From positions 1 to 38,601 of the forward strand of contig CAMRTM010000009.1 of assembly GCA_947053645.1 (NCBI GenBank): 38,601 nt of DNA. The letters run 5' to 3'. Shown here piece after piece: positions 1 to 38,601 of this stretch. The notes under the pieces were generated by a model. It was not told the DNA's origin and ran no database searches. It saw only the letters and a list, made by a program, of their open reading frames with translations. The translations under genes were made by a program, and so were the position numbers. Position 1 is the first letter of the stretch; the number at the start of each line of letters is the position of its first letter. The stretch is from an uncultured Bacillota bacterium (GTDB taxonomy: Bacteria; Bacillota; Clostridia; Christensenellales; UBA1242).

Positions 1-2426
1 TTTATTATTTGATTGCCTGAAGTAAGTCTTTCACTTTCTGGAATCTTTTTACATTGCATTGGTAATATTTTTAAACCAAAATCCACAGCAATAGTTGCGT
101 CATCTGCCACATCTACGAAAACCACCTTATCGCTACCTTCAAAATTAATATATCGAAGCCCCTTTCTATACCTTTGTGAAACTGGTAACGAGGCAACATT
201 GAGTCGTTTAATATAACCATTTTGAGTAACAACCACGGTAGTTGCAAATTCAAGTTGGCTTGCAAATACCACATTATCACCCTCTTCCATATTTATTCCT
301 CTCACGCCGCCTGATATACGACCTTGAGTTGGAACATCACTCTTTTCAAAGTTTAGGCAATTTCCTTGCGAGGTCATCATAAGCACGCTCTTACCCACCT
401 TATCTAATTGAACTCCAAGGACACTATCGCCCTCTCCGAGTTTCATGACTTGATAGAAGGATTTTGTAGTTATACAATCTTTTAAACTACTCTTTTTGAT
501 CATACCCTGTCTTGAATAGAAAAGCAAACTGCCTTCGCTTCCCGCTTTCATGAATGATACAACAAATTCATCCTTTGACGCCCCACTATCTAAACTATTC
601 AGCGTTATACCTTTATCACGCCACTTACATTCTTTGATTTTATCGCAGGTGATTTTTAAGCAATTACCTTTATTTGTAAACATCAAAAGCATTTCTTTAG
701 AGGATACCCCCTCTATCTGATGATGTACATCTGTTATGGTAGAGGTATCATTAAGCACTTTATTAGACATAGAATAATTTTTTGCAGTAACCTTCTTAAT
801 AGTATTTCCGCTGGAGAGAGCAACTACAAATCCTTGAGACTCATCTTCTTCCTTTTTCTCTTCAAGTTTAATTTCTCCGTTTTTCAAAATATGAGTTCGG
901 CGTGGAGAATTATAGTTCTTCTTGATTTCAAGAAGTTCTTTCTTAACAACCTCATATTGTGCTATTTTTGATGCGAGTATTCGCTCATATTCTGCGATTT
1001 TTTTCTTAAGGTCGGCAAGTTCTGCTTCAAGTTTCTCTACCTCCAAGTTTACAAGTCTTGCAAGACGCATATCTAGAATTGCTTGCGTTTGTTTATCACT
1101 TAAATCGAACTTGGCTTTAAGCCTTTGTTTCGCCTCTGTCACATTGGCAGAAGTCTTGATTATCTTGATAACAGCATCAATATTCTTTATTGCAACAAGT
1201 AGTCCTTCAACAATATGCGCGCGTTCCTTAGCCATATTTAGGTCGTACCTAGTTCGTCTTGCAATAACCTCTCTTTGGTAATGTGCATAATATGAAATAA
1301 TATCAATAAGCCCCATAAGTTTTGGCTTTCCATCAGCGATTGCAACCATATTAAATGCAAAGGATTGTTGAAGATTTGTTGATTTATATAATATTTCCAA
1401 TATTTTTTTAGGCTTAGCATCTTTTTTGAGTTTAATGACTGCCCTTACATTTTTATCACTTTCATCAACTATGTCAGCGATATCACCTAATTTTTCCTTA
1501 TTCTGCTCCTTTAAATCCGCTATTTTTTGGAGTAATTGTGCTTTATTGACTTGATATGGTAGTTCTGTGATGACAAGGCTTGTTCTCCCATTGATTGTTT
1601 CAAGGTTTACCTTACCACGCATCATGATTTTGCCTTTACCAGTCTTATATGCCTGTTCTAGCCCATCATCAAAGTAAATTTCGCCGCCAGTTGGAAAATC
1701 TGGACCTTTGATATATTTCATCATATCAGAAAGGGTTATTCTTGGGTTGTCAATGTATGCAATTACACCGTCAATGGTTTCGCCAAGGTTATGTGGTGGG
1801 ATGTTTGTAGCAACACCTACCGCAATACCAGATGTTCCATTTACAAGAAGGTTTGGAAAGCGTCCTGGAAGCATATCTGGTTCCTGCAAAGTATCATCAA
1901 AGTTATAACTCCAACGCACTGTATCTTTATCCAAATCTCTTAGTAGTTCTAGAGCAAGAGGCGCCATCTTTGCCTCGGTATAACGCATTGCTGCTGGGCT
2001 ATCTCCGTCAATAGAACCAAAGTTTCCTTGCCCGTCTACAAGTGGCATTCTCATACTGAAATCTTGCGCCATACGACACATAGCATCGTATACCGAACTG
2101 TCACCATGTGGATGATATTTACCTAGACAGTCACCGACAAGTCTTGCACTCTTTCGATAGCCTTTATCAGGCTGCATACCAAGTTCAAGCATGGAATAGA
2201 GTATCCTTCGCTGTACTGGTTTTAATCCATCCTCTACCCTTGGAAGCGCTCTATCCATAACGACACATTCAGTGTATGGAATCATAGAGTCATGAAGCAC
2301 CTGTTCAATTGAACGATAGATAATACCTTTATTATCTCCGTTTCCTTCTCTGCTTTCTTCCTCTTGTTCTATTTCAGGAAGCCCATTCATTTCTTCTTGT
2401 ATTATTTTATCTTTTTCCTCTTGCAC
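1..2426 (-). CDS. parC: DNA topoisomerase IV subunit A (ParC), 3' end cut by window edge
   Basis: Breakage-reunion subunit of a type IIA topoisomerase, the decatenating partner of ParE encoded just upstream. I chose a GTG start at 2426 because GAGGT lies five bases before it; 808 codons are inside the window and no stop is reached. Visible motifs are the quinolone-pocket segment HPHGDSS (about residues 105-111) and the catalytic tyrosine in AAMRYTE (about Tyr149), followed by a coiled-coil and the start of the C-terminal beta-pinwheel. The first pinwheel blade shows no QRRGGKG-type GyrA box, and DSSVYDA is the ParC form, so ParC is preferred over GyrA. The pairing with an isolated parE away from dnaA/recF agrees. 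The N-terminus carries about 30 acidic extra residues before the usual start of homology. Confidence 0.9.
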
Positions 2427-2446
2427 TTTTTACCTCGCTTTATTTT

Positions 2447-2473
2447 AGATCCTTCGGCTTCGCTCAGGATGAC
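2447..2473. repeat. Interspersed hairpin repeat (GATCCTTCGG...CTCAGGATGAC type), copy 1
   Basis: Short imperfect palindrome in the parE-parC spacer, with TCCT and AGGA arms around a TTCGGCTTCGCTC core. A variant copy lies at 11753-11790. Elements of this form are common dispersed extragenic repeats in many bacteria. The rest of the 2427-2663 spacer is AT-rich with no recognisable gene. Confidence 0.6.
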
Positions 2474-2663
2474 AGGAGTGAAATGACACTTTTTATCTCT
2501 TAATTTTTATATCTTTCTACACTGTTCTGAACTATAGCTGTGAAACAATTCTTTTTATCTCTTCATTATTTATTTCTACGCTATTATGATTTTTATAAGT
2601 GGAACGGAATTTTCTTATCTTTCTTTCTCCGCTACACCTTAAGTTGAAATGACATATTGGGAT

Positions 2664-4613
2664 TTATTTTTTATAATTTTTATAAAATTCGTCCTCTTTA
2701 TCAAAGTTTGCGTGTTGGGATATATACGCTTTGCGGGCATCTATATCATCACCCATCCATGTCGTAACCATTTTCTCTGCCTCGGCAGCATCCTCAATAT
2801 TTACCTGAATTAGCATTCGTTTATCAGGATCCATAGTGGTATCCCAAAGTTGGTCTGGGTTCATCTCGCCGAGTCCTTTATATCTTTGCAGGTCATATCC
2901 CTTACCAGCCCGTGAAATAGCATCTGGCAGTTCGTTATCTGAGTAAACATACTCGACAAAGTCTTTCTTAGAAACCTTATATAATGGTGGAAGCCCGATA
3001 TACACATGTCCGTCATTGATAAGTTCTCTCATATATCTATAGAAGAAGGTAAGAAGTATTGCTCGAATATGCGCACCATCTTGGTCAGCATCGGAAAGAA
3101 TGATGACTTTATTATATCTTAGGCTTGATAAATCTAAGTCCTCGCCTATACCAGTATTTAAGGCACTTATTATCGTCCTTATCTCCTCATTTGCAAGAAC
3201 TTGGTCTATTCTTTTCTTTTCAGCGTTGAGCGGTTTTCCACGAAGTGGAAGTATCGCTTGAAAGCGTCTATCTCTTCCTTGTTTTGCACTACCTCCCGCT
3301 GAATCTCCTTCCACGATAAACAATTCACTTAATTCGCGGTTTCTAGATGTTGCCGCAGCAAGTTTACCAACTAGGTTAAAATTCTCAGCATTGTTTTTAG
3401 CACGAGTGAGTTCCTTTGCTTTCTTTGCCGCCTCTCTTGTCTTGGCTGCACCTTTGGCTTTATTGATTATAATCTCGGCAACTGAGTTATTCTTTTTATC
3501 TTCAAAGAATTTACTAAGTTCTTTTATTGTTAAGTTCTCAACATAGGTCTTTGCTTCGGGATTTCCCAGTTTTGTTTTGGTTTGCCCTTCAAATTGAACA
3601 TTGTTCATTTTGATATTTAGCACTACGGTAATTCCTTCGCGAAAATCCTCGCCAAGCAAATTTGCCTCTTTCTCTTTTAAGTAATTATTTGAACGAGCAT
3701 AGTCATTCATAACCTTTGTAAAGGCACTTCTGAATCCTGTTTCGTGAGTTCCGCCCTCTATTGTCGGAATGTTATTTACAAATGAAAATGAATTTTCTGT
3801 GTATGAATCGGTGTATGTAAAAGACACTTCTAAGTCAAAATTCTTATCTTCAGCATGGAAAAATATCGGCCTTGGAAGCAGTTTTGTCTTTCCCTCTACA
3901 AGATATTCCACATAATCTGCAATTCCACCTTCATAGTGATAATTTTCTTCAAGCCCCTCTCGGTCGTCTATTACAGTAATTCTTAAGCCCTTGTTTAAAA
4001 AGGCAAGTTCCTTTGCTCTGCGAGAAATGTTTTCATAACTAAACTCGAGTGCACCAAACATTTCGCTATCTGGAAGGAAGGTCACTTTTGTTCCCGTCTT
4101 ATCAGTCTTTCCTATTTGCTTTAATGGCTCTACTGGTACACCACTATGCATCTTACCATTCTCGTCCATATATGAATGGAAAGAAATCTGATATTCCTTA
4201 CCACCCTTATATACTGTGACATTGCACCACTTTGAAAGTGCATTTGTCACTGATGCACCCACACCATGTAGTCCACCTGAAAATTTATAATTTGAATTAT
4301 TGAATTTTCCGCCAGCATGAAGGGTGGTATATACAACCTCTACTCCGCTTTTGTGAAGTGTTGGATGATTATCAACTGGAATTCCTCGTCCATTATCTTC
4401 AACCGTTGCACTGCCATCTTTATTCAATGTAATTGTTATAGTGTCGCCATATCCATTTGAAATTTCATCAATAGCATTATCCACTATCTCCCAAAGAAGA
4501 TGGTGCATTCCTTTTGAGCCTGTTGTACCAATATACATACCCGGGCGAAGTCTCACTGCGTCAAGCCCTTCAAGTACGACAATGTCTTTTGAATCATATG
4601 TTTTATCAGCCAT
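2664..4613 (-). CDS. parE: DNA topoisomerase IV subunit B (ParE)
   Basis: ATPase subunit of a type IIA topoisomerase, 649 residues, full length. The GHKL ATP-binding site is visible as EIVDNAIDE (near residue 42), DNGRGIP and GGLHGVGAS. The transducer domain follows, then the TOPRIM domain with VEGDSAGGSAKQGRDRRFQA and the metal-binding DADQDG, and the C-terminal YKGLGEM region. The sequence is intermediate between GyrB and ParE. The DRRFQ form, together with the partner lacking a GyrA box, favours ParE. RBS AAGGGG precedes the ATG. It is followed on the same strand by parC after a 237-bp spacer containing a hairpin repeat. GyrB remains possible for the symbol; the family assignment is secure. 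Confidence 0.93.
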   Translation of the reverse strand: MADKTYDSKDIVVLEGLDAVRLRPGMYIGTTGSKGMHHLLWEIVDNAIDEISNGYGDTITITLNKDGSATVEDNGRGIPVDNHPTLHKSGVEVVYTTLHAGGKFNNSNYKFSGGLHGVGASVTNALSKWCNVTVYKGGKEYQISFHSYMDENGKMHSGVPVEPLKQIGKTDKTGTKVTFLPDSEMFGALEFSYENISRRAKELAFLNKGLRITVIDDREGLEENYHYEGGIADYVEYLVEGKTKLLPRPIFFHAEDKNFDLEVSFTYTDSYTENSFSFVNNIPTIEGGTHETGFRSAFTKVMNDYARSNNYLKEKEANLLGEDFREGITVVLNIKMNNVQFEGQTKTKLGNPEAKTYVENLTIKELSKFFEDKKNNSVAEIIINKAKGAAKTREAAKKAKELTRAKNNAENFNLVGKLAAATSRNRELSELFIVEGDSAGGSAKQGRDRRFQAILPLRGKPLNAEKKRIDQVLANEEIRTIISALNTGIGEDLDLSSLRYNKVIILSDADQDGAHIRAILLTFFYRYMRELINDGHVYIGLPPLYKVSKKDFVEYVYSDNELPDAISRAGKGYDLQRYKGLGEMNPDQLWDTTMDPDKRMLIQVNIEDAAEAEKMVTTWMGDDIDARKAYISQHANFDKEDEFYKNYKK

Positions 4614-4713
4614 ATTTACCCCTTATATGTAATTATTTTAACATAAAAAACAAAATTCATAAAACATTTTAAACCATTTTCTAAAAACTTAAATAAAATA
4701 TATTATGAATTAT

Positions 4714-4742
4714 TTGAGTAAATTTGTTTGCATAAATATACA
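4714..4742 (+). promoter_or_regulatory. Candidate sigma-A promoter for murG
   Basis: TTGAGT (4714-4719), 17-base spacer, TATACA (4737-4742), about 65 bases before the murG start. The region is the divergent spacer between parE and murG. Confidence 0.5.
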
Positions 4743-4808
4743 AAGACAAGAATACTTATTCATTTATATTTTTACACTATTTACACATAATATTTTTAAG
4801 GAGCATAT

Positions 4809-5867
4809 ATGAAAAAGATTGTTTTAACCGGTGGTGGCACTGCTGGTCATATCTACCCTGCACTGGCGGTAAAGGAGCGACTTGGCAGGGAATATGAGGT
4901 GCATTTTATAGGTGGCAATGGAATGGAAAAAAAGATTCTTGCTGAAGAAAAAGATATCATTTTCCATGAGATAAGTGCTGTCAAACTTGAACGAAAATTA
5001 ACATTAAAAAATTTTCTTATCCCGGCCAAACTTTTAAAATCCATTAATCAGGCAAAGAAAGTTTTACTTGAAATTAAGCCAGATGTTATTTTTTCAAAAG
5101 GCGGATTTGTTTCGGTGCCTACCGTTCTTGCAGGAAGAAAATTAAATATTCCTATTATAAGCCATGAAAGCGATTTAAGCATGGGACTAGCAAACAAAAT
5201 CATTTTACATAATTGCGACTTTATGTGTACCTCGTTTGAAGAAACAGGTAAACATAACAAGAAATGTGTTTTCACCGGGCAGCCTATACGAAAAAAAATA
5301 TTTAATGGCAGGAAGGAAAGTATAGAAAAAATAATTCCCGCCTTTGATAAAAGCAAACCTAATCTGCTTGTAATTGGCGGGTCGCTGGGTGCGAAGTTTA
5401 TAAATGACAAAGTGTGGAAAAATCTTGACAACTTAACAAATAAATTTAATGTGGTACATATAACTGGCAGACAGGCAAAAGACTCTCACAAACATAATGG
5501 TTATAAACAAATTGATTATGCAGAAAATGTAGGCGACTATCTTGCTTATGCTGACATAATATTATCGAGAGCAGGCTCTGGAGCAATAAATGAGTTTCTT
5601 GCACTAAGAAAACCTATGCTTTTAATTCCCCTTTCTAAAAAATGTTCACGAGGCGACCAAATAGAAAATGCTAAACTATTTTCTAGTTTAGGCTTTGCTG
5701 ATATACTAGAAGAAGAAAACTTTGATGACAACATCTTTTTAGCAAAACTGCAAAGATTGTATTTAAATTGTGAAAATTACAAGCAAAACATGAAAAATAT
5801 GCAAAATTTTAACGCATGTGATAAAATTATCGAGTTAATTAAAAAAGTGGAAAACAAAACAAAATAA
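4809..5867 (+). CDS. murG: UDP-GlcNAc:undecaprenyl-PP-MurNAc-pentapeptide GlcNAc transferase (MurG)
   Basis: Membrane-associated GT28 glycosyltransferase that converts lipid I to lipid II in peptidoglycan synthesis; 352 residues, normal length. Seen: the N-terminal glycine loop TGGGTAGHIYPALAV, HESDLSMGLAN in the acceptor domain, GGSLGA at the start of the C-terminal Rossmann domain, and the UDP-GlcNAc signature SRAGSGAINEFLALRKP with DQIENA. RBS AAGGAG sits eight bases or less before the ATG. The gene stands alone here rather than in a dcw cluster. Its stop codon lies inside a perfect bidirectional terminator stem shared with the convergent subtilase gene. Confidence 0.96.
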   Translation: MKKIVLTGGGTAGHIYPALAVKERLGREYEVHFIGGNGMEKKILAEEKDIIFHEISAVKLERKLTLKNFLIPAKLLKSINQAKKVLLEIKPDVIFSKGGFVSVPTVLAGRKLNIPIISHESDLSMGLANKIILHNCDFMCTSFEETGKHNKKCVFTGQPIRKKIFNGRKESIEKIIPAFDKSKPNLLVIGGSLGAKFINDKVWKNLDNLTNKFNVVHITGRQAKDSHKHNGYKQIDYAENVGDYLAYADIILSRAGSGAINEFLALRKPMLLIPLSKKCSRGDQIENAKLFSSLGFADILEEENFDDNIFLAKLQRLYLNCENYKQNMKNMQNFNACDKIIELIKKVENKTK

Positions 5868-5895
5868 AACGAGTATATTTTACTCGTTTTATTTT
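5861..5895. terminator. Bidirectional terminator murG / subtilase
   Basis: Perfect 15-bp stem (5861-5875 with 5881-5895) around a 5-base loop, A-rich on one side and T-rich on the other, so it can end transcripts from both strands. The murG TAA and the subtilase TAA are both inside the stem. Confidence 0.9.
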
Positions 5896-7022
5896 AGCCT
5901 CGGATATCCAAAACCTTCTAGGTTGCGATTGAATGTAATTGATTTGCAACTTGTAAGCAATATCCTTTTTATTTCGTCTGGTTTTAAATTTGGATTTTCC
6001 TCTTTTAGTAGTGCCACCATACCAGCAATCATAGGAGTTGCTACGCTTGTTCCACTTAATGTGGTATACGCTTTTTTTAATCCACATGAAATTATATCTA
6101 CAGATGGAGCAATAAGGTCTGGTTTAAATCTTTGGAATGCAGGACCTCTTGATGAAAAGTTTGCTATTTCAAAAAAGTCTTCACTGTAGGTATCATCGTC
6201 TAATCTATTATCATCAAAGCCTCCCACCGTAATTATTTTTCCGCTTACTCCTGGGCTTTTTATAGTTTGAAATTCGGGGCCACTATTTCCTGCAGCAGCA
6301 ACTACAACAATTCCACATTTCCAAAGGGCTTCCGCTCCACTCATAATAGGGTCATTATACCCTAGCGGCTCACTTCCAAAACTCATACAAACAATATCTA
6401 TTCCATATTCTTTATGATGATTATAAACCCACTCCATTGCATCTAATATACGGTCAGCAGTAGCCTCACCTTCACCATTAAGTGCCTTAAGGGAAATGAT
6501 TTTTGCCTGTGGAGCAATACCACTATACCTACCTCCACTCATACCACCATTCCCTACACAAACTCCACTGACAAAAGTCCCATGACCATTATCGTCATAG
6601 TGATACTTTCTTCCATTCACAAAATCTTCAAAATGGACTAAGCGATTTTGTCCTAACATAAAATCTAAATGCGAGGAAAGTCCCGTGTCTATAAAAGCAA
6701 TGGTTGAATTCTTTCCACTTAACTGTTTATCTTCGCAATTCAATACTTTTTTAGCCACATTCATAAGAGCGCAGGCATTAGATATTGAATATATAAATTC
6801 CACTTGCGTAAGATTTGATAGGCTACTTAGTTCCTTTTTATTTAATTCAATCTTAAATGACTTTATGAATAAATATTCATGCAAAATATGTATGTTTTTC
6901 TTTTGTAGATAACCTTTTAATCTTTGATAGTCGTGTGCTTTTACTATACATTCCACTTTTTTACTTTCATTTAAGGCATCAACGACTAATAGTAAACTTC
7001 TGTCGATTTTTTCCTTTTTCAT
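5889..7022 (-). CDS. Subtilisin-like serine protease (S8), cytoplasmic type
   Basis: 377-residue S8 peptidase. The catalytic triad is readable: Asp112 in FIDTG, His147 in NGHGTFVSG, and Ser326 in GTSVATP, with the oxyanion Asn246 in AAGNSG. Residues 1-90 look like an I9-type propeptide/inhibitor region and there is no signal peptide, so an intracellular AprX/Isp-like protease is the best match. The start overlaps the stop of the small upstream gene by four bases (ATGA), suggesting translational coupling. The physiological substrate cannot be inferred. Confidence 0.9.
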   Translation of the reverse strand: MKKEKIDRSLLLVVDALNESKKVECIVKAHDYQRLKGYLQKKNIHILHEYLFIKSFKIELNKKELSSLSNLTQVEFIYSISNACALMNVAKKVLNCEDKQLSGKNSTIAFIDTGLSSHLDFMLGQNRLVHFEDFVNGRKYHYDDNGHGTFVSGVCVGNGGMSGGRYSGIAPQAKIISLKALNGEGEATADRILDAMEWVYNHHKEYGIDIVCMSFGSEPLGYNDPIMSGAEALWKCGIVVVAAAGNSGPEFQTIKSPGVSGKIITVGGFDDNRLDDDTYSEDFFEIANFSSRGPAFQRFKPDLIAPSVDIISCGLKKAYTTLSGTSVATPMIAGMVALLKEENPNLKPDEIKRILLTSCKSITFNRNLEGFGYPRLK

Positions 7023-7270
7023 TTTAAGTTTTCCAAAATACTTTTCATTTTTTTGTAGTTTTCTTCTGGCAAATATCCTTTTAAAGAATCTAAGGTTGAA
7101 GATAATTTTTCGTAGTCAAATGTCCCCTCTTGTTTTTGTCTTGAAGTTTCTTCAAACAACTTGCGAGTTAGATCATCCTCTGAAAGATCTTTAAGTTCAT
7201 TATATTTTCCCATCATGTCTTCTTGGGACTTATCTTTTTTTACTTGGTTATTAAAATTCGATATCTTCAT
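7019..7270 (-). CDS. Small unknown protein coupled to the subtilase
   Basis: 83-residue, highly charged, Lys/Glu-rich, predicted helical protein without membrane segments. I start it at ATG 7270 because AGAGG lies five bases upstream; an in-frame GTG at 7276 falls inside that RBS. Its TGA overlaps the subtilase ATG, so the two are translated together. I do not recognise a family. A role as regulator, chaperone or substrate of the protease is only a contextual guess. Confidence 0.7.
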   Translation of the reverse strand: MKISNFNNQVKKDKSQEDMMGKYNELKDLSEDDLTRKLFEETSRQKQEGTFDYEKLSSTLDSLKGYLPEENYKKMKSILENLK

Positions 7271-7348
7271 ATTCACCTCTATTTTAATATATGGCGATTA
7301 GGTCTAAAAAGTTGCACTATATTTTATTTAATCGAATATATATTAAAT

Positions 7349-7669
7349 ATGGAAAATAATTTTTTAGATCTTTTTAGTAGGCTTTTTATGGGACAATCTA
7401 ACAACATGCAAAACACAAGTTCCATATACCCTAATTCTTCCTACCCAAATGCTCCTTACGGTCAAAACTCTTTTGGCGTATCGCAAAATAATGATATGTC
7501 ATCAATGATGCCACTCCTCTTATCTCTTATGGGAGGTGGTGGAGTTTCTGCACTTTCAAAAAGTCTGCCTGAACCTCTTGCAACCCTTTTGACTTCACAG
7601 ACAAAAAATTCACCGCAAAGCGGTGAACAAAGTGAAAAAGCCATGCCTCATGACGAAGTGATCTTATAA
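7349..7669 (+). CDS. Small unknown Asn/Ser/Gly-rich protein
   Basis: 106 residues beginning MENNFLDLFSRLFMG, with a low-complexity Asn/Ser/Pro/Tyr middle and a short hydrophobic stretch (MMPLLLSLMGGGG). No signal peptide or known domain. There is no ribosome binding site before ATG 7349. Instead a promoter-like TTGCAC (7312-7317) and an AT-rich -10 (AATATA 7335-7340 or TATATA 7337-7342) end four to eight bases before the ATG, so the mRNA may be leaderless or nearly so. The tail overlaps the convergent ATPase gene by six bases. Coding status is moderately supported. Confidence 0.5.
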   Translation: MENNFLDLFSRLFMGQSNNMQNTSSIYPNSSYPNAPYGQNSFGVSQNNDMSSMMPLLLSLMGGGGVSALSKSLPEPLATLLTSQTKNSPQSGEQSEKAMPHDEVIL

Positions 7670-8332
7670 TTCATCTTTAAGATCTTCTAGGTTATCAGAA
7701 ACTGAACCATTCTTGAAATAAATGTTTCTTTTACATAATTTCCCTGCAATATCTGGCTTTGTTGTGGCAACTATTAGAGTTGTCTTTTTTCCCTTCAACT
7801 TCTTGATTAGGTTTATCACAACTTCCATAGTAGGTGCCGAAATATTATCAAAAATATTATCGACCATAAGCAAATCAAGTTCTCTTAAAGAAAGGCGTAT
7901 AAGCGAAAGTACATACTTCTCTTCCAGCGACAAAAATTTGAGTTTCGTGTCCTTAATTTTTTCAATTGCATATTCTATTATTATTTTATTGATTTTATTT
8001 TCAATTTCAGCCTCATCATCTCCGCGGGCTTTTAATATATATTTCAGATTTTCATATACCGTTTTCTTTTCAATAAAAACCGGTGTGGCTGGCACATATC
8101 CTGCACTTATGTCAGTTTTATAGTTGAGTTTTGACAGCGGAATATCTTTAATATAAATCTCGCCTTTTGTAGGCTTTTCAAGTTTTGAAAGTACACGAAG
8201 TAGCGTCGTCTTCCCACTTTCATCTTCGCCGACAAAGGCAACACTCTCCCCCTCTGAAATATTCATATTGACATTATAAAGTGCATAGTATTCTCTAGTA
8301 TATTTTAGATATAAGTTTTTTACTTGAAGCAT
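7664..8332 (-). CDS. Degenerate ABC-type ATP-binding protein
   Basis: 222-residue ABC ATPase fold with a start preceded by GGGGAG. The nucleotide-binding motifs are eroded. Walker A is GEDESGKTT (residues 35-43) with Glu in place of the second conserved Gly. The Q-loop reads GYVPATPVF with no Gln, and the signature LSGGQ is LSLEE. Walker B is LLMVDNIFD, with Asn159 where the catalytic Glu should be, and the switch His is replaced by Thr in IVATTKP. Lys41 and Asp158 remain, so it may bind but hydrolyse nucleotide poorly. No permease gene is adjacent. It could be a regulatory or structural ABC protein. Confidence 0.8.
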   Translation of the reverse strand: MLQVKNLYLKYTREYYALYNVNMNISEGESVAFVGEDESGKTTLLRVLSKLEKPTKGEIYIKDIPLSKLNYKTDISAGYVPATPVFIEKKTVYENLKYILKARGDDEAEIENKINKIIIEYAIEKIKDTKLKFLSLEEKYVLSLIRLSLRELDLLMVDNIFDNISAPTMEVVINLIKKLKGKKTTLIVATTKPDIAGKLCKRNIYFKNGSVSDNLEDLKDEL

Positions 8333-8441
8333 AATTCTCCCCTATATTCTAAATATACTATATTCCTTAATTTTTTAAAAACGATTTTTCCTTTTTTACA
8401 GGAAAAAACTTATATAAATATTATTCCGTTTACAAACATAC

Positions 8442-8503
8442 CAGTCAAGGCTTAGAAAATGCCACAAGGCAGGAGTTTAGCAACCCTAAACGACTGTTTT
8501 TTT
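8442..8503 (+). ncRNA. Structured element ending in a U-tract, function unknown
   Basis: In the 234-bp gap between the ABC and lipoprotein genes. CAGTC (8442-8446) pairs with GACTG (8492-8496), enclosing TGCC/GGCA (8460-8471) and a perfect GTTTAG/CTAAAC hairpin (8475-8491). Seven T follow at once (8497-8503). It reads as a three-way-junction RNA with an intrinsic terminator on the plus strand, antisense to the flanking genes. No known RNA family was recognised. Confidence 0.4.
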
Positions 8504-8566
8504 AGCAAGCAATCACAGCAATAAACCTTAAAGAAATCTTATGACTTGGATTAAACTCTAGGTTTA

Positions 8567-9112
8567 TTAATCATCAGAGTTATTATTGTTCTTCCCATCT
8601 ACCTTTAGTTTAAATTCATCAGATATAGGCTCAGTTTCGACTATTACATCGCCTGTACCTTGGCTATTTTCGACTACATCACCCACTACTACACGGAAAG
8701 TAAGAGTTATAACATCTAAAGAAGAAAATAAATACCTTCGGGCTGTCACATTTTCATACCTTTCAAACTTTTCTGTATTCGGCTTATCTTGACCATTAAC
8801 CAGAATTGTTGTTATGCTTTGCCACTCATCAGGCGTTGAAATATTAAAGGTATATTTTTCTTTGCCATTATCTTGCCATACGGAAATATTTTGCATTGCC
8901 TTATCGGCTTTTACCTGAACATCTACATATTTGCCTTCCAGCCTTTTATCGGTCATAAACTTGACTCCAATTCCGTAGTTATCACTTCCACTTACAGAAA
9001 TATCACTAAAAGACGCTGTGCGAAGTGCGGTTGAATTTTCACAACCTACAAAAATAATCGCAGATATAAGACACAACGAAAAAAGAGCAAAATTTTTAAG
9101 AAAGTTTTTCAT
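8567..9112 (-). CDS. Predicted lipoprotein of unknown function
   Basis: 181 residues. The N-terminus has Lys residues, a hydrophobic stretch and a lipobox FVGC with Cys24, so it is probably lipid-anchored outside the membrane. The mature part is beta-rich and ends in an acidic, Asn/Asp-rich tail (NNNNSDD). RBS AGAGGT precedes the ATG. It lies just downstream of yraN on the same strand and could be the last gene of that operon. No family recognised. Confidence 0.75.
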   Translation of the reverse strand: MKNFLKNFALFSLCLISAIIFVGCENSTALRTASFSDISVSGSDNYGIGVKFMTDKRLEGKYVDVQVKADKAMQNISVWQDNGKEKYTFNISTPDEWQSITTILVNGQDKPNTEKFERYENVTARRYLFSSLDVITLTFRVVVGDVVENSQGTGDVIVETEPISDEFKLKVDGKNNNNSDD

Positions 9113-9158
9113 ATTTACCTCTTTCTAAATATTGCCCATATTTTCTTGCTTTAAACAA

Positions 9159-9503
9159 TTAAAATGCATTCTCTATATGATTGATTTCCTCGCCTAAAAT
9201 TTCAATAACATCAAAGCGACACGGAAAGTTGAATAAACGATGCTGTTTGATATATACTTGTGCCACAGCACGAATTTTATTTTGTTTGAACGGCGTTACT
9301 GCCTCGCAAGGACGACCATAAGCATATGTACTTCTTGCTTTAACTTCAACAAAAACATAGCAATCTTTTTGTTTCGCAACAATATCAATCTCTCCTATAG
9401 AATTAGCGTAATTGCATTCAATAATTTTGTACCCCTGCTTTTTTAGGTATTTTTGGGCAAGAGTTTCGCCAATTGCCCCCTCTTTACGATTTTTCTCGTG
9501 CAT
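9159..9503 (-). CDS. YraN family (UPF0102) nuclease-like protein
   Basis: 114 residues, the usual size. The restriction-endonuclease-like core is visible: GAIGETLAQKYLKKQGY, then IGEIDIVA with the acidic metal ligands, then VFVEVKAR (ExK motif). RBS AGGAG. Located directly downstream of rbgA, as commonly seen at the end of the trmD-ylqF region. The family may be a Holliday-junction-associated nuclease; its precise function is not established. Confidence 0.9.
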   Translation of the reverse strand: MHEKNRKEGAIGETLAQKYLKKQGYKIIECNYANSIGEIDIVAKQKDCYVFVEVKARSTYAYGRPCEAVTPFKQNKIRAVAQVYIKQHRLFNFPCRFDVIEILGEEINHIENAF

Positions 9504-9511
9504 AAATTCTC

Positions 9512-10324
9512 CTAATCAAGCGTTATTCTTCCAATACGACCTTTACGGAAGTCGTCAATAAGAGCCGCTGCAGCACGATCAATATCTGGCACTCCTCCAC
9601 TTAATTTAAAGCCGCGTTTTAAAGCAATATCCTCTAAAGTAGAGACCTCTCCATAGCGAGCAAAAAGAGACTCTTTATGACTTGAAAGCAGGGTTTTTAA
9701 AAGTTCTAGCCCAAGTTCGGTTTCGTCTACAACCTCATCCTTAATACTGCCAACAAAAGCAAGGCGTTTTGCGGTAGTCTGATCAGCAAGGTTTGGATAA
9801 AGTGTGCCTGGAGTGTCACAAAGTTCAATATTCCCGCCAATATTAAGCCACAAATTCGATTTTGTAACACCAGCCTTATTCCCCGTAACGGCTTTCGCTT
9901 TGCCGCAAAGATTATTAACAAGGGTGCTTTTCCCAGAGTTTGGTACGCCTACCACCATCGCCCTAATTGTAATATTCACACCCTTTGCTTTATATTTTTC
10001 TATTTTTGCTTTAGATAGACTGGATATTTTTTGCTTTATCTTTAAACCAGCACCACTCATTGTGCTGTTAAGAGTTATGTAATCATAACCTTCGCCTTTA
10101 AATCTTGGAGCAATTTCGGCTATACGATTTTCATCAGCGAGGTCGATTTTATTAAAAACATATAGGATATTTTTATTTTTTATCAAATTATTTAAACTGG
10201 GATTGATAGAAGAAAGTGGAGCACGCGAGTCGAGCACATAGATGACCACATCCACTTTGGACAATTGTTTATTTATCTCTACCAGAGCCTTTTTCATATG
10301 CCCTGGGAACCAGTTTATCTTCAT
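9512..10324 (-). CDS. rbgA: Ribosome biogenesis GTPase RbgA (YlqF)
   Basis: Circularly permuted GTPase needed for late assembly of the large ribosomal subunit. 270 residues. Motif order is G4 first (NKID, 58-61), then G1 GVPNSGKST (126-134) and G3 DTPG (170-173), with a C-terminal helical domain. The N-terminal WFPGHM is characteristic. The gene sits 15 bases after trmD with RBS GAGG. The usual neighbour rplS, normally between trmD and rbgA, is absent. Confidence 0.94.
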   Translation of the reverse strand: MKINWFPGHMKKALVEINKQLSKVDVVIYVLDSRAPLSSINPSLNNLIKNKNILYVFNKIDLADENRIAEIAPRFKGEGYDYITLNSTMSGAGLKIKQKISSLSKAKIEKYKAKGVNITIRAMVVGVPNSGKSTLVNNLCGKAKAVTGNKAGVTKSNLWLNIGGNIELCDTPGTLYPNLADQTTAKRLAFVGSIKDEVVDETELGLELLKTLLSSHKESLFARYGEVSTLEDIALKRGFKLSGGVPDIDRAAAALIDDFRKGRIGRITLD

Positions 10325-10339
10325 CTTTAATTCCTCTTT

Positions 10340-11002
10340 TTATTTTATTAGATCCGCCCTACGCTCTCTGGTACGCTTTTCGCTTTCTGTTTTTCGCCAT
10401 TTGGCAATCTCGGCATGATTACCGGAAAGTAGTACCTCTGGTACGCTTAAGCCTTCAAACACCTGAGGATGAGTATACTGAGGATACTCTAAATTGCCAT
10501 TAGAAAAACTTTCTTCGTCTAGACTTTCCTTTGTTATCACTCCGTCTACAAATCGAGCAAGGCAGTCTATGATTGTCATAGTAGGAATTTCCCCACCTGT
10601 AAGAACATAATCGCCAACCGAAATTTCTTGAGGTTTAAAAATGTCTATTATTCGCTGATCAATACCTTCATAATGTCCACAAATAAATATTAAATGTTTC
10701 TTTTTAGAAAGATTTTGTGCGACTTCAGGACTGAGTTTTTCGCCACAAGGCGAAGCGAATACAATATGACTTCCCCTCTTTTTTACACTTTTAACTGCAT
10801 CAAAAATTGGCTGTGGAGTCATCAGCATACCCGCACCACCGCCATATGTATAATCATCACATTTAGAATGTTTATCTTTTGAAAAATCACGGATATTAAT
10901 AATATTAATCTCGAGTTTTCCGTTTTCCTGTGCGCGTTTTAATATGCTACAATTTAGGGCTGAAAAGGCTTCTGGAAAAAGCGTGAGAATATCTATCTTC
11001 AT
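10340..11002 (-). CDS. trmD: tRNA (guanine-N1-)-methyltransferase TrmD
   Basis: Makes m1G37 in tRNAs with S-adenosylmethionine. 220 residues, with the SPOUT trefoil-knot motifs GHYEGIDQR and VGDYVLTGGEIPTM and the early GGGAGMLMTPQP. The start overlaps the rimM stop by four bases (ATGA), indicating coupled translation in the ffh-trmD operon. The C-terminus (KTESEKRTRERR) is typical, though the whole protein is slightly short of the usual 230-250 residues. Confidence 0.95.
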   Translation of the reverse strand: MKIDILTLFPEAFSALNCSILKRAQENGKLEINIINIRDFSKDKHSKCDDYTYGGGAGMLMTPQPIFDAVKSVKKRGSHIVFASPCGEKLSPEVAQNLSKKKHLIFICGHYEGIDQRIIDIFKPQEISVGDYVLTGGEIPTMTIIDCLARFVDGVITKESLDEESFSNGNLEYPQYTHPQVFEGLSVPEVLLSGNHAEIAKWRKTESEKRTRERRADLIK

Positions 11003-11484
11003 ACCGCCACCTCATCAAAATATTTTCTCACTACGACAAGTTTTTCGCCTTGCTTTTTAAATGCTTTTTCAACATATGGGGCTTCTATGGTGCGACCATT
11101 ATTTTCTATAACAAAGATATCGCCACTGCCATAATCAACAACATCGACAATTTGACCGACATATTCGCCGTCAGTATCATAGAGTGTCATACCGATAAGA
11201 TCATCAATTAAAAACTCATCTTCGCCTTTTGCATTTTCTAGTAAATCTTTTTCAATTTCTATTAGTTTATTTCTTAAATTTTCCGCATCATTTCGAGAGG
11301 TACATCCCTCGAATAATACATATAAAAAACCTTGGCGGATTGTTAGGCTTATTATTTTTACCTCTTTTCCGTCAATTCTCACATTTTTTAATCCATCAAA
11401 AACAGCAAGGACATTAGTAAGTGGAAGCGCTTTTACCTCCCCTCTAATGCCCTGCGGTTTTAAGATGCGTGCGACTTCTATCAC
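10999..11484 (-). CDS. rimM: 16S rRNA processing protein RimM
   Basis: Assembly factor for the 30S head that binds S19. I set the start at GTG 11484 because GGAG lies six bases before it. A longer reading from a TTG at 11496 has no RBS and would overlap khpA more. About 161 residues: an N-terminal RimM beta-barrel (ARILKPQGIRGEVKALPL) and a C-terminal PRC-barrel domain (LIGMTLYD..GEYVGQIVDV). It lies between khpA and trmD in the standard order. Confidence 0.93.
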   Translation of the reverse strand: MIEVARILKPQGIRGEVKALPLTNVLAVFDGLKNVRIDGKEVKIISLTIRQGFLYVLFEGCTSRNDAENLRNKLIEIEKDLLENAKGEDEFLIDDLIGMTLYDTDGEYVGQIVDVVDYGSGDIFVIENNGRTIEAPYVEKAFKKQGEKLVVVRKYFDEVAV

Positions 11485-11485
11485 A

Positions 11486-11716
11486 CTATTCTCCAAATTT
11501 TACGAAGACTTTTTTGCCTTCTCTAGCGGAAATAGATTTTACGATTGATCTAATGCTAGATGCAACCTTTCCGCCTTTTCCTATAACTCTGCCCATATCT
11601 TCTTCGGCAACTGTTACATGGATTACTGTTTCGTCATTTTCCTCAGTTTCGGTCACTGAAACTGCACTTTCGTTTATAACTAAGCTTTTAACGATATACT
11701 CTACAAGTTCTTTCAT
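11486..11716 (-). CDS. khpA: KH-domain RNA-binding protein KhpA (YlqC)
   Basis: 76 residues, a single KH domain with the GxxG loop in VIGKGGKVASSIRSIV. This RNA-binding protein works with KhpB/EloR in Gram-positives and is always found near rpsP and rimM. It is separated from rpsP by an 88-bp spacer holding a hairpin repeat. The TAG stop is one base before the rimM GTG. Confidence 0.93.
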   Translation of the reverse strand: MKELVEYIVKSLVINESAVSVTETEENDETVIHVTVAEEDMGRVIGKGGKVASSIRSIVKSISAREGKKVFVKFGE

Positions 11717-11752
11717 TTTTAACTCCTATAAATTACGGAGGATAAGCCTCCT

Positions 11753-11790
11753 AGATCCTTCGACTTTGCTTACGCACCGCTCAGGATGAC
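11753..11790. repeat. Interspersed hairpin repeat, copy 2 (expanded loop)
   Basis: Same GATCCTTCG and GCTCAGGATGAC arms as the copy at 2447-2473, with a longer middle (ACTTTGCTTACGCACC). It lies between rpsP and khpA inside the operon and could act as an mRNA-stabilising or attenuating hairpin; that role is not shown. Confidence 0.55.
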
Positions 11791-11804
11791 GCCGCCATAG
11801 GCGA

Positions 11805-12053
11805 TTATTTGCTGATTACGCCACTTTTGACAAGCAATTGTTTTGCTGTTTCTGTTGGAGTTGCGCCATTCTTAAGCCATTTCTCAGCCTTTGCGGTATC
11901 AATATTTACCTGTGCTGGATCTGTTACTGGGTTGTATGTTCCAATGATATCAATGAATTTTCCATCTCTTGGAGCACGAGAATCAGCAACTACAACTCTA
12001 TAGAAAGGTGCTTTCTTTGCTCCCATTCTTGTAAGTCTGATTTTAACTGCCAT
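11805..12053 (-). CDS. rpsP: 30S ribosomal protein S16
   Basis: 82 residues, standard S16: [26 protein letters not shown] region at the start, then [14 protein letters not shown] and the [12 protein letters not shown] segment. It lies between ffh and khpA in canonical order. RBS GGAG precedes the ATG. Confidence 0.97.
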
Positions 12054-12134
12054 TTTTTCCTCTCCTTTTGTTAATTTCGTATATATTCTCCGCTTTAAGC
12101 GTGGAATATCAATTTAGATTTGCGGTTTTGTTAT

Positions 12135-13451
12135 CTAAAATTTAGGCATTCCCCTAAATTTCCCGCCCTTTAATTGTTTCATCATCTCTCGGCTTTGCTC
12201 GAATTGCTTAAGCAAAATGTTCACTTGCTGTACACTTGTTCCACTGCCCTTTGCAATACGCTGGCGTCTTGAAGCCTTGATGATATCGGGATTCCTTCTC
12301 TCTTCTGGTGTCATAGATTGTATGATTGCCTTATTAACTTGAAGTTGTCCTTCGTCAATGTCAAGGCTCTTTATCTTTGACCCCAGCCCCGGAATCATGC
12401 CAAGTATATCTTTAAGCGATCCCATTTTCTTAAGGCTTTCAAGTTGAGTAAGATAATCTTCAAAAGTGAATGCACTTTCTCTAAGTTTCTTTTCAAGCGC
12501 CTTCGCCTCTTCCTCGCTTACCGCCTCTTGTGCCTTTTCAATTAATGTAAGCACATCGCCCATTCCAAGTATTCTTGAAGCTATACGATCTGGATAGAAA
12601 GGTTCTATATCGCCAATCTTTTCGCCCACACCCGAGAACTTTATCGGCTTTCCAGTAATTGCCTTGATTGAAAGTGCTGCGCCACCACGAGTATCGCCAT
12701 CAAGTTTTGTAAGTACCACGCCTGTAATATCAAGGTCACGATTAAAACTTTCCGCCACCGTCACTGCGTCTTGTCCTGTCATGGAGTCCACTACAAGAAG
12801 AATTTCAGTTGGAGATACCTCCTTTTTCACATCTTGAAGTTCTTTCATAAGTTCTTCATTGATATGAAGTCTACCAGCGGTATCAATGATTACTGTATCA
12901 AAGCCCTGCTTTTTAGCGTAGGCTACCGCCTCACGAGAAGTTTTAACGGGATTTTGCGTACCTCTTTCAAACACTTCAACATTCGCTTGTTTTCCTACCA
13001 CCTGCAACTGATTTATTGCGGCAGGACGATAGATATCACATGCGACAAGAAGTATCTTCTTCCCAGTCTTCTTTAGGTGTGCACCAAGTTTTCCACACAT
13101 GGTGGTCTTTCCAGCACCTTGAAGGCCGCACATCATAATCACGGTTGGTGGTGCTGGGCTTACTGCAAGTTTTTGATTTTGGCTTGTCATAAGAGAAGTG
13201 AGTTCGTCACGAACAATCTTGATTACTTGCTGTGCTGGGGTTAGACTTTTAAGCACCTCATCTCCCACTGCCTTTTCTGAAACATTTTTGACAAAGTCCT
13301 TTGCCACCATATAGTTTACATCGGCTTCGAGGAGTGCAATTCTAACTTCTCTCATTGCCTCTTTGATTTCAAGTTCAGTCAGGCGTCCACGCTTTGTGAG
13401 TTTGGAGAAGATATGATTAAATTTTTCTGATAATGATGAGAAAAGTGCCAT
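12135..13451 (-). CDS. ffh: Signal recognition particle GTPase Ffh
   Basis: 438 residues. N domain, then the G domain with GLQGAGKTT, DTAGRLHIN and TKLDGDTRGG, then the methionine-rich M domain with GMIPGLGSK and the RNA-binding RRQRIAKGSG helix-turn-helix. It targets membrane proteins co-translationally with SRP RNA and FtsY. The start directly follows the ylxM stop, so the two are co-translated. Confidence 0.97.
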   Translation of the reverse strand: MALFSSLSEKFNHIFSKLTKRGRLTELEIKEAMREVRIALLEADVNYMVAKDFVKNVSEKAVGDEVLKSLTPAQQVIKIVRDELTSLMTSQNQKLAVSPAPPTVIMMCGLQGAGKTTMCGKLGAHLKKTGKKILLVACDIYRPAAINQLQVVGKQANVEVFERGTQNPVKTSREAVAYAKKQGFDTVIIDTAGRLHINEELMKELQDVKKEVSPTEILLVVDSMTGQDAVTVAESFNRDLDITGVVLTKLDGDTRGGAALSIKAITGKPIKFSGVGEKIGDIEPFYPDRIASRILGMGDVLTLIEKAQEAVSEEEAKALEKKLRESAFTFEDYLTQLESLKKMGSLKDILGMIPGLGSKIKSLDIDEGQLQVNKAIIQSMTPEERRNPDIIKASRRQRIAKGSGTSVQQVNILLKQFEQSREMMKQLKGGKFRGMPKF

Positions 13452-13724
13452 CTATTTCCCCTCCTTTAATTTTTCTATTTCTCTTTCATAGGTATCGGCT
13501 TTTTCAAGAAAATGAAGTTTCTCTTCATACCATTCAAGTTTATTTATTGCCTTTTTAAGAGCGTCTTTAACCGCCTGACGAGATATATTTTTATTTTCAG
13601 CAATCTCACTGCCCGTAAGGTCATCAAATAGATGCTGAGAAATAATATCTTGCTGAGCGGAAGAAAGTAAAACCCCATAAGCATCAAATAATTTACTTAA
13701 ACGAATATTATCTTCTATTTTCAT
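13452..13724 (-). CDS. ylxM: YlxM-type helix-turn-helix protein (UPF0122)
   Basis: 90 residues with a sigma-factor-like HTH (TGSEIAENKNISRQAVKDALKKA) and a charged C-terminal helix. YlxM proteins are encoded before ffh and have been linked to SRP function in streptococci. This is the first gene of the operon. A strong promoter and a 20-bp perfect palindrome lie immediately upstream, so autoregulation is conceivable. Confidence 0.92.
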   Translation of the reverse strand: MKIEDNIRLSKLFDAYGVLLSSAQQDIISQHLFDDLTGSEIAENKNISRQAVKDALKKAINKLEWYEEKLHFLEKADTYEREIEKLKEGK

Positions 13725-13733
13725 ACCAACCTC

Positions 13734-13788
13734 GTAAAGTAAATTTACTTTACATTAAGATATTACCACACTTCCTCTTAAATTGCAA
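13734..13788 (-). promoter_or_regulatory. ylxM-ffh operon promoter with downstream 20-bp palindrome
   Basis: Minus-strand TTGCAA (13783-13788), 17-base spacer, TAATAT (13760-13765). A perfect palindrome GTAAAGTAAATTTACTTTAC covers 13734-13753, just downstream of the expected transcription start and before the ylxM RBS (GAGG). Its position suits an operator or a 5' mRNA hairpin. Confidence 0.7.
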
Positions 13789-13802
13789 CTATTTTTTCAA
13801 AT

Positions 13803-14903
13803 TTATGGCAACAAATTTGCGATTATATAATTGCTTGTGCCATAATATTCTGGTTTTAATCTAACAATACCTTTTTCTACTTTTAAAATACCCTTATCTA
13901 CAAAGTTTTGAAAGTTTTGATTTTTTGTTATATCATAGCCAAGAACACTTAACTCTTTTAAACTAAAACCAAGTCTACATCTTAGACCTAGCATTATCTT
14001 TTCTTCAACCATGTCCTCATTTGTCAGGATTTCTTTGCTAATTTTGCCTTTATAATAATCCATAAAGTTGCGGGAATTTGCCTGCCTTATATTTCCTAAA
14101 TAAGAATGTGCACTCAAGCCAAAACCTAGATATTCACTTCCAGACCAATATTTCAAATTATGTTTACATTCAAAATTCTCTAATGCAAAATTGGAAATTT
14201 CATAGCGTGAAAATCCTCTTTTCTCCAAGAAGGAAACAAGTGCATCATACTGAGATACACTTTCATCATCGGAAGGAAGGATTAATTTACCACTTTTTAC
14301 AAGGCTAAATAATTTTGCACCTTCCTCCACCTGCAACATATATGCCGAAATATGAGTGACGCCCGCATTAATTAATTTTTCTGCATCTTCACATAAGCCC
14401 CCTATCGTGCTGTTTGGAAGTCCGATGAGAAGGTCAGCATTAATATTATTAAACCCTGCTTTTTTTGCCATCTTGATTGCTTGTAATGCCATTTCACTGG
14501 TGTGAAGTCTACCTATGGTTTTCAAGGCATTATCATGGAGGGACTGAACGCCAAAAGAAATTCTATTTATTCCAAATTCGTTATACTTCTTTAATTTTTC
14601 AAAATCTATTGAATTTGGATTACATTCAATAGAAATTTCCATATCTTTACTAAAAATATAGTTCTCTTTTAAGGTAAAAATAATTTCTTCAAGATAACCT
14701 TCTTCTACGCAAGAAGGTGTGCCACCACCTATATAGATTGTGTCAACCTCTCTTCCCCTGATATCACACCTTTCAATTTCCTTCCTTAAGAATTGAAAAT
14801 ACTTGTCCTTCTCTTGCTCTGCACAACAAAAGGAAGCAAAGTCACAATAGATACATTTGCTTTCACAAAAAGGAATATGAATATATATACCAAGTTTATT
14901 CAT
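13803..14903 (-). CDS. hemW: Radical SAM heme chaperone HemW-like protein
   Basis: 366 residues. The N-terminal cluster motif CESKCIYCDF (Cys13, Cys17, Cys20) fits HemW rather than HemN, which has a fourth nearby Cys. IYIGGGTPS is the SAM-binding glycine motif, and GLPNSTIGG and HISAYMLQVEEG follow. HemW delivers heme to respiratory enzymes; many family members were once annotated as oxygen-independent coproporphyrinogen oxidase. It overlaps the preceding ASCH gene by eight bases. Confidence 0.9.
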   Translation of the reverse strand: MNKLGIYIHIPFCESKCIYCDFASFCCAEQEKDKYFQFLRKEIERCDIRGREVDTIYIGGGTPSCVEEGYLEEIIFTLKENYIFSKDMEISIECNPNSIDFEKLKKYNEFGINRISFGVQSLHDNALKTIGRLHTSEMALQAIKMAKKAGFNNINADLLIGLPNSTIGGLCEDAEKLINAGVTHISAYMLQVEEGAKLFSLVKSGKLILPSDDESVSQYDALVSFLEKRGFSRYEISNFALENFECKHNLKYWSGSEYLGFGLSAHSYLGNIRQANSRNFMDYYKGKISKEILTNEDMVEEKIMLGLRCRLGFSLKELSVLGYDITKNQNFQNFVDKGILKVEKGIVRLKPEYYGTSNYIIANLLP

Positions 14904-15282
14904 TTACTACCAGCCACCCTGCACCATTACTTCGTGGGACTTTAATTGGTTCAACTTTCTTTACATCTTCAAGCCAAATTAAAGTACAATACTTTTTATG
15001 GAGTGTTGACTGCCAATCTTTAAACTTATCAGTGACGATTTCTTTTCCATATTTAATACTAATCTCTTCCACTCGTTCTGGCGTCAATTCATAATATCTT
15101 ACTTGCTTGACTTTTGCCGTCGCAGTGACATCTTTCCCTGTTTCTTTAAGATATATAATTTCTCCGACCTTAACTTTGTTATAAGGCGCGACCTTATTCA
15201 TTGACCATCTACTTTCTATCGTTTTTTCGCCACTTAGCACCATATCAAAAAATGGTTGTCTTAAAATTGCAATATGCTTCAT
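14896..15282 (-). CDS. ASCH-domain (PUA-like) protein
   Basis: 128 residues. Contains the ASCH fingerprint SGEKTIESRW near residue 17, followed by a beta-barrel with VGEIIYLKETG. ASCH proteins are RNA-binding or amidohydrolase-like proteins. RBS AAGGAG lies within the spacer after lepA. It sits between lepA and hemW on the same strand, so all three may be one transcript. The biochemical role is unknown. Confidence 0.85.
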   Translation of the reverse strand: MKHIAILRQPFFDMVLSGEKTIESRWSMNKVAPYNKVKVGEIIYLKETGKDVTATAKVKQVRYYELTPERVEEISIKYGKEIVTDKFKDWQSTLHKKYCTLIWLEDVKKVEPIKVPRSNGAGWLVVNE

Positions 15283-15291
15283 AGCATCTCC

Positions 15292-17097
15292 TTACTCATC
15301 ATTATCAAGTTTAAGAATTGTCATAAATGCTTCCGATGGTATTTCCACAGAGCCAATACGCCGCATTCTTTTCTTACCTTCTTTTTGTTTTTCAAGAAGT
15401 TTTCGCTTTCTTGTAATATCTCCGCCATAGCACTTTGCAAGGACATCCTTTCGCATAGCGGAAATAGTTTCTCTCGCTATAATCTTATTGCCTATCGCCG
15501 CCTGAATAGGCACCTCAAATAGTTGTCTTGGAATAATCTTTTTAAGTTTTTCTGTAAGTACTCGCCCTCTTGAATATGCATCGTCTTTATGAACAATAAG
15601 AGAAAGCGCATCACATTTTTCTCCATTAAGCAGGACATCTACACGAACAAGTTCACTCCTCGCAAAGCCTGCCATAGAATAATCAAAACTTGCATAACCT
15701 TTGGTACGAGATTTTAAACTATCAAAAAAGTCATAGACTATTTCTCCAAGTGGTAAAACATAGTCCACACGCACACGACTTTTATCTAAATAGGTAAGCC
15801 CCTTATACTCTCCGCGTTTATTTTGACATAATTCCATTACCGCACCTACATATTCAGGTGGAGTGAAAATATTAGCCTTCACAACAGGCTCTTCAATATA
15901 TTCTATCTCCACAGGCGAAGGAAGATCTGATGGATTGGAAATTTCTATCACACTTCCATTCGTTTTATGCACCTTATAATATACACTTGGGGCGGTTGTA
16001 ATAATGTCTAAATTAAATTCGCGTTCAATACGCTCGGTAATTATTTCTAAATGCAATAGTCCTAAAAAACCACATCTAAAGCCAAAGCCTAGTGCGTCAC
16101 TGACCTCAGGCTGATATTCAAGGCTTGCATCATTAAGTTTAAGTTTTTCTAGAGCATCTTTAAGTTCATTATATTTCGCTCCGTCGACTGGAAATACACC
16201 ACAATACACCACTGGTTGAACCTTTTTATAGCCTGCAAGAGCATTATCGCAAGGTGCATTTAAATGTGTGATAGTATCGCCAACCGCAACATCTGAAATT
16301 GTTTTTATTGAAGCGGCAATATAACCTACATCACCAGCCTCTAATGCCTCGCATGATTTCATATTAGGTACAAAGTAGCCAACTTCGGTGACTTCATAAG
16401 TCTTTCCAGTTTGCATCATAAGAATTTTATCGCCTTGTTTTACTCTGCCGTCTACTACACGAACGAAGCAAATCGCTCCTTTAAAGTTATCATAATAACT
16501 ATCAAAAATAAGGCATTTAAGTTTTCCTTCTTTATCACCTTTTGGCGAAGGGAACTCCTTTACTATCATTTCAAGTACGCTATCAATGTTTGTCCCGTCT
16601 TTAGCAGAAATGCAAGGAGCATGCCCCGCAGGCACCCCTATTATATCTTCAATCTCGGCTTTAACTTCTTCAGGTCTAGCAGATGGAAGGTCTATCTTAT
16701 TTATCACTGGAAGTATTTCAAGATTATTGTCTATTGCAAGATAAGCATTAGCTAGAGTCTGTGCTTCCACCCCCTGTGAAGCGTCAACTATAAGTATTGC
16801 CCCCTCACACGCCTGCAAAGAACGCGACACCTCATATGTGAAATCCACATGTCCCGGAGTATCAATAAGATTCAATATATATTCCTCTCCATTGTAATTA
16901 TATTTCATCCTTGTAGGTGTGAGTTTTATAGTTATACCTTTCTCACGCTCAAGTTCCATGCTATCAAGAAGCTGTGCCTGCATATCGCGTTTTGCAAGCG
17001 TTCCCGTCCTTTCAATCAATCTGTCTGCAAGTGTGCTTTTACCATGGTCAATGTGTGCCACAATACAAAAATTTCGTGTTCTTTCTAGTTTATCCAT
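15292..17097 (-). CDS. lepA: Elongation factor 4 (LepA), back-translocating GTPase
   Basis: 601 residues, full length. GTPase motifs [10 protein letters not shown] (G1), DTPGHVDF (G3) and NKIDLP (G4); the LepA-specific C-terminal domain ends near [18 protein letters not shown]. It binds ribosomes and helps under ionic or translational stress. No ribosome binding site precedes the ATG: a TATAAT -10 ends seven bases before it, so the mRNA is probably leaderless. Confidence 0.96.
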
Positions 17098-17104
17098 ATT
17101 TAGA

Positions 17105-17134
17105 ATTATACCATTTAATTAATATAAAAATCAA
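17105..17134 (-). promoter_or_regulatory. lepA promoter placing the start at the ATG
   Basis: Minus-strand TTGATT (17129-17134), 18-base spacer, TATAAT (17105-17110). Only seven bases (17098-17104) separate the -10 from the lepA ATG at 17097, and none of them forms a Shine-Dalgarno. Confidence 0.7.
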
Positions 17135-17137
17135 TAA

Positions 17138-17159
17138 AAAAACGGCTTAAGCCGTTTTT
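17138..17159. terminator. Terminator downstream of the membrane-protein cassette
   Basis: Perfect palindrome AAAAACGGCTTAAGCCGTTTTT. It lies four bases beyond the stop of the 335-residue membrane protein gene and upstream of the lepA promoter, insulating the two. Confidence 0.85.
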
Positions 17160-17162
17160 GTT

Positions 17163-18170
17163 TTAAATATAGATTACAAATCTCGCAAAGAAAAGTATTC
17201 CCAACAAGCATAATATTATTGCGATAAAGGAAGCAACAATATCTACAAGTCCCAACCAATTCTTTGTTTTTACATAATGAATTGCATTTGCACCAACATT
17301 GACCATTGCAAGTATCACCAACCCTATGGTAAGATAGGTGCAACTATCCAAAGCAGAGATAAAGTAATTTAAGTGTGTTGTTGTACCGCCCCATTTTTTA
17401 AGCAGGAAAGAAGCAATTGGTTGCGCATAATACATACATATGCTTATACACATTAATAGTATCCCTATTCCAAAGTTTCTTGTGCGTTTTACCTTTTTAA
17501 TATCATTGTCTGAAACTATAACCAAACTAATTACAGTTAATAGTAATATTAGAGCAAGATACAGGAAATTCATCGTTGTGAGATTTACCATCGAAACTAT
17601 GGCAAAATGTACATCATGGGCATATACGGTGGTCCATATTAATAATATTAAAGTGATGCCAAGCAGAACTGCATGTGTAATCAATGTTGCCTTATTTTTA
17701 GCATACAGCAATTCAATAGCACCCAAAACAAAGACAATCCAGAAAAATATACAAATGAAATAGTAATAGTCCCAATAATGCTCACTTGCTAGCACGCTAT
17801 ATGAAAGATACACCGTTAAAACAAAGGCAAAAATATAACTGAACAATTTAATAACATTCTCATATTTATTTACAAATGTCATAAATTTACTAAAAAAATT
17901 ATTATTACTAGTTACCTCAGAAGCGGTGCTATTTGCAACTGCATTTTCCTTATGGCGAATTCTATCAATAATTAGCGTGATTGCAATATTTAGAGCAAAA
18001 GTCACAGCCATCAATAACATTCCTGAAGCCATAATTTGAAAACCAACAAAAGATGTAATTCCTATAAATCTAAAGATTGTATCAAGCACAATACTCATAA
18101 ACATAACAAGAGAAGCTACAATTGTAGCTCCTTTTCTTGCAAATTTTAACCAATAAATACTTTTTTCCAT
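17163..18170 (-). CDS. Multi-pass membrane protein of unknown function
   Basis: 335 residues with roughly nine hydrophobic segments (starting about residues 16, 41, 103, 130, 158, 187, 229, 266 and 305) and a basic loop near 64-100. No signal peptide and no family I can name. RBS GAGG precedes the ATG. The gene lies 31 bases downstream of the GT80-like surface protein gene on the same strand and ends at a terminator, so the two form one transcription unit. An accessory role in export or substrate supply for the surface enzyme is only an inference from the pairing. Confidence 0.75.
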   Translation of the reverse strand: MEKSIYWLKFARKGATIVASLVMFMSIVLDTIFRFIGITSFVGFQIMASGMLLMAVTFALNIAITLIIDRIRHKENAVANSTASEVTSNNNFFSKFMTFVNKYENVIKLFSYIFAFVLTVYLSYSVLASEHYWDYYYFICIFFWIVFVLGAIELLYAKNKATLITHAVLLGITLILLIWTTVYAHDVHFAIVSMVNLTTMNFLYLALILLLTVISLVIVSDNDIKKVKRTRNFGIGILLMCISICMYYAQPIASFLLKKWGGTTTHLNYFISALDSCTYLTIGLVILAMVNVGANAIHYVKTKNWLGLVDIVASFIAIILCLLGILFFARFVIYI

Positions 18171-18201
18171 TTTATCCTCTTAGTTAATTTTATCTTATTT
18201 G

Positions 18202-20463
18202 TTATTCAGCATCAGTTTTTGTCCAAACTGCATAAAGAGTTGTAACATCGGTGCTTACAGGTAACTTAGCATTATCTGCATAGACAACCTCTCCATTCTC
18301 AGTTGTTGCCCAGCCTGCAAAGGTATATCCCTCAGCATTAAAACCAAGGGTTTCAATCTTTGTTATTTCAACTCCCCAATTGTAATAAACTGTTAGATTT
18401 GCTTTAGCCTCTTCTTTATCAATCTCTGTTGGATAGTGTGAAACCAGTTGTACTACCTTTGTGAATACTGCATACATTTCAGTATCTGTTCCAAGTCCAT
18501 TGTAATAGCTATTCCATAAATTTGTTTGTCCCTTTATTGCCCAACCTGCAAATACACAACCTAAAGGAACTTCGCCAGTATATTCAGGGGCAATATCAAC
18601 AAGCCATTGTCCATTTTTGGCTGTTACAGTAGTATCTACAACATAGGTATCACCATTGTAATGTCCAAATGAAACATTTCTTGTGATTTCTTGTCCATTT
18701 GCATATTGTAAAAGTCCAGTTCTACTTAAATCATACTTATCAACTTCTGAAGCATTAATACCAAATATTGATTGTATCCATGCACGATATTCTGTTTCTC
18801 TTCCAAGTGCTTTTAAGATGTTGCCTTTATTCATAACTAATGTGTTATTTCCTTCACTATCAAGTAAGGTTCCAGCAGCATATCTGCCTGAAAGGTTTGC
18901 AGTACTTAAAACATTGTAATTATCTTTGCCAATTACAAACTGAATTGGTACAGAAACTTCATAACCAGTGTAAGTAGAAGAATTAAGTCCACAGATTGCA
19001 AAATCCAGTCCAAGGTATGCAAAGTTTTCAGCGGCAACACCACCAGGCATAACACCGATTCTCTTTCCTAATGAATCCTCGAAATGGAAATGATTAACAA
19101 GTGCATACATTTCATTTTTATAAGTTATACCATCTACAAGATAATGTCCATCTTTGAATGTAGATAAACTATCAACGAGTTCAGATGGATGTCCTTTGTA
19201 CAACAAGTCATATTCGTCTCCATAAAGAGTGAGTACATATGAGAAGGCATATCTATATTCTTGGAACATATTGAATGCTTTAACCCACTTATTATTTCCT
19301 TCACTTGGTAAAAGAGCCTTGAAAGCAGTCCAATCTTCTTGAGTATATTCGTCAACAAGTAAGGTGGCGAGGGCATCACCCTCTGCTTTAAGTTCTTTAA
19401 GTCTATCATAGTCAACCATATACTCAGAATAATTATCAAGAGTAATGTCAGGTACTAAAGCATAATCGTAATTGTATGCACGAGATCCGATATAAACAAG
19501 TTTCTTTGATGGAACTTCATTGCCATTACCATCCACTGTTCTTTGTAATAAATTAATGGTTGTATCTTTATCAGCACCAAATACTAATGAAAGATATTTA
19601 TTTCTTTGTTCTTCATTAAATTTAGACATTGTATTACTTATTGAAGAAGATTTTATGTTCACTGTATATTCTTTATCTGTTCCATTGTAAATACTTGTAA
19701 GTCTTGAAGTTTGAACATAATTGTTTAAAGTATCTAATAATTTACTTTTATCTTGCACACGATATTCAGCGTTATCAAAGGTTGCAAGTGCATAGACTGC
19801 ATAAAGGTCATTAATCATCAATTCACTTCCAGCAACTGAATTGTTTGCATCTTCCTTCATTGCTTCTATTTTAGCAGTAGCATCTGTTAAAAGAGAGTCA
19901 AATGCATCATAAGTTTCATCAATATCCCCTCCAACAGTTTTGCCTGTTACAAAATATTGAGTAAAGTTGGTATATGTTGAAGCGCCATCCTCTATCATAA
20001 CAACTTTATAATCTTTATCGCTGAGTCCTGCGTAAATACCAATTGCAAAACCAGTATAAGCATCAAAGTCAGTTACATAAATATTAAAAGTTGCCTTACT
20101 ATCCGATGATTTCAGTCTTTTTACAAGACTAATCATATTTTGAATTGCTTCCAAAGAAGTAGCATTGTTTTGGTTACTTGTTTGAAAACCCAAATTATCA
20201 AAGTTTGAAACAGACTCTATCCCAGCATAGGTCTTTCCTCTTTGAATAAATGCATATGTGTTTCCACCATCTAAAATAGAATCCATCGCTGCAAGTGTTG
20301 GTGGAATGCTGGATTGTGCAAAAATGATATTATAATTTTTGCCTTCTTGTTTGCCATCATCTTTTTTAGATAGGATAATAATTCCTATAATCAAGCCAAC
20401 CACTAGGACAATAGCCGCTATCATTGCCCACAGTTTCTTTTTCATGGAACTTTCCGTATTCAT
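18202..20463 (-). CDS. Membrane-anchored GT80 sialyltransferase-like protein with InlB-type repeats
   Basis: 753 residues. One hydrophobic segment (11-31) anchors it; Lys residues flank both sides, so topology is not certain. Residues about 44-560 resemble the GT80 sialyltransferases (Pasteurella PmST1 type). An early SSIPPTLAAMD segment is followed by MIEDGAS with the D/E-D/E-G motif (158-160), FNEEQRNKYLSLVFG (283-296), YKGHP with the HP motif (422-426) and a glycine motif MPGGVAAENF (472-481). Where PmST1 has paired serines in GGVASS this protein has Ala-Glu, although a later SST (495-497) could serve. Residues 615-750 contain two Listeria-Bacteroides (InlB B) repeats with FAGWA and MYAVFTK/LYAVWTK, which are typically extracellular. 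RBS AAGGAGG is seven bases before the ATG. The promoter contains a G9 tract. Donor, acceptor and activity are unproven. Confidence 0.75.
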   Translation of the reverse strand: MNTESSMKKKLWAMIAAIVLVVGLIIGIIILSKKDDGKQEGKNYNIIFAQSSIPPTLAAMDSILDGGNTYAFIQRGKTYAGIESVSNFDNLGFQTSNQNNATSLEAIQNMISLVKRLKSSDSKATFNIYVTDFDAYTGFAIGIYAGLSDKDYKVVMIEDGASTYTNFTQYFVTGKTVGGDIDETYDAFDSLLTDATAKIEAMKEDANNSVAGSELMINDLYAVYALATFDNAEYRVQDKSKLLDTLNNYVQTSRLTSIYNGTDKEYTVNIKSSSISNTMSKFNEEQRNKYLSLVFGADKDTTINLLQRTVDGNGNEVPSKKLVYIGSRAYNYDYALVPDITLDNYSEYMVDYDRLKELKAEGDALATLLVDEYTQEDWTAFKALLPSEGNNKWVKAFNMFQEYRYAFSYVLTLYGDEYDLLYKGHPSELVDSLSTFKDGHYLVDGITYKNEMYALVNHFHFEDSLGKRIGVMPGGVAAENFAYLGLDFAICGLNSSTYTGYEVSVPIQFVIGKDNYNVLSTANLSGRYAAGTLLDSEGNNTLVMNKGNILKALGRETEYRAWIQSIFGINASEVDKYDLSRTGLLQYANGQEITRNVSFGHYNGDTYVVDTTVTAKNGQWLVDIAPEYTGEVPLGCVFAGWAIKGQTNLWNSYYNGLGTDTEMYAVFTKVVQLVSHYPTEIDKEEAKANLTVYYNWGVEITKIETLGFNAEGYTFAGWATTENGEVVYADNAKLPVSTDVTTLYAVWTKTDAE

Positions 20464-20487
20464 CTATTTCCCTCCTTAATTTTTATG

Positions 20488-20518
20488 AGTATAACATAAA
20501 AATCCCCCCCCCAGTCAA
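20488..20518 (-). promoter_or_regulatory. Probable phase-variable promoter with a G9 spacer tract
   Basis: On the minus strand TTGACT (20513-20518) is followed at once by nine G (complement of 20504-20512), then ten bases and an extended -10 TGTTATACT with TATACT at 20488-20493. The spacer is 19 bases with G9, and a loss of two G would give the optimal 17. Poly-G/C runs between -35 and -10 are known phase-variation devices, for example at neisserial porA and opc. Confidence 0.75.
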
Positions 20519-20626
20519 ATGAATTATGCGCAAATTGTTAAATTTTATCAATTTTTCCATTTTATTTGTTGATATGAAAAACAAAAAAAAAGTATTAATA
20601 AATACTTTCTTTAACTTGCTTTAACT

Positions 20627-20751
20627 TGGTGGACTTGCGGAGCGAATGCGTTAAGAAAAGTTGCCAGTGGCAAGTTTTCAGCAAATGAGCGGGAGCGACT
20701 TGTTAGCGGTCTGGTGCCAACAGGCATCGAACTATTGGTTCGAGTCCCCGC
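20627..20751 (-). other. tRNA-Lys-derived hairpin unit 1
   Basis: Noncoding unit bounded on the minus strand by an antisense tRNA T-arm (GCGGGGACTCGAACC, complement of 20737-20751) at its 5' end and by the tRNA-Lys 3' end CCGCAAGTCCACCA at its 3' end (to 20627). The interior is hairpins, including TCGAAC/GTTCGA (20728-20744) and an imperfect GAAAAGTTGCC/GGCAAGTTTTC. A terminator-like GTATTTATTAATAC plus T-run follows (left of 20620). It is neither an intact tRNA nor a coding region. Confidence 0.5.
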
Positions 20752-20797
20752 TATAGTTTATAAAAAAAGAAAGTATCAATAGATACTCCCTTTAACT

Positions 20798-20944
20798 TGG
20801 TGGACTTGCGGGGACTCGGTGTATGAGGCATGCACTTTTGAAGTGCATTATTGCCGAATGGCTAAATCTAAAAGATTTTGACCTGGACGATGTCCGGGGT
20901 TCAACTTGCGGAGCGAGCCAACTTGAAAAGTTGTGTGTCCCCGC
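20798..20944 (-). other. tRNA-Lys-derived hairpin unit 2
   Basis: The ends GCGGGGAC (20808-20815) and GTCCCCGC (20937-20944) form an 8-bp closing stem. On the minus strand it ends in GTCCCCGCAAGTCCACCA, identical to the 3' end of the adjacent tRNA-Lys including CCA. Interior hairpins include TGCACTT/AAGTGCA, CAACTT/AAGTTG and CCTGGAC/GTCCGGG. It is followed by a GTATCTATTGATAC hairpin and a T-run, in the same layout as unit 1 and the real tRNA. Confidence 0.5.
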
Positions 20945-20951
20945 TTATAAT

Positions 20952-20976
20952 AAAAAAGAGAGTTTTTAATCACTCC
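20952..20976 (-). terminator. Terminator after tRNA-Lys
   Basis: On the minus strand GGAGT, an A-rich loop, ACTCT, then TTTTTT, beginning about ten bases after the tRNA CCA. Confidence 0.6.
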
Positions 20977-20986
20977 CTTCTACACT

Positions 20987-21062
20987 TGGTGGACTTGCGG
21001 GGACTCGAACCCCGGACCCATTGATTAAGAGTCAATTGCTCTACCAACTGAGCTACAAGTCC
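20987..21062 (-). tRNA. tRNA-Lys (CTT anticodon)
   Basis: 76 bases including encoded CCA. Acceptor GGACTTG pairs with CAAGTCC. The D-arm is AGCTCAGTTGGTAGAGC. The anticodon arm ATTGA-CTCTTAA-TCAAT gives anticodon CTT (Lys). The T-arm is GGGTTCGAGTCCC. It lies at the end of a long leader transcript that starts from a consensus promoter at 21400-21428. Confidence 0.97.
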
Positions 21063-21398
21063 ATATTAGGACAGACACCACTCGGAAATTTGTATTTTCA
21101 TTTGTTCCAATTTAAAATACAAATTTTTACGCGGACACGCCCATTGAAATGTGCTAACCGCTACCCTCGCGGTTTCTCCACCTAGTCCTCTTCCAAATGA
21201 GGTGTCCTTTGGACTACGCGGGAGAAATGATACATTTCTCTTCCTCCGCTTTCCTTTCAGAAAGTCCGCCAGTCCGATTTAAAACTCTCACCACTCTGAA
21301 ATATGGTTTCTACACTTTTCGACTAGACATTAAATCTATCAAAATCACATATACCATAAACAATAATTGCTTTTTCGCATAATAAAGTTTACAAGGGT
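21063..21398 (-). ncRNA. Structured leader RNA upstream of tRNA-Lys, unassigned
   Basis: About 330 bases with no coding capacity between a perfect promoter and tRNA-Lys. On the minus strand it shows a closing stem GCGGAC/GTCCGC (near 21265-21270 and 21131-21136). It also has GAGAAATG-TAT-CATTTCTC, AGTCC...GGACT with nested hairpins, AACCGC/GCGGTT, and a perfect 13-bp hairpin (AAATTTGTATTTT with its complement, 21087-21127) just before the tRNA. The phrase GAGTGGTG occurs twice (near 21295 and 21081). No hallmark of RNase P RNA, tmRNA, SRP RNA or 6S RNA was found. It may be a processed noncoding RNA or a regulatory leader. Confidence 0.55.
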
Positions 21399-21428
21399 TA
21401 TTATACTCTCATTGTTTACCCTTGTCAA
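21391..21428 (-). promoter_or_regulatory. Consensus promoter with flanking inverted repeat, leader RNA/tRNA-Lys
   Basis: Minus-strand TTGACA (21423-21428), 17-base spacer, TATAAT (21400-21405): an exact sigma-A consensus. An 8-bp inverted repeat ACAAGGGT (21391-21398) / ACCCTTGT (21418-21425) brackets the -10 and overlaps the -35, a typical operator placement. Confidence 0.85.
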
Positions 21429-21463
21429 TCATTTTTTTATTTTTATCAAAATTTTATTTATTT

Positions 21464-21643
21464 TTATTCGTCCTCTTCAACTGAGGTTATTGTCCCATAC
21501 ATACGCTCGAAATCATTTATATACTTGCGTATCATCATTTCTATCTCTTTGTTCTTCGTCCTGCCATAAAATTTCGCTGTATATGCTAACTTATTTAACA
21601 TACTTCGTGGTATACGCAGTGTAAATCTTGGGTAGTTACTCAT
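21464..21643 (-). CDS. Arc-type ribbon-helix-helix DNA-binding protein
   Basis: 59 residues starting MSNYPRFTLRIPRSML, with the Arc pattern of a short beta-strand (RFTLRIP) followed by two helices (NKLAYTAKFYGRTKNKEIEMMIRKYI). A good RBS (AAAGGAG) lies before ATG 21643. It lies between the tRNA-Lys promoter and rsmD, divergent from rsmD. RHH proteins bind short tandem sites as dimers; candidate sites are the two TTGACGGCA copies upstream. It might regulate itself, rsmD or the neighbouring leader promoter. Confidence 0.8.
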   Translation of the reverse strand: MSNYPRFTLRIPRSMLNKLAYTAKFYGRTKNKEIEMMIRKYINDFERMYGTITSVEEDE

Positions 21644-21702
21644 TTTTTTCTCCTTTTAGTGTTACTACCATTTTACTTTGCGTCTTGCATTTTAGTGTCG
21701 AT

Positions 21703-21722
21703 TTGACGGCAGATTGACGGCA
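21703..21722. promoter_or_regulatory. Tandem TTGACGGCA sites, candidate RHH operator
   Basis: Two exact copies of TTGACGGCA (21703-21711 and 21714-21722), spaced 11 bases start to start, one helical turn, in the divergent region between the RHH gene and rsmD. Confidence 0.5.
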
Positions 21723-21741
21723 CCCTTTTAAAGTATAATAT

Positions 21742-21770
21742 TTTACTTATTTGATTTTTTGTGTTATAAT
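21742..21770 (+). promoter_or_regulatory. rsmD promoter placing the start at the ATG
   Basis: TTTACT (21742-21747), 17-base spacer, TATAAT (21765-21770). Six bases follow, then ATG at 21777, where transcription should begin. Confidence 0.65.
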
Positions 21771-21776
21771 TATTAT

Positions 21777-22307
21777 ATGAGAGTAACCGCAGGGAAATAT
21801 AAGGGTAGAGTTTTAATTGATAATAAATATCAGCATATTAGACCAACTGCTGATATAGTTAAACAAGCACTTTTTAATAAACTGGCTTTTGATGTGATTG
21901 ATGCCAGAGTGCTTGACCTTTTTTCTGGAAGTGGTGCGCTTGGCATTGAAGCAATAAGTCGCGGTGCCAAAGAAGTTATTTTCGTGGACTCTGATATGAG
22001 AAGTGTGGAATACACAAAAGCAAATCTAAAAAAACTTGGCGCTCTTGCCAAAGTCTTAAATCTGCCTTTTGACAAAGCACTAAATTCACTTAAAGGCAAA
22101 CAATTTGACATTATACTATTAGACCCACCCTACAAAAGTGAACTTTATCTTCCTGCACTTAATATTATTTTTGACTTAAAATTATTAAGCGAAAATGGTG
22201 TAATTGTTTGTGAACATGAAAAAGATTACATCCTTCCACTTGGAAATTTTCAACTTTTAGATGAAAAAAGATATGGAATTAAAAAATTATCTTATTTAAT
22301 TTATTAA
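21777..22307 (+). CDS. rsmD: 16S rRNA (guanine966-N2)-methyltransferase RsmD
   Basis: 176 residues starting MRVTAGKYKGR, the family's usual N-terminus. SAM-binding motif I is LDLFSGSGALGIEA, and the catalytic motif IV is ILLDPPYKS. It methylates G966 of 16S rRNA during 30S assembly. A start 18 bases upstream is possible but matches no homology. ATG 21777 has no RBS and lies at the predicted transcription start. Confidence 0.94.
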   Translation: MRVTAGKYKGRVLIDNKYQHIRPTADIVKQALFNKLAFDVIDARVLDLFSGSGALGIEAISRGAKEVIFVDSDMRSVEYTKANLKKLGALAKVLNLPFDKALNSLKGKQFDIILLDPPYKSELYLPALNIIFDLKLLSENGVIVCEHEKDYILPLGNFQLLDEKRYGIKKLSYLIY

Positions 22308-22333
22308 ATGAGGCAAGTTCTCGGAAAAATAAA

Positions 22334-22363
22334 TAAAAAAGCGTGAAAACACGCTATTTTTTT
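22334..22363. terminator. Bidirectional terminator rsmD / GDPD
   Basis: AGCGTG (22340-22345), AAAA loop, CACGCT (22350-22355), with flanking A-run and T-run between convergent genes. Confidence 0.85.
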
Positions 22364-22369
22364 AATTTA

Positions 22370-23098
22370 TTATATTTTTGGTTCAAAATCTTCAAATATA
22401 ACATTATCACAATATTTTACAACCCTTAAATATTCTGCTTGATTGCGTACTGTCCATGCAAGAAGCGGTATCTTCTTATACTTTCTTACATGTCTATTTG
22501 GAAGTGTCCTAGCCTCATAAGAAATAAAATCAGGGTGTGAGGTCTTTTTATTTAAGAGCATTCTTTTAAGTGCAAACTTTTGAAAGAATGGCATTTTCTC
22601 ATCTTTAAGATAACCTGCAAGTTGCCCTCTTGCAATATTTGGTGCATGATTATAAAAATATCCTAGCACAAACGGATTAAAAGATTGAATGGCATATTCC
22701 CCCTTATAATCCTTCAAAAGGTCGATAACCTTCTTTTCAAGTTGCCCTACCTTATTCTTATTTTTAATTTCAATCAATAGTGGAGTGCGTCCATCAATAA
22801 ATTTAAGGGTATCTTCAAAAGTTGGAATTTTCTCCTTTGTGCCACCAAGATGCAAAATATCAAGATCCGCACGCGTTAAAAATTTTAAATAGCCATCATT
22901 TCCAGTAAGGCGCGCCAAACTTTCATCATGAAAGACAACTGGTGTGCCGTCACTTAGCATTTGCACATCTATTTCTATTGGATAGCCAGCATCAATCGCT
23001 TTTTGAAATGCCGGGAATGAATTTTCTGGTATATTTTTATCGTGCAATCCACGATGTGCGATTGGCATTGATACTAGCCATGAATTAAAAATTTCCAT
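22370..23098 (-). CDS. Glycerophosphodiester phosphodiesterase family protein
   Basis: 242-residue GDPD TIM barrel that cleaves glycerophosphodiesters to glycerol-3-phosphate and an alcohol. The catalytic and metal residues are visible: His15-Arg16 in IAHRG, Glu42 and Asp44 in IEIDV, and His57 in VVFHDE. No signal peptide, so cytoplasmic. RBS AGAGGT. Promoter at 23122-23151. Confidence 0.9.
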   Translation of the reverse strand: MEIFNSWLVSMPIAHRGLHDKNIPENSFPAFQKAIDAGYPIEIDVQMLSDGTPVVFHDESLARLTGNDGYLKFLTRADLDILHLGGTKEKIPTFEDTLKFIDGRTPLLIEIKNKNKVGQLEKKVIDLLKDYKGEYAIQSFNPFVLGYFYNHAPNIARGQLAGYLKDEKMPFFQKFALKRMLLNKKTSHPDFISYEARTLPNRHVRKYKKIPLLAWTVRNQAEYLRVVKYCDNVIFEDFEPKI

Positions 23099-23121
23099 AT
23101 TTACCTCTAATATTTTCTAGT

Positions 23122-23151
23122 ATTATAACATAATAAAATGAAATTTTGCAA
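23122..23151 (-). promoter_or_regulatory. GDPD gene promoter
   Basis: Minus-strand TTGCAA (23146-23151), 18-base spacer, TATAAT (23122-23127), 24 bases before the ATG with an RBS between. Confidence 0.65.
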
Positions 23152-23235
23152 ACATTTGTTTGTAATATATGCAAAAGTGTGCATTTTTATTTCTTAAATT
23201 ACACATCATTAAATTAACATCTCTCTTATTTTTAC

Positions 23236-23264
23236 TTTACATTTTTTGATTATACTTTTATAAT
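23236..23264 (+). promoter_or_regulatory. GT4 glycosyltransferase promoter
   Basis: TTTACA (23236-23241), 17-base spacer, TATAAT (23259-23264), 30 bases before the ATG with RBS AAGGAG. Confidence 0.7.
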
Positions 23265-23294
23265 AAAAAGCATAGTTCAAAAGAAGGAGTTTTT

Positions 23295-24455
23295 ATGATA
23301 GTTACAGTTGTTTGTGATGTGCTAGGTGCAGAAACAAATGGCACAGTGGTCGCGTCGAAAAATCTTATAAATTATTTGAAGAAAAAAGGACATGAAGTTA
23401 GAGTTCTTTGTCCTGAAATTGAAATGATGGGAAAAGAAGGATATTATGTTGTGCCTATCCATAATTTTGGTAAGCCTCTAAATAGTTATGTAGAAAAAGT
23501 AGGTGTATCATTAGCAAAGCCTGACAAGAGAGTTATTAACCAAGCTCTTAATGGGGCTGATGTTGTGCATATTATTGTCCCTCTTAGCCTTGGCCTTGCA
23601 TCAGCCAAGATTGCCCATAAAATGGGAATTCCTATCACTGCTGGTTTTCACATGCAGGCACAAAACTTAACTTCTCATCTTAAAATAGACAAACTGCCTA
23701 TTGCCAACTATGCAGTTTACAAATATATTTATAAACATCTTTATAGATATTGCAGTGCTATTCACTACCCTACTGATTTTATCAGAGGTATCTTTGAAAC
23801 AAACATCAAGAAAATTACCCCTGCACATGTTATTTCAAATGGTGTGCATGCTTATGTGAAAAAGAAAGAAGTGGAAAAGCCAGAGGAACTTAAAGATAAA
23901 ATTGTAATTCTCTCGACTGGTAGATATGGTAAAGAAAAATCGCAAGACACACTTATCAAAGCAGTGGCTCTATCCAAATACAAAGATAATATACAAATTA
24001 TTTTAGCAGGACTGGGCCCTAAAGAGGATAAATACAGAAAACTTGCTGAAAAACTTTCAGTAAATTGTACCCTTAAAGTATTTCCAAGACTGGAAATTAT
24101 TGACGCTCTTAACTATTGCGACCTTTATGTACACCCTGCTGATGTCGAACTTGAAGGCATTGCTTGTCTTGAAGCTGTGGTATGCGGAAAACTGACGATT
24201 GTTTCTGACTCTAAATTTTCAGCAACTAAAGGTTTTGCGGTTGACAAGCGTTGTATATTTAAAAAACGCAATCCAGAAAACCTTGCACAAGTAATTGATT
24301 TTTGGATTGAACATCCTGAAGAAAAGACAAAATGCGAAAAGCAGTATCTTGAAAGTGCACACAACTTCAATCTAGATGAATGCATGCAGGAAATGGAAGA
24401 TATGCTTTACGATGTAACTAAAACTAACCACCCTCACTTAAAAATAAAAGAGTAG
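23295..24455 (+). CDS. GT4 family glycosyltransferase, probably glycolipid synthesis
   Basis: 386 residues, GT-B fold. The N-terminal acceptor domain contains TNGTVVASKNLINYL, and HMQAQNLTSHL appears near residue 120. The C-terminal donor domain has ILSTGRYGKEKSQ, LAGLGPKED and DVELEGIACLEAVVCG with the EX7E-type acidic pair. The overall pattern resembles diacylglycerol glucosyltransferases and PIM-type mannosyltransferases. The exact sugar and acceptor cannot be read from sequence. No membrane segment. Confidence 0.85.
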   Translation: MIVTVVCDVLGAETNGTVVASKNLINYLKKKGHEVRVLCPEIEMMGKEGYYVVPIHNFGKPLNSYVEKVGVSLAKPDKRVINQALNGADVVHIIVPLSLGLASAKIAHKMGIPITAGFHMQAQNLTSHLKIDKLPIANYAVYKYIYKHLYRYCSAIHYPTDFIRGIFETNIKKITPAHVISNGVHAYVKKKEVEKPEELKDKIVILSTGRYGKEKSQDTLIKAVALSKYKDNIQIILAGLGPKEDKYRKLAEKLSVNCTLKVFPRLEIIDALNYCDLYVHPADVELEGIACLEAVVCGKLTIVSDSKFSATKGFAVDKRCIFKKRNPENLAQVIDFWIEHPEEKTKCEKQYLESAHNFNLDECMQEMEDMLYDVTKTNHPHLKIKE

Positions 24456-24475
24456 GCTTATCGCCTACTTTTTTT
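24445..24475. terminator. Terminator GT4 / M1 peptidase
   Basis: AGTAGGC (24451-24457), loop TTATC, GCCTACT (24463-24469), then a T-run, between convergent genes. Confidence 0.85.
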
Positions 24476-25943
24476 ATAAAATTTGTACCGCACCGCTTAG
24501 CCAACTATTAAAAAATGACTCTAGTTCATACCCTGTGCTACCTTCAAAACTTGCAATCATCTCGGCAGGGCTGGCATTTTTATAACTATATCTTCTATAG
24601 TAATCACGAAGTGCTTTTGTAAACTTTCTCTCTCCCACCATCTCCCTTAGAGTGTTGAACATCAGCACACCTTTCGTATATGTGCAATGGACATATTCTG
24701 GCTCTGTTGCAAATTCATCTAATCTTCTTGACATGGAGGTGTCTACCGCCTTACCATTTATATCTGTATACACCTGTACAAAGTGTTTATAAGTGCTGGT
24801 GGCGTTTAAGATTAATTCGTCAAAGTTTTCATTATACTGTGTATTCTTTTTGTAAAATAACATTGTCGAGTATTCAGTAAGTCCTTCGTCCTGCCATGCA
24901 CTTGAATATTCATTATTTCCTACTACGCCATACCACCACTGATGTGCAATCTCATGCACAATAACATATTGATATTCACTAGCACTAGAACATGTATCAG
25001 AAATCATAACAAGATTTGGATACTCCATACCGCCATTTAAAAAATTGGTTTCCACAATATTCAATGTAGTATAAGGATACTCCCCAAAATTTTCATTAAA
25101 AAATGCAACGCTGTCACAAGCCACTTGCAGGCTATTTTCACTTGTGGTGTCGTTATAATAATAGTAATTTAATTTTACTCCTTTTACCTCACGGCTTATC
25201 ATCTTAAAATTTTTAGAAAGCACAAAACAAAAATCTCGTATTTTATTTCCCTCTATATAAACTGTTGTTTTGCCATCTTCACTATTTGAAGATAATACCT
25301 CTCCCGATGACGCCATAACGAAAGAGTCTGGATAACTCATTTTGACTTTGTAGTTTGCGCAATCACTATAAAACGGGTCGCCATTTGATGAATACACATC
25401 AGTTATAAACCCATTTCCACTTTCATAGACACAGGCAATTGGATAAAAATTGCCAAAGTTAATTGCGTTATCTCCATATCCTAATCTATGATTGATATTT
25501 GCAAGTTTTACTTCAAAATTTATTTGAAGCAATACGCTTTCTTCTGGAAATAGTTCGGTAGGTAAAGTTACGCTTAAAATATTTTTATCCTCGCCAACAA
25601 TTTCAAACTTAAGTTCAGACTCCCCAGATTTAACTGAGTTTATAACTATATCGCCATAACTTTCTCCATTTGGGAATGCTTTATTTTGGCTTGCCACTGT
25701 ATAGGGCTTATTCTTTGCATCCTCTCTAAAAGCGTTGGCATATAGATGAAAAAGCAAATTATTAAAAGAAGTATCACTTGAATTTACATAACAAACCTCT
25801 TCCACACCTTTAAGCAATTTCCCCTCTTCATCATACTCGAGGTTTAATGTATACTCACTTAATTTAACCTCTTCCTGTCCACATCCTACAAGGGTGAGCG
25901 GCAACACAATCATCATTAAAATTACAACTATAATTCTTTTCAT
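24474..25943 (-). CDS. Lipoprotein M1-family zinc metallopeptidase
   Basis: 489 residues. Lipoprotein signal with lipobox LVGC (Cys21), so exposed on the outer face of the membrane. The beta-rich N-terminal domain resembles the aminopeptidase N N-terminus. GGMEYP (304-309) corresponds to the GxMEN substrate-binding loop. The zinc site is HEIAHQ (330-335) with the third ligand Glu353 in DEGLTEY. It lacks the long C-terminal domain of full-length PepN. No Shine-Dalgarno precedes the ATG, and a weak CATAAA -10 lies seven bases upstream. Confidence 0.9.
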   Translation of the reverse strand: MKRIIVVILMMIVLPLTLVGCGQEEVKLSEYTLNLEYDEEGKLLKGVEEVCYVNSSDTSFNNLLFHLYANAFREDAKNKPYTVASQNKAFPNGESYGDIVINSVKSGESELKFEIVGEDKNILSVTLPTELFPEESVLLQINFEVKLANINHRLGYGDNAINFGNFYPIACVYESGNGFITDVYSSNGDPFYSDCANYKVKMSYPDSFVMASSGEVLSSNSEDGKTTVYIEGNKIRDFCFVLSKNFKMISREVKGVKLNYYYYNDTTSENSLQVACDSVAFFNENFGEYPYTTLNIVETNFLNGGMEYPNLVMISDTCSSASEYQYVIVHEIAHQWWYGVVGNNEYSSAWQDEGLTEYSTMLFYKKNTQYNENFDELILNATSTYKHFVQVYTDINGKAVDTSMSRRLDEFATEPEYVHCTYTKGVLMFNTLREMVGERKFTKALRDYYRRYSYKNASPAEMIASFEGSTGYELESFFNSWLSGAVQIL

Positions 25944-25986
25944 ACCGTAATTTATGAGGTGAAATCAAAAATCATTCACATAATTC

Positions 25987-26015
25987 TTGTATATTTTTGA
26001 CGATTATGTTAAAAT
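25987..26015 (+). promoter_or_regulatory. Helicase-loader operon promoter
   Basis: TTGTAT (25987-25992), 17-base spacer, TAAAAT (26010-26015), then RBS GAGG and ATG 26031. Confidence 0.6.
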
Positions 26016-26030
26016 CACTTAGAGGTTATT

Positions 26031-27479
26031 ATGGCATTTTGTAAGTATTCAACTGAATATGTGGCAAGTTCTAAGACGGAAATTGATAACATTTTTATCA
26101 ATGACTATCTTCCTTTTGCACAGGGTGAATTTGTAAAAGTATATCTTTATGGCTTGTATAAATGTAATGACGCCAGTGCCTTTGACAACACTCTGGAAAG
26201 TTTTGCCAAACATTTAAACATGAGTGAAGAAGATGTACTTGGGGCTTTTGAATTTTGGCAGGAACAAGGTCTTGTTAAGATCTTAAGTACTCACCCTATT
26301 GAAGTGAGATACATCCCTCTTAAAAATTTACTTTCGGCTACTAAACTTTACAAGGTAGAAAAATATCAAGTATTTAATACCCAAGCACAGGAAATTTTTG
26401 AAGGAAAACGCGACATTTCTAAAACCGAATATAACGAATATTATGATTTTTTAGAGCGTTATCATATGGAGCAAGAGGCTCTTCTTATGATTATGAAATA
26501 CTGTGTGGACAGTAAGTCTTCTGGTGTGGGCTACAACTATATATTAACGGTGGCGCGCAACTGGGCTAACGAAGGTATTGTAACAGCACAAGCCGTTGAA
26601 GAGCGACTGGAATCCTTTGAAAACAAAACAGCGGATCTTACTACCCTATTAAATGCGGTGGGAATAAAAAGGCGTGTCACAATTGAAGAACGCTCGCTTA
26701 TGGAAAAGTGGCTTAATGACTACGGCTTCAATCTCGATGTAATTTTAAGTTTAGCCAAGAATTTAAAGAAAAAATCTCGTTTCAGTTTTGAAAAACTTGA
26801 CATTTTACTTACCAAATATTATGAAATGAAACTCTTATCTATGAGCGAAATCAATAATTTTGAAAATGAAAAAACTAGACTCTATGAACTTGCAAAGGAA
26901 ATCAACAAAACTATCGGTGTATATTATGAGTCACTTGATAGCGAAGTGGAAAACTATATTTTAAAATGGATTAACCTCGGTTTTGACGAAGATGTGCTTA
27001 AAGAAATTGCTTTCTATTGCTTTAAAAATGGTATAAGAAAACTGGAAGGTATGGACAAGACTGTAGGTAAATTCTATAAACTTGGCGTACTAACTCTAGA
27101 TGCACTTAATCAGCATTTAAACAGTGTATTCAAAATAGACGCAGAGATACAAAGTATTCTTGTTACATTTGGGCTTAGTCGCAATGTGAACTATATAGAC
27201 CGCGAAAATTATAAAACTTGGACAGAGAATTGGAAAATGCCAAGCGATCTTATTGGATATGCTGTCACTCTTGCAAAAGGTAAAGATAGCCCTATGAAAT
27301 ACTTAAGCCGAGTGCTTAGCGATTGGCATACAAAAGGCATTGTCACTGTAGAAGAAGCGAAAAAGACCACCCCACTTGAAAATAGCACGCCAGCCAAGAA
27401 ACAAAACTTTACTGGAAGAAGTTATACGCGTGAGCAGATGAACGCCCTATTCCAGTCAATAGATGATATTGAAATTTAG
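26031..27479 (+). CDS. DnaB/DnaD-type replication initiation (helicase-loading) protein
   Basis: 482 residues. The N-terminal winged-helix (DDBH1-like) region, about 1-85, is followed by what look like four DDBH2/DnaD C-terminal repeats near 131-190, 216-275, 302-360 and 391-445. The first and last carry the family YxxxIxxxW-like motif (YNYILTVARNW; YLSRVLSDW). In B. subtilis DnaB and DnaD remodel origin DNA and recruit DnaI-helicase. The adjacent dnaI homologue (eight bases downstream) supports the DnaB role. Confidence 0.85.
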   Translation: MAFCKYSTEYVASSKTEIDNIFINDYLPFAQGEFVKVYLYGLYKCNDASAFDNTLESFAKHLNMSEEDVLGAFEFWQEQGLVKILSTHPIEVRYIPLKNLLSATKLYKVEKYQVFNTQAQEIFEGKRDISKTEYNEYYDFLERYHMEQEALLMIMKYCVDSKSSGVGYNYILTVARNWANEGIVTAQAVEERLESFENKTADLTTLLNAVGIKRRVTIEERSLMEKWLNDYGFNLDVILSLAKNLKKKSRFSFEKLDILLTKYYEMKLLSMSEINNFENEKTRLYELAKEINKTIGVYYESLDSEVENYILKWINLGFDEDVLKEIAFYCFKNGIRKLEGMDKTVGKFYKLGVLTLDALNQHLNSVFKIDAEIQSILVTFGLSRNVNYIDRENYKTWTENWKMPSDLIGYAVTLAKGKDSPMKYLSRVLSDWHTKGIVTVEEAKKTTPLENSTPAKKQNFTGRSYTREQMNALFQSIDDIEI

Positions 27480-27487
27480 GAGGAGAA

Positions 27488-28375
27488 ATGAATTATTTAG
27501 ATAAAGCCTTACAAAAAATAAATCAAAACAGGCTTGATGCTGAAAAGATTGCAAGAGAAAATAAAGCGAAAGCACTCTCCCACCCTGAATTTGCTAAAAA
27601 CTATCGTGAATATATAAGTGAAGTTATTTTTGAGGCAAAAACTGGGAAAGCAAGCGGAAATCTTGACAATCTAAAAGAGAAAATTGAAAAATGTTTAAAA
27701 AACCTAAACATTTCTTCAATTGAACCACAATACTCATGCCCTAAATGTCAAGACAGTGGCTATCTTGATGGTAAACAATGCGAATGCCTTAAAAGAGAAA
27801 TCAATAAAATACTTACAGAAGAAAGTGGATTTGGCGGACTTATAGACTTTAATAATGTTAAATATGATATTTTTAATAACAGCGATTATATGAAAAAGGT
27901 ATACGACAAATTAAGGGCTTGGTGCAATAGCGACTTTAAGAAAAACATGGTCTATCTTAGTGGTGGCACAGGGACAGGCAAAACCTACCTTTTAAAATGT
28001 ATGGCAAATGAACTCATCTCTCGCGGAAAACTCACAACCCTTGTCACAGCATACAAACTTAGCCAAGACTGCCTTAAAAGCTATGCCAGCCGTGACCTAC
28101 AGGAAAAAGATTCCATAATTGACAAATACCTTTCTAGTGAAATTCTATTTATTGATGACCTTGGCACCGAAGTGAATAAGTCTTCTATTACAAATAGTTA
28201 TATCTACACAATCATAAATGAAAGAAAGATGAGAAATTTGCCTACTATCATTACTTCCAACCTATCACTTGCAGACCTAAGCGACAATTATGACGAGCGT
28301 ATTACCTCACGCATTGCTGATGAAAACACAATTAAAATTTATCTAGAAGGCGAAGATCTAAGATTAAAAAAATGA
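27488..28375 (+). CDS. dnaI: DnaI/DnaC-type helicase loader AAA+ ATPase
   Basis: 295 residues. The N-terminal helicase-binding part has a zinc motif CPKC...CEC (Cys84, 87, 98, 100). The C-terminal AAA+ domain has Walker A SGGTGTGKT (158-166), Walker B ILFIDDLGTE and sensor I IITSNLS. It loads the replicative helicase at the origin. RBS GGAGGAG overlaps the preceding stop, so it is co-translated with the DnaB/DnaD-like gene. Confidence 0.92.
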   Translation: MNYLDKALQKINQNRLDAEKIARENKAKALSHPEFAKNYREYISEVIFEAKTGKASGNLDNLKEKIEKCLKNLNISSIEPQYSCPKCQDSGYLDGKQCECLKREINKILTEESGFGGLIDFNNVKYDIFNNSDYMKKVYDKLRAWCNSDFKKNMVYLSGGTGTGKTYLLKCMANELISRGKLTTLVTAYKLSQDCLKSYASRDLQEKDSIIDKYLSSEILFIDDLGTEVNKSSITNSYIYTIINERKMRNLPTIITSNLSLADLSDNYDERITSRIADENTIKIYLEGEDLRLKK

Positions 28376-28394
28376 CCTAAGTTGGTCATTTTTT
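28365..28394. terminator. Bidirectional terminator dnaI / MBL
   Basis: AATGACC, TAAGTT loop, GGTCATT followed by T-run; A-run on the left. Lies between convergent genes. Confidence 0.8.
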
Positions 28395-28395
28395 A

Positions 28396-29010
28396 TTATC
28401 TTGTCAAAAACCTTTTAAAGAGCGTAATATTGCGTTTTTGACGGCTATAGTCACTATCATCTCCATGACCGCTATGTGCAGTTTGAAAACTTATTTTACT
28501 TAATTTATCAAGGCTTTTTATCATATCTTCCTTGTTTGAACCTATTAGGTCAGTGCGTCCTATTCCATTTGAAAAAAGCGTATCGCCTGAAAAAAGATCT
28601 TCCCCTATTTTATAACAAGTACTGCATGGGCTATGTCCTGCGGTGGAATAATACTTTACTTTGAAAGGCAAGATATTTAACTCCCCATCTCCACTCAGCA
28701 ATTCAACATTTGAAAAGTCTTTTATCGTAAAGCCATTTTCAGCATAATTGCTTTTTGCGTTGCTGGCAATTTCTTTTCCATTTTCATTCATGAAAACTTT
28801 GCAATTAAATTCCTTGGCATAATCCAGAGCGTAATAGCAGTGGTCAAAATGTCCGTGCGTAATCAATGTGGCAAGCACCTTTCTACTGCCCACCACTTTT
28901 TTAACATCTTCTAACTTTGCACCGCTATCAATAATGAGCGCGTTGTCATTTTCAATAATCACAAAAACATTTGCGTCCATATATTCTGCTTTAAGTCTAT
29001 TTATTTCCAT
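28396..29010 (-). CDS. Metallo-beta-lactamase-fold hydrolase (glyoxalase II-like)
   Basis: 204 residues. Zinc ligands are visible in THGHFDH (HxHxDH), STAGHSP and LFSGDTLFSNGIGRTD, with a C-terminal HSGHGD. The short form resembles hydroxyacylglutathione hydrolase-like proteins. No RBS precedes the ATG; a TACAAT -10 lies seven bases upstream, implying a leaderless mRNA. Confidence 0.9.
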   Translation of the reverse strand: MEINRLKAEYMDANVFVIIENDNALIIDSGAKLEDVKKVVGSRKVLATLITHGHFDHCYYALDYAKEFNCKVFMNENGKEIASNAKSNYAENGFTIKDFSNVELLSGDGELNILPFKVKYYSTAGHSPCSTCYKIGEDLFSGDTLFSNGIGRTDLIGSNKEDMIKSLDKLSKISFQTAHSGHGDDSDYSRQKRNITLFKRFLTR

Positions 29011-29017
29011 AGCATAA

Positions 29018-29045
29018 ATTGTAACACTTTCAATTTAATAGTCAA
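29018..29045 (-). promoter_or_regulatory. MBL gene promoter placing the start at the ATG
   Basis: Minus-strand TTGACT (29040-29045), 16-base spacer, TACAAT (29018-29023), then seven bases to the ATG at 29010. Confidence 0.65.
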
Positions 29046-29064
29046 AATATTTTTATGTTTTGTC

Positions 29065-29093
29065 TTGAAAATATTGTTTCTATATGTTATAAT
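29065..29093 (+). promoter_or_regulatory. Promoter of the 162-residue unknown gene
   Basis: TTGAAA (29065-29070), 17-base spacer, TATAAT (29088-29093), then RBS AGGAG and ATG 29112. Confidence 0.75.
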
Positions 29094-29111
29094 CCTTCAC
29101 AGGAGAATATT

Positions 29112-29600
29112 ATGGCTGACACAAAGAAAAATGTTTATAGAAATAGAACTACAAGCGGAAATTATTTTTTTCACAAAGATGAACACAATAAATATCTTAC
29201 ACATTTTAATTTTAAAACACCAAAACATGAATATCAACAAACTAGACAAACTGAAGTTTTAATAGAAAAGTCACTTTTAACCACCAAATGTCTAGAACTT
29301 ATTGGGGAAGGCACTGCTACCTTTGATAAACTTTTAGAGCAATACAAAAACGCCCCTCCCCGTGCATTGGAAGTTTATAAGTACTGCTACTTTAAAATAT
29401 TTGAATTTACAAAGAAACTTGGAAATGAGTGCTATGAAACAAGAACTATTAGAACCGGAAATAAGCCTTTATCTTTTATTACTAATAACCTTATCGAGGA
29501 TATAAAAAATGACAATGTCGATATTCCACTTTTAATTCAAGCAATAGGCAAAGTCTATAACAGTTTAAATTTGTTAGTTAAACAAGATGAAAATAATTAA
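29112..29600 (+). CDS. Conserved-looking protein of unknown function
   Basis: 162 residues, basic N-terminus (MADTKKNVYRNRTTSGNYFF), mainly helical after residue 50, no membrane segment or known motif. The start at ATG 29112 is fixed by RBS AGGAG; an upstream in-frame ATG would precede the promoter. Strong promoter and terminator make it a single-gene unit. Function not recognised. Confidence 0.7.
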   Translation: MADTKKNVYRNRTTSGNYFFHKDEHNKYLTHFNFKTPKHEYQQTRQTEVLIEKSLLTTKCLELIGEGTATFDKLLEQYKNAPPRALEVYKYCYFKIFEFTKKLGNECYETRTIRTGNKPLSFITNNLIEDIKNDNVDIPLLIQAIGKVYNSLNLLVKQDENN

Positions 29601-29626
29601 AAAAGACAGCAAACGCTGTCTTTTTA
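29598..29626 (+). terminator. Terminator after the 162-residue unknown gene
   Basis: AAAAGACAGC (29601-29610), AAAC loop, GCTGTCTTTT (29615-29624), T-rich tail. Confidence 0.85.
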
Positions 29627-29709
29627 TTTTAGTTTACCTTGTGTTTTGTCTAAGACTTTTATTTTAATATAAAAAATACAAATCTAATTATAAGTCCACT
29701 TAAGAAAAG

Positions 29710-29754
29710 TACCGACAAAATCGCCAACGCAGTGCGATTTTCGCTTGGTCGGTA
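29710..29754. repeat. Long hairpin downstream of tRNA-Trp
   Basis: TACCGAC + AAAATCGC (29710-29724) pairs with GCGATTTT (29734-29741) and GTCGGTA (29748-29754), with a six-base bulge. A second small hairpin TTTTGC/GCAAAA follows near 29782-29808. Noncoding region between the terminator and tRNA-Trp. Confidence 0.5.
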
Positions 29755-29829
29755 ACGAGAAAGCGAGGCGTCAAGGTCGCAACTTTTGCGAACAGCAAAA
29801 TAAGACCAGTCAGCCTATGCTTTCGAGTT

Positions 29830-29903
29830 TGGCAGGGGTGGAAGGAATCGAACCCTCCTCTGGAGTTTTGGAGACTCTCATTCTACCGATGAACTACACC
29901 CCT
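29830..29903 (-). tRNA. tRNA-Trp (CCA anticodon)
   Basis: 74 bases including encoded CCA. Acceptor AGGGGTG/CACCCCT, anticodon loop CTCCAAA giving anticodon CCA (Trp), T-arm GAGGGTTCGATTCCTTC. A consensus-like promoter lies just upstream. Confidence 0.96.
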
Positions 29904-29916
29904 ACAATACTTCCCT

Positions 29917-29945
29917 ATTTTACTATACTTTTTTATGATTGTCAA
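29917..29945 (-). promoter_or_regulatory. tRNA-Trp promoter
   Basis: Minus-strand TTGACA (29940-29945), 17-base spacer, TAAAAT (29917-29922), 13 bases before the mature tRNA. Confidence 0.8.
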
Positions 29946-29977
29946 TTGATTGGACAACAAAAAAGGTGCTTTTGCAC

Positions 29978-30325
29978 CTAAAAACCTAAGGATATAAGTA
30001 GCGCCTTATTTACTTCCCGCATTTTGTCTTCGCCAAGGGTTGTCACCTTTTCACGAAGTCGGCGTTTATCTAAAGTACGAATTTGCTCGAGCAATGCCAC
30101 CGAGTTTTTTGGTAGGTTATATCGCTCTGCCGAAAGTTCTATATGAGTAGGAAGTTTGGCTTTGCCTAATTGGCTGGTTATCGCAGATACAATCACTGTT
30201 GGGGAATACTTATTTCCAACATCATTTTGAATAACAAGTACAGGTCGAACGCCGCCCTGCTCACTTCCAACAACAGGGCTTAAATCAGCATAATAAATTT
30301 CTCCGCGTTTAATCTGATCGACCAT
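29978..30325 (-). CDS. mazF: EndoA/MazF-family mRNA interferase toxin
   Basis: 115 residues, close in pattern to B. subtilis EndoA (NdoA): [29 protein letters not shown] at the start, with the active-site Arg in GGVRP, and a central [14 protein letters not shown]. Cleaves mRNA at specific short sites. RBS AAGG. The start overlaps the end of the upstream gene by 17 bases, as for toxin-antitoxin pairs, but that gene does not look like the usual MazE/EndoAI. Confidence 0.93.
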
Positions 30326-30536
30326 ATTTCCTTTCTATATCTTTATAATCTTCGAGGTCGGCTTGCTCTAAGTCAGCAAGGCTTAAATAAACCTTTTTTA
30401 GAACATCCTTCTCTACTTGCATATTATGCTGGAGTTTTGAAAAAGTTTCCTCATCTACTCCACTTAAATTGTCGCGACTTTCTCTTTCGTCATCTTTCAT
30501 CTTTTTTCTTAAGTCGCGATTCCACTTATCGAACAT
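30309..30536 (-). CDS. Small charged protein upstream of mazF, possible antitoxin
   Basis: 75 residues beginning [15 protein letters not shown]. Start fixed at ATG 30536 by AAGGAG; an ATG 18 bases upstream precedes the RBS. The protein is very acidic/basic and predicted all-helical, with no visible ribbon-helix-helix strand at its N-terminus, unlike EndoAI. Overlap with mazF and gene order suggest it is the cognate antitoxin or a regulator. No family recognised. Confidence 0.7.
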
Positions 30537-30596
30537 GATTATCTCCTTTCGCATATTTTTCTAAACATAGTTTGATGCTTTTTATAACTTATATAC

Positions 30597-30621
30597 AAAA
30601 AGAGTGCTGACAGCACTCTTT
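30597..30621 (-). terminator. Terminator after acpS
   Basis: Minus strand AGAGTGC, short loop, GCACTCT, then TTTTT; it ends the HTH-yigZ-recX-acpS transcript. Confidence 0.8.
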
Positions 30622-30637
30622 AAAATAATTGAACAAA

Positions 30638-30991
30638 TTAAACGATTATCGCAATAGCGGTGGCGTAATTTTTGGTGTGTGAGAGAGAAACTTCCACCCT
30701 TTTACCATAATGGAAGGCGTCCATTTCCTGCTTTGCCTTGCCAGATAATTCCACATAGGGCTTGCCAGTTTCTTCATGGCAGAGTTTGATGTCACGGAAA
30801 GACACCCCTGTTCCGCCAAGATTTAAAGCCTTTATCACTGCCTCTTTGACTGCCCAAAGTGCTGCAAGTCTTTGTAGTGACAAGGCTGGAGCGGAATTTA
30901 TATACCCTATTTCCTCTTCATCCGCAATCCTAGAGATAAACTTTTCATCTAAAGTAAAGCGATCTACCTCTACTAAATCAATCCCTATCAT
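30638..30991 (-). CDS. acpS: Holo-[acyl-carrier-protein] synthase AcpS
   Basis: 117 residues. Transfers phosphopantetheine from CoA to acyl carrier protein. Motifs GIDLVEVDRF with the metal-binding Asp, WAVKEAVIKAL and VSLSHTKNYATAIA. It overlaps recX by 14 bases. Confidence 0.95.
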   Translation of the reverse strand: MIGIDLVEVDRFTLDEKFISRIADEEEIGYINSAPALSLQRLAALWAVKEAVIKALNLGGTGVSFRDIKLCHEETGKPYVELSGKAKQEMDAFHYGKRVEVSLSHTKNYATAIAIIV

Positions 30992-31595
30992 CCTTTACCT
31001 CCCTCGCAACACGCCCTATTAATGAAAGATCAAAGCCCCTACCAACAAGATGTGAAAATAATTTTTGTTTTGTCTTTTGATCCCACTCCTTATTTTTCAT
31101 ATATTTTTCAGTTAATTTTCGGCAGGTTTCATACTGTTCGTCTTCGCTTAGACATTCATCAAGTTTTTCTTCAATCACATCCACTGGCACGCCTTTAGAA
31201 AGAAGGTCATATTTAAGCTTGCGTCTACCCTTCATATGCGAATATGAGCGTATATAATTTTCAGCGTAAACGCCATCATTAATATATCCATAATCTTTAA
31301 GTTTATCTATTGCCCTATCAATACATTCTTCTGGGTACCCCTTTTCTTTTAAATAATCTTTTAAAAGTTTTTCGGTTTTCATACTCTTTTCAAGTACGCC
31401 AAGCGCCCTATCAAAGCACGCAAGGTCACCATTCACAATTTTGACTTTTTCAATTTCCTCTTGGCTGATTTCCTGCCCCGTCTTCCATTTATATTTTGCA
31501 AGTATCTCGGCTTCAAAAGTGCCAATGTAGTTTTCATCAACATAGACATTATATCTAAAACCCTTGCCAACCTTTTTTATCTCTGTAATTTGCAT
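30978..31595 (-). CDS. recX: Regulatory protein RecX
   Basis: 205 residues, modulator of RecA filaments. Three-helix repeats are visible: YLKEKGYPEECIDRAIDKLKDYGYINDGVYAENYI, SKGVPVDVIEEKLDE and LVGRGFDLSLI. Standard length. It lies between yigZ and acpS on the same strand. Confidence 0.88.
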   Translation of the reverse strand: MQITEIKKVGKGFRYNVYVDENYIGTFEAEILAKYKWKTGQEISQEEIEKVKIVNGDLACFDRALGVLEKSMKTEKLLKDYLKEKGYPEECIDRAIDKLKDYGYINDGVYAENYIRSYSHMKGRRKLKYDLLSKGVPVDVIEEKLDECLSEDEQYETCRKLTEKYMKNKEWDQKTKQKLFSHLVGRGFDLSLIGRVAREVKDDRD

Positions 31596-31604
31596 AAATG
31601 CCTC

Positions 31605-31955
31605 CTAGTCAAAAAGCATACTTGTTGTGCGAGTATATGCACGCACAAGCCCACCGGCACCAAGTTTTATTCCGCCAAAGTATCGGACTATAAACACACA
31701 AACATCTTTCACATTCTTCTTTTGAAGAACATTAAGTATTGGTCTTCCCGCTGTTCCAGAAGGCTCCCCGTCATCCACCGCCTTTTCAGCAAACGGAGTT
31801 TCTATTTTATAAGCATAACAAATATGAGTGGCTTTTTTATGCTGAGTTTTTAACTCCCCAAGTGCCACCTTAATTTTATCTAAATCCGCATTTTCCAAAA
31901 GATAGCCATAAAATTTGGATTTTTTCTCGATAAATTCTACTTGTTTTATGAACAT
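31605..31955 (-). CDS. yigZ: YigZ/IMPACT family protein, short form
   Basis: 116 residues from ATG 31955, which has RBS TAGGAGT. The N-terminal UPF0029/IMPACT fold is intact: KKATHICYAYKIE, DDGEPSGTAGRPILN, VFIVRYFGGIKLGAGGLVRAYT. The C-terminal ferredoxin-like domain of the usual ~200-residue protein is missing: the gene stops soon after RTTSMLFD. The downstream recX gene starts ten bases later, so this is a genuine short form or an old truncation. Confidence 0.85.
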   Translation of the reverse strand: MFIKQVEFIEKKSKFYGYLLENADLDKIKVALGELKTQHKKATHICYAYKIETPFAEKAVDDGEPSGTAGRPILNVLQKKNVKDVCVFIVRYFGGIKLGAGGLVRAYTRTTSMLFD

Positions 31956-31962
31956 GAAACTC

Positions 31963-32166
31963 CTAATCTTCAAGACCACAAAGATAATCAGCAGAAACCC
32001 GAAAATATTTAGCGAGTGCGACTATTGCTATAATATTAGGCAATCTTTCGCATCTTTCCCATCTACTAATAGTATTGATACTAACATTAATTTCTTTACT
32101 TAACGCTTCTAATGTAAGATCTTTCTCTTTTCTTAAATCTTTTAATCTTTCTGCAAATATTTCCAT
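31963..32166 (-). CDS. XRE-family HTH regulator (paralogue 1)
   Basis: 67 residues from ATG 32166 (RBS AGGTGGA). HTH: LTLEALSKEINVSINTISRWERCERLP. The C-terminus is KYFRVSADYLCGLED. It is a close paralogue of the next gene upstream, and the pair leads into yigZ-recX-acpS. Probably binds the TACCNNNNGGTA operators at 32413-32480. Confidence 0.88.
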   Translation of the reverse strand: MEIFAERLKDLRKEKDLTLEALSKEINVSINTISRWERCERLPNIIAIVALAKYFRVSADYLCGLED

Positions 32167-32179
32167 ATTTAAGTTCCAC

Positions 32180-32383
32180 CTAATCTTCAAGTCCACAAAG
32201 ATAATCACATGATACGCGGAAATATTTTGCGATTGTTACTAACACTTCTATATTAGGTATTCTTTCACACCTTTCCCAACGACTGATTGCAGCATCACTT
32301 ACTCCTAATGCTTTACCTAGTTTCTTTGTGGATAGCCCCTGCTCAGTCCTTAATTCTTTTAGTCTTTCAGCAAAAACTTTCAT
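32180..32383 (-). CDS. XRE-family HTH regulator (paralogue 2)
   Basis: 67 residues, HTH LSTKKLGKALGVSDAAISRWERCERIP, ending KYFRVSCDYLCGLED. RBS AAGGAG. A tandem duplication partner of the downstream gene, divergent from a third HTH gene at 32498. The shared intergenic region has three operator-like palindromes. Confidence 0.9.
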   Translation of the reverse strand: MKVFAERLKELRTEQGLSTKKLGKALGVSDAAISRWERCERIPNIEVLVTIAKYFRVSCDYLCGLED

Positions 32384-32412
32384 ATAAAATCTCCTTTTAT
32401 ATAAAAATTATA

Positions 32413-32480
32413 TACCAAATGGTAGAATAATACTTGACTAATACCGAACGGTAATGTATAATATTTAATACCATTCGGTA
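32413..32480. promoter_or_regulatory. Three TACCNNNNGGTA operators and the divergent HTH promoters
   Basis: TACCAAATGGTA (32413-32424), TACCGAACGGTA (32442-32453) and TACCATTCGGTA (32469-32480), about 27-29 bases apart. The middle site lies inside the 17-base spacer of a strong plus-strand promoter, TTGACT (32434-32439) and TATAAT (32457-32462). The left site abuts a minus-strand -10 (TATAAT, 32407-32412). Layout is that of a repressor switch controlling both directions. Confidence 0.8.
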
Positions 32481-32497
32481 GTAAAAGGAGGTGTAAT

Positions 32498-32725
32498 ATG
32501 ACTAAACCTATAAACAAAAGCGAAATGACAGGGGTGATTAAACTTGATTTGATTTATGACTACATTTATAAAAATCAAATTACCTTTCGTGAGTTTGCCA
32601 AAAAATGCAAAATCAGCATGAAAGCACTTGCTGATATACTTGACGATTACTCTGATTGCGACATTGGAGATATTATCAAAGTAGCACATGCGATTGGTAT
32701 TCATCCTGCTGACATTTTTGAATAA
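32498..32725 (+). CDS. Small XRE/Cro-type HTH protein
   Basis: 75 residues, predicted HTH in ITFREFAKKCKISMKALADILDD. RBS AAAGGAGGTG is near-perfect. It is divergent from the two XRE paralogues and shares their operator region, a CI/Cro-like arrangement. No phage genes are nearby. Confidence 0.8.
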   Translation: MTKPINKSEMTGVIKLDLIYDYIYKNQITFREFAKKCKISMKALADILDDYSDCDIGDIIKVAHAIGIHPADIFE

Positions 32726-32753
32726 TAAAAGTGACTATGCCACTTTTATTATT
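32721..32753. terminator. Bidirectional terminator HTH / tyrS
   Basis: Perfect 13-bp stem AATAATAAAAGTG / CACTTTTATTATT around a 7-base loop; it contains the stop codons of both convergent genes. Confidence 0.88.
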
Positions 32754-33993
32754 TTATTACAACCTTAACAAAGTTCTTTTTGCCTTTTTTAAGAAGGAGT
32801 GAATTATCTTTGAAATCAGCGGTGGTTACCTTTGTATTAAAGTCTGTGACCTTTTCGCCGTTCATGGAGATTGCACCGCCTTGTATCATACGGCGTGCGT
32901 CACTTGTAGAGGAACAAAGTTTAACCTCAGCAAGCAGATTGGTAAGATTTTTTGGCTCTGCAAAATCAGTGGTGTTCATTTCTACAACTGGTGCATCATC
33001 GCCGCCCTCTGTGAAAAGATTTTCGCTCATTTTTTGTGCCTCGATTGCATCAGCCTCGCCACGAACAAACTTTGTGATTTCATAACTCATCTTCTTCTTT
33101 GCCTTGACGATATCTTCTTGGATTAAGGCTTTTACCTCTGGCATTGGAATATCAGTGAAAAGTGCAAACATCATCTCCACGCAGGCATCTGGAGTTTGAT
33201 AGATGCCTTGATAAAAATCATAGGCGGAAATTTTATCTTTATCAAGCCAAATTGCACCCTTTTCAGTTTTTCCCATTTTTTTGCCTTCTGGTGTGAGAAG
33301 AAGTGGGTTTGTTGCTCCGATAAGTTCGACATTTGTATTATTGGCATAATTAAGTTTACGCTGAAGTTCAACGCCGGCAACAATATTCCCCCATTGGTCT
33401 GCACCGCCGTATTGGAGAGTGCAACCGTACTCTTTATTAAGATGAACAAAGTCATAAGCCTGCATTGGCATATAGCCCATTTCAAAGAAGGTAAGTCCAC
33501 CCTCTTTTATACGATTGGCATAGATTTCATTGGACATCATTCTATTAACATTAAAGTGTACGCCAATCTCACGCATAAAGTCTATATAACTTAAGTTCTT
33601 AAACCAGTCAGCGTTATTCACAATTTCTGCTGGATTTTCGCCGTCAAAATCAAGGAAGATTGACAGGCTTTTCTTGATTTTTTCTATATTCTTATTAAGT
33701 TCGTCATAAGACAGCATTTTGCGAAGCTCGCTTTTTCCGCTTGGGTCACCGATAGATGCGGTTGCCCCGCCCATGAGAAGAAGTACCTTATGCCCCGCCT
33801 TTTGAAAGCGTCTTAAAATGCAGTAAGGCACGCAATGTCCAATATGAAGGCTATCCATGGTTGGGTCGGTGCCTTCATAGAGTGTGATAGGCTGACCGCT
33901 TGCAAGAAGGTCGCGCAATCTTTCTTCATTGGTGCATTGATAGAGCAAGCCTCGCTCTTTTAATACATTATATAATTGTGTATCAATTTTCAT
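32749..33993 (-). CDS. tyrS: Tyrosyl-tRNA synthetase
   Basis: 414 residues from ATG 33993, supported by RBS TGGAG; a longer in-frame reading to 34047 lacks homology. Class I motifs: HIGH as LHIGHC, tyrosine-binding FEMGYMPMQAYD and YGGADQWGNI, and the KMSKS loop as KKMGKTEKG. A C-terminal S4 RNA-binding domain ends the protein. No T-box leader was recognised upstream. Confidence 0.96.
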   Translation of the reverse strand: MKIDTQLYNVLKERGLLYQCTNEERLRDLLASGQPITLYEGTDPTMDSLHIGHCVPYCILRRFQKAGHKVLLLMGGATASIGDPSGKSELRKMLSYDELNKNIEKIKKSLSIFLDFDGENPAEIVNNADWFKNLSYIDFMREIGVHFNVNRMMSNEIYANRIKEGGLTFFEMGYMPMQAYDFVHLNKEYGCTLQYGGADQWGNIVAGVELQRKLNYANNTNVELIGATNPLLLTPEGKKMGKTEKGAIWLDKDKISAYDFYQGIYQTPDACVEMMFALFTDIPMPEVKALIQEDIVKAKKKMSYEITKFVRGEADAIEAQKMSENLFTEGGDDAPVVEMNTTDFAEPKNLTNLLAEVKLCSSTSDARRMIQGGAISMNGEKVTDFNTKVTTADFKDNSLLLKKGKKNFVKVVIK

Positions 33994-34052
33994 ATTTTTC
34001 TCCATTATGGATTTAGAATACATTCTTCCACCTTTTTTGTCAAGCAATCGCT

Positions 34053-34080
34053 TTGTATTGCAAAATTTTTAAGGTATACT
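34053..34080 (+). promoter_or_regulatory. Promoter of the NifU-like/GGGtGRT operon
   Basis: TTGTAT (34053-34058), 16-base spacer, TATACT (34075-34080); it predicts a leader of about 120 bases. Confidence 0.65.
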
Positions 34081-34093
34081 TGGAGTAGGTAAG

Positions 34094-34170
34094 CGAAAAG
34101 CAAATATTATTTTCACAAGTCCTCGGGCTTTCAGCCCTGTGGAAGTCGTTCAAAGCACATTTGCTTTTCG
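34094..34170 (+). promoter_or_regulatory. Structured 5' leader of the NifU-like/GGGtGRT operon
   Basis: Perfect 12-bp stem CGAAAAGCAAAT (34094-34105) / ATTTGCTTTTCG (34159-34170). It encloses CACA...TGTG and a GGGCT-TTC-AGCCC hairpin (34125-34137). It lies wholly inside the predicted untranslated leader and ends 23 bases before the GAGGAGG ribosome binding site. It may be a metal- or metabolite-responsive leader or a mobile palindrome; no known riboswitch was recognised. Confidence 0.5.
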
Positions 34171-34206
34171 TATGTGATTAAGAAATGAATATGAGGAGGT
34201 AAAATT

Positions 34207-34884
34207 ATGTCTTGTCCGATTTATCCAAAAAATATGGAAGGTTACGGCCCATCGCCTATTCCAGAAGAAGGCGGTTGGGTGCAATCTAAAGAAATCAAAG
34301 ATGTATCAGGATTTTCACATGGCTGTGGAAAATGTGCACCTCAGCAGGGCGCATGCAAACTTACAATCAATGTGAAAAACGGAATTATCAAAGAGGCACT
34401 TGTGGAAACCATTGGTTGCAGTGGTATGACACACTCGGCAGCAATGGCAGCAGAAATTCTGCCCGGGAAAACACTTTTAGAAGCACTGAATACCGACCTT
34501 GTTTGCGACGCAATCAATGACGCAATGAAGCAAGTGTTTTTACAACTTGTATACGGGCGAAGTCAATCGGCATTCTCAGAAGGCGGGCTTGCTGTTGGCT
34601 CGGCACTTGAAGATCTTGGAAAAACTCTCTCATCTAATGTTGGCACTGTATACTCTAACAACGAGTTTGGTACAAAGTATCTTACCCTTGCGGAAGGCTA
34701 CATCACCCGTCAGGCACTTGATGAGAACGGCGAGATTATCGGCTATGAATATGTGAACATGGGTACACTTATGAATTACCTAAAAGACGAGCAAATTTCC
34801 CCACAAGAGGCTATCAAGAAAGCGACCAAGACTTATGGAAGATTTGATGAAGGGGTCAAGATTGTAGACCCAAGGAGGGTTTAA
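34207..34884 (+). CDS. NifU-like iron-sulfur scaffold family protein
   Basis: 225 residues. Cysteine motifs HGCGKCAPQQGAC (near 38-50) and ETIGCSGMTHS resemble the NifU/IscU scaffold N-domain, in the variant that is always encoded next to a GGGtGRT protein. RBS GAGGAGG. The next gene starts two bases after the stop. A role in Fe-S or selenium/sulfur metabolism is suggested by family only. Confidence 0.85.
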   Translation: MSCPIYPKNMEGYGPSPIPEEGGWVQSKEIKDVSGFSHGCGKCAPQQGACKLTINVKNGIIKEALVETIGCSGMTHSAAMAAEILPGKTLLEALNTDLVCDAINDAMKQVFLQLVYGRSQSAFSEGGLAVGSALEDLGKTLSSNVGTVYSNNEFGTKYLTLAEGYITRQALDENGEIIGYEYVNMGTLMNYLKDEQISPQEAIKKATKTYGRFDEGVKIVDPRRV

Positions 34885-34886
34885 AT

Positions 34887-35870
34887 ATGAACGAACTTAC
34901 CAAATATGCGGAGATAAAAAGCGTCCTTAAAAAATACAAAATCAAAAGTCTTGAAGAGGCAAGAGAAATTTGTTTGAAAAATAATATAAATGTTTACGAC
35001 ATTGTTAAAGGAATACAGCCTATCTGTTTTGACAACGCTGTGAAAGCATATGAACTTGGTGTGGCTATCGCAATCAATTCAAAGGCAAAAACGGCACAGG
35101 AAGTTGCAGTTAAAATTGGCGAAGGCTTGCAAGCATTCTGCGTGAAAGGGTCTGTTGCTGACGAGCGTCAAATTGGACTTGGACATGGCAGGCTTGCGGC
35201 AATGCTTCTTGACGAGGGCACCAAGAGTTTTGCATTCCTTGCCGGACATGAAAGTTTTGCAGCTGCGGAAGGCGCCATTGGTATTGCTGTCACTGCAAAC
35301 AAGGTACGACGCACCCCACTAAATGTTGTGCTGATTGGACTTGGCAAAGATGCGGCATACATCATTGCAAGAGTAAATGGTTTTACCTATGTGAATACTA
35401 AGTATGACCACTCCACTGGCAAACTTAAGATACTTGATAAAAAGAAGTTTTCTAAAGGCGAGAGAGGCAATATTAAAATCTATGGCTCTTATGATGTACC
35501 AGAAGGTGTGGCAATTATGCAACATGAAAAAGTGGATGTCTCTATTACTGGCAATTCAACTAATCCTGTAAGATTCCAACATCCAGTGGCTGGCATATAC
35601 AAAAAATGGTGCAATGAGAATGGGCGAAAATATTTCTCCGTGGCATCTGGTGGCGGTACTGGGCGTACCCTACACCCTGATAATGTGGCGGCTGGGCCTG
35701 CTAGTTATGGACTTACTGACACTATGGGAAGAATGCACTGCGATGCACAATTTGCTGGTTCTTCCTCAGTGCCTGCACATGTGGAAATGATGGGCTTTAT
35801 TGGAATGGGCAACAACCCTATCGTTGGAGCGACGGTGGCAACAACCGTAGCAGTATGTACAAGAAAATAA
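34887..35870 (+). CDS. GGGtGRT protein
   Basis: 327 residues. The family-naming motif SGGGTGRTLHPDN is visible near residue 255, with the ADERQIGLGHGRLAAMLL and FLAGHESFAAAEGAIG segments. Function is not established; the family is common in anaerobes beside a NifU-like protein, as here. RBS AAGGAGG lies in the end of the preceding gene, so translation is coupled. Confidence 0.9.
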   Translation: MNELTKYAEIKSVLKKYKIKSLEEAREICLKNNINVYDIVKGIQPICFDNAVKAYELGVAIAINSKAKTAQEVAVKIGEGLQAFCVKGSVADERQIGLGHGRLAAMLLDEGTKSFAFLAGHESFAAAEGAIGIAVTANKVRRTPLNVVLIGLGKDAAYIIARVNGFTYVNTKYDHSTGKLKILDKKKFSKGERGNIKIYGSYDVPEGVAIMQHEKVDVSITGNSTNPVRFQHPVAGIYKKWCNENGRKYFSVASGGGTGRTLHPDNVAAGPASYGLTDTMGRMHCDAQFAGSSSVPAHVEMMGFIGMGNNPIVGATVATTVAVCTRK

Positions 35871-35899
35871 AAAATTGCTACTTATCGTAGCAATTTTTT
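35868..35899. terminator. Bidirectional terminator GGGtGRT / MazF-fusion
   Basis: AAAATTGCTAC, TTATC loop, GTAGCAATTTT with a flanking A-run and T-run, between convergent genes. Confidence 0.85.
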
Positions 35900-37331
35900 A
35901 TACACTTTCTGTGATATCGGCAAGGTCATAATAGTTTAATGCTTTTGACCCCTCTCGCATAATGTCATCACAGTTGTTCAAATATTTACCTATAAAACTT
36001 AAAGACTTCTGGAACCCTTTTTCTGCACCATCTTTACCACTTGTACTTCTTGCATTGTTATACTTTTTGCTGTAAGCATCCGCGATTGCTTTTGCATACT
36101 TTTTTGGATAAGTAGCAAATTTCTTTGCTAGAATTTTAACAAGTTCCTCTTGCAGTATAAAATCATTGAGGGTTTTCTTGTCTCCGCAGAAATAATGAGC
36201 ATAGAATGGATAAATAATTATATCAGTGTAAAATACATTGTTATAAGAATCTTTTGCGTTTAGTTTAATAGTGATTCCCTTTGAAAAATCCTCACCTTCA
36301 ATAGTATAATCTTTATCAAATTGCAAGGAAGAGCCGTGCTCTTGCATATTTTTAATCTTTGCCATTACTATCTGCCCAATTTCCGCTTTTGTCAGCGAAT
36401 ATATTTCATTTTGCTCGCTATATTGCTGAGTTATTATCTTTTGTTTTTCCGTTTCATTTGATAAAAAATCGTTTTCAGAAATTTCTGCCCCCACTTTTGC
36501 GTCTAAGACTTCTTGTATGAGCGTTTTTTCAATTCCCATATGTTCTATAAGATATTTCTTAACAATATGCAAATCTTCCTTTTTTAGTTCTCCAAGTTTT
36601 TCAAATAATCTTGATGAAGATAGCGTTTTAATCTGTCCCAAGCATATTTGGCTATCATAAATTAGATTATACTCCTCTTTCTTTAACACCGGCAAACCGT
36701 TCTTGGAAAGTTTACTTGAACAAGGTACGCATATCACTGTTTTGTCGGCTTTATTCTGCATCAAAATTATTACAGGTCGCTCACCTCCAAGTTCATCTGA
36801 AAGAACAGGATTTAGGTCGGCATAATATATCTCGCCTGCTTTAAATGTACGGACTGTCTTATCGGCACTATTTTGAATTGGCATTAAAAAGTTTCCATGT
36901 CTACTTTCTCTTAACGCTGCTTTAAAGTCTGGTGCACCTAAAGCGTCCTCCACCTTAACAAAACCATTCAATAATACACTTTCTTTAAGTTTCTCTCTAA
37001 TGCGTTCAACCTCTGCATCTACTTCCTCTAGTGCCTTTTCATATGTCTGTTTAAACTCTAAATCATTCTCACAAAGCACAGCGATGTATTCTCTTTGCAT
37101 ATCTTTAGCAAAAGGTAGAAGTTCGCCTTGCACTTCCAGTTTAGATTTATAAAAAGTTATAATTGAAAAACTGTTTCTATCTCCATTTGACACCTTAACT
37201 TTTGTACCGTCAAGACTGGCAGCCCTTGCAAAATCTATGGATTTAATCCAAAAACTCCCCCCCCCACGATTTGCAGAAGTGAGAATAATTCTCTCTAAAA
37301 GTTCCCCTCTAATTTTTGAAATATCCATCAT
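35898..37331 (-). CDS. Large protein with a central MazF/PemK RNase domain; G9 tract near its start
   Basis: 477 residues (475 if the second ATG, better spaced from AAGGAG, is used). Residues about 163-266 form a MazF/PemK-like domain: [32 protein letters not shown] with the conserved Arg185, VICVPCSSKL at the site of the second catalytic Ser/Thr, and CLGQIKTLSSSRLFEKLG. The N-terminal 160 residues and C-terminal 210 residues match no family I know; the former includes a charged coiled-coil (about 95-118). Codons 23-25 are GGG GGG GGG, a nine-G run (complement of 37257-37265); a one-base slip would frameshift the protein. No adjacent antitoxin is apparent. Confidence 0.8.
   Translation of the reverse strand: MMDISKIRGELLERIILTSANRGGGSFWIKSIDFARAASLDGTKVKVSNGDRNSFSIITFYKSKLEVQGELLPFAKDMQREYIAVLCENDLEFKQTYEKALEEVDAEVERIREKLKESVLLNGFVKVEDALGAPDFKAALRESRHGNFLMPIQNSADKTVRTFKAGEIYYADLNPVLSDELGGERPVIILMQNKADKTVICVPCSSKLSKNGLPVLKKEEYNLIYDSQICLGQIKTLSSSRLFEKLGELKKEDLHIVKKYLIEHMGIEKTLIQEVLDAKVGAEISENDFLSNETEKQKIITQQYSEQNEIYSLTKAEIGQIVMAKIKNMQEHGSSLQFDKDYTIEGEDFSKGITIKLNAKDSYNNVFYTDIIIYPFYAHYFCGDKKTLNDFILQEELVKILAKKFATYPKKYAKAIADAYSKKYNNARSTSGKDGAEKGFQKSLSFIGKYLNNCDDIMREGSKALNYYDLADITESV
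37257..37265 (-). repeat. Coding G9 homopolymer (candidate phase-variation tract)
   Basis: Nine consecutive G on the minus strand encoding Gly23-Gly25 of the MazF-domain protein. The only other G/C run of this length seen is at 20504-20512, in a promoter. Confidence 0.85.
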
Positions 37332-37346
37332 TTTCTCCTTGAATAT

Positions 37347-37375
37347 ATCTTAACACATTTCCTATTGAAATACAA
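37347..37375 (-). promoter_or_regulatory. Promoter of the MazF-domain gene
   Basis: Minus-strand TTGTAT (37370-37375), 17-base spacer, TAAGAT (37347-37352), then RBS AAGGAG before the ATG. It gives a very short leader. Confidence 0.55.
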
Positions 37376-37394
37376 TAGTCAAATGTAAATTTGT

Positions 37395-37423
37395 TTGACA
37401 TTTTCCATTGATTTTAGTAACAT
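37395..37423 (+). promoter_or_regulatory. ung promoter placing the start at the ATG
   Basis: TTGACA (37395-37400), 17-base spacer, TAACAT (37418-37423). The six bases CTTTCT separate it from ATG 37430; no Shine-Dalgarno is possible. Confidence 0.75.
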
Positions 37424-37429
37424 CTTTCT

Positions 37430-38089
37430 ATGATAAAGATAAGAAGAAGTTGGTACGACCTACTTAAAGAAGAATTTGAAAAGCCATATTTCAAAACTTT
37501 ACAAGATTTTTTGGCGGAGGAGTATTCCTCTCGCACAATTTACCCTAGCGAAGATAACATTTTTAATGCTCTCAATCATGTACCCTTTGAAAATGTCAAG
37601 GTTGTGATAATCGGTCAAGACCCCTATCATGAGCCTAATCAGGCAATGGGCATCTCCTTCTCTGTGCCAGAGGGCGTGGAAATTCCGCCTTCACTAGTAA
37701 ACATTATGAAAGAAATTCATGATGACCTTGGCATTACTTGCCAAAAAAGTGGCGACCTTACCCGATGGGCAAATCAAGGGGTGCTACTTTTAAACACCGT
37801 ACTCACGGTAAGACGCGGGCAAGCAAACTCACACAAAGACAAAGGCTGGGAAAAACTGACTAGTGAAATAATAAAAAAATTAGGAACAAGAAAAGAGCCT
37901 ATTGTATTTCTACTTTGGGGCTCATATGCTCAAAGTTTTGCACCCTACATAGAAAGTCAGCATTTGATTTTGAAAGCACCTCACCCAAGCCCCCTATCGG
38001 CATATCGTGGTTTCTTCGGGTGTAAGCATTTTTCAAAATGTAATGAATTTTTGAAAAGTCATGGAATGGAACCTATAAATTGGGAATAA
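37430..38089 (+). CDS. ung: Uracil-DNA glycosylase (family 1)
   Basis: 219 residues, full length. Removes uracil from DNA. The catalytic motif GQDPYHEPNQAMG has Asp and His in place. The second motif HPSPLSAYRGFFGCKHFSKCN carries the minor-groove Leu loop. The N-terminal WYDLLKEEFEKPYF is the normal start of the family, confirming ATG 37430 although it lacks a ribosome binding site. Confidence 0.97.
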   Translation: MIKIRRSWYDLLKEEFEKPYFKTLQDFLAEEYSSRTIYPSEDNIFNALNHVPFENVKVVIIGQDPYHEPNQAMGISFSVPEGVEIPPSLVNIMKEIHDDLGITCQKSGDLTRWANQGVLLLNTVLTVRRGQANSHKDKGWEKLTSEIIKKLGTRKEPIVFLLWGSYAQSFAPYIESQHLILKAPHPSPLSAYRGFFGCKHFSKCNEFLKSHGMEPINWE

Positions 38090-38392
38090 TGTCACTTTCA
38101 TATGCTGAAAGTAACCAAAAGGCACTGGGGACCTAAGCCTGCGCAAAGTCCCCGTCACCTATTGTTTGCTGAGGAAGTCCGCCTGTAGGCGGATTATTGT
38201 AGCAAAATGTATAATTTTTCATTGCCTTCTTCGCCAATTGTTAAAAAATACACCATAAGCATTTTCGCAGTCTTGCGTAAGCTCCAACAAGGAAATGTTT
38301 ATGGTGTGTTTTTCTCTATAGGCATGAAAAATATATATATGCCACTTTTTATCAACGAAAAAAGAGGTGGCTTAGCCACTTTTTAGGACAAT
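38090..38392. other. Gene-free spacer between ung and 16S rRNA, rich in hairpins
   Basis: No coding region seen. Hairpins in order: CTTTCA/TGAAAG; GGGGAC/GTCCCC; TCCGCC/GGCGGA; a 15-bp stem with one mismatch (38250-38264 with 38293-38307) followed by TTTTT, a plausible ung terminator; GGCAT/ATGCC; and GTGGC-TTA-GCCAC (38367-38379) flanked by A- and T-runs. Confidence 0.6.
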
Positions 38393-38426
38393 AAAAAAGA
38401 AGGCTCGGTTAAGAGTCTTCTTTTTT
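38393..38426. terminator. Terminator downstream of 16S rRNA
   Basis: 14-bp stem with one G-U pair: AAAAAAGAAGGCTC (38393-38406) and GAGTCTTCTTTTTT (38413-38426). On the minus strand it ends with a T-run about 130 bases after the 16S 3' end. Confidence 0.85.
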
Positions 38427-38553
38427 AAATTGTTTAAAACAAATACCTAGTTATTGGCATATGGTCTTGTTTTGACTTAATGTCTTAAGCACTTCTTTAA
38501 TAGGTGCCTAAGGCACTTCGACTGTCTGGATGCTTTCGCATCTTTTCTCTTTA

Positions 38554-38601
38554 AAAGGAGGTGATCCAGCGGCACCTTCCGATACCGCTACCTTGTTATG
38601 A
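38554..38601 (-). rRNA. rrs: 16S rRNA, 3' end (partial)
   Basis: The minus strand carries the conserved 16S 3' terminus: AACAAGGTAGC, helix 45 with its GGAA tetraloop, GGATCACCTCCTTT with the anti-Shine-Dalgarno. The rest of the gene lies beyond the window. No tRNA or 23S gene follows downstream; a terminator and the convergent ung gene do. Helix 45 has a swapped base pair (GCGG/CCGC rather than the usual GCCG/CGGC). Confidence 0.95.

Follow-up and report, generated by a model that had tools for sequence, protein, structure and literature searches.

A probable poly-G phase-variation switch in a stand-alone MazF-type gene of an uncultured Clostridia-related bacterium

Phase variation through poly-G/C simple sequence repeats is known from Campylobacter, Neisseria and Haemophilus; Gardnerella, to which we also compare our data, belongs to a different phylum from the host studied here. 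Poly-G tracts that switch the reading frame and homopolymers that switch a promoter are both established in published accounts (PMC11868660; PMC3899988), and the systems described in the former resemble the genome examined here (G000) in that a small genome contains numerous G/C tracts, near gene starts where they switch the frame and in promoters where they change the spacing. They differ in that our host is an uncultured Clostridia-related bacterium with mutS1 and mutL, one target has a MazF domain, and the length alleles are known between species only. According to the Gardnerella paper (PMC11287997), homopolymers of at least eight bases include a median of 20 G/C tracts per genome, with about 70% upstream of ORFs; one tract read by Sanger sequencing had nine bases in most colonies and ten in a few, and surface proteins are prominent among the tract ORFs, toxin-antitoxin proteins also being mentioned. 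The common tract length, the upstream bias and the mention of toxin-antitoxin proteins bring Gardnerella close to G000, whereas the section of that paper on homopolymer tracts details no MazF gene and describes no repeated gain of a tract (PMC11287997). An initial annotation of this DNA had regarded a frame switch in a toxin-like protein as an undescribed combination. This has to be qualified, as toxin-antitoxin proteins are listed among the Gardnerella homopolymer-tract ORFs (PMC11287997), while our literature search, with most subscription journals outside its scope, found no published study of a phase-variable MazF. The pilus switch of Bifidobacterium breve, as presented in PMC9187656, likewise relies on an intragenic G-tract and on replication slippage in a gut commensal, but concerns pilus genes, and deep sequencing quantified its slippage, in mice as well. 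The poly(A)/poly(T) tracts at gene 5' ends treated in PMC2831843 (and in Listeria inlA) are also frameshift-prone homopolymers near the start, and are reversible there; they are A/T tracts, mostly shorter, unlike the G/C tracts of nine found here in an AT-rich genome.

The window, by which we mean the whole analysed stretch of 38,601 nucleotides, is contig 9 of the draft genome G000 (874,327 bases, 19 contigs, completeness 95%). On its minus strand, the ORF list and Pfam place a MazF-domain ORF of 477 aa at 35898..37331, starting with ATG and assembled in the open (ON) frame. A G9 tract (37257..37265, minus strand; C9 on the plus strand) forms codons 23-25, the first base of codon 23 being exactly the first base of the tract in gene sense, and both sequence and ORF confirm the in-frame run of three glycines first read there. 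In the other two frames, stop codons follow 4 and 7 codons past the tract, so a one-base change in length would give a short peptide, as the initial annotation anticipated with a frameshift ahead of the RNase domain. The gene lies between a convergent GGGtGRT-family gene (34887..35870, plus strand; Pfam PF14057, E 1e-175; gap of 27 bp) and a divergent ung (37430..38089, plus strand; gap of 98 bp). An ordinary short MazF of 115 aa (29978..30325, minus strand), which has no tract, is the only match of the 477-aa protein in its own genome.

The tract is contained in an N-terminal alpha/beta domain (37062..37331, minus strand; approximately residues 1-90) that was delimited from AlphaFold2 and alignments, with a block pLDDT of 72-81 over residues 11-90; DSSP of the AlphaFold2 model sets the tract codons between a predicted helix (4-22) and a predicted strand (28-33). 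The MazF/PemK domain comprises residues 164-263 (36543..36842, minus strand; Pfam PemK_toxin PF02452, E 2.5e-17), and a C-terminal domain (residues 305-477; 35901..36419, minus strand), modelled at a mean pLDDT of 92.2, occurs in alignments of relatives as duplicated copies or separate small ORFs too. Similarity to the MazF/PemK toxins of S. aureus and B. subtilis extends over sequence and fold and includes the arginine of GGxRP: R185 and S205 are presumably at the active-site Arg and Thr positions of MazF, which would leave the long protein with serine at the position of the catalytic threonine. Unlike in those toxins, the domain here is one part of larger proteins, approximately 470-740 aa long and with two extra domains, and no antitoxin gene was found adjoining the long MazF gene, which is thus not a classical MazEF pair; of the features of a type II MazEF module, the MazF/PemK RNase domain is recognizable by sequence and the adjacent antitoxin operon is absent. 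The earlier description as toxin-like is supported in part, by the similarity to MazF and the putative active-site residues, with no antitoxin gene adjoining. An antitoxin may be unlinked, or fused within the long protein. PADLOC 2.0.0, queried at E 0.1 with five of the 13 long homologues introduced below, returned no match to a catalogued defence protein; the gene is possibly a defence gene unlisted in that catalogue.

The occurrence of two G9 tracts in one window had been taken to argue against chance, and the genome-wide counts agree. Runs of G or C in the window number 8872 of one base, 1932 of two, 278 of three, 71 of four, 10 of five and 2 of nine, a C9 at 20504-20512 being the sole other run of at least six. 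Over both strands of G000 there are 15 runs of G6, 1 of G7, 4 of G8, 17 of G9 and none of ten or more, compared with 0.003-0.54 exactly-nine runs expected from Markov models of order 1-5 (fitted to 185,805 bases after removal of the tracts); G6 and G7 are without excess in the same models (13-69 and 0.8-13 expected). The survey for runs of eight or more G that the initial annotation had proposed therefore yields 21 G8/G9 runs, far above chance. A chance run, or an artefact of sequencing or assembly, deserves hardly any credence as an explanation of the tract. The genomes that could be identified are draft MAGs, in which heterogeneous or erroneous reads could have been collapsed into a G8 or G9 consensus, the gene is broken by G8 in two relatives, and next-generation platforms can be unreliable at homopolymer tracts, a point made in the Gardnerella paper (PMC11287997). 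Against an artefact stand the 17 runs of G9 with none longer, the flanks of 12 of the 13 promoter-type tracts, with a perfect TTGACA on one side and a TATAAT-like box on the other, the different SRA run numbers of four tract-bearing relatives, and a frame that is open at G9 in all three alleles of that length.

Such runs extend beyond this genome. At least one G9 is present in 93 of the 112 genomes of the genus, and the order-wide count is 143 of 200, a raw figure uncorrected for base composition. Some genomes from other families of the order (G195, G180 and G091 among them) contain more than 100 G9 words, which may reflect either phasomes or base composition.

A long MazF form was recovered in 13 of the 112 genus genomes with a profile of seven rows and, at E 1e-25, in 3 of 297 order genomes, all three within the same genus. 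GGGtGRT and ung lie near the gene in all 13. Surveying these homologues for poly-G, as the initial annotation had advised, revealed a G8 or G9 tract within the N-terminal domain of five, at three positions that all precede the MazF domain: codons 23-25 in G000 and the same place in G137, codons 53-55 in G002 and the same place in G054, and approximately codons 59-62 in G136. All four of the nearest homologues of the window gene have a tract, and the eight more distant ones have none, with no G/C run of at least five inside the gene. The lack of a tract in close homologues, which the initial annotation had named as counting against its reading, is thus not what the survey shows. At the same ung-linked site, L113:3974-5947, L114:2750-4723 and L112:3797-5515 encode 657-aa and 572-aa proteins with a weak partial match to the long-MazF profile and no G/C run of at least seven, and the site may hold variable cargo. 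A scan of viral_contigs with the tract flanks gave no match.

Mapped on the model of the window protein, the three tract positions fall between different secondary-structure elements. A location between predicted elements would suit a Gly-Gly-Gly loop that the protein needs, with the G homopolymer incidental and no switching, but this account seems very unlikely when eight homologues do without the tract and the others have it at three different positions, and when the promoter tracts discussed below are non-coding. Codon usage points the same way: among ORFs of at least 180 aa in 186 kb, GGG makes up 12.9% of glycine codons, and 18 of the 22 Gly-Gly-Gly motifs do not use GGG-GGG; these stretches were picked around tracts, and tract motifs are therefore over-represented among them. 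The remaining four motifs are G8/G9 tracts, all inside the first 40 codons.

The length of the tract and the state of the frame vary together. All three G9 alleles (G000, G002 and G136) are open, and both G8 alleles (G137 and G054) are frame-broken at the tract, such that ON and OFF alleles of different length are coherent with the frame in a comparison between species, each represented by one genome. No variation in length within a species was observed, separate MAG records of the four tract-bearing relatives being identical to the genomes used here over the stretches compared. Past the tract, both broken alleles have long open frames (455 and 662 codons), and the short part ahead of the tract is open in both as well. 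Judged from sequence, the post-tract frames look to be under constraint (pN 0.175 and pS 0.838 for the G000/G137 pair; dN/dS 0.187 for G002/G054), though a pN far below pS mostly mirrors the long history of the two lineages. The long MazF gene also evolves faster than its neighbours, with a pN of 0.175 compared to 0.062-0.063 for GGGtGRT and ung.

The five tract alleles occupy one side of a branch with support of 100/99 in the tree of the gene (10 of 13 rows), and the same five-genome split is recovered with support of 100/100 from the neighbour genes (13 of 13 rows). Three positions within one clade imply at least three gains of a tract, if the tract does not move. The five genomes also contain 16-34 G9 words each, as opposed to 1-8 in the other eight (longer runs being counted repeatedly), a difference that amounts to a single contrast rather than five because the five form one clade. 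Decay of the long MazF gene, with the tract merely a frameshift-prone site and the broken alleles pseudogenes, could be read from the two of five tract alleles that are out of frame, the failure to find the long form in 99 of the 112 genus genomes, and the faster evolution relative to the neighbours. We regard it as quite improbable, given frames that are open before and after the tract in both broken alleles, the low pN relative to pS within the limit stated above, and the repeated origin of the tract within one clade.

The 21 G8/G9 tracts of G000 were sorted, by our own reading, into 13 of promoter type and 8 coding tracts, several of the former also being covered by mechanical ORFs that open ahead of the likely start, and the L069 tract falling just in front of the position where its ORF is listed to start. 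Of these 13, twelve combine a 6/6 match to TTGACA and a 4-6/6 match to TATAAT with poly-C8/9 in the spacer (contigs 1-5, 7, 15 and 18; L062-L064, L066, L068, L070, L072, L073, L075 and L076), the spacers measuring 15 (6), 16 (3), 17 (1) and 19 (2) bases. The second G9 of the window (20504..20512, minus strand) is flanked by a -35 box TTGACT at 20513-20518 and a -10 box TATACT at 20488-20493 with a spacer of 19, an arrangement (TTGACT-G9-N10-TATACT) that was read by eye, the scan having preferred another box pair. Downstream of it, a 753-aa protein (18202..20463, minus strand) has a weak List_Bact_rpt match below the Pfam cut-off. A homopolymer between the -10 and -35 boxes is also the element that tunes transcription in the porA-type switch as described in PMC3899988, from which our genome differs in having 13 such promoters, 12 of them with poly-C.

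Across the genus, the pattern TTGACA-N1..4-C8-N3..10-TATAAT occurs at 97 places in 42 of the 112 genomes, and the reversed-pattern control in none of the 112. Among the genomes with a tract in the long MazF gene, this strict pattern is found at 9 places in G000, 10 in G136, 7 in G137, 1 in G054 and 0 in G002. The C-run measures 8 bases at 17 of the 97 places, 9 at 75 and 10 at 5, and the spacers are 13-14 (12), 15-16 (59), 17 (7), 18 (2) and 19-20 (17) bases long. Tract-free perfect box pairs, collected over 346 kb of the own and related genomes, have a spacer of 17 in 18 of 27 cases; since they peak at 17 and the tract spacers are rarely 17, the tract promoters are mostly 1-3 bases off the usual spacing. 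It could be argued that the poly-C elements, which are 13 of the 21 tracts, form a fixed box read by a regulator and not a length switch, leaving the coding tracts in need of another cause, and the similar flanks, among which TTGACAAAT-C9-GAG-TATAAT recurs, together with the prevalence of exactly C9, would agree with that. Such a fixed regulon box is nevertheless unlikely: C8, C9 and C10 are all found in similar boxes, the scarcity of 17-base spacers is as expected if length tunes promoter strength, and the modal length of the coding tracts is identical.

Proteins near tracts in G000 include List_Bact_rpt and Big_3 proteins, a putative adhesive domain, and a DUF5722 protein whose start resembles that of a lipoprotein; of 20 that were scanned, 8 remained without a match at E <=0.01 and several others had weak matches only. 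At least two of the eight coding tracts are out of frame as assembled (L067 and L074:4977). At L074:3875-5475 (contig 14), a G8 divides the gene of an AMP-binding enzyme into two overlapping frames, apparently leaving it in the OFF state. A UvrD-like helicase directly follows a G9 at L069:5022-7127, with weak GajB-like PADLOC matches, and could be a defence gene subject to phase variation. A phage baseplate Gp10_C-like protein at L065:4895-5338 has an in-frame G8 at codon 41 and is possibly a phase-variable prophage tail protein.

The homopolymer in the long MazF gene is longer than chance allows and is placed where its length would change expression, which are the marks of a phase-variable locus. 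Sequence comparison makes it probable that the G9 acts as a contingency switch, by phase variation, for a three-domain MazF-type protein that is encoded in the chromosome and stands alone. The on/off reading first put forward for the tract thereby gains support from the homologues and the genome, from which we infer the switching itself. Strand slippage would alter the length of the G9 in a fraction of cells and so turn the long protein on or off. The ON protein would be an endoribonuclease whose activity has a cost and is of use on some occasions only; most plausibly it would arrest growth or cleave RNA in response to phage or stress, or else switch mRNA levels, and a mixed ON/OFF population would hedge. 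G000 encodes full-length MutS1 and MutL, and slippage may therefore be slower than in species lacking mismatch repair.

Switching by phase-variable poly-G is familiar in itself; the target and the lineage are what is unusual here. Novelty, to our knowledge, lies in the protein that is targeted, in a single gene having gained tracts at three positions, and in the genus-wide set of poly-C promoters. A more far-reaching proposal, which we advance tentatively, is that a multi-locus poly-G/C phasome operates in a genus that has mismatch repair genes and includes a stand-alone RNase among its targets, keeping part of the population in an active RNA-cleaving state. Reinvented through repeated tract gain in one gene, such a system might parallel the methyltransferase phasevarion at the RNA level, or amount to an abortive defence with bet-hedging. 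With G9 in 93 and poly-C promoter elements in 42 of its 112 genomes, the genus offers a test case for such switches outside the usual model pathogens. The repeated gain of a tract in one gene, as read from the alleles, argues for selection on the capacity to turn an RNase-like protein off, and such selection would set the long MazF apart from an ordinary toxin-antitoxin module.
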